Positions 1-64,000 of a stretch of DNA of 64,000 bases are shown here, piece after piece (within the stretch, counting starts at the first letter, position 1; each line of letters starts with the position of its first letter). This DNA is from an uncultured Pelagibacteraceae bacterium (GTDB lineage Bacteria; Pseudomonadota; Alphaproteobacteria; Pelagibacterales; Pelagibacteraceae). Location: NCBI GenBank assembly GCA_902567785.1, contig CACFOR010000001.1, forward strand, positions 114,924 through 178,923, in the 5' to 3' direction. The position numbers were made by a program, and so were the translations under genes. The notes under the pieces were generated by a model. That model did no database searches, was not told the origin of the DNA, and worked only from the letters and a program-made list of their open reading frames with translations.

Positions 1-169
1 AAGATATTTGTTTTTTTTTTACATCAGCATTAGCAAAGATTGAACCTGGATTATTTATAGATCTAGAAACTTTTACTTTAGTTGTTCCTTCACCATATTC
101 AATTTCACTTAGATTAAATTCTTTTAAATAACTTACTAATTCTTCAATTATTTTTTTATTTATCTTCAT
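1..169 (-). CDS. accB: Biotin carboxyl carrier protein of acetyl-CoA carboxylase, N-terminal part (truncated by window edge)
   Basis: Reverse-strand translation MKINKKIIEELVSYLKEFNLSEIEYGEGTTKVKVSRS... matches an AccB N-terminus; adjacent to aroQ as is common. Confidence 0.85.
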   Translation of the reverse strand, partial: MKINKKIIEELVSYLKEFNLSEIEYGEGTTKVKVSRSINNPGSIFANADVKKKQIS

Positions 170-174
170 TTAGT

Positions 175-621
175 TTATTTACTTTTATTCAAAATTTCCT
201 TCATAGAATCTAAAGCCATAATATATCCTTTTACTCCAAATCCACAAATAATTCCTTGAGCAGCTTTGCTAATTAAGGATTTTTTCCTAAAATCTTCTCT
301 ATTATATATATTAGTTATGTGTATTTCTATTACAGGCAGTTTGATTGCCAAAAGAGCGTCTAAAATAGCAACAGAAGTGTGAGTATAACCCGCAGCATTA
401 ATTATTATTCCATTAAAAACACCTTTTGATTTTTGTATCATTGTAACTATTTCTCCTTCAATATTTGACTGATCAAATTTAATTTCCAGATCAATAGATT
501 TAGCATGAGATTCGCAGTTTTTTTTAACTTCTCCCAAAGTAACTTTGCCATATTTAGATTCTTCCCTTTCTCCAAGAAGATTTAAATTTGGGCCATTTAT
601 AATTAGTATTTTTTTTGTCAT
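175..621 (-). CDS. aroQ: 3-dehydroquinate dehydratase, type II
   Basis: ILIINGPNLNLLGERE and IIINAAGYTHTSVAI motifs. Confidence 0.95.
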   Translation of the reverse strand: MTKKILIINGPNLNLLGEREESKYGKVTLGEVKKNCESHAKSIDLEIKFDQSNIEGEIVTMIQKSKGVFNGIIINAAGYTHTSVAILDALLAIKLPVIEIHITNIYNREDFRKKSLISKAAQGIICGFGVKGYIMALDSMKEILNKSK

Positions 622-644
622 TTAAATAAGTTAAAATAATTTAA

Positions 645-863
645 ATGAATAACTTAAATGTGGCAAAAATACAATTAAATGGAAATTCTTACGAAATTAA
701 TCATGGTACAAATTTAAACCAGCTGCTAAATAAGCTTAAAATTCAAAAAAACAAGGTGGCTGTTGAGATAAATGGAGTGATTGTTGAAAAAAATAAATAT
801 CAAAATCTAATTTTAAACAAAGATGATAAAGTGGAAATAGTTCATTTTATAGGAGGAGGATAA
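645..863 (+). CDS. thiS: Sulfur carrier protein ThiS
   Basis: 72 aa, C-terminal ...VEIVHFIGGG, followed by thiG. Confidence 0.93.
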   Translation: MNNLNVAKIQLNGNSYEINHGTNLNQLLNKLKIQKNKVAVEINGVIVEKNKYQNLILNKDDKVEIVHFIGGG

Positions 864-866
864 AAT

Positions 867-1637
867 ATGGAAGATATTTTTACTATAGCTAACAAAAATT
901 TTAATTCTAGGTTGATAGTTGGAACAGGAAAATACAAAGATTTTGAAGAAACAGCGAACGCAGTGAAAGCTTCAGGAGCAGATATCGTCACTGTTGCAAT
1001 TAGGAGAGTAAACATTCTTGATAAAGATCAACCCTTGTTAATGGATTATTTAGATCCAAAAACTATTACATACCTCCCAAATACTGCTGGCTGTTTTTCT
1101 TCAGATGAAGCTTTAAGAACATTAAGATTGGCTAGAGAAATTGGCGGCTGGAGGTTAGTAAAGCTAGAAGTTTTAGGAGATAAAAAAACACTTTATCCAA
1201 ATATGATAGAAACAATAAAATCTACAGAAGTTTTAGTTAAAGAAGGTTTTGAAGTTATGGTTTATTGTACTGATGATCCAATTTTATCTAAAAAATTAGA
1301 AGATGTAGGAGCTTGTGCTATTATGCCATTGGGAGCACCAATTGGTTCTGGCTTAGGCTTACAAAATAAAATAAATATAAAGTTAATTAAAGAACAATCT
1401 TCTGTACCAGTAATTGTGGACGCAGGAGTTGGAACAGCATCAGATGCAACAATAGCAATGGAGTTAGGTTGCGATGGTGTACTTGTAAACACAGCAATTG
1501 CTGAGGCTAAAAATCCAATACTAATGGCTGAAGCAATGAAGAATGCAGTCGTAGCAGGAAGGAAGGCTTTTAAAGCAGGAAGAATGAAAAAAAGAAAGTT
1601 TGCTAGTCCTTCTTCACCAAAGACTGGCTTAATTTAA
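867..1637 (+). CDS. thiG: Thiazole synthase
   Basis: [43 protein letters not shown] motifs. Confidence 0.95.
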
Positions 1638-3514
1638 TAGTTTGCGGTTTTTTTATTAATAAAATTACCTTTTTTTGGCTTGGTATGATATCTAAATTTC
1701 TTATGAAATTTATGACCCATCTTAAATTTTTTATTATTTTTTATATTAATAAATTTATTATTGCCATAATTTTTATCAATTGAAATTTTTTCAATATTTT
1801 CAACTTTATTGATTATTTTTTTATTTTTATTCAATAATTCAATTGTATATTCAGGAATTACCAAGTTGTTGTTTGCCATTATGTTTAACTCAAGTTTATA
1901 TTTATTTCTAAAATGAGTAATTTCCTTTTCTAAATTTTCATTTATATATGTGCTTACTTTTAAAGGTACGCTAATATTTATAATTTTTGCTTTATTGGAA
2001 AACGCTAATTCTTCTCCTTTTTTAACTACTTTTAAGGCAAAAGAATCAAGCGAAAGTGTCATATTCCATTTAACTGAGCTTTCTCTAAGTCTTTGTCTTG
2101 TCATCTCAAGCAGACCAAAACTACTTATTCTACCAAATTGCATTCTAGCTCTATCATCCTTTAATTTTTCCTTTAATTTTCTTTCAATAGTTCTTCTATT
2201 ATGAAAATTAAACATATCTATAAAATCAATTACAATTAATCCAGAAAGATCTCTTATTTTAATTTGCCTAGATATTTCTTCTGCTGCTTCAAGATTAGTT
2301 TTCAAAGCTGTTTTTTCAATATTTGATTCTTTAATAGATTGTCCTGAATTTACATCTATAGACACCAAAGCTTCCGTAGGGTTAATTACTATATAACCTC
2401 CTGATTCTAATTTTACAACTGGTTCGAAAATTCGATTTAGTTTTCTCTCAATTTCTTCAGCATGAAAAAGAGGTATTTTTCCTCTATATTTTTTAATTTT
2501 TTTTACATTTTCTGGCATTAAAATTTTCATAAAATTTTTTGCTTTTTGATATCCTTCGTTCCCATCTACAACAACGCTATTAGTTTCGCTGTCATACATA
2601 TCTCTTAATGCTCTTTTAATTATATCTCCTTCTTCATAAACAAGACTAGGAGCTATTGAAGTAATAGTCTTTGATTTAATTTCTTCCCAAGTTTTTATTG
2701 TATTTTGTATATCGTTACCAATTTCATTTTTAGTTTTATTTAAACCCGCTGTTCTTACTATTAAACCCATAGAGTTTGGAATATCTATTTCTTTAAGAAT
2801 ATTTCTAATTTTTCTTCTATCATCGGAATTTACTATTTTTCTAGATATACCTCCGCCCCTTGCAGTATTTGGCATTAAAACACTGTATTTTCCAGCGAGA
2901 GATATAAAAGTTGATAAAGCAGCACCTTTTTGTCCTCGTTCGTCTTTTAATATTTGAACTAAAATTATTTGATCAGGTTTAATAACTTCTTGTATTTTGT
3001 ATCTTCTAATCCCGTATTTTTTTTTCAATTCATTAAACTGGTCACTTTTTTCTGGAGTAATACTTTCTTCTTTAGGTGTTCCATTATTATTTATATTTGT
3101 TTGTTCATTAGCGTTAGCTGTATTGACACCATTATTATTAGTATTAACTGTAGCAGAATCATTATCTTTATTTTGGATTTTTTCATTTTCTTGTAAATTT
3201 TTATTTTTTTCTTTTAATTCTAATCTTAAATTTTCTTCCTCTTTTTTAAGTCTAATTTTATCATCATGAGGAATATTATAATAATCTGACTGAATGTCAT
3301 TGAAAGCCAAAAAACCATGTTTTTGTTTTCCATAATTAACAAAAGCAGCTTGCAGAGAAGGCTCAATCCTACTAACTTTTCCTAGATAAATGTTATTTTT
3401 TAAATGGAGTCTATTTTTGTTTTCGTACTCATATTCTTCAATATGATTTTTTGATTTGAGTACAACTCTAGTTTCGTTTGGATGCGATGCATCAATGTAT
3501 AAATTCTTTTCCAT
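1634..3514 (-). CDS. Ribonuclease E/G family endoribonuclease with low-complexity insertion near the S1 domain; no cysteines
   Basis: [32 protein letters not shown] motifs of RNase E/G; Asn-rich insertion around residues 90-160. Confidence 0.93.
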
Positions 3515-3671
3515 GAAAATTTGTTCCCGTTTCTATTGAATATGTTGTTCATAAGTTTGAATCTCTTATTATCTTGATAGATACTTATACCTTAAATTTA
3601 CAGATAAATACATGAGTTTTTTTCTCTCATTTTCAATTAAATCTAGAAATGCCTTAAGAAAGCCAGAATCA

Positions 3672-3691
3672 ATTCATTTCTTCAAATGAAT
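3672..3691 (+). promoter_or_regulatory. Perfect 8-bp inverted repeat/hairpin ending at the mrcA start codon
   Basis: ATTCATTT-CTTC-AAATGAAT; mrcA ATG begins at 3690. Confidence 0.45.
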
Positions 3692-6047
3692 GATAGTTTA
3701 TTTTAGAAAAAGTGTAAAACTAATTGCAGCCATAATAATATTGGGTTTGTTGTTTGCTTTTTCTACTCTTTGGTATTTTTCTTCAGATCTTCCTGATTAT
3801 AAAATACTATCAAATTACAAGCCTCCCATATCAAGCAGAGTTCATTCTGGAGAAGGTCAATTAATAGCTGAATATGCATTGCAAAAAAGACTATTTATTC
3901 CTTTTGAATCAATACCAAAAAAAGTAATACATTCCTTCTTATCTGCTGAAGACAAAAATTTTTTTTCACACCCTGGTGTAGATGCAAAAAGTATATCTAG
4001 AGCGATAATAAAAAATTTACAAAATATTTTTTCTGAAAAAAGATTGGAAGGGGCATCGACCATAACTCAGCAAGTAGCAAAAAATTTTTTATTAACAAAC
4101 GAAGTATCTATAAAAAGAAAAATAAAAGAAGCAATTTTGGCCTTCAGGATAGAAAGAGCATATTCTAAGGAAAGAATTATGGAATTGTATTTAAATCAAA
4201 TATATTTAGGAGAAGGAACTTATGGAATAGCAGCAGCAAGCCTAGAGTATTTCGATAAGGCAGTTAGCGACTTAAATTATGAAGAGTCAGCGCTTTTAGC
4301 TGCTCTTCCTAAGGCACCAAGTAAGTATAATCCATATAAATCAAATGAAAGAGCAAAGATAAGGAGAAATTTTGTATTAAAAAATCTTTATGAAAATTCT
4401 TATATAGATAAAGATGAATATGAAAAGTTAATTAAAAAAGAAATTAAAACAAAAAAAAGAAAAATAAAACTTTTAGAGGAAGCAAATTTTTATTCAGAAG
4501 AAGTTAGAAGAATTGTAAGTAATACCTATGGTTATGATAGTCTCTATAAAGGAGGCTTATCGATACGCACTCCTTTAAATTCTAGTTTTCAAATAGAGGC
4601 TTTAAATTCTCTTAGAGAAGGTTTGGAGGAATATGACAAAAGACATGGATGGCGTGGACCTATTACAAATTTAACTACAAAAAATTGGAAAAGTAATGTT
4701 AAAGAATATATTCCAGATAGAAGTTTAAATTGGAAATTAGCAAAAGTAATTGAAGTTGAAAAGTTAGTTACAAAAATTGAAATTGAAAATAACGAGATAG
4801 GATTTATTAATTTTAAAAATGTTTCCTGGATTAGAAAAAAAGGTTTTGAAGAAATATTGAAGCCAAACGATATTATTTATGTAAAAAAAATAAAAAAAGA
4901 TAATTGGAGTTTAAAACAACTTCCAGAAATTAATGGAGCTATTGTAGTGATGGATCCTTATACCGGAAGAATTTTAGCTATGGCAGGTGGTTTTAGTTAT
5001 AAACTCAGTGAATTTAATAGAGCTACCCAAGGAAAAAGACAACCTGGTTCAGCTTTTAAACCATTTGTTTATGCTGCAGCTTTAGAAAGCGGCTTTACTC
5101 CATCAACCTTAGTTCTGGACGCGCCTTTTGTTATGGAACAAGGCGAGGGATTAAAAACTTGGAAACCAGAAAATTATGGAAAAAAGTTTTATGGTCCATC
5201 AACTCTTAGAGTGGGGATAGAAAAATCAAGAAATTTAATGACAGTTCGTGTAGCACAAAAAGTTGGATTTGAAAAAATATCTAAGATCACCAATGAACTG
5301 GGAATATATAATGATGTACCAGAGTTATTGTCTGTTTCTTTAGGATCTGCTGAAACAACTTTGCTTAAATTAACAAATGGTTATTGCGTCTTCGTTAATG
5401 GAGGAAAAAAGGTTGATCCAATATTTATTGATAGAATACAAGATAGAAGAGGAAAAACTATTTTCAACTCTGATAAAAGAAAGTGCTTAGGATGTGAAGA
5501 AATTTCATATCTCAAAGATGAAATTCCTTCTATAGAAGATAATAGAAAACAAATAATTTCCCCCGAAACTGCATATCAAATAACATCAATGATGGAGGGT
5601 GTGATAAAAAGAGGTACAGGAAAGAAATTAAGAAATCTTAACTTACCACTGGCTGGAAAAACCGGAACGACAAATAAAAATATGGATGCTTGGTTTTTAG
5701 GCTTTACTTCAAAATTAGTTATTGGAACGTATGTTGGTTTTGATGAGCCAAAAAGTTTAGGGAGATATGAAACTGGTGCCAAAGCTGCATTACCAATTTT
5801 CAAAAAGTTCATAGAAAGAGTAGTTAAAAAAAAAGAAGCTTTGCCTTTTAAAATTCCAAAAAATATAAATCTAGTAATGGTTGATCATGAAACTGGCTTA
5901 CAACCTAATTCAAATTCAAAAAAAATAATATATGAAGCTTTTAAAGAACAAGATTATTCTATTGTTAATCTTGAAAAATCATCAAATAGGGATACATTGA
6001 GATATTTTGATTCTAAAAAAAGGAAAGAAATTTTTAAATTTTACTAA
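3690..6047 (+). CDS. mrcA: Penicillin-binding protein 1A (transglycosylase/transpeptidase)
   Basis: ASTITQQVAKNF, ERIMELYLNQIYLG, RQPGSAFKPFVYAAAL (SxxK), AGKTGTT motifs. Confidence 0.93.
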   Translation: MIVYFRKSVKLIAAIIILGLLFAFSTLWYFSSDLPDYKILSNYKPPISSRVHSGEGQLIAEYALQKRLFIPFESIPKKVIHSFLSAEDKNFFSHPGVDAKSISRAIIKNLQNIFSEKRLEGASTITQQVAKNFLLTNEVSIKRKIKEAILAFRIERAYSKERIMELYLNQIYLGEGTYGIAAASLEYFDKAVSDLNYEESALLAALPKAPSKYNPYKSNERAKIRRNFVLKNLYENSYIDKDEYEKLIKKEIKTKKRKIKLLEEANFYSEEVRRIVSNTYGYDSLYKGGLSIRTPLNSSFQIEALNSLREGLEEYDKRHGWRGPITNLTTKNWKSNVKEYIPDRSLNWKLAKVIEVEKLVTKIEIENNEIGFINFKNVSWIRKKGFEEILKPNDIIYVKKIKKDNWSLKQLPEINGAIVVMDPYTGRILAMAGGFSYKLSEFNRATQGKRQPGSAFKPFVYAAALESGFTPSTLVLDAPFVMEQGEGLKTWKPENYGKKFYGPSTLRVGIEKSRNLMTVRVAQKVGFEKISKITNELGIYNDVPELLSVSLGSAETTLLKLTNGYCVFVNGGKKVDPIFIDRIQDRRGKTIFNSDKRKCLGCEEISYLKDEIPSIEDNRKQIISPETAYQITSMMEGVIKRGTGKKLRNLNLPLAGKTGTTNKNMDAWFLGFTSKLVIGTYVGFDEPKSLGRYETGAKAALPIFKKFIERVVKKKEALPFKIPKNINLVMVDHETGLQPNSNSKKIIYEAFKEQDYSIVNLEKSSNRDTLRYFDSKKRKEIFKFY

Positions 6048-6049
6048 TA

Positions 6050-7148
6050 ATGCTAGACATTAAAAATAGAGTTTCTGAAATAAAAAAAATTATAGATAAT
6101 ATTAGGGGGTATCTTTGAAAAAAATCAAATAAAGGAAAAAATTTTAGAATTTGATAAAAAGATACTAGAAGAAAATTTTTGGAAAAATAAATTAGTCGCA
6201 CAGAAAATCGTTAAAGAAAAAAAATTTTTTGATAAAATTATTAATGATTTTGACTCTATAACTAATGATCTAGAAAATTTTGAGCAGCTTTATGATTTAG
6301 CGTTAAAAGAAAACGATAGTTTAGTAATAAAAGATTGTGAAAAAAAAATCATTTCTTTATTCAATCAAATTAAAAAAACTGAAATTTCGTGTTTTCTATC
6401 TGGAGAAAATGATTATTTAGATACTTATTTAGAAATACACGCAGGTGCGGGAGGTACAGAAAGCCAGGATTGGGCTCAAATGTTACGAAGAATGTATTCT
6501 AAGTGGATAGAAAAGAAAAAATGCAAGTTTGAAATAATCGATGAACACAAAGGTGAAGAGGCTGGAGTTAAATCTACAACATTAAAAATAACAGGTCCTT
6601 ATATGTATGGTTGGCTAAAATCTGAATCTGGTGTTCATAGATTAGTAAGAATTTCTCCTTTTGATTCCGGATCAAGAAGACATACTAGTTTTGCTAGTGT
6701 ATGGGTTTACCCGGTTGTTGACGACAGCATTAAAGTAGATATTCAAGAAAAAGATATAAGGATTGATACTTATCGATCAAGCGGAGCTGGCGGTCAACAT
6801 GTAAATACTACTGATAGTGCTGTTAGGATAACACATTTACCAAGTAACATTGTTGTTCAGTGTCAGAATGAAAGATCTCAACATAAAAATAAAGAAACAT
6901 GTTTTAATATGTTGAAAGCTAGACTTTATAAATATGAAATGGAAAAAAAAGAGGCCGAAACAGAAAACCTAGCTAAGTCAAAAACTGACATTGGATGGGG
7001 TCACCAAATAAGATCTTATGTTTTGCAGCCATATCAATTAGTCAAGGATTTGAGGAATAATTTAGAAAATACAGATCCCGATAGTGTATTAGATGGTGAT
7101 ATTGATGGTTTTTTAGAGGCAGCACTTTATGACAGCAAAGGAAATTAA
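6050..7148 (+). CDS. prfB: Peptide chain release factor 2, expressed through a programmed +1 frameshift at TGA 6116-6118
   Basis: ATG at 6050, in-frame AGG GGG TAT CTT TGA, +1 frame continues EKNQIKEKILEFDKKILEENFWKNK... to 7148; GGQHVNTTDSAVR RF motif. The ORF track lists only 6480..7148. Confidence 0.95.
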
Positions 7149-7156
7149 AAATAATT

Positions 7157-9394
7157 ATGGGTAGATTTTTATTAAGATTTTTTATTTTATTAATAGTTCT
7201 AATTTTTTCCTTTACACTTTATTTAAGTTATTTTGGTATAGAAACTGACAAATTTGATGTTTTTATTAAAGAGAAATCTAAACAAGTAAATCAAAATGTT
7301 AAATTAGAATTTAACAAAACTAAAATACACCTTAATCCAACAGAGTTAAATTTAGTAGTAAAACTAAAAGAACCTAGAGTTATAATTAGGAGTAATACAA
7401 TAAATTTATCAAAATTAAATTTATTTTTATCAATAAAATCTATTTTCAGCTCAAGTTTTTTGTTAAAAAAAGCTGAGGTAGCATTTGTTAAAAATCATAT
7501 TAAAGATTTAACCAAGATTACTAGTATTTTTGTACCAAAAATTATTAATAAACAAATCAATAAAATATTTGCCGAAGGAGAAATAGAAGGTGAGTTTATC
7601 ATTCCATTTGATTCCAATGGAAATATAGAAAATGATTATGGATTCTCTGGAAAGATAGTTGATGCGAGAATTAATATAACAAAAGAATTTTTTATAAAAG
7701 ATTTGACAACAGAAATTAATCACAGAAAAGTCGAAACGGCAAATTTGTTTAATATTGCTATCAAAAAAGGTTCTTTTCTAGATTTTGATCTGACAGATAG
7801 CATCTTTAAATTAAGGAGTGAAAACAATGAAATAAATGTAAAAAGTTTATTAAAAAAAAGAGGGGAATTTAATTTTTCCAAAATAAAAAAAATATCATCT
7901 TTATTAAATTTTAACATCAATAATATTAAAGATTTCAATGGAAAAATAGATCTTAAAACTAATATAGATTTTAAATTGAATAAAAAATACAGAATTGAAA
8001 ATTTAGTTTATTCTATGGAAGGTGACATTCCTTACAGCGAAATATATTTTAGTGAAAATAAAATTATAAAAAAATATTTACCTGATTATAACCATGCAGT
8101 AATACTTAAGGATTCTAAGATTAAACTTAACAAAATGAAAACCACTAATATAATTGAATTAAATGGCTTTATGAAAACAAACAATGAATTTGATAGTTTT
8201 AATTTAAAACAAATTTATGATTATAATAAAAATAGATTCAATGTTCTTGGAAAGGCTAATTTAACTAATTCTCAAGTCAATATATCGAAACTAAATTATA
8301 TTAAAGATGATGGAAAAAAATCTGAAATAGATTTTAATCTTAATTTTGTACCAAATAAGTACCTTAATATAATAAAACTTACTTTTTTAGCTGATGAAAC
8401 AAAAATTAATATAACAAAACTAAAATTAAACAAAAATTTTGAAATAGATGATTTTAAAAAATTGGAAATTAAAACTTTTAAAAATGGAAGTAAAAATAAT
8501 GATTTTTTAGTAGAAAAATCTGATAAAGTTAATATTTCAGGCAAGATATATGACGCGGAACCCTTGCTTAAATCACTTTTTAAAAAAGATGATAAAAAAA
8601 CTTTTGGTAACAAGTTCAGCAGTAAAATAAAGATTAATTTTGAAAAAACTATTACAGGTACCAATGATGATGTAAATAATTTTGGAATGATAGCTACTAT
8701 TAAAAATGGTTCTTATGAAAAATTAAGTTTAAAAGGAAATTTTACAGAAAATGAAATAGTAGAAATGTCCATTTATCAAATTGATAAAGAAAAAAAAACT
8801 CTTCAAGTAATATCAGATCGAGCTAGACCTTTTATAAAAAATTTTGATTTTATTAAAGGTTTTGAGGGGGGGAAATTAGAGTACGAATCGATTGTTTCCA
8901 AAGAAACTTCCAATTCAAATTTGATGATTACTGATTTTAAAGTTTCAAAAGTACCAGCCTTGGCTCAATTGCTGACGTTAGCTTCTTTGCAAGGAATAGC
9001 AGATACTCTTAGTGGAGAAGGAATAAGATTTGAATCTTTTGAAATGAAATCAAACTCCAAAGGAAATGTTATGAATATTGAAGATGCTCTTGCAATAGGA
9101 CCGGCAGTCTCAATATTATTAGAAGGTTATGTAGATAAAGGAAGAACTGTAAGTTTAAGGGGCACTTTGGTTCCCGCCACAAAACTTAACGCAATTATTG
9201 CTTCCATTCCGCTAGTTGGTGATATTTTGGTTGGAAAAAAAACTGGAGAAGGAGTTGTTGGAGTCAGCTTTAAGATGAAAGGCCCACCCAAAGATATAAA
9301 GACAACTGTAAATCCAATTAAGACATTAACACCTAGGTTTATTGTTAGAGCTGTTGAGAAAATGAAGAAGAAGAAAAAAGAAGAGACTAAATAA
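7157..9394 (+). CDS. AsmA-like / DUF3971-type envelope protein (YhdP/TamB-like)
   Basis: N-terminal TM helix, long beta-rich region, C-terminal AQLLTLASLQGIADTLSGEGIRFESFEM...LEGYVDKGRTVSLRGTLVPA. Confidence 0.75.
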   Translation: MGRFLLRFFILLIVLIFSFTLYLSYFGIETDKFDVFIKEKSKQVNQNVKLEFNKTKIHLNPTELNLVVKLKEPRVIIRSNTINLSKLNLFLSIKSIFSSSFLLKKAEVAFVKNHIKDLTKITSIFVPKIINKQINKIFAEGEIEGEFIIPFDSNGNIENDYGFSGKIVDARINITKEFFIKDLTTEINHRKVETANLFNIAIKKGSFLDFDLTDSIFKLRSENNEINVKSLLKKRGEFNFSKIKKISSLLNFNINNIKDFNGKIDLKTNIDFKLNKKYRIENLVYSMEGDIPYSEIYFSENKIIKKYLPDYNHAVILKDSKIKLNKMKTTNIIELNGFMKTNNEFDSFNLKQIYDYNKNRFNVLGKANLTNSQVNISKLNYIKDDGKKSEIDFNLNFVPNKYLNIIKLTFLADETKINITKLKLNKNFEIDDFKKLEIKTFKNGSKNNDFLVEKSDKVNISGKIYDAEPLLKSLFKKDDKKTFGNKFSSKIKINFEKTITGTNDDVNNFGMIATIKNGSYEKLSLKGNFTENEIVEMSIYQIDKEKKTLQVISDRARPFIKNFDFIKGFEGGKLEYESIVSKETSNSNLMITDFKVSKVPALAQLLTLASLQGIADTLSGEGIRFESFEMKSNSKGNVMNIEDALAIGPAVSILLEGYVDKGRTVSLRGTLVPATKLNAIIASIPLVGDILVGKKTGEGVVGVSFKMKGPPKDIKTTVNPIKTLTPRFIVRAVEKMKKKKKEETK

Positions 9395-10625
9395 TCTTTA
9401 CAATAACATGCTGTTTTTTTCCATGTGATACCTTCATACCTTTATCATTATCAAAGTTATCTTTATAAAATATTTTATTTTCATTAGTTATAGTTTCGTT
9501 ATTAATTTTCAAGCCATTATTTTTAATGACTCTTCTAACTTCTCCTTTTGAGTTACATAATTTTGTTAAAATAACTAAATCTAATATATTTATTCCGTTA
9601 ACTATTTGATTTATTTTTACTCTTATTACTGGCAGATTTTTTCCAATAGATTTATCCTTAAAAGTTTTTTTTGCTGTTGCTTCAGAATCTTTTGCAGCTT
9701 TTGCTCCATGCAACATTGCTGTTGCTTCATTAGCAAGTAGGATTTTGAGATCATTTATATTTTGGATATTTTTTAAACTATCAATTTTTTCTATATCTAA
9801 GTCTGTAAAAAGTTTAAGAAAATTTATTACATCTTTGTCGTCGGTATTTCTCCAAAATTGCCAGTATTGATAAGGTGAAAGCATTTTTTTATTTAACCAA
9901 ACTGCCCCCTTTTCTGTTTTTCCCATTTTGGCTCCAGAAGATAATGTTATTAATGGAGTAGTAAGACCATATGTTTGTTTTTTATTTTTTCTTTTAATTA
10001 GGTCGTTGCCGTTAACTATATTACCCCATTGGTCTGAACCTCCTATTTGAAGAATACAATTATGTCTTTTATTCAATTCATAAAAATCATAAGCTTGAAG
10101 CATCATATAATTAAATTCCATATAACTTAAGGATTGTTCTCTTTCTAATCTCAGTTTGACACTATCAAAGGTCAACATTTTGTTGATAGTAAAATGTTTA
10201 CCTATTTCTCTAAGAAAGCTAATGTAGTTTAGTTTACTTAACCACGAATAATTATTTACAAATATAGGTTTTGTTTTAGGATTTTTAGTTTTTAAAAAAA
10301 TTTTAAATACATTTTCTATGCTTTTTATATTTTTATCAATTTCTTTTTTTTCAATAATTTTTCTAGTTTCTTCTTTACCAGAAGGATCTCCAATTAATGT
10401 TGTTCCACCTCCAAGCAAAACTATTGGTTGATGTCCGTATTTTTGAAGAAGACGTAAGCACATTATTTGCATTAAACTCCCAACATGTAAACTTGGAGCT
10501 GTACTATCAAAACCAATATAAGCTTTAATTTTACCCTTAGACATAAGGTCATTCAAAGCAGATCGATCAGTGCACTGATTAAAATAACCTCTTTTTTCAA
10601 ACTCAGATAGAAATGTTTCTTGCAT
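9387..10625 (-). CDS. tyrS: Tyrosyl-tRNA synthetase
   Basis: YIGFDSTAPSLHVGSLMQIMCLR, GGSDQWGNI, KMGKTEKGAVW motifs. Confidence 0.96.
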   Translation of the reverse strand: MQETFLSEFEKRGYFNQCTDRSALNDLMSKGKIKAYIGFDSTAPSLHVGSLMQIMCLRLLQKYGHQPIVLLGGGTTLIGDPSGKEETRKIIEKKEIDKNIKSIENVFKIFLKTKNPKTKPIFVNNYSWLSKLNYISFLREIGKHFTINKMLTFDSVKLRLEREQSLSYMEFNYMMLQAYDFYELNKRHNCILQIGGSDQWGNIVNGNDLIKRKNKKQTYGLTTPLITLSSGAKMGKTEKGAVWLNKKMLSPYQYWQFWRNTDDKDVINFLKLFTDLDIEKIDSLKNIQNINDLKILLANEATAMLHGAKAAKDSEATAKKTFKDKSIGKNLPVIRVKINQIVNGINILDLVILTKLCNSKGEVRRVIKNNGLKINNETITNENKIFYKDNFDNDKGMKVSHGKKQHVIVKII

Positions 10626-10686
10626 GAATTTTTAAGCTTCTTTACAACTCTAATATACAAGATTCTTTTTAAATTAAATATAATTT

Positions 10687-11790
10687 ATGAGCAAATCCTA
10701 TTGTAGTTTAGGTCTAATGAGTGGCACATCTGCTGATGGTGTTGATGCATCAATTATTCAATCAGATGGCGATAATCAATATAAAGTAATTTTCGACAAA
10801 TATTTTGAGTATAAACAAGAGATATATAAAAATATTCACAACCTCAAAGAAGAAATAAATGATTCTAAAGATTTGAAAAGTTTATCAAAAAAAATTCAAC
10901 CTTTAGAAAGAGAAATAACGTTATTTCATGCAGATGTGGTAAACGACATAATTAAAGGAAATAAAACAAACATTGATCTGATAGGTTTTCATGGACAAAC
11001 AATTTTTCATAACGAAAAAGAAAAAATTTCTAAACAAATAGGAGATGGTAGATTACTTTCTTCTCTTACCAAAAAAACAGTTATTTGCGATTTTAGACAA
11101 AATGATATTAAAAATGGTGGTCATGGTGCTCCACTAACACCCATATTTCATAAATTATTAAAGAAAAGATTTAAAATAAATAATGTAACTTTTATAAATA
11201 TTGGTGGAATAACCAATATAACTAATTTACTAGATGATCGAAATATGTCAGGGACCGATATTGGTCCTGGAATGTGTTTGATTGATCGTTGGTTGAGAGA
11301 AAGATCAAAAAAAAATTATGATAAAAATGGAGAAATAGCAAAATCAGGAAAAGTAAATCAATTGATATTGAAACAGCTTTTAAATAATTTTATAGAAAAA
11401 GAAAAGTCTTTGGGAATAGATTTAACAAAATCATATGATACTAAATATTTTGATATTTCACTTTTAGATAAAATGTCTTTAGAAGAGGGTGCAGCTACGC
11501 TAACAGAATTTACTGCAAAAATAATAATTTACGCATTAAATCAAAATAAAAATAAAGAAAAAATTATTTTATGTGGAGGGGGAAGAAAAAATAACTTTTT
11601 GGTTGAAAAGTTAAAGGAAGAAATTAATAATATTAAATTAATAGATGAATATGGCGTAGACGGGGATTTTGTTGAGTCACAAGCATTTGCTTATATTGCT
11701 ATAAGATCCTATCTTAGTTTACCAATCTCTTTTCCAGAAACTACAGGAGTAAAGAAACCTTGCACTGGAGGTAAAATTTATAAAAATTAA
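10687..11790 (+). CDS. anmK: Anhydro-N-acetylmuramic acid kinase
   Basis: GLMSGTSADGVDAS, GFHGQTIFH, NIGGITNIT motifs. Confidence 0.94.
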   Translation: MSKSYCSLGLMSGTSADGVDASIIQSDGDNQYKVIFDKYFEYKQEIYKNIHNLKEEINDSKDLKSLSKKIQPLEREITLFHADVVNDIIKGNKTNIDLIGFHGQTIFHNEKEKISKQIGDGRLLSSLTKKTVICDFRQNDIKNGGHGAPLTPIFHKLLKKRFKINNVTFINIGGITNITNLLDDRNMSGTDIGPGMCLIDRWLRERSKKNYDKNGEIAKSGKVNQLILKQLLNNFIEKEKSLGIDLTKSYDTKYFDISLLDKMSLEEGAATLTEFTAKIIIYALNQNKNKEKIILCGGGRKNNFLVEKLKEEINNIKLIDEYGVDGDFVESQAFAYIAIRSYLSLPISFPETTGVKKPCTGGKIYKN

Positions 11791-12443
11791 GATATCGTAA
11801 TTTTATCTTTTATGTATTTATCAATTAAAGAAGCCAGTTCCTTTTCTTTATTTTTATAAAAATGATTTGCATTTGAAATAGCATCAAATTTTACACTGAT
11901 ATTTTTTTGCATACCAAGCCTCTTTTTTAAATTTAAAATACTATCTATTTTAACAAGTTCATCATTTTTTCCATATATTACAGTTCCAGAAATTGGACAT
12001 GGTGATAAAAAACTAAAATCATATAAATTTGGTTGTGGTGAAACAGTAACGAATTTATTTACTTCAGGTCTTCTCATTATTAATTGCATACAAATTAAAG
12101 CACCAAAGGAAAATCCTGATACCCAGCATTGACTATAACCTGGATTTTCTCTTTCTATCCAGTCCAATGCAGCCGCAGCATCTGACAGTTCTCCTTGACC
12201 ATTATCAAATACACCATCACTTTTATCTACACCTCTAAAATTTATTCTAATTACTGAAAATTTATTTTTATAAAAACAGTTATATATCTCATAAACAATT
12301 CTATTATTTAAGGTGCCGCCATACTGCGGATGAGGATGCAATACTAAAGCTACCGGTGATCCTTTGTTTTTATTTTTAAAATATTTTGCCTGAATTCTTC
12401 CACTTGGGCCAGGAATAAATATTTCTTTATTTTCAGTCTTCAT
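11787..12443 (-). CDS. Alpha/beta hydrolase (COG2945-like)
   Basis: ALVLHPHPQYGGTLNNRIV..., RINFRGVDKSDG, CWVSGFSFGA. Confidence 0.8.
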   Translation of the reverse strand: MKTENKEIFIPGPSGRIQAKYFKNKNKGSPVALVLHPHPQYGGTLNNRIVYEIYNCFYKNKFSVIRINFRGVDKSDGVFDNGQGELSDAAAALDWIERENPGYSQCWVSGFSFGALICMQLIMRRPEVNKFVTVSPQPNLYDFSFLSPCPISGTVIYGKNDELVKIDSILNLKKRLGMQKNISVKFDAISNANHFYKNKEKELASLIDKYIKDKITIS

Positions 12444-12520
12444 AATTAATAATGATAATTATTTTCAAAAAAAGACTAGCTTTATAGCATGTTTAGACTG
12501 CGTCTATTTTATTTATTTGT

Positions 12521-12545
12521 ATAGTTGACTATTTTAGTAGGAATA
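12521..12545 (+). promoter_or_regulatory. Candidate type-1 IscR box overlapping a -35-like TTGACT, upstream of iscR-suf
   Basis: ATAGTTGACTATTTTAGTAGGAATA, about 20/25 positions compatible with the E. coli type-1 consensus ATASYYGACTRWWWYAGTCRRSTAT (aligned by eye); 36 nt before iscR ATG. Confidence 0.65.
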
Positions 12546-12580
12546 CATAGATAAACATAATAAAATAAGAGTTATTTGAT

Positions 12581-13018
12581 ATGAAATTAACTAGCAAAGG
12601 AAGATACGCTGTAATGGCTATGGCTGATTTAGCAAAAAATAATGCTAATAAACCAATAAGTTTAGCAGAAATTTCATTAAGGCAAGGAATATCTTTATCA
12701 TTTTTGGAACAGCTATTTTTAAGACTTAAGAGAAATAATTTAGTTTTAAGCGCGAGAGGATCTCGCGGCGGTTATCTATTAAGCAAAGCACCTGAGGAAA
12801 TTAAATTATCAAGCATAATACATGCAGTTGATGAAAAAATTAAAACTGTAAAATGTAAAAAAGAATTAAAAAAAGGATGTAATGGCAAATCAATTAAATG
12901 TATTACACACGATTTATGGGACGATCTTGAGTCTCATATAAATAATTTTTTTGAAAAAAATACTCTTAAAGATATTATTTATAGGGTGAACAAAAAACAA
13001 CAAAAAGAAATAAATTAA
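12581..13018 (+). CDS. iscR: Rrf2-family Fe-S cluster regulator, IscR-type
   Basis: [18 protein letters not shown]..., [23 protein letters not shown], three Cys plus ITHDLW; heads the suf operon. Confidence 0.9.
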
Positions 13019-14454
13019 TGAAACAGCAAACGTTAGAAAAATCAAAAGAATATAAGTACGGATTTGTTACAGATATTGAAAGTGTTAAAGCACCAAAAGG
13101 ACTTAATGAAGATGTAATTAAATTTATATCAAAAATTAAAAAAGAACCTAAGTGGATGTTGGATTGGAGACTTAAAGCTTTTAGTAGAATTCAAAATATG
13201 AAAGAACCAAATTGGCAAAAACCAAAATATCCAAAAATTAATTATCAAGATTTATATTATTATTCAGCACCAAAAAGTGTAAAAGATAAACCAAAAAGTT
13301 TAGACGAAGTTGATCCAAAACTCCTAGAAACCTATAAAAAATTAGGCATCCCTCTAAAGGAGCAAGAAAAACTCAGCGGCGTTGCTGTTGATGCTGTATT
13401 TGATTCTGTGTCAGTTGCAACAACTTTTAAGGATAAATTAACAGAAAAAGGAATTATTTTTTGTTCAATTTCAGAAGCTATACAAAAATATCCAGACTTA
13501 GTAAAAAAATATTTAGGTTCGGTAATTCCAATTACAGATCATTATTTTGCTACGCTTAACTCAGCTGTTTTTACAGATGGTTCTTTTGTTTATGTTCCTC
13601 AGGGAGTTAGATGTCCTATGGAGTTATCTACTTATTTTAGAATAAATGCATCTGATACTGGTCAATTTGAAAGAACATTAATTATAGCTGACAAAGGTAG
13701 TTATGTTAGTTACCTAGAAGGATGCACAGCTCCAATGAGAGATGAAAATCAACTTCATGCAGCCAATGTAGAATTAATAGCTTTAGATGATGCTGAAATA
13801 AAATATTCAACAGTCCAAAATTGGTATCCTGGGGATAAAAATGGAAAAGGTGGAATTTATAATTTCGTAACTAAAAGAGGCGCATGTAGAGGAAAAAATT
13901 CTAAAATTTCTTGGACTCAGGTAGAAACTGGATCTGCTATCACATGGAAATATCCTAGTTGTATTTTACAAGGTGATAATTCTGTAGGTGAATTTTATTC
14001 AATAGCTATTACTAACAATTATCAAAAAGCTGATACAGGTACTAAAATGATTCATTTAGGAAAAAATACAAAAAGCAAAATTATATCTAAAGGAATTTCA
14101 GCCGGTTATGCGGATAATACTTATAGAGGTTTGGTTGATATTAATAAAAAAGCTTTAAATTCAAGAAATTTTACTCAATGTGACTCATTATTAATGGGTA
14201 ATAAATGTGGAGCACACACAATTCCTTATATTAAAAACAAAAACCATACTTCAGTTGTAGAACATGAAGCTACAACATCTAAAATAAATGAAGAACAATT
14301 ATATTATTGTAATCAAAGAGGTTTAAACCAGGAAGAGGCTATAGGTTTAATTGTAAATGGATTTTGCAAAGAGGTTTTACAACAATTACCCATGGAATTT
14401 GCTGTTGAGGCACAAAAATTAGTTGGAATTAGTTTAGAAGGTAGCGTGGGTTAA
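13018..14454 (+). CDS. sufB: Fe-S cluster assembly protein SufB
   Basis: [46 protein letters not shown]. Confidence 0.96.
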
Positions 14455-15188
14455 TGTTAGAGATTAAAGATTTAAAAGCTTCAATTAATAAAAAAGCGAT
14501 TTTAAAAGGCTTGAATTTAACTATTAAGCCAGGAGAATTGCATGCAATTATGGGACCAAATGGATCAGGAAAAAGTACACTAGCTAATATTTTATCTGGG
14601 AAAGAAGGCTATGAAATCTCAGGAGAATTAAACTTTAATGGAGAAAGTATTAAAGAAATTTCAGTAGAGAAGAGAGCACAAAAAGGAATTTTTTTGGCTT
14701 TTCAGTATCCTTTAGAAATTCCAGGCGTAAATACCAATAATTTTTTAAAAACTTCATTAAATTCAGTACGAAAAGCTAGAGGTGAAAAAGAACTGGATAC
14801 TTTATCTTTTTTAAAATTGATAAAAAAAACTTCTTATGAACTAGGAATAGATGAAGGAATTTTATCAAGACAATTAAACGTTGGTTTTTCAGGTGGAGAA
14901 AAAAAGAAAAACGAAATTTTACAAATGAAGATTTTAAATCCTAAACTTTCAATCCTTGACGAAACAGATTCGGGATTAGATATTGATGCAATAAAAATTG
15001 TTGCAAAAGGTGTAAACACGTTAAGGAATGATAAAAAGTCTTTTTTAATTATCACTCATTATCAAAGATTATTGGATTACATTAAACCTGATTTTGTTCA
15101 TGTGCTATCCCACGGCAAAATTGTTAAAACAGGATGCAGTGAATTAGCTCAAGAATTAGAGAAAACTGGATATAAGAAAATAAACTAA
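14454..15188 (+). CDS. sufC: Fe-S cluster assembly ATPase SufC
   Basis: [10 protein letters not shown] Walker [16 protein letters not shown] signature, [12 protein letters not shown]. Confidence 0.96.
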
Positions 15189-15189
15189 A

Positions 15190-16440
15190 ATGAATCAAAA
15201 TTTTCAAATCAATTCAAAACAAATTGATAAAATACAAAAAATAACAGAAGAAGAAAAAAATTTTAGAATTAAAAATTTAGAAATTTTTAAGGAAGAAGGA
15301 TTTCCCAGTAAAAAGCTTGAAGATTGGAAATTTTCTGACTTTAAAAGAATAGTCGATAATAACTTTGATGAACTGGATACAAAAACGGTAGTATCTCATT
15401 TTGATAAAGTAGATTTACTTAAAGATTTTGAACACAATTACATTTTTCTTGTAAATGGAAATTTACATTCAAGTAATTTTGATTTTGAAGATAAAAATAA
15501 AATCAAAATTAATTCATATGATAAAAGTATAAATTATGAAATTAACAAAAATCCACTAGTTTGTTTAAACCAAGCATTTGCTGAAAATGGCTATTCTTTA
15601 GAAATAGATAAAAATTATAAGTTTAATAAAGTATTAGTTATATACAATATTTTTACAAATGATATTAAAAACAAAATATTAAATAATAAAAATAAAATTA
15701 GAGTTAATGAAAATTCTGAACTTCATACAATTGAATATACTATTAATGAGTCTAAATTTAAGTTTATAAATAATGTTTTAGAAAATATAATTTTAGAAAA
15801 AAATTCTAAACTCAAAAATTTAAATATACAAAGAAAAAAAAACGAAGGTATATTTCATAAATACTTAAAGAATAATTTATCTTTAAACTCTAATTACACA
15901 AATTTAATTTTTTCATCAGGCACTAAATTTAATAAATTAGATATAGAATGTAATCTTATTGATCAAAATATTAATTGTAATATTTTATCAGCATTATTTT
16001 TAGGTAATAATGAACATAATGAAATTAAAACTTGCATTAATCATTTAGCCCCAAATTGCAAAAGTTATCAGCAAGTGAAAAATGTTTTAAATTCTAATGG
16101 TAAAGGAATTTTTCAAGGTAAAATATACGTAAAAGATCTTGCACAAAAAACTGACGCCTATCAATTAGGAAAGGCATTATTATTAGATGATAATGCAGAA
16201 TTTAATTCAAAACCTGAATTAGAAATTTATGCAGATGATGTTAAGTGTTCTCATGGTTCCTCATCAGGAAGTATCGATGAAGATTCTATTTATTATATGA
16301 TGAGCAGAGGTCTTAGTCGCGAACAATCAAAAAAACTTTTAATAAAAGGTTTTTTAAGTGATATAGTTGAGCATATCAAGAGTCCTTCTATTAAAAAATT
16401 TGTGGAAAATAAATTGGAGGAACAAATAAGTGAAAATTAA
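15190..16440 (+). CDS. sufD: Fe-S cluster assembly protein SufD
   Basis: LEDWKFSDFK, KPELEIYADDVKCSHGSSSGSIDEDSIYYMMSRGLS. Confidence 0.93.
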   Translation: MNQNFQINSKQIDKIQKITEEEKNFRIKNLEIFKEEGFPSKKLEDWKFSDFKRIVDNNFDELDTKTVVSHFDKVDLLKDFEHNYIFLVNGNLHSSNFDFEDKNKIKINSYDKSINYEINKNPLVCLNQAFAENGYSLEIDKNYKFNKVLVIYNIFTNDIKNKILNNKNKIRVNENSELHTIEYTINESKFKFINNVLENIILEKNSKLKNLNIQRKKNEGIFHKYLKNNLSLNSNYTNLIFSSGTKFNKLDIECNLIDQNINCNILSALFLGNNEHNEIKTCINHLAPNCKSYQQVKNVLNSNGKGIFQGKIYVKDLAQKTDAYQLGKALLLDDNAEFNSKPELEIYADDVKCSHGSSSGSIDEDSIYYMMSRGLSREQSKKLLIKGFLSDIVEHIKSPSIKKFVENKLEEQISEN

Positions 16441-17650
16441 TGACGTTAAATCTCAATTTCCAATTTTTTCTAAAAAAATAAATGGTAAACATTTGGTTTA
16501 TTTAGATAGTTCTAACTCATCACAAAAACCAATAAAAGTCATAAACTCTCTTGATAATTTCTATAAAAATGAATTTTCTAATATTGGAAGAAGTATTCAT
16601 TCGCTAGCTGTAAATGCAACGAATAAATTTGAAGAAACGAGGATGAGTGTAAAAAATTTTTTAAATGCTAATTCAAAAGAAGAAATTATTTTTACTAAAA
16701 ATGCTACTGAATCTATAAATTTGGTTGCTCATACTTTTGGTCAGCAAAATATTAATAAAGGTGATGAAATTATAATAAGCGAATTAGAACATCACTCAAA
16801 TTACGTTCCCTGGCACTATCTTAGACAAACTAAAGGAGCAGTAATTAAGTTTGCACCCATTGATGAAAACGGAGATATTATAATTGGTGAGTTAAAAAAA
16901 TTAATTACTTCAAAGACAAAAATAATAGCAGTTACACATTTATCAAATGTTACAGGTACCATTGTTCCAATAAAAGAAATTGTAGAAATAGCAAATAAAA
17001 AAAATATTCCTGTTTTAGTTGATGGATGCCAGAGTGCTCCGCATATTAAAATTGATGTTAAGGATTTAAATTGCGATTTTTATGCAATTTCATGTCATAA
17101 AGTTTATGGACCTACAGGAGTAGGAATACTATATGCAAAAAAAAAATGGCTTGAAAGATTGCCACCATATATTGGCGGAGGGGGGATGATCAGTGAAGTT
17201 GGAAAAGAAAAAATCACATATGCTCCATTACCCGAGAAATATGAAGCGGGTACCATGCCAACAGCTGAGGTTGTAGCTTTCAATGAGTCAATTAAATTTA
17301 TGGAAGCAGTAGGGATTGAAAACATAATTAAACATGAAAAAGAGCTTACCAACTATGCCTTAGAAAAATTGAAAAAAATTAATTCTATAAATATTATTGG
17401 GAATCCAAAAAATAAAGCGGGAGTAATTTCCTTTACCATGAAAGGAATTCATCCACATGATATTTCCACAATTGTTGACGAAGAAGGTGTAGCTATTAGA
17501 GCGGGACATCATTGTTGTCAGGTATTGCACCAAAAATTAAATTTAACAGCTACAGCTAGAGCATCAATTGGAGTTTATAATACAAAGGAGGATATAGATG
17601 TTCTTTGTGATTCAATTAAAAAATGCAGAAAGGTTTTTGAGCTACAATAG
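16430..17650 (+). CDS. sufS: Cysteine desulfurase SufS
   Basis: ISELEHHSNYVPW, AISCHKVYGPTGVGILY, RAGHHCCQ; GTG start overlapping the sufD end. Confidence 0.95.
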   Translation: MKINDVKSQFPIFSKKINGKHLVYLDSSNSSQKPIKVINSLDNFYKNEFSNIGRSIHSLAVNATNKFEETRMSVKNFLNANSKEEIIFTKNATESINLVAHTFGQQNINKGDEIIISELEHHSNYVPWHYLRQTKGAVIKFAPIDENGDIIIGELKKLITSKTKIIAVTHLSNVTGTIVPIKEIVEIANKKNIPVLVDGCQSAPHIKIDVKDLNCDFYAISCHKVYGPTGVGILYAKKKWLERLPPYIGGGGMISEVGKEKITYAPLPEKYEAGTMPTAEVVAFNESIKFMEAVGIENIIKHEKELTNYALEKLKKINSINIIGNPKNKAGVISFTMKGIHPHDISTIVDEEGVAIRAGHHCCQVLHQKLNLTATARASIGVYNTKEDIDVLCDSIKKCRKVFELQ

Positions 17651-17652
17651 GT

Positions 17653-18123
17653 ATGGATTTAAAACAATTATATCAAGATATTATTTTAGAACATGGTAAA
17701 AATCCTAGAAATTTTGGCAAATGTGAAAACCATACAAATGAAGCAAGAGGTCACAACCCTCTTTGTGGTGATCAAGTGCAAATTTTTCTAAAAATGAATA
17801 AAGAAAAAAAAGTTGAAAATTTAACTTTTCAGGGTAGCGGATGTGCTATTTCTATAGCTTCCACATCTATAATGACAGAATTAGTTAAAGGAAAATCTAT
17901 AGAATCTGCCAAAAAATTAATTGAGTTATTTTTAACTATGATTAAAAGTTCAGAAGAAACTAAATTTGATGAGTGTGATGAAGATGAAAAAACGAAAATT
18001 ATGTCATTATCTGGTGTTACAAAGTATCCTATGAGAGTAAAATGTGCTACCTTAGCTTGGCACACTTTAAGCTCTGCAATTGAAGGAAAAAAACAAGAGG
18101 TAAATTCTGAGAGTATTGACTAA
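17653..18123 (+). CDS. SufU/IscU-like Fe-S scaffold/sulfur-transfer protein
   Basis: LYQDIILEHGKNPRNFG, NPLCGDQVQI, GSGCAISIASTSIM. Confidence 0.9.
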   Translation: MDLKQLYQDIILEHGKNPRNFGKCENHTNEARGHNPLCGDQVQIFLKMNKEKKVENLTFQGSGCAISIASTSIMTELVKGKSIESAKKLIELFLTMIKSSEETKFDECDEDEKTKIMSLSGVTKYPMRVKCATLAWHTLSSAIEGKKQEVNSESID

Positions 18124-18425
18124 TGAATGATATAAAAAAAAAAGTCATTGAAGAAATTAAAAAAATTTATGACCCAGAAATTCCTGTAAATATTTACGAA
18201 TTGGGGTTAATTTATAAATTAGAGGTTGATGAAAAAAATAAAGTAAAAATTCATATGACACTTACTTCTCCTAATTGCCCAGTAGCTGAAAGTTTGCCAA
18301 ATCAGGTTAAGAATAATATAATGAAAGTCGATGGGGTATCCGATATAGATTTCCAACTGGTTTGGGAACCACCCTGGACTAAGGAAAAAATGTCAGAGGC
18401 CGCAAAATTAGAGTTGAATTTATGA
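18123..18425 (+). CDS. MIP18/DUF59-family Fe-S assembly protein (SufT-like)
   Basis: IYDPEIPVNIYELGLIY, TSPNCPVAESLP, WEPPW. Confidence 0.9.
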   Translation: MNDIKKKVIEEIKKIYDPEIPVNIYELGLIYKLEVDEKNKVKIHMTLTSPNCPVAESLPNQVKNNIMKVDGVSDIDFQLVWEPPWTKEKMSEAAKLELNL

Positions 18426-18757
18426 ATAAAAAAGTAATTAAATTAAGTGATAGAGCCGCCGAAAGAGTTAAGGAAATTATGGCTAAAGCCAAGGAGCCTA
18501 TCATTGGTGTTAGAGTGGGAGTTGCTTCAGGAGGATGTGCTGGAATGTCTTACGTTATGGAATATGCAAAAAAAGTAAATCCGAACGATGAAGTGATCGA
18601 AGACAAAGGTGTAAAAGTCTTAATAGATCCAAAGGCAATAATGTATCTATTAGGTACTGAGATGGATTATAAAAAAGAAGAGCTTTCTTCTACATTTGTA
18701 TTTAAAAATCCCAATGAAACAGAGCGTTGTGGGTGTGGGGAGTCTTTTAAAATTTAA
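18422..18757 (+). CDS. A-type Fe-S carrier (IscA/SufA family)
   Basis: SGGCAGMSYVM and C-terminal ERCGCGESF; three conserved Cys. Confidence 0.9.
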   Translation: MNKKVIKLSDRAAERVKEIMAKAKEPIIGVRVGVASGGCAGMSYVMEYAKKVNPNDEVIEDKGVKVLIDPKAIMYLLGTEMDYKKEELSSTFVFKNPNETERCGCGESFKI

Positions 18758-18802
18758 TTCCATATTGCTGCTCAATTCAGAATTGTATATAATGTAAACG
18801 TT

Positions 18803-18991
18803 ATGAGAGATACAAAACATCTAGGAAAGCATGCAAATAAATTAGCTGAGCAAGCTAAAGAAAAAGCATTGTTCAGAGCTCAACGTAAAGCTGTAGAAGC
18901 TGGAGCTCATGGAACTTTAGATTACACTATAAAAGAAGGTGTAAATAAAAATAAAATTGCAGACGATAAAATTCTAAAAGGAAAAAAATAA
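18803..18991 (+). CDS. Small basic protein of unknown function (62 aa)
   Basis: ORF between the suf operon and a holin-like ORF; no family recognised. Confidence 0.5.
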   Translation: MRDTKHLGKHANKLAEQAKEKALFRAQRKAVEAGAHGTLDYTIKEGVNKNKIADDKILKGKK

Positions 18992-19000
18992 AGTAAAGTA

Positions 19001-19237
19001 ATGTCAATTCGTGCGTTTGCACTAACAGCTGGAATATTTGGAGCAGGAACCATGTTTCTTATTCCCTGGTGGTTAATTTTAGTTGGAAACGCAGATGGCC
19101 CAATTACTTTACTTGAAAGAATGTATATAGGATATAGTTTTACGCCATTAGGAAGTATAATTGGTGCTATATGGGGTTTTATTGATTTTACTATTGGCGG
19201 AGCAATCGCTGCCTGGTTATATAAGAAAATAAAATAG
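19001..19237 (+). CDS. Small membrane protein of the type often annotated 'bacteriophage holin'
   Basis: Two hydrophobic segments, MYIGYSFTPLGSIIGAIWGFIDFTIGGAIAAWLYKK. Confidence 0.6.
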   Translation: MSIRAFALTAGIFGAGTMFLIPWWLILVGNADGPITLLERMYIGYSFTPLGSIIGAIWGFIDFTIGGAIAAWLYKKIK

Positions 19238-19242
19238 AAATT

Positions 19243-20649
19243 TTAGCAACTATAATACATCTCGAACTCCATAGGATGAGGAGTGTGTTCTAATTTATAA
19301 ATTTCTTCAAATTTTAAAGCTATATAAGCATCAATTTGATCATCAGTAAAAACTCCACCTTGAGTAAGAAATTTTCTATCTCTATCAAGACTTTCCATTG
19401 CTTCTCTTAGAGACCCACAAACAGTAGGAATATTTTTTACCTTATCTTCAGGCATTGCGTATAAATCTTCATCTACAGGTTTTCCTGGGGCAATTTTATT
19501 TTTAATTCCATCTATTCCAGCCATTAACATTGCTGCAAAAGTTAAATAAGGGTTACCAGCAGCATCAGGAAATCTTATTTCACATCTTGCTGCTTTTTTA
19601 CTTAAAGTTATTGGTATTCTGCATGATGCTGATCTATTTCTAGCTGAATAACAAAGTAATACAGGGGCTTCAAAACCAGGTATCAATCTTTTGTAACTAT
19701 TAGTAGTTGAATTAGAAAAAGCATTTATTGCTTTTGCATGTTTTAAAATTCCACCTATATAATGTAAGGCTGTATCAGATAGTCCAGCATATTTATTTCC
19801 GGAAAATAACGCTGTACTTCCTTTCCATAATGATTGGTGTGTGTGCATACCTGACCCGTTATCTCCTTTAACAGGTTTAGGCATAAATGTGGCTGTCTTT
19901 CCAAAAGAATGAGCTACCATTTGAACACCATATTTATAAAGCTGCATATTATCAGCTTGATCAGTTAAAGTTCCAAAATACATACCAAGCTCATGTTGGC
20001 TTGGTGCTACTTCGTGGTGATGTTTTTCCACTTTAATTCCCATATCTTTTAAAGCTTTTAAAAATTCCCCCCTCATATCTTGAGCACTATCAACTGGAGG
20101 AACTGGAAAATAACCACCTTTTACACCAGGTCTATGACCCATGTTTCCATTTTCATATTTTTTTCCAGTGTTGTAAGGACCTTCAGAACTATCGATTTGA
20201 AATCCTGTATGATGCATATCATTAGCATATCTTACATCGTCAAATACAAAAAATTCAGCTTCGGGTCCAAAATAAGCTTTATCTCCTATACCTGTTTTCT
20301 TTAAATAAGCCTCAGCTTTTTTAGCTATGCTTCTAGGATCTCTTTCGTAGGGATTTTTCTTTACAGCATCCAACACATCACAAAATAAAATAAGGGTATT
20401 ATGAGAAGTAAAAGGATCTATAACCTGTCTATCTAGATCAGGCTTTAGAATCATGTCCGATTCATTAATAGCTTTCCAACCAGCTATTGAAGAACCATCA
20501 AAGAAAACTCCATCATTTAACATTTCATCATCAACCATCTTTCCGTCCATTGTTAAATGTTGAAGTTTTCCTCTAGGATCAGTAAATCGAAGATCGACGT
20601 ACTCTATCTCTTTATCTTTCATTAATTTTAAAACTTTGCTAGCACTCAT
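19243..20649 (-). CDS. glnA: Glutamine synthetase type I
   Basis: [31 protein letters not shown]397-type loop DEDLYAMP. Confidence 0.96.
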
Positions 20650-20748
20650 TTACTTGCTCTTTCTTTAAATTTCACGTGTAACTATGAATGTAAACTTTAT
20701 GGTTGTATCTATACTAATCTAAGTGTTTTAATGAAGTGATTTTATTAT

Positions 20749-21627
20749 ATGTCAGTTATGCAAAAGACACATAGGTACAAAATTACAAAAAATTCTACAA
20801 ATTTGTGGATAAAATATTTTCCTTGGAAAAAAAGTACAGGCCACAAATATAGCCGAGGAAAAGTTGTTGTATATGGAGGAAAAAAAGAATTTACGGGTGC
20901 CTCCATACTTTCAGCTCAAGCTGCTTTGAGAACAGGCACAGGATCGGTAAAAATAGTCTGTTCAAAAAAGACATTACAAGTATATTCTCTTAAATTTCCG
21001 TCGGCTTTAAAAGTGGAAGTAAATGATATACGTAAATTAGAAAAATTAATTAAAAATGAGAAAATTACTTCTATGCTTATAGGACCAGGAGCTGGATCCA
21101 ATAAAAAAATAAAAGAGATAACAAAATTAATTCTTCGGAAAGTTAAATATGTAGTATTAGATGCTGATGCATTAACTTGTTTTGATAATGATTTAAAATC
21201 CCTTTATAAATTACTTGATAAAAATAAAATAATTACTCCTCATCTGGGTGAGTTTCATAGAATTTTTCCTAAAATAAAAAAAAGCTTAAGTAACATTGAT
21301 AAAGCTTTAATGGCATCAAAGTTAATTAAATCCAATATTTTATTAAAAGGTCCTAGCTCGATTATTATCTCATATGACAAAAAAATTGTTATTAACACTC
21401 ATTCTTCTCCAGAATTGGCAGTTATAGGTTCAGGAGATGTATTGAGTGGTTTGCTGGTTAGTTTGATAGGAGATAAAAAAATGAACCCTTTTCTAGCAGG
21501 ATGCGCAGCTACATGGATACATGGCGACATTGCAAAAAGATATGGGAAAGGGTTAATTGCTGAAGATATTGTTAAAGGTATACCTAGTGCATTAATAAGA
21601 TTAAAACATGGAAAATTTATTAAATAA
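20749..21627 (+). CDS. ADP-dependent NAD(P)H-hydrate dehydratase, C-terminal (NnrD) domain only
   Basis: HKYSRGKVVVYGG, LIGPGAG, VLDADALT, TPHLGEFHRI, GSGDVLSGLL. Confidence 0.9.
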   Translation: MSVMQKTHRYKITKNSTNLWIKYFPWKKSTGHKYSRGKVVVYGGKKEFTGASILSAQAALRTGTGSVKIVCSKKTLQVYSLKFPSALKVEVNDIRKLEKLIKNEKITSMLIGPGAGSNKKIKEITKLILRKVKYVVLDADALTCFDNDLKSLYKLLDKNKIITPHLGEFHRIFPKIKKSLSNIDKALMASKLIKSNILLKGPSSIIISYDKKIVINTHSSPELAVIGSGDVLSGLLVSLIGDKKMNPFLAGCAATWIHGDIAKRYGKGLIAEDIVKGIPSALIRLKHGKFIK

Positions 21628-22091
21628 AGATTCAGTAAAAAAGGGTACAAGAATTTATAAAGAAATTTGATCCCAAATTTAAAGTTTTAGTTCTAGATAC
21701 TACAGCAAGAACAGCTCAAGATGCAGCCAACTCATTAAAATGTGAAGTAGGGGCAATTGTTAAAAGTTTATTATTTAGAGCTGAAAATAATTTTTTAATT
21801 TGCTTAATTGCAGGAGATAAAAGATGTTCTTTAAATAAATTAAAAAAAATATTACAAAAGAAAGATGTTTCAATGGCTAATGCAGACGAAGTTAAAAAAA
21901 ATACTGGCTTTTCAATTGGAGGGGTGTCTCCAGTTGCCCATACATCAAATTTAGATATTTTAATTGATAAGTCTCTAAATAGGTTCCCATATATTTTTGC
22001 TGCCGCAGGTCATCCTAATTGTGTATTTAAAATCACTTATGATGAATTAATTAAGATAACCAAAGGATCTGAGAAAGAAATATCAGAATGA
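21608..22091 (+). CDS. YbaK/prolyl-tRNA-deacylase-domain protein with a +1 frame discontinuity near 21638-21645
   Basis: ATG at 21608 gives MENLLNKDSVKK then loses frame; +1 frame (open from 21639) continues VQEFIKKFDPKFKVLVLDTTARTAQDAANSLKCEVGAIVKSLLF...GGVSPVAHTSN...AAAGHPNCVFKI. The ORF track lists only 21873..22091. Confidence 0.75.
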
Positions 22092-22975
22092 GAGAAACTG
22101 GACCCATAGATTATTTTTTACTTACTTTACTCGCATTAATCTGGGCGTCAGCTTTTTTTAATATAAAAATAGCTACCTATTCTTATGGACCGTTAACCAT
22201 TGCTTTTTTAAGAATTCTTTTTGGTGCAATTCCTGTTGTTTTATTATGCTATATAAAAAAAATTAAAATAGAAGCTTTTTCAAAAGATTGGTATTGGTTC
22301 GCGGCTATTGGAGTTATTAATTTAGTAATTCCATTTTTTTTGATTGCATATGGAGTTCAAAAAGTACAAAGCAATTTAGCAGCAATTCTTATGGCCATCA
22401 CTCCTCTTAGTGCCTCTTTATTAGCACATTTTTTTACAAAAAATGAAAAAATTAATTTAATCAAAACCATAGGTGTTCTTATAGGATTTTCAGGAATAGT
22501 TTTTCTATTTTCAGATGATATTTTGATTAATGAAAATAATTTTATTTCAGCAATTTTAATTTTGTTCGGATCAACTTTTTATGTAATAGGAGGGTTGCTA
22601 ACTTTAAAAATAAGTAATAAGAAAAATGAAAATGTTACTGCATCAATACTAATATGGGGATCTATAGTTTTAATGCCAATTTCATTATTTTTAGAACAAC
22701 CTTGGAATTTAAATCCAAGATTAGATTCAACATTATCACTTATTTATCTTGGAATTTTTTCTACAGGAATTGCTTGGTTATTAAGATTTTATATTTTAAA
22801 ACATAATGGTTTAGTTTTTCAGGCTCAAGTTGCTTATCTTATACCGATCTTTGGTGTGATCTTGGGTTTCTTGATTCTGAATGAAGTAATTACTTCCAAG
22901 GTAATTATATCTTTAATTGCAGTAATTATAGGAATTTATATTGTAAAAAGGGGTACTAAGGTAAAATTAATTTAA
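22088..22975 (+). CDS. EamA/DMT-family transporter
   Basis: About 10 hydrophobic segments, DMT-type repeat organisation, WASAFFNIKIATYSYGPLTIAFLR. Confidence 0.88.
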   Translation: MRETGPIDYFLLTLLALIWASAFFNIKIATYSYGPLTIAFLRILFGAIPVVLLCYIKKIKIEAFSKDWYWFAAIGVINLVIPFFLIAYGVQKVQSNLAAILMAITPLSASLLAHFFTKNEKINLIKTIGVLIGFSGIVFLFSDDILINENNFISAILILFGSTFYVIGGLLTLKISNKKNENVTASILIWGSIVLMPISLFLEQPWNLNPRLDSTLSLIYLGIFSTGIAWLLRFYILKHNGLVFQAQVAYLIPIFGVILGFLILNEVITSKVIISLIAVIIGIYIVKRGTKVKLI

Positions 22976-22976
22976 T

Positions 22977-23870
22977 ATGAAAACAACAATTGTAATAGTA
23001 ACTTTTAAAAGTACGATCATTCATAAATGTATAAAGAGTTTATCAAAAAAATTTAAAATTATAGTAGTAGAGAACTCAAATAATATTAAATTTAAAAGAA
23101 ATATTGAATCAAAATACAAGAATACCAGGTGTATTTTAAGTGGATCAAATTTAGGTTATGCAAGAGCAAATAATATTGGTCTCAAAAAAGTAAAAACTAA
23201 ATATGCTCTTATAATTAATCCTGACGTTATTATTTCTACAGAACAAATAAGAAAGTTCGAAAGTTATGCAAAGATAAATGAGAAGTTTTCCATTTTAGGT
23301 CCAAATTCCAATGGTTTTATTGAAACTGTCACCAGTAGTTTTGATAGGAAATCAATTAAGAAAAAAAAATATTTTAATTTTATAAAAAATTTAATCAAAA
23401 ACAAAAAGATATTTGAAATAGATTTCATACCAGGTTGGTGTATGTTTCTAAACATGAAGGAAGCAAAAAGAATAAATTATTTTGATAAAAACTTTTTTCT
23501 TTATTTTGAAGATAAGGATATTTGTAAAAGTTTTGAAAAAAAAAATAAAAAAATGTTTGTTTTAAGCTATATTAAAATCCACCATATATTTGGATCGTCT
23601 GTTGATACAAATGAAAAAAATAGATTATATAACTTTAGAGACTGGCATTTATATTGGTCAAGTTTTTATTACCATAGAAAACATTATGGTTTTTTCTCTT
23701 CACTCTTGATTCACTTTTCAAAATTAATAAGATTTTTTTTATTGAAAAATTTTTATATTATTATAAATAATAAAAACTTATATGAATTGTATAAGGCTCG
23801 ATTATCAGGTTTGGTTAGTCAAATTTTAAATAGAACGGCATTTTCTAGCATTATTTCAAAAATAGACTAA
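22977..23870 (+). CDS. Family 2 glycosyltransferase (rhamnosyltransferase-like)
   Basis: TIVIVTFKS, GSNLGYARANNIGL, LIINPDV, FFLYFEDKDIC. Confidence 0.9.
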   Translation: MKTTIVIVTFKSTIIHKCIKSLSKKFKIIVVENSNNIKFKRNIESKYKNTRCILSGSNLGYARANNIGLKKVKTKYALIINPDVIISTEQIRKFESYAKINEKFSILGPNSNGFIETVTSSFDRKSIKKKKYFNFIKNLIKNKKIFEIDFIPGWCMFLNMKEAKRINYFDKNFFLYFEDKDICKSFEKKNKKMFVLSYIKIHHIFGSSVDTNEKNRLYNFRDWHLYWSSFYYHRKHYGFFSSLLIHFSKLIRFFLLKNFYIIINNKNLYELYKARLSGLVSQILNRTAFSSIISKID

Positions 23871-23918
23871 AAGTTGTAACGAATTAAAAAATGGTATAAA
23901 TCAAATTAATAAATATCT

Positions 23919-24003
23919 GGGCAAGTGGCGGAATTGGTATACGCGCTAGTCTTAGGAACTAGTACCGAAAGGTTTAAGAGTTCGAGTCTCTTCTTGCCCA
24001 CCA
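23919..24003 (+). tRNA. tRNA-Leu (anticodon UAG), CCA encoded
   Basis: Acceptor GGGCAAG/CTTGCCC, anticodon stem-loop CTAGT-CTTAGGA-ACTAG, long variable arm, GTTCGAGTC T-loop. Confidence 0.95.
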
Positions 24004-24009
24004 GAAATT

Positions 24010-25389
24010 ATGAAAGTAACAGTAGATTCCAAAAAAGGATTAAAAACAAATCTTAATGTATTTGTAGACAAAAAAACTATAGACGACAGAATCAACCTTA
24101 GACTTAACGAGTTAAGTAAAACAATAAATATAAAAGGATTTCGACCTGGAAAAGTTCCTGTGGACGTTTTGAAAAGACAATTTGGAAAAGCCATCTACGG
24201 TGAAGTTCTAGAGAAAGTTTTACAAGAAACATCAGCTAAAGCATTAGAAGAAAAAAAAATAAAAGCTGCTGGACAACCTAAGCTTGATCTTAAATCTTAT
24301 GGAGAAGGAAAAGATTTAAATTTTACTTTAGAAATTGATGAGCTGCCTTCAATAAAAATTCAATCTTTGGAATCAATAAAATTTATTGATTATGAAATTA
24401 ATGTTACAGAAAACGAAACTAAAAAAAGAATAGATGAAATTGCAAAAAATCAGAATAATTTTAAAGATAAAAATGAAAATGAGTTTTCTCAAGAAGGCGA
24501 TCTATTAGTATTTGATTATAAAGCAACAGTTGAAAACAAACCTTTTGAAGGAGGGGAGGGCAAAAATACTCAAATAGTTTTGGGAAAAGATTTATTCATC
24601 AAGGGTTTTGATAAACAATTAATAGGGTGTAAGAAAAATCAAGAGAAAGAAGTTATAGCAACTCTACCTGAAAACTATCCAAAAAAGGAATTGTCAAATA
24701 AAAAAGCAAGTTTTAAATGTAAAATTTTAAATATAAAAAAACCCGAAGCAATAAAAATAGATGATCAGTTTGCGAAAAATCTTGGAGCAAAAGATTTAAA
24801 TAATTTAAAAGAGTTAATAAAAAAACAAATCCAAAATCAATATAAAGTGAACCTAGAAGCTTTATCAAAAGAAAGCATTTTAGATCAAATTGAAAAAATT
24901 CACAAAGTAGATTTACCTGAGAATTTAGTACAACAAGAACTAGCTTTAATATCTAAAGGTCTAAAAAAAGAAGATGTAGAAAAAAATAAAAAAGAAAGTG
25001 AAAAAATTGCAAAAAAAAGAATTAAATTAGGACTTATACTAAATGAACTTGGTGAAAAAAATAATCTTAAAGTTGAAGAACAAGAACTTAAAAATGAAAT
25101 TCAAAAACAAGTACAGTCAATGCCTGGCCAGGAAAAACAGGTACTAGAATATTTTGAAAAAAATCCCGCGGCAGCAGCTAGCTTAAGAGGATCTATATAT
25201 GAAGAAAAAATTATTAATCTAATTAAGGAAAAATCAAAAAAGACCAAAAAAATTGTTTCAACAAAAGAAGCTGAAGAGATAATTCGTCAGCATCACAAGA
25301 CACACCATCATTCTCATGATGTAGAGTCTAAAAAATCAAACAAAACAGCGAAATCATCAGAAAAAAAGAAAAAAATTAGAAAAAAGTAA
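24010..25389 (+). CDS. tig: Trigger factor
   Basis: IKGFRPGKVPVDVLKRQFGKAIYGEV, FDKQLIGCK; starts 6 nt after the tRNA-Leu CCA. Confidence 0.95.
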   Translation: MKVTVDSKKGLKTNLNVFVDKKTIDDRINLRLNELSKTINIKGFRPGKVPVDVLKRQFGKAIYGEVLEKVLQETSAKALEEKKIKAAGQPKLDLKSYGEGKDLNFTLEIDELPSIKIQSLESIKFIDYEINVTENETKKRIDEIAKNQNNFKDKNENEFSQEGDLLVFDYKATVENKPFEGGEGKNTQIVLGKDLFIKGFDKQLIGCKKNQEKEVIATLPENYPKKELSNKKASFKCKILNIKKPEAIKIDDQFAKNLGAKDLNNLKELIKKQIQNQYKVNLEALSKESILDQIEKIHKVDLPENLVQQELALISKGLKKEDVEKNKKESEKIAKKRIKLGLILNELGEKNNLKVEEQELKNEIQKQVQSMPGQEKQVLEYFEKNPAAAASLRGSIYEEKIINLIKEKSKKTKKIVSTKEAEEIIRQHHKTHHHSHDVESKKSNKTAKSSEKKKKIRKK

Positions 25390-25424
25390 TCATAAGTTGT
25401 ATAACATCATTTCGTTGATTCGTT

Positions 25425-26036
25425 ATGAAAAATAAAATTGAGGAACAAATGAATAATTTAGTACCCATGGTTGTTGAACAATCAAACAGGGGAGAGAGAG
25501 CTTATGATATTTACTCAAGGTTATTAAAAGAGCGTATTATTTTTTTAACAGGTACAGTAAATGATAGTGTAGCATCTTTAATTACTGCTCAATTATTATT
25601 TTTGGAATCAGAAAATCCAAAAAAAGAAATATCTTTTTATATTAATAGCCCAGGTGGATTAGTGACTTCTGGATTAGGAATTTACGATACTATGCAATAC
25701 ATTAAGCCTCCCGTTTCTACACTATGTATAGGCCAAGCTTCATCAATGGGTTCTTTCTTATTAGCTGCTGGAGAGAAAGGAAAAAGATTTTCACTTCCAA
25801 ACTCAAGGATTATGGTTCATCAACCTTCAGCAGGATACGAAGGTCAAGCAACTGATATAGAAATACATGCTAAAGAAATATTAGCACTTAAAGAAAGATT
25901 AAACAAAATTTATTCAAAACACACAAAAAAGAGTGAATCAGAAATTAAGAAAGCTTTAGAAAGAGACAACTTTATGACTCCAGTTGAGGCAAAAGATTTT
26001 GGTTTAATTGATGAAGTTGTGGAAAAAAGATCTTAA
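25425..26036 (+). CDS. clpP: ATP-dependent Clp protease proteolytic subunit
   Basis: [51 protein letters not shown]. Confidence 0.97.
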
Positions 26037-26125
26037 GCCACTAGATTTAGTTAATAATAACAACTATAACTTGATAACCATAAATATTAGTTTATTTTTA
26101 ATTCAATTGATTCGCGTATAAAATT

Positions 26126-27379
26126 ATGTCTGAAAAAAATAATAAAAATATTCTTTACTGTTCTTTTTGTGGAAAAAGTCAACATGAAGTTAGAAAGCTA
26201 ATAGCCGGTCCTACAGTTTTTATTTGTGATGAATGTGTTGAACTGTGCATGGACATTATAAAAGAAGAAAATAAAGAATCTTTTGTTAATAATCAAGAAG
26301 GCGTACCTACCCCTCAAGAAATCTGCAAAGTATTAGATGACTATGTTATTGGCCAGACATATGCAAAAGAAGTTTTATCTGTAGCAGTACATAACCACTA
26401 TAAAAGATTAAACTATGAATCAAAAAACAATAAAGATGTAGAGTTATCCAAATCTAATATTCTTTTAGTTGGACCCACAGGTTGTGGAAAAACTTTATTA
26501 GCTCAAACTTTAGCAAGGATTATAGACGTACCCTTTACCATGGCTGATGCCACAACACTTACCGAAGCTGGTTATGTCGGGGAAGATGTTGAAAATATAA
26601 TACTTAAATTGTTACAAGCGGCAGATTATAATGTAGAAAAAGCTCAGCGAGGAATAGTTTATATAGATGAGGTTGATAAAATCAGCAGAAAATCTGAGAA
26701 TCCTTCAATTACAAGAGATGTGTCTGGAGAAGGAGTTCAGCAGGCTTTACTTAAAATAATGGAAGGAACAATAGCTAGTGTTCCACCACAAGGCGGAAGA
26801 AAACACCCTCAGCAAGAATTTTTACAAGTAGATACAACAAATATATTATTTATTTGTGGAGGTGCTTTTGCCGGTTTGGATAAAGTAATAGCAAAAAGAG
26901 GTACAGAAAGTTCCATAGGTTTTGGAGCTAAAGTAAAACATTTTCAAGACCAATCTTCAGGAGAATTAATTAAAAATTTAGAACCAGAGGATTTAATTAA
27001 GTACGGATTAATACCTGAGTTTGTGGGTAGAATGCCAATACTTGCTACTCTCGAAGATCTTGATGAGAATTCTTTAGTAAGAATTTTGAAAGAGCCAAGA
27101 AATTCATTGCTTAAACAATATAAGAGACTTTTTGAATTTGAGAATGCAACTTTAATCTTCAAGGATGATGCGGTCTTGGAGATTGCAAAAAAGGCGATAA
27201 ACAAAAAAACTGGTGCTAGAGGACTAAGGTCAATTATCGAAGCTTTATTATTAAAAACTATGTTTAAACTTCCTACAATGGGGGACGTCGAGGAGGTAGT
27301 AATAAATGGTTCTGTGGTTAAAAATAATAGTGAACCAATAATTACCGTTGCCAAAAACAAAAAAACTACCGCAGCATAA
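26126..27379 (+). CDS. clpX: ClpX ATPase
   Basis: N-terminal Zn finger CSFCGKSQ...[31 protein letters not shown]. Confidence 0.97.
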
Positions 27380-27424
27380 GAAATTTCTTGATATATTTGA
27401 AATTATGACCATATACTCCTTGTA

Positions 27425-29821
27425 ATGAGTAAATCTGATTTTTTTCCTTGCCTACCATTGAGGGACATAGTCGTATTTCCTGGAATGATGGTACCTTTGT
27501 TTGTCGGACGAGATAAGTCCATAAAATCATTAAATGAAGTAATGAAAACAAACAAAAAAATAATTTTAATAACACAAAAAAATGCAGAAATAGATGATCC
27601 AAAAGAAGATGATCTGTATTCTTTTGGATGTGAAAGTAAAATATTACAACTTTTAAAATTGCCCGATGGAACTGTGAAGGTTCTGGTAGAAGGACTTCAT
27701 AGAGTTAAAGTTATTGAATGTAAAAACGATAAAGACTTTTTAAAAACTTCAACAGAAGTAGTAGAGGATACAATTGATACAAAAGAAGATTTAGTATCTC
27801 TATCGATAGCAATAGTGAGAAAATTAGAAAAATTAACGAATCTAAATAAAAAAATTTCTAACGAACTACTTACAAGTTTAAAAGAACAAAAAAATCCAAC
27901 AAAAATTGCAAATCATATTTCTGGCCAATTAAATATATCTATTCCAGAAAAACAGAAATTATTAGAAATGATTGATTTAAAAATTAGATTAGAAAAATTA
28001 ATGGAACATATAGATAATGAAATTAATGTTATTGGAGTAGAGAGAAGAATAAGAGGAAGAGTAAAAAATCAAATGGAAAAAACCCAAAGAGAATATTATT
28101 TGAATGAACAAATGAAAGCTATCCAAAGAGAGCTAGGCGAAATAGAAGATGGAAAAGATGAAATAGCTAATTTACAAAAGGCTATACTTAGAGCAAAAAT
28201 GACAAAGGAAGCTTCAAAAAAATGTCTTTCAGAATTAAAAAAATTAAAATCCATGAGTGCTATGTCAGCCGAGGCAACAGTTGTGAGAAATTATCTTGAT
28301 TGGATGATTGAATTACCTTGGTATAACAAAGATAAAAAATTAGATACTATAGACATTTCAAAAGCTAAAAAAATCCTGGACGAAGATCACTATGGCTTAG
28401 ATAAAGTTAAAGAAAGAATAATTGAGTACCTAGCTGTTCAGAAAAGAGTAGGAAAAATAAAAGGAGCTATATTGTGCTTGGTAGGACCTCCTGGAGTTGG
28501 AAAGACTTCACTTGGTAAATCTATTGCAAGATCTACAGGAAGAAAATTTGTAAGAATATCTTTGGGCGGTATAAGAGATGAAGCTGAAATAAGAGGACAT
28601 AGAAGAACCTACATAGGTTCACTACCTGGAAAAATTATACAACAGATGAAAAAAGCGGGGACAAAAAATCCTCTATTTTTATTAGATGAAATTGATAAAG
28701 TTGGGTCAGATTATAGAGGAGACCCATCATCAGCGTTACTTGAAGCTTTAGATCCAGAGCAGAATGTAAACTTTAACGATCATTATTTAGAAGTCGATTA
28801 TGATCTTTCTGATGTTATGTTTGTTACTACTGCAAATACTTTAAATATTTTACCTCCATTGCTTGATAGATTGGAAGTTATTAGAATTCCTGGTTATACC
28901 GAAGATGAAAAAATAAATATTGCCAATAATTATTTAATTCCAAAACAAATTAAAGATAATGGGCTTAAAGAAGATGAGTTTAATTTGGAAACGGAAGTTC
29001 TTAAAGATGTAATAAGAAGCTATACAAAGGAAGCGGGTGTTCGTAATTTAGAAAGAGAAATTTCTAAATTGGCAAGAAAAACTGTAAAAAGAATTTTAAC
29101 AAAAGAATCTTCCGATGAAAAAATTGGTGTTAATAATATAAATGATTATCTAGGTGTTAAGAAATTCAAATATGGTGAAATTGAATCTGACAACAAGGTA
29201 GGAATAGTTACAGGACTAGCTTGGACAGAGTTTGGTGGAGAAATATTAAAAATTGAATCTGCAGTAATGCCTGGAAAAGGAAAAATGCAAATCACCGGTA
29301 AATTAGGTGATGTTATGCAAGAATCTGTTAAAGCGGCAAAATCTTATGTTAGATCTAAATCTTTAGAATTTGGTATTATCCCACCGATTTTTGAAAAAAA
29401 AGATTTTCATATTCACGTGCCCGAAGGAGCAACTCCCAAAGATGGTCCTTCAGCAGGTATAGCTATGGTAACTTCTATAATTTCATCAATTACTGGGATT
29501 CCTGTAGACAAAACTATTGCTATGACTGGAGAGGTAACATTAAGAGGTCATGTTTTACCTATTGGAGGATTGAAAGAAAAACTCCTAGCCGCTCATAGAG
29601 CAGGAATAGCTAAAGTCATAATACCAGAGGAAAACAAGAAGGATTTAGCAGAAATACCAAAAAATATATTAGATAAAATTGAAATAAATACAGTAAAAAC
29701 AGTAGATGAAGTTTTGAAAATTGCACTTATAAAAGAGTTAAAACCGGTTGAATGGATTGAAGTAGAAAATATAACTAAATCTAAAATTAATGATAAGACA
29801 ACAGGAGAAGTTGCTCATTAA
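27425..29821 (+). CDS. lon: Lon protease
   Basis: LPLRDIVVFPGMMVPLFVGR, GPPGVGKTSLGKSIA, PKDGPSAGIAM catalytic Ser. Confidence 0.97.
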   Translation: MSKSDFFPCLPLRDIVVFPGMMVPLFVGRDKSIKSLNEVMKTNKKIILITQKNAEIDDPKEDDLYSFGCESKILQLLKLPDGTVKVLVEGLHRVKVIECKNDKDFLKTSTEVVEDTIDTKEDLVSLSIAIVRKLEKLTNLNKKISNELLTSLKEQKNPTKIANHISGQLNISIPEKQKLLEMIDLKIRLEKLMEHIDNEINVIGVERRIRGRVKNQMEKTQREYYLNEQMKAIQRELGEIEDGKDEIANLQKAILRAKMTKEASKKCLSELKKLKSMSAMSAEATVVRNYLDWMIELPWYNKDKKLDTIDISKAKKILDEDHYGLDKVKERIIEYLAVQKRVGKIKGAILCLVGPPGVGKTSLGKSIARSTGRKFVRISLGGIRDEAEIRGHRRTYIGSLPGKIIQQMKKAGTKNPLFLLDEIDKVGSDYRGDPSSALLEALDPEQNVNFNDHYLEVDYDLSDVMFVTTANTLNILPPLLDRLEVIRIPGYTEDEKINIANNYLIPKQIKDNGLKEDEFNLETEVLKDVIRSYTKEAGVRNLEREISKLARKTVKRILTKESSDEKIGVNNINDYLGVKKFKYGEIESDNKVGIVTGLAWTEFGGEILKIESAVMPGKGKMQITGKLGDVMQESVKAAKSYVRSKSLEFGIIPPIFEKKDFHIHVPEGATPKDGPSAGIAMVTSIISSITGIPVDKTIAMTGEVTLRGHVLPIGGLKEKLLAAHRAGIAKVIIPEENKKDLAEIPKNILDKIEINTVKTVDEVLKIALIKELKPVEWIEVENITKSKINDKTTGEVAH

Positions 29822-29822
29822 T

Positions 29823-30719
29823 TTAAATTTCGATCCATTTCATATATTTTTTATAATTATCTGATAAATATTCAGGCATTTCAGACAAAGGAACTTTGCT
29901 AAGAGATTTTGACGCACTCCATTTATAACCTCTTTTATCAACACCGAGATCATATAATATTTTATTGTTTTTAATTTTTTCTTTAATATCTTCTAAATTC
30001 AATCCGCTTGCCTCAAAATCTTGGTGGTGTAGAAAATTTTGAAATTTTTTTTCTAAATCTTCAGCTGATTTAATATTCGTAAAATGCCAACCACCATTTT
30101 CGATATAGTTAATTTTATTATATTTTTTTTTAGAAAAAAATATATCTAATCTCCAAAAAGGATATTTTCTATGTCTGACATTTCGCAACCATTGTGGCGA
30201 TATGAAGTCTTTTTTCTTACATGCTCTAGAACCATGCCAAATTAAATCTTTATAAAGTAAGTTGAATTTGTAGTAAAATATTTTTTGTTTAAATATAACT
30301 ATTTTTTTATTGATATTTTTAAAATCAACTTCTTTTAAATTTGGTATTTCATCAATATCGCTTATCAAAATAACGTCATCATCTTGAGCTTCTTCAAGAA
30401 CAATTCCTGCCATTTCTCTTTGATAATTTTCTCTCTTTAAACTATTGTTGATTAATTTATTACCTCTAGTTTCTTCACTATCATCATGCTTTATTATTTC
30501 TAAATTTGTTGGAATTTTATCTACAACTTTATAAATAATCTTGTCTTTAAATTTTGAAAATTTATTAATATCAAAAATTAAATTCTTAGATTTCCCGCTA
30601 TGCATATAAGAGGCTTCAGTGATAACAAACTTATCTACATATTCATTCATGATGTTAAGCCTGAGATCTAAAAGCATCTCCTCATCAAAAAACATAAAAC
30701 AATCGTAGATTTTCATATA
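29823..30719 (-). CDS. Family 17-like glycosyltransferase (the ORF track start at 30770 is probably too far upstream)
   Basis: MKIYDCFMFFDEEMLLDLRLNIMNEYVDKFVITEA..., ISDIDEIP, GGWHFTN. Confidence 0.85.
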   Translation of the reverse strand, partial: YMKIYDCFMFFDEEMLLDLRLNIMNEYVDKFVITEASYMHSGKSKNLIFDINKFSKFKDKIIYKVVDKIPTNLEIIKHDDSEETRGNKLINNSLKRENYQREMAGIVLEEAQDDDVILISDIDEIPNLKEVDFKNINKKIVIFKQKIFYYKFNLLYKDLIWHGSRACKKKDFISPQWLRNVRHRKYPFWRLDIFFSKKKYNKINYIENGGWHFTNIKSAEDLEKKFQNFLHHQDFEASGLNLEDIKEKIKNNKILYDLGVDKRGYKWSASKSLSKVPLSEMPEYLSDNYKKYMKWIEI

Positions 30720-30804
30720 TAATTGAAAATTAAATTTATTTAATATAAGTCTTTGCCATAGTAATAACATAAAGATCTAATTTTAATAAAGAACAATAAT
30801 AGTT

Positions 30805-33351
30805 ATGTTTAAAAAAATCGTCATTACAGGTGGTCTTGGTTATATAGGAACGGAGATCTGCAAAATATATTCGGGCGAGAGTTGGAAAAATCAAATTACG
30901 GTAATAGATAATCGCTTTATATCCGAAAGAGTCAATCAATTGAGAAATTGGGGTATTAATTTTGTTAACGCAGACATAAGAGACAAAGAAAAAGTTAAAC
31001 AATTTTTACATGAAGCAGATGTAGTAATTCATTTAGCAGGAGTTACGGATGTCGCAAGAACCAAAGAAGAAATAAATCTTGAAAAAGATAAAGAAATGAA
31101 TGATGTTGCTGAAAAAGGTACATCTGTCATACTGTCTGAATCTTCTAAAAATTGTAAAATAATATTCCCATCTACACACGTTGTCTTTGAAGGAAAACAG
31201 GAAAAAGAAACAGAAATCGAAGAAGATGATAAAAAGATTCCCGTATTATCTTACTCTACAGGCAAGGATAAAAATGAAGAACAGATAAAAGAATCTGGAA
31301 AAAATTATATTATACTTAGATTGGGTTCAGTATATGGATATTCAACCGATACAATGAGATTAAATATAATGCCGAATTTATTTTCTAAAATTGCTTCTCA
31401 AAATGAAACAATCAAACTTTTTTCAGGTGGTAAACAATTAAAATGTTTAGTTCCTTTAATTGATGTAGCTAGATGCTTTAAATTTATGGAGGAAAGGGAA
31501 GATATAAAATTTGAGACTTTTAATGTATCAAAAGATAAAGTTACGGTGGAACAAGTTGCGAGTATTTGTAAAAAAATTAATTCAAAAGTAAAAATTATTA
31601 AAACTGATCACAAAATTCCTAACCAAGGCTATGCACTGTCAAACAAAAAACTTTTAAGCAAAGGATTCAAATTTCTTTATGGATTGGAAGAATCAATAAA
31701 AGAAATGATTTTCAAATGGTCAAAACAAGATATTACCAAAAATCTGGAACACGTTAAAAAGGGAGAAAAAGATTTTGTAGATCATAGAGGACGAATAAGC
31801 AATCATGAGTTGCCTGAGCCGATAAATTTAATTGGGTATATTGATTCAAAAAAAGGAAGTGTAAGAGCAAATCATTTTCATCCCATACAAGAACAGAAAT
31901 GTTTATTGATAAAAGGACAGTTTATTAGTGTTTATAAAGATTTATTAAACGAAAACTCACAGAAAGTAACCCACGTCGTAAATGAAGGGGATTTAATTAT
32001 AACGAAACCAAATGTTGCTCACTCAATGGTTTTTACAAAAGATTCAATCTTTTTAAATTTAGTTAGAGGTGAAAGAGAACATGAAAATTATGGAGTTACA
32101 CATACCAAAAAATATATTTTAGTACAGAAAGAAGAAAAGGATTTATTAATAAAAAATTATAAGTTTGATTGTCGTTCATGTGGAAAAACAAATCTTAAAA
32201 GGGTAGTTTCTTTAGGCTATCAACCGCTGGCAAATAATTTATTAAATAAGAAAGATTCTAAATGCGAATTATATCCATTGGAAATGAATTACTGTTTAGA
32301 TTGCCATAATTGTCAATTATCAGTTGTTGTTGATCCAAAAAAAATGTTTTCAAACTATTTGTATTTATCCTCTACTTCAAAAACTTTTAGAAAACATTTT
32401 GAAGATGCAGCTCAAAAATATATTAAAGAGTTAAAACTATTGCCAAAAAAATCATACATAGTGGATATTGGAAGCAATGATGGTGTTGCTTTAAAACCAT
32501 TTAAAGAATTAGGATTTAAAAAAATTTTAGGAATAGAACCAGCTAAAAATTTAGCAAAATTAGCAAATAGGAATAAAATTAAAACTGTTAACTGTTTTCT
32601 TGAAGAAAGAAGTTTAAAAAAAATAAAAAAAAATGCTGATGTTATACTTGCTTCGAATGTATTTGCTCACTCAGACAAATTAAAAGAAATGACTGAATGC
32701 ATGTTAAAAATTTTAAAAAATAAAGGTACAATAATTATAGAAGTGCAGTACCTTCTCAATACTTTGCAAGATCTTACTTTTGATAACATTTATCACGAAC
32801 ATTACAATTATTGGTCATTAACATCATTAGTAAATTTTTTTTCTAAATACAAGGCAAAAATAGTTAAAGCTGAGAGAATCAATACTCATGGTGGATCTTT
32901 GAGAATTTATGTAAAAAAAGATAAAAACTATAAAGAAGACAAAAGCATTAAAAGTTTATTAAAAGAGGAAGAGCAATTTGGTATTAAGAAGTATAATACC
33001 TATGAAAAATTTGGAGAAAAAATATATTTAATTAAAAAAAACGTTAAAAAAAATATTAAAAAATTAAAAAACAATGAAAAAAAATTAATAGGTTACGGTT
33101 CACCAGCTAAAGCAACTACAGCGCTAAATTTTTTTGGTATTTCTGATGAACTAGAATTTATAGTAGAGGATAATAAATTGAAACATGGAAAATTTCTACC
33201 TGGAATGAAAATTCCTATTATTTCTAAAAGTAGTGTGAAAGGAAAGTTTGACTGTGCCCTAGTTTTGGCATGGAATTTTTTTGATGAAATTAAAAAGAAA
33301 AATAGGGATTTAGCTAATAAATTTATAAGCATTAAAGATTTAGAGAATTAA
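30805..33351 (+). CDS. Three-domain fusion: NAD-dependent epimerase/SDR + cupin + C-methyltransferase-like SAM methyltransferase
   Basis: ITGGLGYIGTEI and YSTGKDKNEE (SDR); VRANHFHPIQEQKCLLIKGQF...VAHSMVF (cupin); CRSCGKTNL...CLDCHNCQL, VDIGSNDGVALKPF, EVQYLLNTLQDLTFDNIYHEHYNYWS, GYGSPAKATTALNFFGI (methyltransferase). Confidence 0.88.
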   Translation: MFKKIVITGGLGYIGTEICKIYSGESWKNQITVIDNRFISERVNQLRNWGINFVNADIRDKEKVKQFLHEADVVIHLAGVTDVARTKEEINLEKDKEMNDVAEKGTSVILSESSKNCKIIFPSTHVVFEGKQEKETEIEEDDKKIPVLSYSTGKDKNEEQIKESGKNYIILRLGSVYGYSTDTMRLNIMPNLFSKIASQNETIKLFSGGKQLKCLVPLIDVARCFKFMEEREDIKFETFNVSKDKVTVEQVASICKKINSKVKIIKTDHKIPNQGYALSNKKLLSKGFKFLYGLEESIKEMIFKWSKQDITKNLEHVKKGEKDFVDHRGRISNHELPEPINLIGYIDSKKGSVRANHFHPIQEQKCLLIKGQFISVYKDLLNENSQKVTHVVNEGDLIITKPNVAHSMVFTKDSIFLNLVRGEREHENYGVTHTKKYILVQKEEKDLLIKNYKFDCRSCGKTNLKRVVSLGYQPLANNLLNKKDSKCELYPLEMNYCLDCHNCQLSVVVDPKKMFSNYLYLSSTSKTFRKHFEDAAQKYIKELKLLPKKSYIVDIGSNDGVALKPFKELGFKKILGIEPAKNLAKLANRNKIKTVNCFLEERSLKKIKKNADVILASNVFAHSDKLKEMTECMLKILKNKGTIIIEVQYLLNTLQDLTFDNIYHEHYNYWSLTSLVNFFSKYKAKIVKAERINTHGGSLRIYVKKDKNYKEDKSIKSLLKEEEQFGIKKYNTYEKFGEKIYLIKKNVKKNIKKLKNNEKKLIGYGSPAKATTALNFFGISDELEFIVEDNKLKHGKFLPGMKIPIISKSSVKGKFDCALVLAWNFFDEIKKKNRDLANKFISIKDLEN

Positions 33352-33397
33352 ATTTACTTTATCACCTGCGTACTGTAAAAAGTTTGAAAATATAATA

Positions 33398-33473
33398 GGG
33401 TGGTTAGCTCAGTTGGTAGAGCATCTCGTTTACACCGAGAGGGTCATAGGTTCGAGTCCTTTACCACCCACCA
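33398..33473 (+). tRNA. tRNA-Val (anticodon UAC), CCA encoded
   Basis: Acceptor GGGTGGT/ACCACCC, anticodon arm TCTCG-TTTACAC-CGAGA, GGTTCGAGTCC. Confidence 0.96.
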
Positions 33474-33475
33474 AT

Positions 33476-33552
33476 GGGGGTGTAGCTCAGTTGGTTAGAG
33501 CGCCTGCCTGTCACGCAGGAGGTCGCGGGTTCGAGTCCCGTCACTCCCGCCA
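33476..33552 (+). tRNA. tRNA-Asp (anticodon GUC), CCA encoded
   Basis: Acceptor GGGGGTG/CACTCCC, anticodon arm CTGCC-TGTCACG-CAG, GGTTCGAGTCC. Confidence 0.95.
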
Positions 33553-33558
33553 TTAAAA

Positions 33559-34257
33559 TCATTCTTGGCTCAGAGAATGTAATATATATTTTTTGTAAAA
33601 ATATTCTCTCAAATGTTTTCCATGAAAACCAAATACTGAATTTAGATTTTGCTCATAAAGATTATTTTCATTTTCTATTGAAAATTGTGCAGCAAGTTTT
33701 GGAGGAGCAAAACGAATATCATTATCCAACATTTTCTCATAAAGATAATGACAAATAATAACATCCTCAGATTTGATAGGAAATTTTAATAATTCAAATT
33801 TTATTTTTGATGTAGTTTCTACTAATTTTCTACTACGTAAAGAAAAACCTCCATTACCTACAGGATTTTTTTCCATATTTAATTCTAGGTTTGGATTTAT
33901 TCTAACTTTATTTGACCAAGGTGCTCCTATATAATCAAAATTTAAAAATTGTTCATTCCAAAGTTCAAAATTTACTACAAAACTATCAGATTGAATTATT
34001 AAACAATGAGAGGTATCAAAGTATTTGTGTAAATCTTCAATAATTAAACGATTATATCCATTCACATCCATTGGTGAAATTGGCAGATATTCTATATTAG
34101 GATATTTTCTATTTGGAAATGATGACGATAAAAGTTTTATCGAAGCAAAGTCAATATTCTCTGATGAAATTTTCAAGTTAAAGTTTGTTTGCTCAATTTC
34201 AATGGATGTTGCAGCTAAAAGAGTAACATTAGATAAATTTAATTTTTTTTTATACAT
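33559..34257 (-). CDS. DUF5672-like putative glycosyltransferase
   Basis: FDYIGAPW, VGNGGFSLRSRKLV, EDVIICHYLYEKML, FAPPKLAAQFSIE. Confidence 0.75.
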   Translation of the reverse strand: MYKKKLNLSNVTLLAATSIEIEQTNFNLKISSENIDFASIKLLSSSFPNRKYPNIEYLPISPMDVNGYNRLIIEDLHKYFDTSHCLIIQSDSFVVNFELWNEQFLNFDYIGAPWSNKVRINPNLELNMEKNPVGNGGFSLRSRKLVETTSKIKFELLKFPIKSEDVIICHYLYEKMLDNDIRFAPPKLAAQFSIENENNLYEQNLNSVFGFHGKHLREYFYKKYILHSLSQE

Positions 34258-34261
34258 GTTT

Positions 34262-35140
34262 TTATCTTGAATTAAAAAGTTTAATTATATTTTTGGCTAC
34301 AGTTTTTTTATCAAATTTAATCTTATATTTTTTTCCAAGATCTAACGCTATTTTTCTATTTTTTTCATAATTTTTATCTAACATTATTATTTTATTCATT
34401 ATAGAATCAACTTTTGGTTCACAAATGAAATTTGTAGGAGAAAACTCTTTTGCTGTTAAATTATCTGAGCAGGTAATAGGTATAGCACCACAAATCATTC
34501 CTTCTATCATTGGTAAACCTAAACCTTCAGCTCTAGAGGTTAGCAAAACATATTTCGATGAATTATAAATTTTATTTAACTCATCATCTGGAATAACTCC
34601 TAGATATTTTCCACAACCTGGATCCTCAGGTCCACAGATTTTGATGGTTTCTAAACTTTTGTAAAGCTTGTTAATACTTTCGTGAGCTAAAGAAAATCTT
34701 TTTATAGGATCATTGGCTCTTCCAACATAAAGAAACATATTATCTTTCTTAATCTTTTCATCAAAATACACATCTTTTATAGGATTATAAATTACATCAA
34801 TTTTTTTATTGTAAAATTTGTTTAAATCTTTTTTAACTTTAAAACTTATCGTTGTTACTGAATCAGCATGGACAAAATATTCTTTTACCAATGCTTGTGT
34901 AACTTCATTGATTCGAGGCATATGCCATGGAACATCTAAAAAGTTTAATATTAAATATCCTTTTGGATATTTTTTTTTTATTAGTAAGGCTTCTTCATAA
35001 CTACTTGGATCATTGGAATATATAATATCTGGAGATTCGTCAGTTAAAATATGACCCAAAGCCTTCATGCCTTCTCTTATTCTTGGTATTTGAAATATGT
35101 AACCTTCTGCACCTACAATCGAAATTTTAATTGTATTCAT
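34262..35140 (-). CDS. Family 1/4-type glycosyltransferase (start probably at MNTIKISIVGAEGY rather than 35224)
   Basis: FLYVGRANDPIKRFSLA, SRAEGLGLPMIEGMICGAIPITCSDN. Confidence 0.85.
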   Translation of the reverse strand: MNTIKISIVGAEGYIFQIPRIREGMKALGHILTDESPDIIYSNDPSSYEEALLIKKKYPKGYLILNFLDVPWHMPRINEVTQALVKEYFVHADSVTTISFKVKKDLNKFYNKKIDVIYNPIKDVYFDEKIKKDNMFLYVGRANDPIKRFSLAHESINKLYKSLETIKICGPEDPGCGKYLGVIPDDELNKIYNSSKYVLLTSRAEGLGLPMIEGMICGAIPITCSDNLTAKEFSPTNFICEPKVDSIMNKIIMLDKNYEKNRKIALDLGKKYKIKFDKKTVAKNIIKLFNSR

Positions 35141-35310
35141 AAAAATTAATTTATCTATGCCACAGATCAGACACAAGACTCTATATTTTCTGTTTAGAAA
35201 AAATTCAATAGTCAATGAAATCAAGGTTATTTTAGGTTGTTAGTATTTTATTTAATTACAATATGACATCTGTATGTATCAAAACATCTGTTGTATAAAT
35301 ATTAGTTATA

Positions 35311-35679
35311 ATGGTAACTGAATTTTTAAAAGACTACTTATCAATAATAATCTTTCTATTTCTCGCTTTATTATTAAGCGTAGGTTTTATTGTATTAAAT
35401 TTTTTATTTTCACCAAAAAAACCAGACCCTGAAAAACTTTCAGCATACGAGTGTGGCTTTGAAGCATTTGGAGATTCAAGAATAGAATTTGATGTAAGAT
35501 TTTATTTAGTAGCAATTTTATTTATAATTTTTGATTTAGAGGTAGCTTTTCTGTTTCCTTGGGCAATATCTCTTGGAAGCATTGGTTCATTAGGATTTTG
35601 GTCAATGATGATTTTTCTTTTTGTTTTAACCATTGGATTTATTTATGAATGGAAGAAAGGAGCATTAGATTGGGATTAA
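35311..35679 (+). CDS. nuoA: NADH-quinone oxidoreductase subunit A
   Basis: [39 protein letters not shown]. Confidence 0.96.
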
Positions 35680-35680
35680 A

Positions 35681-36205
35681 ATGTATAACTTTAATCAAAA
35701 TAATAATCAAATACCCGAAGAATTTAAGAAAGTTTCAAAAGACTTTAGAGAAAAAGGATTTATCACAACTTCTTCTGAAAATTTAATTAATTGGGCAAGA
35801 ACAGGATCGTTGCATTGGATGACTTTCGGGCTAGCTTGTTGTGCAGTTGAGATGATGCAAACATCTATGCCCAGATATGATCTAGAGAGATTTGGAGCGG
35901 CACCAAGAGCGTCACCTAGACAATCTGATGTGATGATAGTAGCGGGGACTCTCACGAACAAAATGGCTGCACCTCTTAGAAAAGTATATGATCAAATGCC
36001 AGAACCAAGATATGTCATATCTATGGGAAGCTGTGCAAATGGAGGAGGTTATTATCATTATTCTTATTCAGTTGTAAGAGGGTGTGATCGAATTGTTCCT
36101 GTAGATATTTATGTACCTGGTTGTCCACCAACAGCAGAAGCATTACTTTACGGAATTTTACAATTACAAAAAAAAATTAGAAGAAAAGGAAGTTTAGAAA
36201 GATAA
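35681..36205 (+). CDS. nuoB: NADH-quinone oxidoreductase subunit B
   Basis: [50 protein letters not shown]. Confidence 0.97.
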
Positions 36206-36207
36206 TA

Positions 36208-36819
36208 ATGACAATAACTGTTAATGATCTGGAAAGAACAGTTAATTCAGGATTAGCGACAGCTGTTATAAAATCTGAAATAAATTTTAATCAACTTTTT
36301 ATTGACATAAGTGTAGAAAATTTAACCTCAACTATTTTATTTTTAAAAACAAATCATAAATGTAAGTTTAAACAATTAATCGATATTACAGCTGTAGACT
36401 ATCCGGAGAAAGAAAAAAGATTTAAAGTAGTCTATCTATTGCTTAGCCATGAAAATAATTTAAGAATAGTGATCAATGCAGACATAGATGAAAATACAAA
36501 AGTTCCATCAATTACAAAAATTTTTCCTTCAGCAAATTGGATGGAAAGAGAGGTTTTTGATATGTATGGAATTTTTTTTAAAGAACATCCTGACCTAAGA
36601 AGAATTCTTACAGATTACGGTTTTAAAGGTTATCCACTTAGAAAAGATTTTCCTTTAACAGGGCACACAGAAGTTAGATACAGCGAAGATAAGAAAAAAG
36701 TAATATCTGAGCCAGTCAAATTGAACCAGGAATATAGAGATTTTGATTTTGATAGCCCTTGGGAAGGAACGAAATATATTAAAGAAGATTTAGACAAAGA
36801 TAAAAATAATAGTAAATAA
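36208..36819 (+). CDS. nuoC: NADH-quinone oxidoreductase subunit C
   Basis: [42 protein letters not shown]. Confidence 0.96.
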
Positions 36820-37994
36820 TGAATAAAAAAAATAAAACTATAAATTTGAATTTTGGTCCACAACACCCCGCAGCTCATGGTGTACTAAGATTGATATTAG
36901 AACTAGATGGAGAAATTGTGGAAAAAATTGATCCACATATTGGATTATTACACAGAGGTACAGAAAAACTTATTGAACATAAAACTTACACTCAATCTGT
37001 ACCGTATTTCGATCGTTTAGATTATGTAGCTCCAATGAATCAGGAGCACGCTTTTGCTTTAGCAATTGAAAGAATTTTAAATATTGAGGTACCAATAAGA
37101 GCTCAATATATAAGAATTTTATTTTGTGAAATTGGAAGAATTTTAAGTCATCTTTTAAATATTACTACTCAAGCTTTAGATGTTGGTGCTCTAACACCAT
37201 CTCTATGGGGATTTGAAGAGCGTGAAACTTTAATGACTTTTTATGAAAGAGCATCAGGATCAAGATTGCACGCAAACTATTTTAGACCCGGAGGAGTTCA
37301 TAAAGATTTACCCAGAGGTTTAAGTGATGATATTATTTTATTTTGCCAAAATTTTCCTAAAATTCTAGATGATTTAGAATCTCTTTTAACTGATAACAGG
37401 ATTTTCAAACAAAGAAATGTTGATATAGGCATAGTTACAAAACAAGAAGCTCTAGATCATAGTTTTTCAGGGGTAATGCTAAGGGGTTCTGGTGTTCCTT
37501 GGGATTTAAGAAAGTCTCAGCCATATGAGTCTTACAAAGATTTTGATTTTAAAATTCCTATAGGAAAAAACGGAGACTGCTACGATCGATACTTATGTAG
37601 AATGGAAGAAATGAGAGAAAGTACCAAAATTATTATTGATTGCATTAAGAAAATGCCTGCGGGCCCTGTAAAATCTATAGATGGAAAAATAACTCCTCCA
37701 AAAAGGGAAGATTTAAAAAATTCAATGGAAGCTTTAATACACCATTTTAAACTATTTTCTGAAGGTTTTAGAGTTCCAGCAGGTGAAATTTATGCAGCTG
37801 TAGAAGCTCCAAAAGGAGAATTCGGTGTTTATCTTATATCAGATGGAAGTAATAAACCTTATAAGTGCAAGATTAGAGCACCAGGATTTTCACATTTGCA
37901 GTCCATGGATTACTTATTAAAAGGACATATGCTAGCAGATGTCCCAGCTGTTCTTGGTTCATTAGATATTGTATTTGGAGAAATTGATCGATGA
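36819..37994 (+). CDS. nuoD: NADH-quinone oxidoreductase subunit D
   Basis: [34 protein letters not shown]. Confidence 0.97.
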
Positions 37995-38599
37995 GTGTAA
38001 AAAAAATATCTAAAACACAACCAGAGTTATTTGAGTTTACACAAGATAATCTGAAAAAAGTAAGAAAAGAAATAGATAAATATCCAAAAGATAGAAAAGC
38101 TAGTGCAGTTATTGCATTACTTTATTTAGTTCAAAATCAGAATGATAATTGGATACCACTAGTTGCAATTAAGTATGTAGCAAATTTATTAAACATGCCT
38201 TACATAAAAGTTTTTGAAGTTGCTACTTTTTACTCAATGTTTAATTTAACTCCTGTTGGAAAATATTTTGTACAAGTTTGTACTACAACACCATGCATGA
38301 TTAGAGGTGCAAATAAATTAACTACTATATGTAAAAATTTAATTTCAAAAAATCAGAACGAACTATCAGAAAATAAGCTTTGTTCATGGATGGAAGTTGA
38401 ATGCCTTGGCGCATGTGTAAATGCACCAATGATGCAAATCAATCAAGATTATTTTGAAGATTTGGATGAAAATAAAACTAAAGAAATATTTGAAACTATA
38501 TTGAATGATCAATTTCCTAAGCCGGGCTCAGCCAAGAATAGAAAAAATAATGCACCAGAAAATGGAAAAACAACACTATTGGAGGTGAAAAATGCTTAA
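37991..38599 (+). CDS. nuoE: NADH-quinone oxidoreductase subunit E
   Basis: [30 protein letters not shown]. Confidence 0.96.
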
Positions 38600-39923
38600 A
38601 GATGAAGATAGAATATTTAAAAATTTGTATAACGATTTGGGCTGGGAAATTGAATCTGCGTTAAAAAGAGGTGATTGGAATCAAACGAAGGATATAATTT
38701 CTAAAGGAAAAGATTTTATTATAAAAGAAATCAAAGACTCCGAGTTGCGTGGAAGAGGAGGGGCTGGCTTTCCAACAGGGTTAAAATTATCTTTTGCACC
38801 AAAAGAAATAGGGTCTAGGCCTCACTATTTAGTAATTAATGCCGACGAATCTGAACCAGGCACTTGCAAAGATAGGGACATAATGAGATTCGAGCCTCAA
38901 AAATTAATTGAAGGATGTTTAATAACTGGTTATGCGATTAGCGCTCATGTTTGTTATATATATATAAGGGGAGAATATTTTAGAGAAGGTCAAATATTGC
39001 AACAAGCAATTGATCAAGCCTATGAAAAAAATTTTTTAGGAAAAAATGCATGTGGTTCAGGTTGGGATTTAGATATTTATATTCATTATGGAGCAGGTGC
39101 GTATATTTGTGGTGAAGAAACAGCATTATTAGAAAGTTTAGAAGGAAACAAAGGTCTACCTAGGTTAAAACCTCCTTTTCCTGCATTAGTTGGTTTGTAT
39201 GGTTGCCCAACAATAGTAAACAATGTTGAAACTATTGCTGTATTACCAACAATACTAAAAAGAGGAGCTAAATGGTTCTCTTCTCTGGGAAAACCAAAAA
39301 ATACTGGAACAAAAATTTTTTGTATTTCAGGCAATGTGAATAATCCATGTAATGTTGAGGAAGAGATGGGCATACCTCTCAAGGATTTAATAGATAAGCA
39401 TGCTGGTGGAGTTGTTGGTGGATGGAATAATCTTCAAGCAGTCATACCAGGAGGATCCTCTATGCCTTTATTACCAAAAAATATATGTGAAACAATTACA
39501 ATGGATTTTGATTCCTTAATAAAGGTAAAAAGTGGATTAGGAACAGCAGGCGTTGTTGTTATTAATAAAGACCAAGACATTATTAAGTGCATGGCCAGAA
39601 TAGCCAAATTTTATAAACATGAAAGTTGTGGCCAATGCACACCTTGTAGAGAAGGATGCGGATGGATGTGGAGAATGTTGGAAAGAATGGCGAATGGAGA
39701 TTCAACCTATAAAGAAATAGATCTTTTGCTAGATGTTACCAAACAAATAGAAGGACATACCATTTGTGCTTTTGGAGAAGGTTCAGCTTGGCCTGTCCAA
39801 GGATTAATCCGTCATTTTAGAAAAGAAATTGAAAAAAGAAGTCACGAGGAACCAATAATAAAGAAAAAAACTAATATTCCCTATCTTGTAGACCAACATC
39901 TTTTGGAGGAAGAAGGTGCCTAA
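38592..39923 (+). CDS. nuoF: NADH-quinone oxidoreductase subunit F
   Basis: [32 protein letters not shown]. Confidence 0.97.
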
Positions 39924-41955
39924 AATAATAATTAATAATAAGGAAATTGAATTTGAAGAAGGAATGACAGTTCTTCAAGCATGTGAATTAGCGGGAGAAG
40001 AGATACCTAGGTTTTGTTATCACGAACGACTTTCGATAGCTGGCAATTGCAGAATGTGTTTAGTTGAGATGGAAAAATCTCCTAAACCAATAGCTTCATG
40101 CGCTATGCCTGCTACGGAAGGAATGAAAATTAAAACCAATACATCATTGGTTGATAAGGCAAGAAAAGGAGTAATGGAATTTTTACTAGCAAATCATCCT
40201 TTAGATTGTCCGGTATGCGATCAAGGCGGAGAGTGCGATTTGCAGGATCAATCTCTCTTTTACGGTCTTGATAGTTCTAGGTATACGGAATCAAAAAGAC
40301 AAGTTGACGAAAAATATATGGGTCCGCTAATTAAAACACAAATGACAAGATGTATTCACTGCACAAGATGTATTCGATTTGCAACGGAGGTAGCCGGAAT
40401 ACCTGAATTAGGAGCCACCGGAAGAGGAGAGGATATGGAAATCACAACATATCTAGAAAAATCTATGGAATCTGAATTATCTGCAAACGTTATTGATTTA
40501 TGCCCAGTAGGAGCATTGACATCTAAACCTTATGCTTTTGAAGCACGACCTTGGGAATTAAAAAAAACAGAAACAATTGATGTAATGGATGCTGTTGGAT
40601 CAAACATTAGAGTTGATAGTTATGGATGGGAGGTAAAACGGGTTTTGCCTAGAATAAATGAGGATATTAACGAAGAATGGATATCAGATAAAACAAGATA
40701 TTCTTGTGATGGACTTTTAAAACAAAGGTTAGATACACCTTTAATAAGAGAAAATGGCAAATTACAAAAAACATCATGGGATATAGCATTAAAACTTTTA
40801 ATTAAAAAAATAAATCTGTTTAAACCCGATCAAATAGCAGGAATGGTTGGAGATCTGGCAGATTTAGAAATGATATATAGTTTTAAATCTTTTTTTAACA
40901 ATATATTAAGATCTGAAAATTTAGAATGTAGAAATGATAGAATCTACATAAATCCAAAAGAAAGAATGAATTATATTTTTAATTCTAAAATTAATGGTAT
41001 AGAAGAATCTGATCTAATTTTATTGGTTGGAACAAATCCCAGATTAGAAGCTACCATACTTAATGCAAGGATTAGAAAGGCATATGTAAAAAATCAAATA
41101 AAAATATATTCAATTGGGGACCCAGGTGATTTGACATATCCATGTGAATATCTTGGTTCCAGCACTTCGATTATTAAAGAAATTCTTTCAGGCTCAAATA
41201 AAATTTCTGAAAAAATTAAAAAATCAAAAAAACCCATAATTATTTTAGGAGAATCATCTTTATATGGTGAAAAAGGTAAATATATTTTTGAAAGTCTAAA
41301 GAGTTTCCTGGAAGAAAATAATTTTCTCAAAGAAGATTGGAATGCCTTGAATGTTTTGAGCCAGCAAGCATCACGAGTAGGTGCTATTGATTTAGAAGCC
41401 TATTCAATATCAGAAGAAAATAATTTTAAATTTTTTGATAAATTACATAACAATGAATTTAAATTTATATATCTATTAGGACAGGATAATATTAATTTTG
41501 AAAAAAATGATAAATTTATTGTTTATCAAGGAAGTCATGGAGACAAAGGTGCTGAAATTGCAGATATAATTTTACCAGGAGCAGCATATACAGAAAAAGA
41601 TGGTCTATTTATAAACTTGGAGGGTAAATTACAAAGAGCTTATAAAGCTTCATATCCCCCAGGCGATGCGCGAGAGGATTGGGTAATTTTTAAAGATCTT
41701 TCGAATATAATGAACAAAAAGTCTGAATATAATAATATTCAAAAATTAAAGGAGTTAATAAAAAAATCTGTAAATTTAAAAATTAATAAAAATAATATTA
41801 AAACTAACAAAGTAGATTTTGTTGAGGAAAATATATTAATTAAACCTATGGATTACTACTATACTAATCCAATATCACGTGCATCTAAAGTAATGAGCGA
41901 ATGCAGGCAAATATCTAAAAAATTTTTATTTACAGGAGTTGAGAAAGCTAGCTGA
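39916..41955 (+). CDS. nuoG: NADH-quinone oxidoreductase subunit G
   Basis: [46 protein letters not shown] start. Confidence 0.96.
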
Positions 41956-42956
41956 TGATTTATTTAAATACATTATTTTCTGAGATATATAAAATAATTT
42001 TTTTATTACTGCCTGTTCTTGTTTCTGTAGCATTAATAGTGTGGCTTGATAGAAGAGTTTGGGCGTTTGTTCAAAAAAGGAAAGGCCCAAATGTTGTTGG
42101 ACCATTTGGATTGCTCCAAACTTTAGCTGATGCACTTAAATATCTTTTTAAAGAAATAATTATACCTGCTAGTGCCAATAAAGTAATATTCATTTTAGCT
42201 CCAATAGTTACAATGACTTTGGCGTTAATAGCTTGGGCCGTAATACCATTTAGTCAAGATATGGTCTTGGCCAATATTAATGTAGGAATATTATATTTAT
42301 TTGCTGTTTCTTCCCTAAGTGTTTACGGAATTATTATGGGTGGATGGGCTTCAAATTCAAAGTATCCTTTTTTGGGAGCAATCAGATCTGCCGCTCAAAT
42401 GGTATCATACGAAGTATCAATAGGCGTAATAATCGTAAATGTTTTACTTTGTGTAGGCTCGCTTAACCTTAACAAAATAGTTTTGGCACAAGAAAATGTA
42501 TGGTTTATTTTTCCTTTATTTCCAATGTTTGTTATTTTTTTTATATCAGCACTAGCTGAGACTAATAGACCTCCATTTGATTTACCTGAAGCTGAATCCG
42601 AACTTGTAGCCGGTTACCAAACTGAATATTCAGGCATGATGTACGCAATGTTTTGGCTTGGGGAATATGCAAATATATTGCTGTTATGTGCATTGGGTTC
42701 AATTCTTTTTTTAGGAGGATGGTTGAACCCTATCGATATTTATCCATTTAGTTTATTGCCAGGAGTTTTCTGGATGATTTTTAAAATCCTTATACTTTTT
42801 GTTCTTTTTTCGTTAGTTAAAGCCATAGTTCCAAGATATCGTTTCGACCAATTAATGAGATTAGGATGGAAAATTTTCCTTCCCATTTCATTAATTTGGG
42901 TAGTTATTACAGCTAGTTTTTTATTCTTTTTAGATATGTTGCCTGCAGGTGGATGA
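41955..42956 (+). CDS. nuoH: NADH-quinone oxidoreductase subunit H
   Basis: [49 protein letters not shown]. Confidence 0.97.
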
Positions 42957-43441
42957 TGAAAATTAGTAGAATTTTAAAAACAATATTTATGGCAGATTTT
43001 ATCGTTGGATTAATAATTGCGATAAAAAAAATTTTTAAACCTAAAAAAACTATTAATTATCCATTTGAGAAAGGAAAAATAAGTCCAAGATTTAGAGGAG
43101 AACATGCTTTAAGAAGATATCCCAATGGTGAAGAAAGATGTATAGCCTGTAAATTATGCGAAGCTGTTTGTCCAGCTCAAGCAATTACAATAGAATCTGA
43201 AATAAAGGATGATGGTAGTAGAAAAACTACCAGATATGACATTGACATGCTTAAATGTATTTATTGTGGTTTGTGTGAAGAATCGTGTCCAGTAGATGCT
43301 ATTGTTCAAGGTCCGAATTTTGAATTTGCAACAGAAACTAGAGAAGAACTTTATTATAACAAACAAAAACTTTTAGAAAATGGAGACAAATGGGAGACAG
43401 CATTAGCTGCAAATCTTAAAGCTGATGCACCCTTTAAATAG
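42953..43441 (+). CDS. nuoI: NADH-quinone oxidoreductase subunit I
   Basis: Two 4Fe-4S motifs [12 protein letters not shown] and [12 protein letters not shown]. Confidence 0.97.
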
Positions 43442-44074
43442 ATGTTAGCACATTCATTATTTTTTTATTTTTTTTCAACTATTACAGTATTTTCAGCAAT
43501 AATGGTTACTATTTCTAGAAATACTGTCTATTCAGTTTTTTTTCTTATTTTAGTTTTTGTAAGCATTTCAATTTTATTTATTATGATAGGTGCCGAATTC
43601 TTAGGAATGATAATGCTTATTGTTTATGTTGGCGCTGTAGCTGTTTTATTTCTTTTTGTTGTAATGATGTTAAATATAACTGAACAAGTAGGAAAAAAAA
43701 CAAGCAGAAAAGGTATTATTAATAATGTATCTATTGGATTTGTAGTCGGATTAATTATTTTTCTTGAACTATTAGTTGCTATCGGAGGATGGAAATACAA
43801 AGGTGATTTTATTTCTATATCTTCAGTGAATTTAACTACAGATTTAACGAATACCCATGCTTTGGGTAACGTGTTATATACTGAATATATCCATCTTTTT
43901 CAAATATCTGGAATGATTTTGCTGATTGCGATGATTGGAGCAATTACTTTAACATTTCGTAAAAAAGAAAACGTAAAAAGACAAAGCTACTTTGAGCAAA
44001 TAAAAAGAGATAAAGAGAGTGCCATTTCATTAGTTGATGTTGAAAGCGGTAAAGGAGTAAATTTGGATGATTGA
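43442..44074 (+). CDS. nuoJ: NADH-quinone oxidoreductase subunit J
   Basis: [29 protein letters not shown]. Confidence 0.95.
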
Positions 44075-44378
44075 AATTGGTCTTGGACACTATTTAACCT
44101 TATCAGCAATAATATTTACTATAGGTATAGTCGGCATATTTCTAAATAGAAAAAATGTTATTATTATTCTCATGTCAATTGAGTTGATACTATTATCCAT
44201 AAATATCAACTTAGTATCTTTTTCGATTTATTTACAAAGTTTAGTAGGCCAGGTATTTACAATGTTTATTCTAACGGTAGCTGCTGCAGAGGCTTCGGTG
44301 GGTTTAGCTATAATAGTAATATATTACAAAAACAAAAGTTCAATTAACGTTGAACAAATAAGCTCTTTAAAAGGATAA
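44067..44378 (+). CDS. nuoK: NADH-quinone oxidoreductase subunit K
   Basis: [34 protein letters not shown]. Confidence 0.96.
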
Positions 44379-44379
44379 T

Positions 44380-46290
44380 ATGGAATACGCAATAGTTTTT
44401 TTGCCTTTGTTAGGATCCATCATTTCAGGTTTTTTTGGGAAAAGAATAGGAATATATTTAAGTCAAATATTATCAAGTTCTTTAGTATTAATTTCTGGAT
44501 TTTTTTCACTATTTATTTTTTATCAGGTTTTTAACGAAGGTTATTACAGTAATAAGTTAATATTTAATTGGATTAGCTCAGGAAATTTTAATGTGAATTG
44601 GTCTATATATATTGATCCATTAACATCAGTTATGCTTGTTGTAGTAAGTATTATATCTTCAATTATTCATTTTTATTCAATTGGTTACATGAGTCACGAT
44701 CCTCATAAAACAAGATTTATGGCGTATTTATCTCTTTTTACATTCGCGATGCTTACGCTTGTAACAGCTGATAATTTTTTACAATTATTTTTTGGATGGG
44801 AAGGCGTAGGTTTATGTTCCTATCTATTAATTGGTTTTTGGTATAAAAAACCATCAGCAAATGCTGCTGCAATAAAAGCCTTTATAGTGAACAGAGTAGG
44901 TGATTTTGGTTTTGCAATTGGAATTTTTTTAATTTTTTTATTTTATGGTACCGTTAATTACAACGAAGTTTTTCAACAAACTCCATCTATAGTACAAAAA
45001 GAAATTATTTTTTTAGGAATTCAATTTAATTTATTAACATTGATATGTTTCATGCTTTTTATTGGTGCCATGGGAAAATCTGCGCAGATATTATTACACA
45101 CTTGGCTTCCGGATGCTATGGAAGGACCGACTCCTGTCTCAGCATTAATTCACGCAGCAACCATGGTAACGGCGGGAGTTTTTCTTTTAGTCAGATGCTC
45201 TCCCTTATTTGAGTATTCAGAAACAGCTCTAAATATTGTTGCTACAATAGGAATGATCACAGCTTTTTTTGCTGCCAGTGTTGCGCTTGTACAAAATGAT
45301 ATAAAAAAAATTATTGCCTACTCAACCTGTAGTCAATTAGGGTATATGTTTTTTGCAGTAGGAATTGGAGCTTATCACGTTGCAATTTTTCATTTATTTA
45401 CTCATGCTTTTTTTAAAGCCCTACTATTTCTTGGGTCAGGTTGCGTAATACATGCATTCAAAGATGAACAAGATATCCGTCTAATGGGAGGAGTTTGGAA
45501 GAAATTACCATATTCATATGCTCTTATGATAATAGGAACATTGGCATTAACTGGTTTTCCTCTATTATCAGGTTACTATTCAAAAGATGCAATTATTGAA
45601 TTTGCTTATTTAAAAGGAAATACCATTGGCTATTACGCTTGTGCAGTAGGAATCATTACGGCTTTACTCACTGCATTTTATTCTTGGAGATTAATTTTTA
45701 AAACTTTTCATGGAAAATATAACAACAAAAAAGAAAACATAAGCTCTATACATGAGTCACCATATATGATGTTAATTCCTTCAGCATTTTTAGCAGCCGG
45801 AGCTATTTTTGTTGGTATTTCTTTTAAAGAAATGTTTATAGGTGAAAATAATACAGATTTTTGGAATAACTCAATTTTATTTTTAAATTCCTTTCATCAC
45901 ACTTATCCACCGACTTGGCTAGTTATGACAACTCCAATAATAGTAACTCTATCAATCCCTATTTCTTACTATTTGTTTTTAATAAATGAAAAAATACTAA
46001 AAGATATAGTAGCTAAGAATCAGTCACTTTATAATTTTTTATTAAACAAGTGGTATTTTGATGAATTTTATAATTTGATATTTGTTAGAACTATAAAAAA
46101 AATTGGATTGTTCCTTTGGAAAAAGGGAGATATTAACACTATAGATCGGTTCGGTCCTGACGGCATGTCAAGATTAGTTAAAAATATTTCTAATAAAGTT
46201 GTAAATTTTCAAAGTGGTTATTTGTATCATTATGCTTTTGTGATGTTAATTGGTTTTTCCATATTATTAACTTATTTTATTTTATACTAA
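44380..46290 (+). CDS. nuoL: NADH-quinone oxidoreductase subunit L
   Basis: FFGWEGVGLCSYLLIGFWY, HTWLPDAMEGPTPVSALIHAATMVTAGVFLLVR. Confidence 0.97.
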   Translation: MEYAIVFLPLLGSIISGFFGKRIGIYLSQILSSSLVLISGFFSLFIFYQVFNEGYYSNKLIFNWISSGNFNVNWSIYIDPLTSVMLVVVSIISSIIHFYSIGYMSHDPHKTRFMAYLSLFTFAMLTLVTADNFLQLFFGWEGVGLCSYLLIGFWYKKPSANAAAIKAFIVNRVGDFGFAIGIFLIFLFYGTVNYNEVFQQTPSIVQKEIIFLGIQFNLLTLICFMLFIGAMGKSAQILLHTWLPDAMEGPTPVSALIHAATMVTAGVFLLVRCSPLFEYSETALNIVATIGMITAFFAASVALVQNDIKKIIAYSTCSQLGYMFFAVGIGAYHVAIFHLFTHAFFKALLFLGSGCVIHAFKDEQDIRLMGGVWKKLPYSYALMIIGTLALTGFPLLSGYYSKDAIIEFAYLKGNTIGYYACAVGIITALLTAFYSWRLIFKTFHGKYNNKKENISSIHESPYMMLIPSAFLAAGAIFVGISFKEMFIGENNTDFWNNSILFLNSFHHTYPPTWLVMTTPIIVTLSIPISYYLFLINEKILKDIVAKNQSLYNFLLNKWYFDEFYNLIFVRTIKKIGLFLWKKGDINTIDRFGPDGMSRLVKNISNKVVNFQSGYLYHYAFVMLIGFSILLTYFILY

Positions 46291-47793
46291 ATGAATTTTC
46301 CCATTCTTTCAGCAATAATTTTTATTCCTTTAATAGGAGCCCTTTTTATATTGATAACTGGGGGAAACCCAAAAAATGTTGAAAAGAATTCAAAAAATGT
46401 AGCAATTTTTTCTAGTTTAGCAAATTTTTTACTTTCACTTTTTCTTTGGTTCGTTTTTGATAAAAATATATCTGATTTTCAATTTGTTGAAGAAAAAAAA
46501 TGGATCGATGGTTTTATAAATTTTCAAATTGGTGTTGATGGAATTTCTATTTTATTTATTTTACTTACAACTTTTATAACCCCCATATGTATTTTTTCTG
46601 GCATCCAAAGCATTAAATTTAAAATTAAAGAATTTCTTATAGCTATTCTTGTAATGGAAACATTAATGCTAGGTGTATTTTGTTCTCTTGATTTAGTCAT
46701 TTTTTATTTATTTTTTGAAGGGGGCCTTATTCCAATGTTTTTGATAATTGGTATCTGGGGAGGACCAAAGAGAGTTTATTCAGCTTTTAAATTCTTTTTA
46801 TTTACATTGCTCGGATCAGTTTTAATGTTAGTTGCAATCATTACAATTTATTGGCTTACAGGTACTACCGATGTAATTAAACTTTTGGATACAAGAATAC
46901 CTTCGGAATACCAATATTTACTTTGGTTAGGATTTTTTACATCGTTTGCTGTCAAAATGCCAATGTGGCCCGTTCACACTTGGTTGCCCGATGCACACGT
47001 AGAAGCACCAACAGCAGGCTCAGTTATTTTAGCAGCTATACTTTTAAAAATGGCAGGATATGGATTTATACGTTTTTCTTTAGGTTTGTTTCCTGTGGCA
47101 TCAGATTATTTTACACCTTTTGTTTTTACTTTAAGTATCATCGCTATAATTTACACTTCCTTAGTTGCGTTAATGCAAGAGGATATGAAAAAGTTAATAG
47201 CTTACTCTTCAGTTGCACACATGGGTTTTGTAACAATAGGAATTTTTTCATTAGTAAAACAAGGATTAGAGGGAAGTATAATTCAAATGATGAGTCATGG
47301 ATTGGTTTCCGCAGCATTATTTTTATGTGTCGGAGTAGTATATGACAGGTATCATTCCCGAATGATTTCTTCATACGGAGGTATAATAAACATAATGCCA
47401 AAATATGCTTTTGTATTTATGATTTTTACTTTGGCAGCACTAGGATTGCCTGGTACAAGTGGTTTTGTTGGTGAATTTTTAGTTTTGGTTGGAGTTTTTC
47501 AAAAAAATATAATTGTTGCTGTGCTAGCTAGCTTAGGAATAATTTTTGCAGCGGCTTATATGTTATGGCTTTATAGAAGAGTAATTTTTGGTCGATTAAC
47601 AAACTCAGAAATTAAAGATATGAAAGATTTAAATAATATAGAGTTATATATTTTTGCATCATTAGTATTTTTAATTTTATTTTTTGGCTTTTATCCAGAA
47701 CCACTACTAAATACACTCGATGTATCCATTAATAATTTGATTGAAAATTATAATACGAATTTAAATTTTCATATTGCAAAGAGTAATAATTAA
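46291..47793 (+). CDS. nuoM: NADH-quinone oxidoreductase subunit M
   Basis: FFEGGLIPMFLIIGIWGG, HTWLPDAHVEAPTAGSVILA. Confidence 0.97.
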   Translation: MNFPILSAIIFIPLIGALFILITGGNPKNVEKNSKNVAIFSSLANFLLSLFLWFVFDKNISDFQFVEEKKWIDGFINFQIGVDGISILFILLTTFITPICIFSGIQSIKFKIKEFLIAILVMETLMLGVFCSLDLVIFYLFFEGGLIPMFLIIGIWGGPKRVYSAFKFFLFTLLGSVLMLVAIITIYWLTGTTDVIKLLDTRIPSEYQYLLWLGFFTSFAVKMPMWPVHTWLPDAHVEAPTAGSVILAAILLKMAGYGFIRFSLGLFPVASDYFTPFVFTLSIIAIIYTSLVALMQEDMKKLIAYSSVAHMGFVTIGIFSLVKQGLEGSIIQMMSHGLVSAALFLCVGVVYDRYHSRMISSYGGIINIMPKYAFVFMIFTLAALGLPGTSGFVGEFLVLVGVFQKNIIVAVLASLGIIFAAAYMLWLYRRVIFGRLTNSEIKDMKDLNNIELYIFASLVFLILFFGFYPEPLLNTLDVSINNLIENYNTNLNFHIAKSNN

Positions 47794-49209
47794 ATGCAGA
47801 CAATTATTTATATTTTACCGGAGTTATTTTTATCAATTGCTATAATTTCTCTTCTAATGATTGGGGTTTTTGTCAAGAAAAGTTTTCAATTGGTGAATTT
47901 AATTGGAATTATAAGTTTAATATTTGCAATAGCTTTAGTTATAAACCAGCCTGATGAAATAGTAAAAATTTTTAATCAAAGTTATATAATAGATAAACTT
48001 TCGATTGTTATGAAAGTTCTTACATTATTATTTTGTATATTTGTTCTACTTTCATCAAAGGAATATGTAAAAATTAATAATATTGATAAAATTGAATATC
48101 CAATAATTATTCTTGCTTCTGTTCTAGGCATGATATTAATGATAAGTTCATACGACCTAATTGTTTTTTATTTAGGACTGGAGTTGCAGTCTTTATGTCT
48201 TTACATTTTGGCTTCCTTTAAGAGAGATGACGAAAAATCTACTGAAGCAGGCTTAAAATATTTTGTTTTAAGTGCGCTTGCTACTGGTATCTTACTTTAT
48301 GGATGTTCTCTTATTTATGGATTTACTGGATCAACAAATTTTGAAGTAATTTCATCAAACTTAGATAGAAATAACACTGGAGCTGTATTTGGTATTGTTT
48401 TTATAATTGTTGGTTTAGCATTTAAAGTTTCAGCTGTCCCATTTCATATGTGGACACCAGATGTTTACGAAGGTTCACCAACTTCAATAACAAGTTTTTT
48501 TGCTATTGTTCCAAAAATTGCTGCATTATGTGTTTTTATTAGATTTATGTATGTTCCTTTTTCAAATGTAGTTGACCAATGGCAGACAATAATAGTTTTT
48601 TTATCTATAGGCTCAATGATATTAGGTGCTGTAGCTGCTATAGGTCAAAATAATATAAAAAGATTAATGGCATATAGCTCTATAGGTCATATGGGCTATG
48701 CATTAGCAGCTCTATCAACAGGAACTAACTCAGGAATTCAAAATACAATAATTTATTTAATAATTTATTTAGTAATGAATTTAGGAGCCTTCGGCTGCAT
48801 TTTTATGATGAAAAGAGAAAATGTTTTTTATGAAAACATTAACGATTTATCTGGATTATCAAAGAATCATCCAATTCTCTCTTTGGGTTTTTTGATAATA
48901 CTTTTTTCACTTGCTGGAGTGCCACCCTTAGCAGGTTTTTTTGCCAAATTTTATGTATTTATGACTGTAATAGAATCTGAAATGTATGCTTTAGCAATTA
49001 TTGGACTTTTGACTACAGTTATTTCAGCATTTTATTATTTAAGAATTATAAAAATAATTTATTTTGATAAACCAAAGAAACCATTTGAATTAAATTATGA
49101 CTGGGGTTTAAAAATTCCTTTAATTTTATCAAGTATTTTAATTTTAATTTACTTTATATATCCATCAATTTTAATTGATGTTATTTCTCAAATAAAAATT
49201 TATCAATGA
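47794..49209 (+). CDS. nuoN: NADH-quinone oxidoreductase subunit N
   Basis: GLELQSLCLYIL, PFHMWTPDVYEGSPTSITSFFAIVPKIAAL. Confidence 0.96.
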   Translation: MQTIIYILPELFLSIAIISLLMIGVFVKKSFQLVNLIGIISLIFAIALVINQPDEIVKIFNQSYIIDKLSIVMKVLTLLFCIFVLLSSKEYVKINNIDKIEYPIIILASVLGMILMISSYDLIVFYLGLELQSLCLYILASFKRDDEKSTEAGLKYFVLSALATGILLYGCSLIYGFTGSTNFEVISSNLDRNNTGAVFGIVFIIVGLAFKVSAVPFHMWTPDVYEGSPTSITSFFAIVPKIAALCVFIRFMYVPFSNVVDQWQTIIVFLSIGSMILGAVAAIGQNNIKRLMAYSSIGHMGYALAALSTGTNSGIQNTIIYLIIYLVMNLGAFGCIFMMKRENVFYENINDLSGLSKNHPILSLGFLIILFSLAGVPPLAGFFAKFYVFMTVIESEMYALAIIGLLTTVISAFYYLRIIKIIYFDKPKKPFELNYDWGLKIPLILSSILILIYFIYPSILIDVISQIKIYQ

Positions 49210-49790
49210 AGTTTAAAATTTACAAATATGACAATGTAACAAGCAGTAATGATATTGCTATAGAATTAATTAAATCAAAAAAAAAGTTGTCTGGATGTGT
49301 ATGTGCAAAATTCCAAAGCAAAGGCAGAGGTAGGTATGGTAAAAAATGGATTTCAAAAAAAGGAAACTTATTTGCAACAATATTTTTTCATCTAGGAAAA
49401 AAATATCCAGTATTTAATGAATTTTCATTGATTAGTCCTATTATTGTTTCTGATGTAATTAAAAAAATTTGTACAGGTAGTAATATTAGCTTAAAATTTC
49501 CAAATGATATATTTTTGAACGGAAAAAAAGTTTGTGGAATATTACAAGAAAAGATTGTTTCCGAAGGAAAAAATTTCTTAATTATAGGAATAGGAATAAA
49601 TGTTATTTCTAGTCCCAATTTAAATGATAGATATAAAGCCACAAATATTTTTTCTGAAACTAATAAGAAAATAAATATAAACGAGATTGTCGATTTAATA
49701 ATATTTTCATATGAGAATTTTTTTAAAAAATTAAATTCTTATAACTATAAAAATTTTAAAAAAAGGGCAGATCTAATATCTGTTAACTAA
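49206..49790 (+). CDS. birA: Biotin-[acetyl-CoA-carboxylase] ligase
   Basis: SKGRGRYGKKWISKKGNLFATIFF, LKFPNDIFLNGKKVCGILQE. Confidence 0.9.
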   Translation: MKFKIYKYDNVTSSNDIAIELIKSKKKLSGCVCAKFQSKGRGRYGKKWISKKGNLFATIFFHLGKKYPVFNEFSLISPIIVSDVIKKICTGSNISLKFPNDIFLNGKKVCGILQEKIVSEGKNFLIIGIGINVISSPNLNDRYKATNIFSETNKKININEIVDLIIFSYENFFKKLNSYNYKNFKKRADLISVN

Positions 49791-49798
49791 ATAGTAGG

Positions 49799-50575
49799 AT
49801 GAACATAATTATTGGAGATATAGGAAATACAATAACTAAAATTTGTTTAATTGAAAAAAATAATTTTAAGTTAAAGAAAATAATTTTTTTTAATAGCAAA
49901 AATATTCAATCAAATTTTTTTTTAAAAAAAAAGTTAAACCATATTATCAAAGGTAAATTAATAAATAAAAAAGCTTTATTTTCTAGTGTTGTTCCTAAAT
50001 ATGAAAACTTACTAAAAAGATATCTTAATAAATTTCATAAAATCAAATTAATAGAAATTAAAGATAAAAAAATAAGAAAAATAATTAAAATTAATTTAAA
50101 AAATAAAAATCAAATTGGATCTGATAGAATAGCGAATGCAGTTGGAGTTTATAAAAAATACAAAAATAATTGTATAGTTGTAGATTTTGGTACCGCAACT
50201 ACTTTTGATGTTGTTACTAAAAATGGAATTTATAATGGTGGGATTATTGCCCCAGGAGTAAATCTTTCAATTAAAAGTTTATCGAAATCAGCAGACCAAA
50301 TACCTTTATTTTCAATTAAAAAACAAAAAAAAATAATAGGGAAAAATACCATGGAAGCTTTACGTTCTGGTTTTTATTGGGGATATTCAGGTTTGATTAG
50401 TAATATTATTTTAAAAATTCAGAAAGAAACTAAAAAAAAATATAAAATTATTTTTACAGGTGGTTATGCTGCCTTATTTAAAACTTCAATAATGCAAACT
50501 TTTGCTATAGATAGGAATATAACAATTAAGGGAATTATTGAAATTTTTAAGGAAAATAAAAAGCATTTAAATTAA
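49799..50575 (+). CDS. coaX: Type III pantothenate kinase
   Basis: IIGDIGNTITKI, QIGSDRIANAVGVYKKY, VVDFGTATTFDVV, YNGGIIAPGVNLS. Confidence 0.92.
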   Translation: MNIIIGDIGNTITKICLIEKNNFKLKKIIFFNSKNIQSNFFLKKKLNHIIKGKLINKKALFSSVVPKYENLLKRYLNKFHKIKLIEIKDKKIRKIIKINLKNKNQIGSDRIANAVGVYKKYKNNCIVVDFGTATTFDVVTKNGIYNGGIIAPGVNLSIKSLSKSADQIPLFSIKKQKKIIGKNTMEALRSGFYWGYSGLISNIILKIQKETKKKYKIIFTGGYAALFKTSIMQTFAIDRNITIKGIIEIFKENKKHLN

Positions 50576-52239
50576 TGAAAAAAGAAGAATTTATTTTTTG
50601 TCCTTTGGGAGGTTCCGGCGAAATAGGAATGAATATGAATCTGTTTGCATATGGTAATCCTGAAAATCGTAAATGGATTATAGTAGACATAGGAGTTACT
50701 TTTGCAGATGATACAATTCCTGGAATTGATTTAATTTATCCTGACCCTGGATTTATAGTTGATAAAAAAGATGATTTGCTTGGTTTGGTTTTAACGCATG
50801 CTCATGAAGATCATATAGGAGCAATAGCACATATATGGCCAAAATTACTTTGTAATATTTACGCAACTCCATTTACAAGTGTTTTGATACAAGAAAAATT
50901 TAAAGAAAAAAAAATAAATATAGGAGATAAATTAAAAATTATTGAGCTTAATGGTAAAGTTCAGTTAGGCCCATTTAATATAGAATTCGTTACTTTAACT
51001 CATTCAATATTAGAACCCAATGGTTTAAGTATACAGACACCAGCCGGAACGGTTTTGCATACAGGAGATTGGAAATGTGACCCAAATCCTTTGATTGGTG
51101 AAACAATTAATGAAAAAAAATTAAGACAGATTGGAGAAAAGGGAGTTTTGGCTATGATTTGCGATTCAACCAACGTGTTTAGTCCAGGTAGAGCTGGATC
51201 TGAATTAGATGTTAGAAAAAATTTGTTAAAAATAATGGAAAGCAAACAAAAAAGAATAATCGTTACATCATTTGCGTCAAATGTAGCAAGAATGGAAAGT
51301 ATTTTTTATTGCGCTGAAAAAATTGGTAGAAAAATATCATTGGTAGGTAGATCCATGCATAGAATTTACAAGGCAGCAAAACAGTGTGGGTATTTAAAAA
51401 ATTTGATTGACCCCACGGATCCCAGAGAAGCTAAAAAAATTTCTAGAGAAAAAATTGTATATTTGTGTACAGGTAGCCAAGGAGAACCTAATGGTGCAAT
51501 GATGAGAATTTCAAATTATATTCATCCTGATGTAATCATTGAATCAGGTGATACAGTAATTTTCTCATCCAAAATAATTCCTGGTAATGAAAAGAAACTA
51601 TATAAATTGCATAATCAATTAGTAAAAAATGAAATAGAAGTTGTTTCTGAAGAAAATGAATTTGTTCATGTGTCAGGGCATCCAAACAGAGAAGATTTAA
51701 AAGATATGTATAACTGGGTAAAACCCAAATCCGTTATACCGGTCCATGGAGAACATAGGCATATGATTGAACATATTAATTTTGCAAAAGAAATGCAGGT
51801 TCCTTATCCTGTTCAAGTCGAAAATGGCGACATTGTTCTATTATATCCAGGAAATAAACCTGAAGTTATAGACAAGGCACCAGTAGGAAGAATATTTGTT
51901 GATGGAAACATAAGCGTAGGAGAAGAATCTAAATCTATTAAAGAAAGAAGAAATATTTCTTTCAATGGATTTTTAGAAATTACAATTATAGTTAATGATA
52001 TTGGAGCAATAGTAAAAAAACCCATAATTTCGTTTAAGGGAATACCGAGCCATGAAGAAAATAGCGATTTTATTTTTGAACTTGAAGATAAAATACAAGA
52101 TATATGTAAAACTTTTTCATTAAAAAACTCAAATCAAGAACAAAATTTAATAGAAGCACTCAGAATCAATTGCAGAAAAACTATTAAAGAAAAGACTGGA
52201 AAAAGGCCTTATACGAACGTAAATTTAGTAAGGATTTAA
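50575..52239 (+). CDS. rnj: Ribonuclease J-type metallo-beta-lactamase ribonuclease
   Basis: PLGGSGEIGMNMNLFAYG, LTHAHEDHIGAIAHIWP, VSGHPNREDLKDMYNWVKPKSVIPVHGE. Confidence 0.93.
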   Translation: MKKEEFIFCPLGGSGEIGMNMNLFAYGNPENRKWIIVDIGVTFADDTIPGIDLIYPDPGFIVDKKDDLLGLVLTHAHEDHIGAIAHIWPKLLCNIYATPFTSVLIQEKFKEKKINIGDKLKIIELNGKVQLGPFNIEFVTLTHSILEPNGLSIQTPAGTVLHTGDWKCDPNPLIGETINEKKLRQIGEKGVLAMICDSTNVFSPGRAGSELDVRKNLLKIMESKQKRIIVTSFASNVARMESIFYCAEKIGRKISLVGRSMHRIYKAAKQCGYLKNLIDPTDPREAKKISREKIVYLCTGSQGEPNGAMMRISNYIHPDVIIESGDTVIFSSKIIPGNEKKLYKLHNQLVKNEIEVVSEENEFVHVSGHPNREDLKDMYNWVKPKSVIPVHGEHRHMIEHINFAKEMQVPYPVQVENGDIVLLYPGNKPEVIDKAPVGRIFVDGNISVGEESKSIKERRNISFNGFLEITIIVNDIGAIVKKPIISFKGIPSHEENSDFIFELEDKIQDICKTFSLKNSNQEQNLIEALRINCRKTIKEKTGKRPYTNVNLVRI

Positions 52240-52251
52240 AAGATAGCATTT

Positions 52252-53574
52252 ATGTATTTATCAAAATTATTTATTCCTTTATTAAAAGAAACACCATCTG
52301 AGGCAAAAATTAAATCACACCAACTCATGTTAAGGACAGGAATGATTAAGCAATCTTCCACAGGAATTTACTCCTGGTTACCTCTTGGTTTTAAGATAAT
52401 GAAAAAAATAGAAAAGATTGTTAGAGAGGAACAAAATCATATTGGAGCACAAGAGTTATTGATGCCGACAATACAATCCGCCAATATATGGAAAGAAAGT
52501 GGCAGGTATGATGATTATGGAGAAGAAATGTTAAGAATAAAAGACCGACAAGGTAGAGAGATGCTCTATGGGCCTACTAATGAAGAGTTAATAACTGAAA
52601 TATTTAGAGCAAGCGTAAAATCATACAAATCACTTCCTCAACTTTTATATCATATTCAATGGAAATTTCGTGACGAACTACGACCAAGATTTGGTGTAAT
52701 GAGATGCAAAGAATTCTTTATGAAGGATGCATATTCTTTTGATGTAAATGATGTAGAAGCAGGAAAATCATATAATAAAATGTTTTTTGCTTATCTAAAA
52801 ACTTTTAAAAGATTGGGACTTACCGCTATACCAATGAGAGCAGAAACTGGTCCAATCGGAGGAGATCTTTCTCACGAATTTGTTATTTTGGCTGAAACTG
52901 GTGAGAGTAAAATTTATTCAGACAAAAGAATCTTTGATACAGATATAAGTAAGTACACTGGAGATGATGATTCTATTAATGAACTAAGAAAAAAATATGG
53001 AGAATTTTATTCAGTTACTGATGAAAAATTTAATAAAGAGGATTTTGAGAAAAAAGTAAAAAAAGAAAATCAATTAGTTACAAAAGGAATTGAAGTAGGT
53101 CATATTTTTTATTTTGGTGACAAATATTCTAAACCTTTGAAATGTGCAGTAGATTTACAAGATGGAAAAAAAGTTTATGTTAAAATGGGTTCCTACGGAA
53201 TCGGTGTGTCCAGATTAGTAGCTGCAATAATAGAAGCTAAATTTATTAACAATGTAATGAAATGGCCAAATTCAGTCACACCTTATGAAGTTGCAATAAT
53301 ACCTAGTTTGCAAAAAAATGATAAATCAAATTATACAAAGGCAGAAAAAGCTTATAACTTTTTAAAAAAGAATAATATTGATGTGATTTTTGATGATACA
53401 GACGAGCATCTGTCAGCAAAATTTAAAAAATTTGATCTAATTGGTATACCATATCAAATTATATTGGGTTCAAAATCCACTCATGATAAATTTGAATTTA
53501 AAGAAGTTAATGGTAAAACTGAAAGCTTAACTTTAGAAGAAATTAAAAATAAACTAACTAATATAAAAAATTAA
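52252..53574 (+). CDS. proS: Prolyl-tRNA synthetase, short form
   Basis: LMLRTGMIKQSSTGIYSWLPLG, QWKFRDELRPRFGVMRCKEFFMKDAYSF, MGSYGIGVSRL. Confidence 0.96.
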   Translation: MYLSKLFIPLLKETPSEAKIKSHQLMLRTGMIKQSSTGIYSWLPLGFKIMKKIEKIVREEQNHIGAQELLMPTIQSANIWKESGRYDDYGEEMLRIKDRQGREMLYGPTNEELITEIFRASVKSYKSLPQLLYHIQWKFRDELRPRFGVMRCKEFFMKDAYSFDVNDVEAGKSYNKMFFAYLKTFKRLGLTAIPMRAETGPIGGDLSHEFVILAETGESKIYSDKRIFDTDISKYTGDDDSINELRKKYGEFYSVTDEKFNKEDFEKKVKKENQLVTKGIEVGHIFYFGDKYSKPLKCAVDLQDGKKVYVKMGSYGIGVSRLVAAIIEAKFINNVMKWPNSVTPYEVAIIPSLQKNDKSNYTKAEKAYNFLKKNNIDVIFDDTDEHLSAKFKKFDLIGIPYQIILGSKSTHDKFEFKEVNGKTESLTLEEIKNKLTNIKN

Positions 53575-53575
53575 A

Positions 53576-54811
53576 TTGATTTCAAAAATTGAGCAAAAAA
53601 TTGCCTTTAGATATTTAAAACCTAAAAAAAAGGAAGGTTTCTTAAAAATTATTTCAATTTTTTCTTTTACAGGAATTGCACTTGGCGTAGCCATTTTGAT
53701 TATTGTTATGTCAGTTATGGATGGTTTTAGAGCAGAATTAATTAGTAAAATTTTGGGATTTAATCCTCATATTATTGTAAAGCCTTATGATCGAGAAATT
53801 GATAAAAACGATCTCATAAATCTTGATTCATTAAAAAATCAAATATCCGAAACGGCATTTACTTTTAGTGGAGAAGGAATTTTAATTAATAGAGAAAATA
53901 CCAAGGGTATATTGATTCGATCCTATGTTAATGATGATATTCATAAAATTGATTTAATTAACCAAGGAATTATCGAGGGGTCTTTGCGATCTTTTAATAA
54001 AGATACAATCTCAATTGGAAAAGAATTGGCTATATCTTCAAACTTATCTGTTGGTGATCAAATCACTTTAATGTCGACATCAAATTTACAAACTCCATTT
54101 GGTGATTTGCCTACGCAGGATAAATTTAAAATTTCTTCAATATTTAGTACTGGATTAGCAGAGTTTGATCAAAACGTAATTTTCATGCCATTTCAAAATG
54201 CTAATTCTTTATTTGAGCTATCAAGTATGGATATAAATTTAGAAATATTTCTAAATAAACCTGAGCAAGCTGAAATAGTAAAAGAAAAAATAGAAAAATT
54301 ATTTATTAATCATTATGTTTACTCATGGGCTGATCTAAACAAGTCATTCTTTGCTGCTTTAAAAGTTGAAAGAAATGTTATGTTTATTATTCTGACATTG
54401 ATCATAATAGTAGCGGCTTTTAATATAATATCAGGATTAACAATTTTAGTTAAAAATAAAACAAAAGAAATAGCAATATTGAGAACTTTGGGAATTAGTA
54501 AAAAATCTATAGCAAAAATTTTTTTTCTTACAGGTTTCACAATAGGTTTGTTAGCTACTATTACCGGTGTAACATTTGGTATATTATTTTCGTACTATAT
54601 AGAGGATATAAGAGTTTTAATTACGACAATATTTAATGTGAGATTATTTCCTGAAGAAATATATTTTTTAAGCCAAATGCCTTCCGAAATAAATTATAAA
54701 TATGTACTTATTATTTCTTTATTCTCACTGATAATAACTTTTTTGGCTACAATCTTTCCTTCTTTATCAGCAGCAAAATTAGATCCTATAAAGGCTTTAA
54801 AATATGAATAA
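53576..54811 (+). CDS. lolC: Lipoprotein-releasing ABC transporter permease (LolC/LolE family)
   Basis: EQKIAFRYLKPKKKEGFLKIISIFSFTGIALGVAILIIVMSVMDGFR; TTG start. Confidence 0.9.
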   Translation: MISKIEQKIAFRYLKPKKKEGFLKIISIFSFTGIALGVAILIIVMSVMDGFRAELISKILGFNPHIIVKPYDREIDKNDLINLDSLKNQISETAFTFSGEGILINRENTKGILIRSYVNDDIHKIDLINQGIIEGSLRSFNKDTISIGKELAISSNLSVGDQITLMSTSNLQTPFGDLPTQDKFKISSIFSTGLAEFDQNVIFMPFQNANSLFELSSMDINLEIFLNKPEQAEIVKEKIEKLFINHYVYSWADLNKSFFAALKVERNVMFIILTLIIIVAAFNIISGLTILVKNKTKEIAILRTLGISKKSIAKIFFLTGFTIGLLATITGVTFGILFSYYIEDIRVLITTIFNVRLFPEEIYFLSQMPSEINYKYVLIISLFSLIITFLATIFPSLSAAKLDPIKALKYE

Positions 54812-55487
54812 TGAAATAATTAGACTTTCAAATATATCAAAAAAATATGTTTCAGCAGATAAAAATATTATTGTTTTAAAAAAAATTAATTTAAAAATTA
54901 ATAAAGGTGAATTGATTTCACTTACGGGACCATCTGGTTCAGGAAAATCAACTTTGCTACATATTATAGCTTTATTAGATTTGCCTTCATCCGGTGAAGT
55001 TTTTTTTAAAAAAAAAAATTTTTCTAAATCTAATGATAATGAGAAAGATTTGGTGAGAAAAAAAGGTATATCAATAATATATCAACAAAATAATTTACTT
55101 AGTGATTTTACTGCTTTAGAAAATGTAATAATACCTTTGGTCAACAATGGTTTTTCTTGGAGTGAATCAAATAATAAGGCTAAAGAAACTCTTTCTTTAG
55201 TAAATTTAAAAGATCGACTTAATCACTTTCCAAGCGAACTATCAGGAGGAGAACAACAAAGGGTTGCAGTAGCTCGTGCTTTAGTAACAGAACCAGATTT
55301 AATTTTAGCCGATGAACCAACGGGAAGCCTAGATAGAAAAACATCTAATGAAATATTTTCATTATTTTTAAAATTAAAATCAAAAAAAAGAGCAATATTT
55401 TATGCAACTCATAATAGAGAATTATCAAACAGAGCAGACTACAAGTTAAATATTTTAGATGGTAATATAACTAGAAGTAATGAATGA
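54804..55487 (+). CDS. lolD: Lipoprotein-releasing ABC transporter ATPase
   Basis: [49 protein letters not shown]. Confidence 0.93.
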
Positions 55488-58400
55488 ACTTGTTAAGAAA
55501 GAATTTAACCATCTAAAGATTCATAGCCAATATTCAATTTGCGAAGGAGCATTAAGAATAAAAGATCTCGCAAAATATTGTAAAGAAAATAAAATTAAAG
55601 CAATAGGTTTATGCGATACTAATAATTTATGTGGAGCTTTAGAATTTTCGGAATTGATTGCTAAATCAAAAACGCAACCAATTATAGGAACTCAGATTAA
55701 TATTAATTATAAAGGTAATCTGGGAAAAATTCCTTTATTTGCTAAGGATTTAGAGGGATATAAAAATTTAATAAAATTATCATCAAAATCATTTCTAGAA
55801 ATTACTGATAATGAGGAGCCTCATTGCAAAATTGAAGATCTAGAATCTAATAATAAAGGTATAATTTTACTTTCAGGGTCTCTTGACGGATTGATAGGAA
55901 AATTATTTTTTAAAAATCTTACAGATCAAATTAATTTACTGCTCAAAAGATTTCAAAAAATCTTTAAAGAAAATTTTTATCTTGAAATTCAAAGACATCA
56001 TGATAATGGAGAAAAAACATTTGAAAATTTTTTACTAGATATTTCGGAAAAATTAAATTTACCATTAATAGCTACTCAAGAAGTATTTTATCTTGATAAA
56101 AATATGCACGAAGCCCACGACGCATACTTGTGTATTGGCGAAAAAACTTATGTAAATTCAAAAGATAGGAAAAAATATACTGATTCACATTATTTAAAAA
56201 GTGCCGAAGAAATGTATGAACTATTTAAAGACATCCCTGAAGCTTTAGAGAATAATATTAATTTTCCATATAGAATATCTTACAGACCCAAAAATTCGGC
56301 ACCAATTCTTCCAAATATACAGACCAGCAAAGTTAAAAATGTAGATGAATTATTAATAAAAGATTCATTTGAAGGTTTAAATGAAAAATTGCAAGAATAT
56401 GTCTTTTCAGAAATTGCAAGTAAGGATAAAGAAAATCTTAAAAAAAAATATATTGAAAGACTAAATCATGAAATTAAAATAATTTCAAAAATGAAATATG
56501 CTAGTTATTTTTTGATTGTAGCTGACTATATCAAATGGGCAAAAAAAAATAATATACCTGTGGGACCTGGCAGAGGATCGGGAGCAGGATCTCTTGTTGC
56601 TTGGGCTTTATCTATAACGGATATAGATCCAATTAAGTTTGATTTAATTTTTGAGAGATTTTTAAATCCTGATAGAATTTCAATGCCAGATTTTGATATA
56701 GATTTTTGTGAAGAAAAAAGAGATCAAGTTTTAGAATATTTAAAAAAAAAATATGGAAAAGGTGTAGCCCATATAATTACTTTTGGAAAATTAAAAGCAA
56801 GAATGGCCTTCAGAGATATTGGTAGAGTTTTGGGTTTACCTTATGGATATGTAGATACTTTATGCAAAATGATCCCATTTGATCCATCTAGACCCATTGA
56901 TTTAGAAAAAGCTATAGCTCAAGAGCCAAGGATACAAAAAGAAGAACAAAAAGATCCTAGAGTAAAAAAACTAGTAGAAATTTCAAAAAAATTAGAAGGA
57001 CTTAATAGAAACATGGCAACTCATGCAGCAGGAGTAGTAATTCCTGAAGAAAAATTAGCTGAACTGGTTCCTATGTATAAAGATCCTACTTCTGATTCAC
57101 TTTTGCCATCAACACAATTTGATATGTATGCATCGGAAAATGCTGGATTAGTAAAATTTGATTTACTTGGCCTGAAAACTTTAACAGTAATAAATAAAAC
57201 AATATCACTTTTAAAAGACAAAAAAATTGAATTAGATATTAATAAAATTAAACTTAATGATAAAAAAATTTTTGAATTATTAAGTTTGGGTCATACAGTT
57301 GGTTTATTTCAATTGGAAAGCGCTGGTATGAGAGATGCTTTAGTAAACATGAAACCAAATAAGTTTGAAGATATTATTGCTTTAGTCGCGTTGTACAGGC
57401 CAGGTCCAATGAGTAATATTCCTATTTATAATCAATGTAAACATGGAGTAAAAGAACCCGATTATTTACATCCTAAACTAAAAAAAATATTAGAACCTAC
57501 CTATGGAGTAATTATTTATCAGGAGCAGGTAATGCAGATAGCTCAAGAATTATCTGGATTTTCCGCAGGTGAAGCAGATATTTTAAGAAGAGCAATGGGA
57601 AAAAAGAAAAGGGTAGAATTAGAAAAACAAAAGGAAAGATTTGTAAATGGGGCTGCAAAGAATGGTATACCAAAAGATAAATCAACTTTTATATTTAAAA
57701 AAATAGAACCATTTGCTGAGTATGGATTTAACAAAAGTCATGCAGCTGCTTATGCAATGATAGCTTATCAAACAGCTTATTTAAAAACTTACTATCCTAA
57801 TGAATTTATTGCGGCTTCAATGTCTAATGAGCTATCAAACACAGACAAATTAAGCGAATTTTTTGAAGAATTAAAAAGATTAAATATTCAAGTTCAGTCC
57901 CCCTGTGTTAACGAATGTTATGCTGACTTTATTCCAAAAGAAAATACTTTGTTCTATGCTCTCGGTGCAATTAAAAACGTCGGTTATGAAGCTATTAATC
58001 AATTAGTACAAGAAAGAGAAAAAAATGGAAAATTTAAATCTATAAGTGATTTTATAAATAGAGTTAATCCAAAAAATATTAACAAACTTCAACTAGAGGG
58101 GTTAGTGAGAGCTGGAGCTTTTGATTCAATTTTCAAGAACAGAAAGGTACTTTTTAAAAATATTCCAAATATTATACAAAATTCAAAGACTATATTTGAA
58201 AATAAAATCCAAAACCAAACCAGTCTATTTACTGAAGAAGGACAAAAAGTTTCATATTTAATACAAGACAAAAATACCTCTGGTTGGTCAAGAAGCGAAA
58301 CTTTGTCAAAAGAGTTTGAGTCAATTGGTTTTTATATATCGGATCATCCTTTAAAAGATTACGAAGAATTACTTAAACAATATAAGGTGAAATCATTTAA

Positions 58401-58902
58401 AGATTTTGAGGAGACTTCCTGCGAGGAGGCTTCAGTAGCTGGAACTGTTATGTCTGTTAAAGAAAAAAAAACAATCAGTGGCAATAGATTTGCTATAGTT
58501 AAGTTTAGTGATTTAAGCAAAGTTTATGAACTTTTTTTATTTTCAGAAATTTTAGAAAAAAACAAAGAAGATTTAAAAGAAGGAGAATCTTTCTTAATTA
58601 CAATTATAAAAGATAAAGAACACCAGGAGAATCGCTTTAGGAGGATAAATGTTAGACAAATCTTAAGCTTTAATAAAATAACCAAATTTAATTATGATAA
58701 AGTACAAATAGACTTAAATAATTTTTATGATCTGGAAAAATTAAATAAAGTAATTGATAAAAAAGGAGAAACCAAAATAAAAATTTCAGTATTTGACGAT
58801 GATAAAAATTATTTGTTTGAGTTAAAAAACAAAAGAAAATTTGATTACGAAACTCTGAAAAGCTTAAATAACCAGCCTTATATAAAGAAAATAAGCTTTT
58901 AA
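55480..58902 (+). CDS. dnaE: DNA polymerase III alpha subunit
   Basis: HLKIHSQYSICEGALRI PHP domain, GRGSGAGSLVAWAL, PDFDIDFCEEKRD, YGFNKSHAAAYAMIAYQTAYLK. Confidence 0.97.
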   Translation: MNELVKKEFNHLKIHSQYSICEGALRIKDLAKYCKENKIKAIGLCDTNNLCGALEFSELIAKSKTQPIIGTQININYKGNLGKIPLFAKDLEGYKNLIKLSSKSFLEITDNEEPHCKIEDLESNNKGIILLSGSLDGLIGKLFFKNLTDQINLLLKRFQKIFKENFYLEIQRHHDNGEKTFENFLLDISEKLNLPLIATQEVFYLDKNMHEAHDAYLCIGEKTYVNSKDRKKYTDSHYLKSAEEMYELFKDIPEALENNINFPYRISYRPKNSAPILPNIQTSKVKNVDELLIKDSFEGLNEKLQEYVFSEIASKDKENLKKKYIERLNHEIKIISKMKYASYFLIVADYIKWAKKNNIPVGPGRGSGAGSLVAWALSITDIDPIKFDLIFERFLNPDRISMPDFDIDFCEEKRDQVLEYLKKKYGKGVAHIITFGKLKARMAFRDIGRVLGLPYGYVDTLCKMIPFDPSRPIDLEKAIAQEPRIQKEEQKDPRVKKLVEISKKLEGLNRNMATHAAGVVIPEEKLAELVPMYKDPTSDSLLPSTQFDMYASENAGLVKFDLLGLKTLTVINKTISLLKDKKIELDINKIKLNDKKIFELLSLGHTVGLFQLESAGMRDALVNMKPNKFEDIIALVALYRPGPMSNIPIYNQCKHGVKEPDYLHPKLKKILEPTYGVIIYQEQVMQIAQELSGFSAGEADILRRAMGKKKRVELEKQKERFVNGAAKNGIPKDKSTFIFKKIEPFAEYGFNKSHAAAYAMIAYQTAYLKTYYPNEFIAASMSNELSNTDKLSEFFEELKRLNIQVQSPCVNECYADFIPKENTLFYALGAIKNVGYEAINQLVQEREKNGKFKSISDFINRVNPKNINKLQLEGLVRAGAFDSIFKNRKVLFKNIPNIIQNSKTIFENKIQNQTSLFTEEGQKVSYLIQDKNTSGWSRSETLSKEFESIGFYISDHPLKDYEELLKQYKVKSFKDFEETSCEEASVAGTVMSVKEKKTISGNRFAIVKFSDLSKVYELFLFSEILEKNKEDLKEGESFLITIIKDKEHQENRFRRINVRQILSFNKITKFNYDKVQIDLNNFYDLEKLNKVIDKKGETKIKISVFDDDKNYLFELKNKRKFDYETLKSLNNQPYIKKISF

Positions 58903-58908
58903 TTCTTA

Positions 58909-58937
58909 TTGAACTTTACTTATTAAGATTGTAAAAC
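58909..58937 (+). promoter_or_regulatory. Candidate promoter for rpsB: TTGAAC, 17 nt spacer, TAAAAC
   Basis: TTGAAC 58909-58914 and TAAAAC 58932-58937; a start site would fall just upstream of the structured rpsB leader. Confidence 0.4.
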
Positions 58938-58955
58938 ATCACAATTAAATACGCA

Positions 58956-59023
58956 CACAATTTTTGGTCGTGAGACCTCCGGTCCTTAAGTGGAAAGAAT
59001 TGTGGAGGAATAACCGGGAAACT
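58956..59023 (+). promoter_or_regulatory. Structured 5' leader of rpsB (stem, inner GNRA-type hairpin, putative pseudoknot beside the Shine-Dalgarno)
   Basis: P1 CACAATTTTT(58956-58965)/AAGAATTGTG(58995-59004); P2 GGTC-GTGA-GACC (58966-58977); pseudoknot TCCGGT(58978-58983)/ACCGGG(59013-59018); SD GGAGGA 59004-59009. Confidence 0.75.
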
Positions 59024-59890
59024 ATGAAATTACCAAGTGTTACAATAAAAAATTTATTGGAAGCGGGAGTACATCTAGGGCACAAAACTTTTAGATGGAA
59101 TCCAAAAATGAATAAATTCATTTTTGGTTCAAAAAACTCAATACATATTATTGATCTTGTTCAAACACTAGAAATGATAAATGCGGCTTTAGTTGAAATC
59201 CATAAGTGCGTATCTTCAGGAGGAAGAATACTTTTTGTCTCAACAAAAAAACAAGCTTCTGCAAGTGTAGCTAACTTAGCTAACGAAACTTCACAATTTT
59301 ATGTTAATCATAGATGGCTAGGCGGCATGTTAACAAATTGGAAAACTATATCCAATTCTATAAAAAGATATAAGAAACTTTCAGCAGAATTAAAAAAAGA
59401 GAACACAGGTTTTACAAAAAAAGAAATATTAAAAATGGGCATGCAAAGAGATAAATTAGAAAGATCACTAGGTGGAATAGCTGATATGACTAAAATTCCT
59501 GATATGATTTTTATAATAGATACAAATATTGAGGAATTGGCAGTAAAGGAAGCTATAAAATTAAATATTCCTATAGTTGCTATTGTTGATACCAATTCTG
59601 ATCCAGGAGGAATTAATTATCCAATTCCAGGAAATGATGATGCCAGAAGAGCAATTAGTTTATATTGTGATTTAGTAAAACAGACCATATTAGATGCACA
59701 AAAAAATATATTTAAAGGAAAAGAAGATAAAGTTACCAAAGAAGAATTTGTTAAAGAAAAAAAGAATATAGAGCAAAAATCAATTCTAAAGGAAGAGACT
59801 AAAAAAAAACAAAAAGAGAAAAGTAAAAAAAAAACCAAGTCTATTTTTTCAAAAATTAAGGCACTTACTTCTAGTAAATCAAAAAAATAG
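59024..59890 (+). CDS. rpsB: 30S ribosomal protein S2 (start revised from 58964 to the ATG at 59024)
   Basis: MKLPSVTIKNLLEAGVHLGHKTFRWNPKMNKFIFG..., GGRILFVSTKKQA, NHRWLGGMLTNWKT; Lys-rich C-terminal tail. Confidence 0.95.
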   Translation: MKLPSVTIKNLLEAGVHLGHKTFRWNPKMNKFIFGSKNSIHIIDLVQTLEMINAALVEIHKCVSSGGRILFVSTKKQASASVANLANETSQFYVNHRWLGGMLTNWKTISNSIKRYKKLSAELKKENTGFTKKEILKMGMQRDKLERSLGGIADMTKIPDMIFIIDTNIEELAVKEAIKLNIPIVAIVDTNSDPGGINYPIPGNDDARRAISLYCDLVKQTILDAQKNIFKGKEDKVTKEEFVKEKKNIEQKSILKEETKKKQKEKSKKKTKSIFSKIKALTSSKSKK

Positions 59891-59895
59891 TTTTT

Positions 59896-60765
59896 ATGCC
59901 TAACAATAATACACTCGAAAAAGTAAAAAAACTAAGGGAACTTACTGGCGTAGGTTTCAAAGATTGTAAAATTGCTATAGATGAAAACAAAGGTGATATA
60001 GAAAAATCAATAGATTTTTTAAGAAAAAAAGGAATTGCTAAAGCAAATAAAAAAATGGAAAGAGTGGCAGCAGATGGATTAATTGCAATTTCTCAAAAAA
60101 ATAATAATTTTTCAATAATAGAGATAAATAGTGAAACAGATTTTGTTGCAAAAAACAAAGAGTTTCTTAAATTTGTAGAAGAAGTATCTAACATAGCTCT
60201 ATCAAGTTCCGGAAAAATGGAAAATATTTTAAAATCAAATATGAAAAATAAAAAAAATGTAAAAGATAATTTGGTTTCTTTAATATCAAAAATAGGGGAA
60301 AAAATTACATTAAGAAGAACCGATTTTATTGGATCTGAAAAGTATATAAATTTTAGCTATATACATTCAGCTGTTCAAGAAAATCTTGGTAAGATTGGAG
60401 TTTTAATAAGCTTAGAAACTAGCAAAAAAAAGGATGAGATATTGGAATTTGGCAAACAATTATCCATGCATGTTGCTGCATCTTCTCCATTATCAATTGA
60501 CAAGGCTGGATTAGATGAAAATTTTCTAAAAAAAGAAAAAGAAATAATAAAAGAAGAATTAAAAAATAGTGGAAAAGATGATAAAATTATTAATAAAATA
60601 GCAGATGGAAAATTAAATAAATTCATATCTGATAATACTTTATTAAATCAAGAGTGGATTATGGAACCTAAGAAGAAAGTCAAGGATATTTTAAAAGAAG
60701 TATCTGGAAAAGATAAAATAGAAATAAAAAAATTTATAAGATTTAAAGTTGGTGAAGGAATTTAA
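59896..60765 (+). CDS. tsf: Elongation factor Ts
   Basis: KKLRELTGVGFKDCKIAI, EINSETDFVAKN, SMHVAASSPLSI. Confidence 0.96.
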   Translation: MPNNNTLEKVKKLRELTGVGFKDCKIAIDENKGDIEKSIDFLRKKGIAKANKKMERVAADGLIAISQKNNNFSIIEINSETDFVAKNKEFLKFVEEVSNIALSSSGKMENILKSNMKNKKNVKDNLVSLISKIGEKITLRRTDFIGSEKYINFSYIHSAVQENLGKIGVLISLETSKKKDEILEFGKQLSMHVAASSPLSIDKAGLDENFLKKEKEIIKEELKNSGKDDKIINKIADGKLNKFISDNTLLNQEWIMEPKKKVKDILKEVSGKDKIEIKKFIRFKVGEGI

Positions 60766-60768
60766 AAT

Positions 60769-61329
60769 ATGTCTTCAGAAGAAATAATAAATAATTGCAA
60801 TTCTAAAATGAAAAAAGCATTTGAGGTATTTATTAATGATTTGGGTGCCTTAAGAACTGGGCGCGCAAATTCTGCTATGTTAGATATAATTAAAGTTGAA
60901 GTATATGGACAAAAAATGTCAGTGAATCAGCTAGCTACTATATCTACTCCTGAGCCACGACTTATTACCGTTCAAGTTTGGGATCAGAATAATGTTGGGC
61001 TAATTGATTCAGCTATTAAGAAATCAAATTTGGGTATTAATCCACAAATTGATGGTCAGTTAATGAGAATTCCAATACCAAGTCTCACCGAAGAAAGAAG
61101 AGTTGAGTTAAAAAAAATCATGGGAGGTTTAGCTGAAAAATCAAAAGTTTCTATAAGAAATATAAGAAGAGAAGCAAATGATAAATTAAAAAAAGATTTT
61201 AAAGACAAAAAGATTAGTGAAGACGAAAGCAAAAATGCAGAAAAAAAAATTCAAAATATTACCGATAAGCAAATTTCAGAAGTAGAAAAAAAATTATCAG
61301 AAAAAGAAAAAGAAATAATGACGGTATGA
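60769..61329 (+). CDS. frr: Ribosome recycling factor
   Basis: LGALRTGRANSAMLDIIKVEVYGQKMSVNQLATISTPEPRLITVQVWD. Confidence 0.97.
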   Translation: MSSEEIINNCNSKMKKAFEVFINDLGALRTGRANSAMLDIIKVEVYGQKMSVNQLATISTPEPRLITVQVWDQNNVGLIDSAIKKSNLGINPQIDGQLMRIPIPSLTEERRVELKKIMGGLAEKSKVSIRNIRREANDKLKKDFKDKKISEDESKNAEKKIQNITDKQISEVEKKLSEKEKEIMTV

Positions 61330-62006
61330 ATAAATTAAATCATGTCGCTATAATTATGGATGGTAATGGGCGATGGGGTTTAAAGAAAAAAAAATCAAGA
61401 AATTACGGTCATTTAAATGGTATTAAAACTGTTGAGAATGTAATTAAAAATTCAATAATTCAACAAATACCATATTTAACTCTATATACTTTTTCAACAG
61501 AGAATTGGAGAAGACCTGAAAACGAAATTAACTTTCTTTTTGATTTAATTAGAAAATCATTAAAAAGAAAATTAAAAAAAATAATTAAAGAAAATATTAG
61601 AGTAAATATCATTGGAAAAAGAAAAGGACTACCTAAAGACATAATAAAGATTATAAAACTGATAGAAAAAAAAACGATTAAAAATAGAAAGATTACGTTA
61701 AATATTGCTTTAAATTATGGATCTAAAGAAGAAATAATTAATGCTTGTAAAAATATTGCACCCAAAAATGTTAAAAATATTAATATAAATAGTTTCGAAA
61801 AAGAATTGTATACAAAAAATATTCCAGATCCTGATATTTTAATAAGAACAGGGGGAACTAGAAGATTGAGCAACTTTTTACTTTGGCAGTTGGCTTATTC
61901 TGAAATATTTTTTGTAGATAAATTGTGGCCAGATTTTAATGGAAATGATTTTATTAAAATAGTTAATAAATTTAAAAAGATTAAAAGAAACTTTGGTAAA
62001 ATATAA
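61326..62006 (+). CDS. uppS: Undecaprenyl diphosphate synthase
   Basis: HVAIIMDGNGRW, TLYTFSTENWRRP, DILIRTGGTRRLSNFLLWQLAYSEIFF. Confidence 0.96.
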   Translation: MNKLNHVAIIMDGNGRWGLKKKKSRNYGHLNGIKTVENVIKNSIIQQIPYLTLYTFSTENWRRPENEINFLFDLIRKSLKRKLKKIIKENIRVNIIGKRKGLPKDIIKIIKLIEKKTIKNRKITLNIALNYGSKEEIINACKNIAPKNVKNININSFEKELYTKNIPDPDILIRTGGTRRLSNFLLWQLAYSEIFFVDKLWPDFNGNDFIKIVNKFKKIKRNFGKI

Positions 62007-62665
62007 TGTCAAAAGAATTAAAAAAAAGAATAATTACATCTGTTTTACTAATTTTTTTAGTAATTTTGTGTATAAACAAAATTTTATTTTCCTTTATATC
62101 TTTTGCAGTTTTTATTCATTGTTACAGAGAATGGATAAATATGAATACTCCATATTTTTTTATTAAAAGAAAAGAAAGCTCATTTTTCGCAATTCAATTT
62201 TTAGGTTTTATTTATCTATTTATTTTTTGGTTATCATCGTTAATTATATATGATTACTTTGGTCCAATTTTTTTCATTTTTATTTTATTTATATGTGCTT
62301 TTTCTGATGTAGGAGGATATTTTTTTGGAAAAATGATTGGTGGAATTAAATTAACAAAAATAAGCCCTAAAAAAACGGTTGCAGGAAGTGTTGGGTCATT
62401 TATTTTTTCTATAATTCCCTTAATTTTATTTAATTATCAAAATTATATAGATGTAAAATTTACATTAACAAATATATTAGTTTGCTTAATTATTTCATTA
62501 TCATGTCAAATAGGGGACTTAATTATTTCATATTTTAAAAGATTGAATAAAATAAAAGATACTGGGAATATACTACCAGGCCACGGTGGTATCCTCGATC
62601 GTATAGATGGAATAATTTTTGCGATCCCTGTTGTGTATATGTTAAAAATTATGCAAATCTTCTAA
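62006..62665 (+). CDS. cdsA: Phosphatidate cytidylyltransferase
   Basis: CAFSDVGGYFFGKMIGG, ISPKKTVAGSVGS, GILPGHGGILDRIDG. Confidence 0.93.
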   Translation: MSKELKKRIITSVLLIFLVILCINKILFSFISFAVFIHCYREWINMNTPYFFIKRKESSFFAIQFLGFIYLFIFWLSSLIIYDYFGPIFFIFILFICAFSDVGGYFFGKMIGGIKLTKISPKKTVAGSVGSFIFSIIPLILFNYQNYIDVKFTLTNILVCLIISLSCQIGDLIISYFKRLNKIKDTGNILPGHGGILDRIDGIIFAIPVVYMLKIMQIF

Positions 62666-62666
62666 G

Positions 62667-63833
62667 ATGAAAAAAAAAATAGCAATACTTGGTTCTACCG
62701 GATCTATAGGAAAATCCACTTTGGATGTTGTAAAAAAAGATAAAAAAAATTTTGATGTTGTTTTGTTAACAGCAAACAATAATTACAGAAAACTTATTCA
62801 ACAGGCAAAAGAGTTTAACGTAAAAAACATTATTATAAAAAATAAAAATTTTTATTACAAAGTAAAAAATTCTTTAAAAAAAAATAAAACAAAAGTTTTT
62901 TTTGGCGATGTTGTAATTTCAAAAATAATTTCAGGAAAACTAGATTATACCATGTCATCTATAGTTGGTTTAGCTGGATTACAACCAACAATTGATGCTA
63001 TTAAAATTAGTAAGACAGTAGCTATAGCCAATAAAGAAGCAATAATTTGTGGTTGGGAGGTTTTATCAAAATTTATTAAAAGATATAAAACAAGAATAAT
63101 ACCTGTCGATTCAGAACATTTTTCTATCATGGAACTTACAAAAAATATAAATCATGAAGAAGTAGAAGAAATAATTATCACTGCATCGGGCGGTCCTTTT
63201 TTACGAACTTCATTAAAAAAATTAAAAAAAATAAAACCTAGCCAGGCCATAAAGCACCCTAATTGGAGTATGGGTAAAAAAATATCAATTGATTCTGCTA
63301 ATATGATGAATAAAGTTTTTGAAATAATTGAGGCTAATAAACTTTTTAAATTTGATAAATTTAAATATAAAATAATGATTCATCCACAATCTTTGATCCA
63401 TTCTATAGTTAGATTTAAGAATGGTATGACAAAAATGATTTTATATAATGCAGATATGAAAATACCAATATCAAATACTTTATATGAGAATAAAAAATCT
63501 TTGAAAAATATATCTCGAATAGATATTAATACGCTTAACAAACTATCTTTTGAAAATGTTGATAAAAAAAAATTTCCATCAATTAAATTAATTAATAAAT
63601 GTTTTGAATCAGGACCTTCTACAGCAATCATAATTAATGCGGCTAACGAAGTTCTGGTAAATATGTTTTTGAAAAGAAAAATTGATTTCTTGGATATAGT
63701 CAATAATATAAATAAGATTTTTTATGACAAAGATTTCAAAAAATATGCTAAAAAGAAACCGAAGTCGCTAAAAGATATTAAAATAGCCGACAATTGGGCT
63801 AGATTGAAAACCGCAAGCATGTGTGTAAGATAG
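62667..63833 (+). CDS. dxr: 1-deoxy-D-xylulose 5-phosphate reductoisomerase
   Basis: IAILGSTGSIGKSTLDVV, IANKEAIICGWEVL, PVDSEHFSIMEL, ITASGGPFL. Confidence 0.96.
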   Translation: MKKKIAILGSTGSIGKSTLDVVKKDKKNFDVVLLTANNNYRKLIQQAKEFNVKNIIIKNKNFYYKVKNSLKKNKTKVFFGDVVISKIISGKLDYTMSSIVGLAGLQPTIDAIKISKTVAIANKEAIICGWEVLSKFIKRYKTRIIPVDSEHFSIMELTKNINHEEVEEIIITASGGPFLRTSLKKLKKIKPSQAIKHPNWSMGKKISIDSANMMNKVFEIIEANKLFKFDKFKYKIMIHPQSLIHSIVRFKNGMTKMILYNADMKIPISNTLYENKKSLKNISRIDINTLNKLSFENVDKKKFPSIKLINKCFESGPSTAIIINAANEVLVNMFLKRKIDFLDIVNNINKIFYDKDFKKYAKKKPKSLKDIKIADNWARLKTASMCVR

Positions 63834-63837
63834 ATTT

Positions 63838-64000
63838 ATGTTCAATTTTATAAAAAAAATCTCTCATATCATTTTGTTTTTTTGTTTTTTTGCAAGCAAT
63901 TCTCTTGCAGAAATGGTTAATAAAATTGAAGTAAAGGGTAACAATAGAGTTTCAAAAGAAACAATAATAGTTTACGGAGATATTTCTTTAGGAAAGAATT
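63838..64000 (+). CDS. bamA: Outer membrane protein assembly factor BamA, N-terminal fragment (truncated by window edge)
   Basis: Signal peptide then NKIEVKGNNRVSKETIIVYGDISLGKN, a POTRA1-like start. Confidence 0.85.
   Translation, partial: MFNFIKKISHIILFFCFFASNSLAEMVNKIEVKGNNRVSKETIIVYGDISLGKN

Follow-up and report, generated by a model that had tools for sequence, protein, structure and literature searches.

The window, i.e., the whole stretch of 64,000 nucleotides analysed, originates from an uncultured bacterium of the family Pelagibacteraceae and exhibits the gene order dnaE - rpsB - tsf - frr - uppS - cdsA - dxr, where the genes were named by sequence and order and the label SAR11 was taken from the published context of 'Candidatus Pelagibacter ubique'. 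On the + strand, rpsB (59024..59890) encodes ribosomal protein S2 (288 aa; PF00318 match, 4.5e-88), its limits being drawn from the list of open reading frames and from a test of the reading frame. It is followed on the same strand by tsf (59896..60765), recognised as the gene of EF-Ts from its open reading frame sequence; the rpsB-tsf order is that of Escherichia coli and tsf, being downstream, is expected to be carried on the rpsB mRNA. The gap between dnaE and rpsB is occupied by a structured leader element spanning positions 58952-59026, also on the + strand.

This element is organised around a long helix, P1, capped by two short hairpins, P2 and P3, and completed by a pseudoknot. The outer part of P1 pairs CGC (58952-58954) with GAG (59005-59007), the middle position being a G-A mismatch in this species, and is separated from the inner part by a bulged A (58955), which is an invariant column in 42 SAR11 leaders. 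The inner helix, which covaries on both strands, pairs CACAATTTTT (58956-58965) with AAGAATTGTG (58995-59004). An earlier note on this DNA had recognised this 10-bp stem and overlooked both the bulged A and the three outer pairs. P2 corresponds to the hairpin GGUC-GUGA-GACC (58966-58977), where the pairs proposed earlier covary but the GNRA-type loop is not kept in relatives. Junction J2-3 provides the 5' strand of the pseudoknot, CCGGU (58979-58983), and is followed by P3 (58984-58993), a very short CC/GG helix with its loop, in which 58984-58985 pair with 58992-58993. The 3' strand of the pseudoknot, ACCGG (59013-59017), ends 6 nt ahead of the start codon. All the strings given in the earlier note were found where it had placed them, including TCCGGT (58978-58983), ACCGGG (59013-59018) and the ATG (59024-59026); of the six pseudoknot pairs they would allow, the five pairs CCGGU/ACCGG are conserved, whereas relatives do not preserve the sixth, U58978-G59018. 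Set against shuffled sequences, the window copy taken singly has an unremarkable folding energy (z -0.27), and the sequence of this copy alone would thus not prove the structure; it is the comparative evidence that does.

Regions upstream of rpsB were collected at 104 loci within this taxonomic order, the window's own copy being L001, and 42 distinct SAR11 leaders were aligned by sequence only, i.e., without any use of the structure. Changes on both sides of a pair were found in 13 of the 21 pairs of the proposed structure, including 8 of the 10 considered in P1 and all four in P2, which bears out the compensatory changes the stems had been predicted to show across relatives. Double-change cells amounted to 114, as against 36.9 +/- 5.6 in shuffles (none of 500 reaching the observed value), the covariation score of 0.313 fell to 0.10 or less once the partner strand was displaced, and 87% of the cells paired on the proposed structure as opposed to 30-45% upon sliding the partner strand by 1-3 columns. 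When the structure was not supplied, RNAalifold recovered P1 with its bulged A and all three outer pairs. In outer P1, most members of the window's family read CGC/GUG and most of the sister family AUC/GAU, which constitutes a compensatory change; in the alignment, pair 3-66 is AU in 8 leaders versus CG in 32, and pair 4-65 is UA in 7 and UG in 2 versus GU in 23. Support for P2 is underestimated since the alignment places this hairpin wrongly in one sister family (f2). As for P3, only 61% of the cells are paired in this sequence-only alignment, and in relatives it is longer and made of different pairs, e.g., CTGC/GCAG or CCAC/GUGG.

The pseudoknot hardly varies within SAR11, and the case for its pairing consequently rests on other clades. 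An automatic search for the pseudoknot partner that requires complementarity is biased; the test was therefore based on a sequence-only alignment of 90 other Alphaproteobacteria. There, 97.1% of the cells pair and 14 double-change cells were counted, compared with a mean of 1.2 and a maximum of 5 in 1000 shuffles. Among the variants, CTGGT/ACCAG is carried by five genomes and CCAGT/ACTGG by four, and at the corresponding place E. coli K-12 exhibits GGGGT/ACCCC. As such, the compensatory changes looked for in the pseudoknot do exist, outside SAR11.

With this anatomy, the window element is an rpsB leader RNA, i.e., a further member of the known family corresponding to Rfam RF01815 and to the rpsB motif, which Meyer et al. 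(2009; PMC2704228) originally reported between dnaE and rpsB of 'Candidatus Pelagibacter ubique' and found in the majority of Alpha- and Gammaproteobacteria. The motif of P. ubique comprises a P2 of three pairs, a P3 of two pairs and a J2-3 pseudoknot (PMC2704228). Its defining features are all found in the window, namely (i) a three-way junction that caps P1 and carries P2 and P3, (ii) the J2-3 pseudoknot, and (iii) a location directly ahead of rpsB. The dnaE-rpsB gene pair, the very short P3 and the five-pair pseudoknot between J2-3 and the 3' extension of P1 are likewise shared with P. ubique, from which the window copy departs at the sequence level only, with a G-A mismatch in outer P1 and an Rfam score below cut-off, like other SAR11 copies tested. 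The core reading of the earlier note, a structured rpsB leader, thus agrees with the P. ubique motif in gene context and in anatomy, and its remark that such leaders had already been proposed, Pelagibacter included, agrees with the literature (PMC2704228). The Rfam search it had suggested gave a full-length match to RF01815 (58952-59032; model positions 1-132 of 132; 32.8 bits, E 5.6e-5), the sole one in the window's own genome, though short of the curated (gathering) cut-off of 40 bits. Among 148 genomes of relatives, 61 match at E <= 1 and none reaches 40 bits, so that this threshold carries no information for SAR11. The motif was discovered in SAR11, yet in the SAR11 genomes tested the rpsB leader escapes the default Rfam model.

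A dedicated model, R1, was built from the 42 SAR11 leaders and scores 78 bits on the window copy. It gives a strong match directly 5' of rpsB in every one of the 106 SAR11 genomes where rpsB is assembled, 42 of these matches being those used to build it, and no other strong match. The matches total 107 as one genome (G075) has two rpsB loci, on contigs C5 and C18, each with its leader; this genome is listed with 6% contamination and probably represents a mixed assembly. The only extra R1 match below E 0.005, a would-be second copy in genome G098 (24 bits), lies antisense in a CTP synthase-like gene, has broken pairs and was taken as a chance match.

The distance between the pseudoknot and the start codon sets SAR11 leaders apart. 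In the 104 loci, this linker measures 6-12 nt (median 8; 6 nt in the window), and a Shine-Dalgarno match of at least four bases occurs in 5 linkers versus 7.2 expected by shuffling, i.e., at chance level, all five reading AAAGGA. In other Alphaproteobacteria, where the core and pseudoknot are shared and P2 and P3 are often longer, the linker reaches 5-25 nt (median 17) and contains a Shine-Dalgarno match in 75 of 86 cases against 35.8 expected, once four rows whose start or pseudoknot was evidently misassigned had been dropped. In E. coli, 24 nt including a separate Shine-Dalgarno, AGAGGU, separate pseudoknot and ATG, where the window has 6 nt and no such sequence. The stretch GGAGGA (59004-59009), earlier taken for the Shine-Dalgarno of rpsB, is doubtful in that role: it corresponds to the conserved 3' flank of P1, in which it is partly paired, and ends 14 nt ahead of the ATG. 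Most SAR11 relatives read GGUGGA instead, and a similar GGnGG stretch exists both in E. coli and in Alphaproteobacteria outside SAR11, which possess a separate Shine-Dalgarno further downstream; on these grounds it was not accepted as such. Such a linker is in keeping with a paucity of Shine-Dalgarno signals across the lineage. When genes were called crudely, 15 of 56 starts in the window had a match (14.7 expected), which hints at a mostly Shine-Dalgarno-independent initiation in this lineage; E. coli, treated in the same crude way, gave 20 of 38 (12.4 expected). Of the tsf starts, a small sample with lenient start picking, 0 of 9 have a match in SAR11 (0.3 expected), compared with 27 of 33 elsewhere in the Alphaproteobacteria (18.7 expected). 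The SAR11-wide short linker devoid of Shine-Dalgarno is possibly new; Meyer et al. (2009; PMC2704228) do not discuss it in their main text, nor does the word "Shine" appear there, and as the comparison is limited to that text the feature is not claimed as unreported.

As regards function, the closest reference is the E. coli rpsB-tsf leader, also known as t44 (RF00127), which shares with the window element P1 with its bulged A, the GUGGAGGCAUAAC block, a pseudoknot (GGGGU/ACCCC) and the position ahead of rpsB-tsf. In E. coli, excess S2 is reported to repress rpsB-tsf translation via the 5' UTR leader, with a need for S1 (PMC10931766), and autogenous control by S2 is cited in both PMC10931766 and PMC2704228. 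By analogy, the SAR11 leader very probably lets S2 switch off its own production. We are confident that it acts in cis as a regulatory 5' UTR, whose compact fold would be stabilised by S2 and block the rpsB start. The fold itself, in which P1 and its bulged A, two short hairpins (P2 and P3) and the pseudoknot between J2-3 and the 3' strand come together, is established by covariation; surplus S2, probably with S1, would bind and stabilise it as in E. coli. Since the 3' strand of the pseudoknot ends 6-12 nt from the start codon in SAR11, the fold, once bound, would directly block access of the 30S subunit to the rpsB start, and the output of S2 would drop, as would that of EF-Ts through the operon. 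The preferred mechanism is that an S2-stabilised pseudoknot would directly occlude the start region; here structure and position are observed, and binding and repression would follow the E. coli precedent.

The E. coli precedent does not extend to every point. The review PMC10931766 places the ribosome binding site of E. coli beyond the limits of the S2 operator, which does not hold in SAR11 given the 6-12 nt and the lack of a separate Shine-Dalgarno. As this arrangement is reported for E. coli and is no part of a definition, the difference weakens the notion that the SAR11 leader works exactly as in E. coli and leaves membership in the motif unaffected; the E. coli arrangement also means that the ancestral mechanism may have been something other than direct occlusion. 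A broader scenario can tentatively be put forward, with a likelihood falling somewhat short of even, in which the ancestral leader would have lost its linker and Shine-Dalgarno in the SAR11 order, the pseudoknot itself would have become the ribosome landing site and the S2 switch would operate by direct occlusion, in a lineage that makes little use of Shine-Dalgarno sequences, unlike in E. coli, whose landing site is external to the operator. Leaders with and without a Shine-Dalgarno in the linker offer a natural comparison for how S2 represses its own mRNA.

Among other explanations, the fold could be a general translation element, shaping the start region or recruiting the ribosome via S1 without binding S2 in SAR11; SAR11 rpsB and tsf starts without Shine-Dalgarno might indeed benefit from a structured start, but the strict tie to rpsB in 106 genomes and the repression by S2 through the homologous E. 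coli leader make this improbable. Lower still stands the idea of a trans-acting small RNA comparable to the E. coli "T44/tff" and located ahead of rpsB by chance: RF00127 matches the window leader with 25.2 bits (below its cut-off of 44) and E. coli annotation places tff at this very place, yet the pseudoknot extends to 6-12 nt from the rpsB start with no U-run after the element, which thus reads as part of the mRNA, and both PMC10931766 and Meyer et al. (PMC2704228) treat it as a cis leader. That the stretch would be the S2 N-terminus, i.e., 20 aa from a TTG at 58964 conserved as protein, can be practically dismissed, for although this frame is open in the window genome, the phase is spread over all three frames with indels that are not multiples of three, stops are frequent, and the compensatory changes in this region track RNA pairs.

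The start of S2 can be corrected. The distance from the pseudoknot strand to the ATG falls in the three frames in 41, 36 and 27 of the 104 loci, and an in-frame stop lies inside the element in 72 of them; an extension translated as protein would keep its phase to the ATG, and phases so scattered indicate that the region is not coding, in agreement with the earlier remark that these 20 residues lack S2 character. On comparative grounds, the true rpsB start is the ATG at 59024 and the TTG at 58964 is spurious. In three loci of a single genus (L011, L012 and L031; g6), no ATG is found from the pseudoknot to the S2 sequence and rpsB apparently starts with TTG.

Two further observations concern the surroundings. 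Upstream of the leader, matches to a TATAAT -10 box occur in 71 of 101 loci against 70 expected, i.e., at chance level. Downstream, pyrH (UMP kinase), located between tsf and frr in E. coli, is absent at the tsf-frr junction of the window (60765-60769), and nothing above the family cut-off was found in 7 further genomes of the window's family, 5 of which are near-complete single contigs; the matches there, of 20-49 bits, apparently correspond to other proteins of the amino acid kinase fold. The sister family has pyrH close to rpsB-tsf (308-314 bits). Cmk-like matches were obtained in 7 of 7 genomes checked, and such a protein could act as a stand-in UMP kinase where pyrH is missing.
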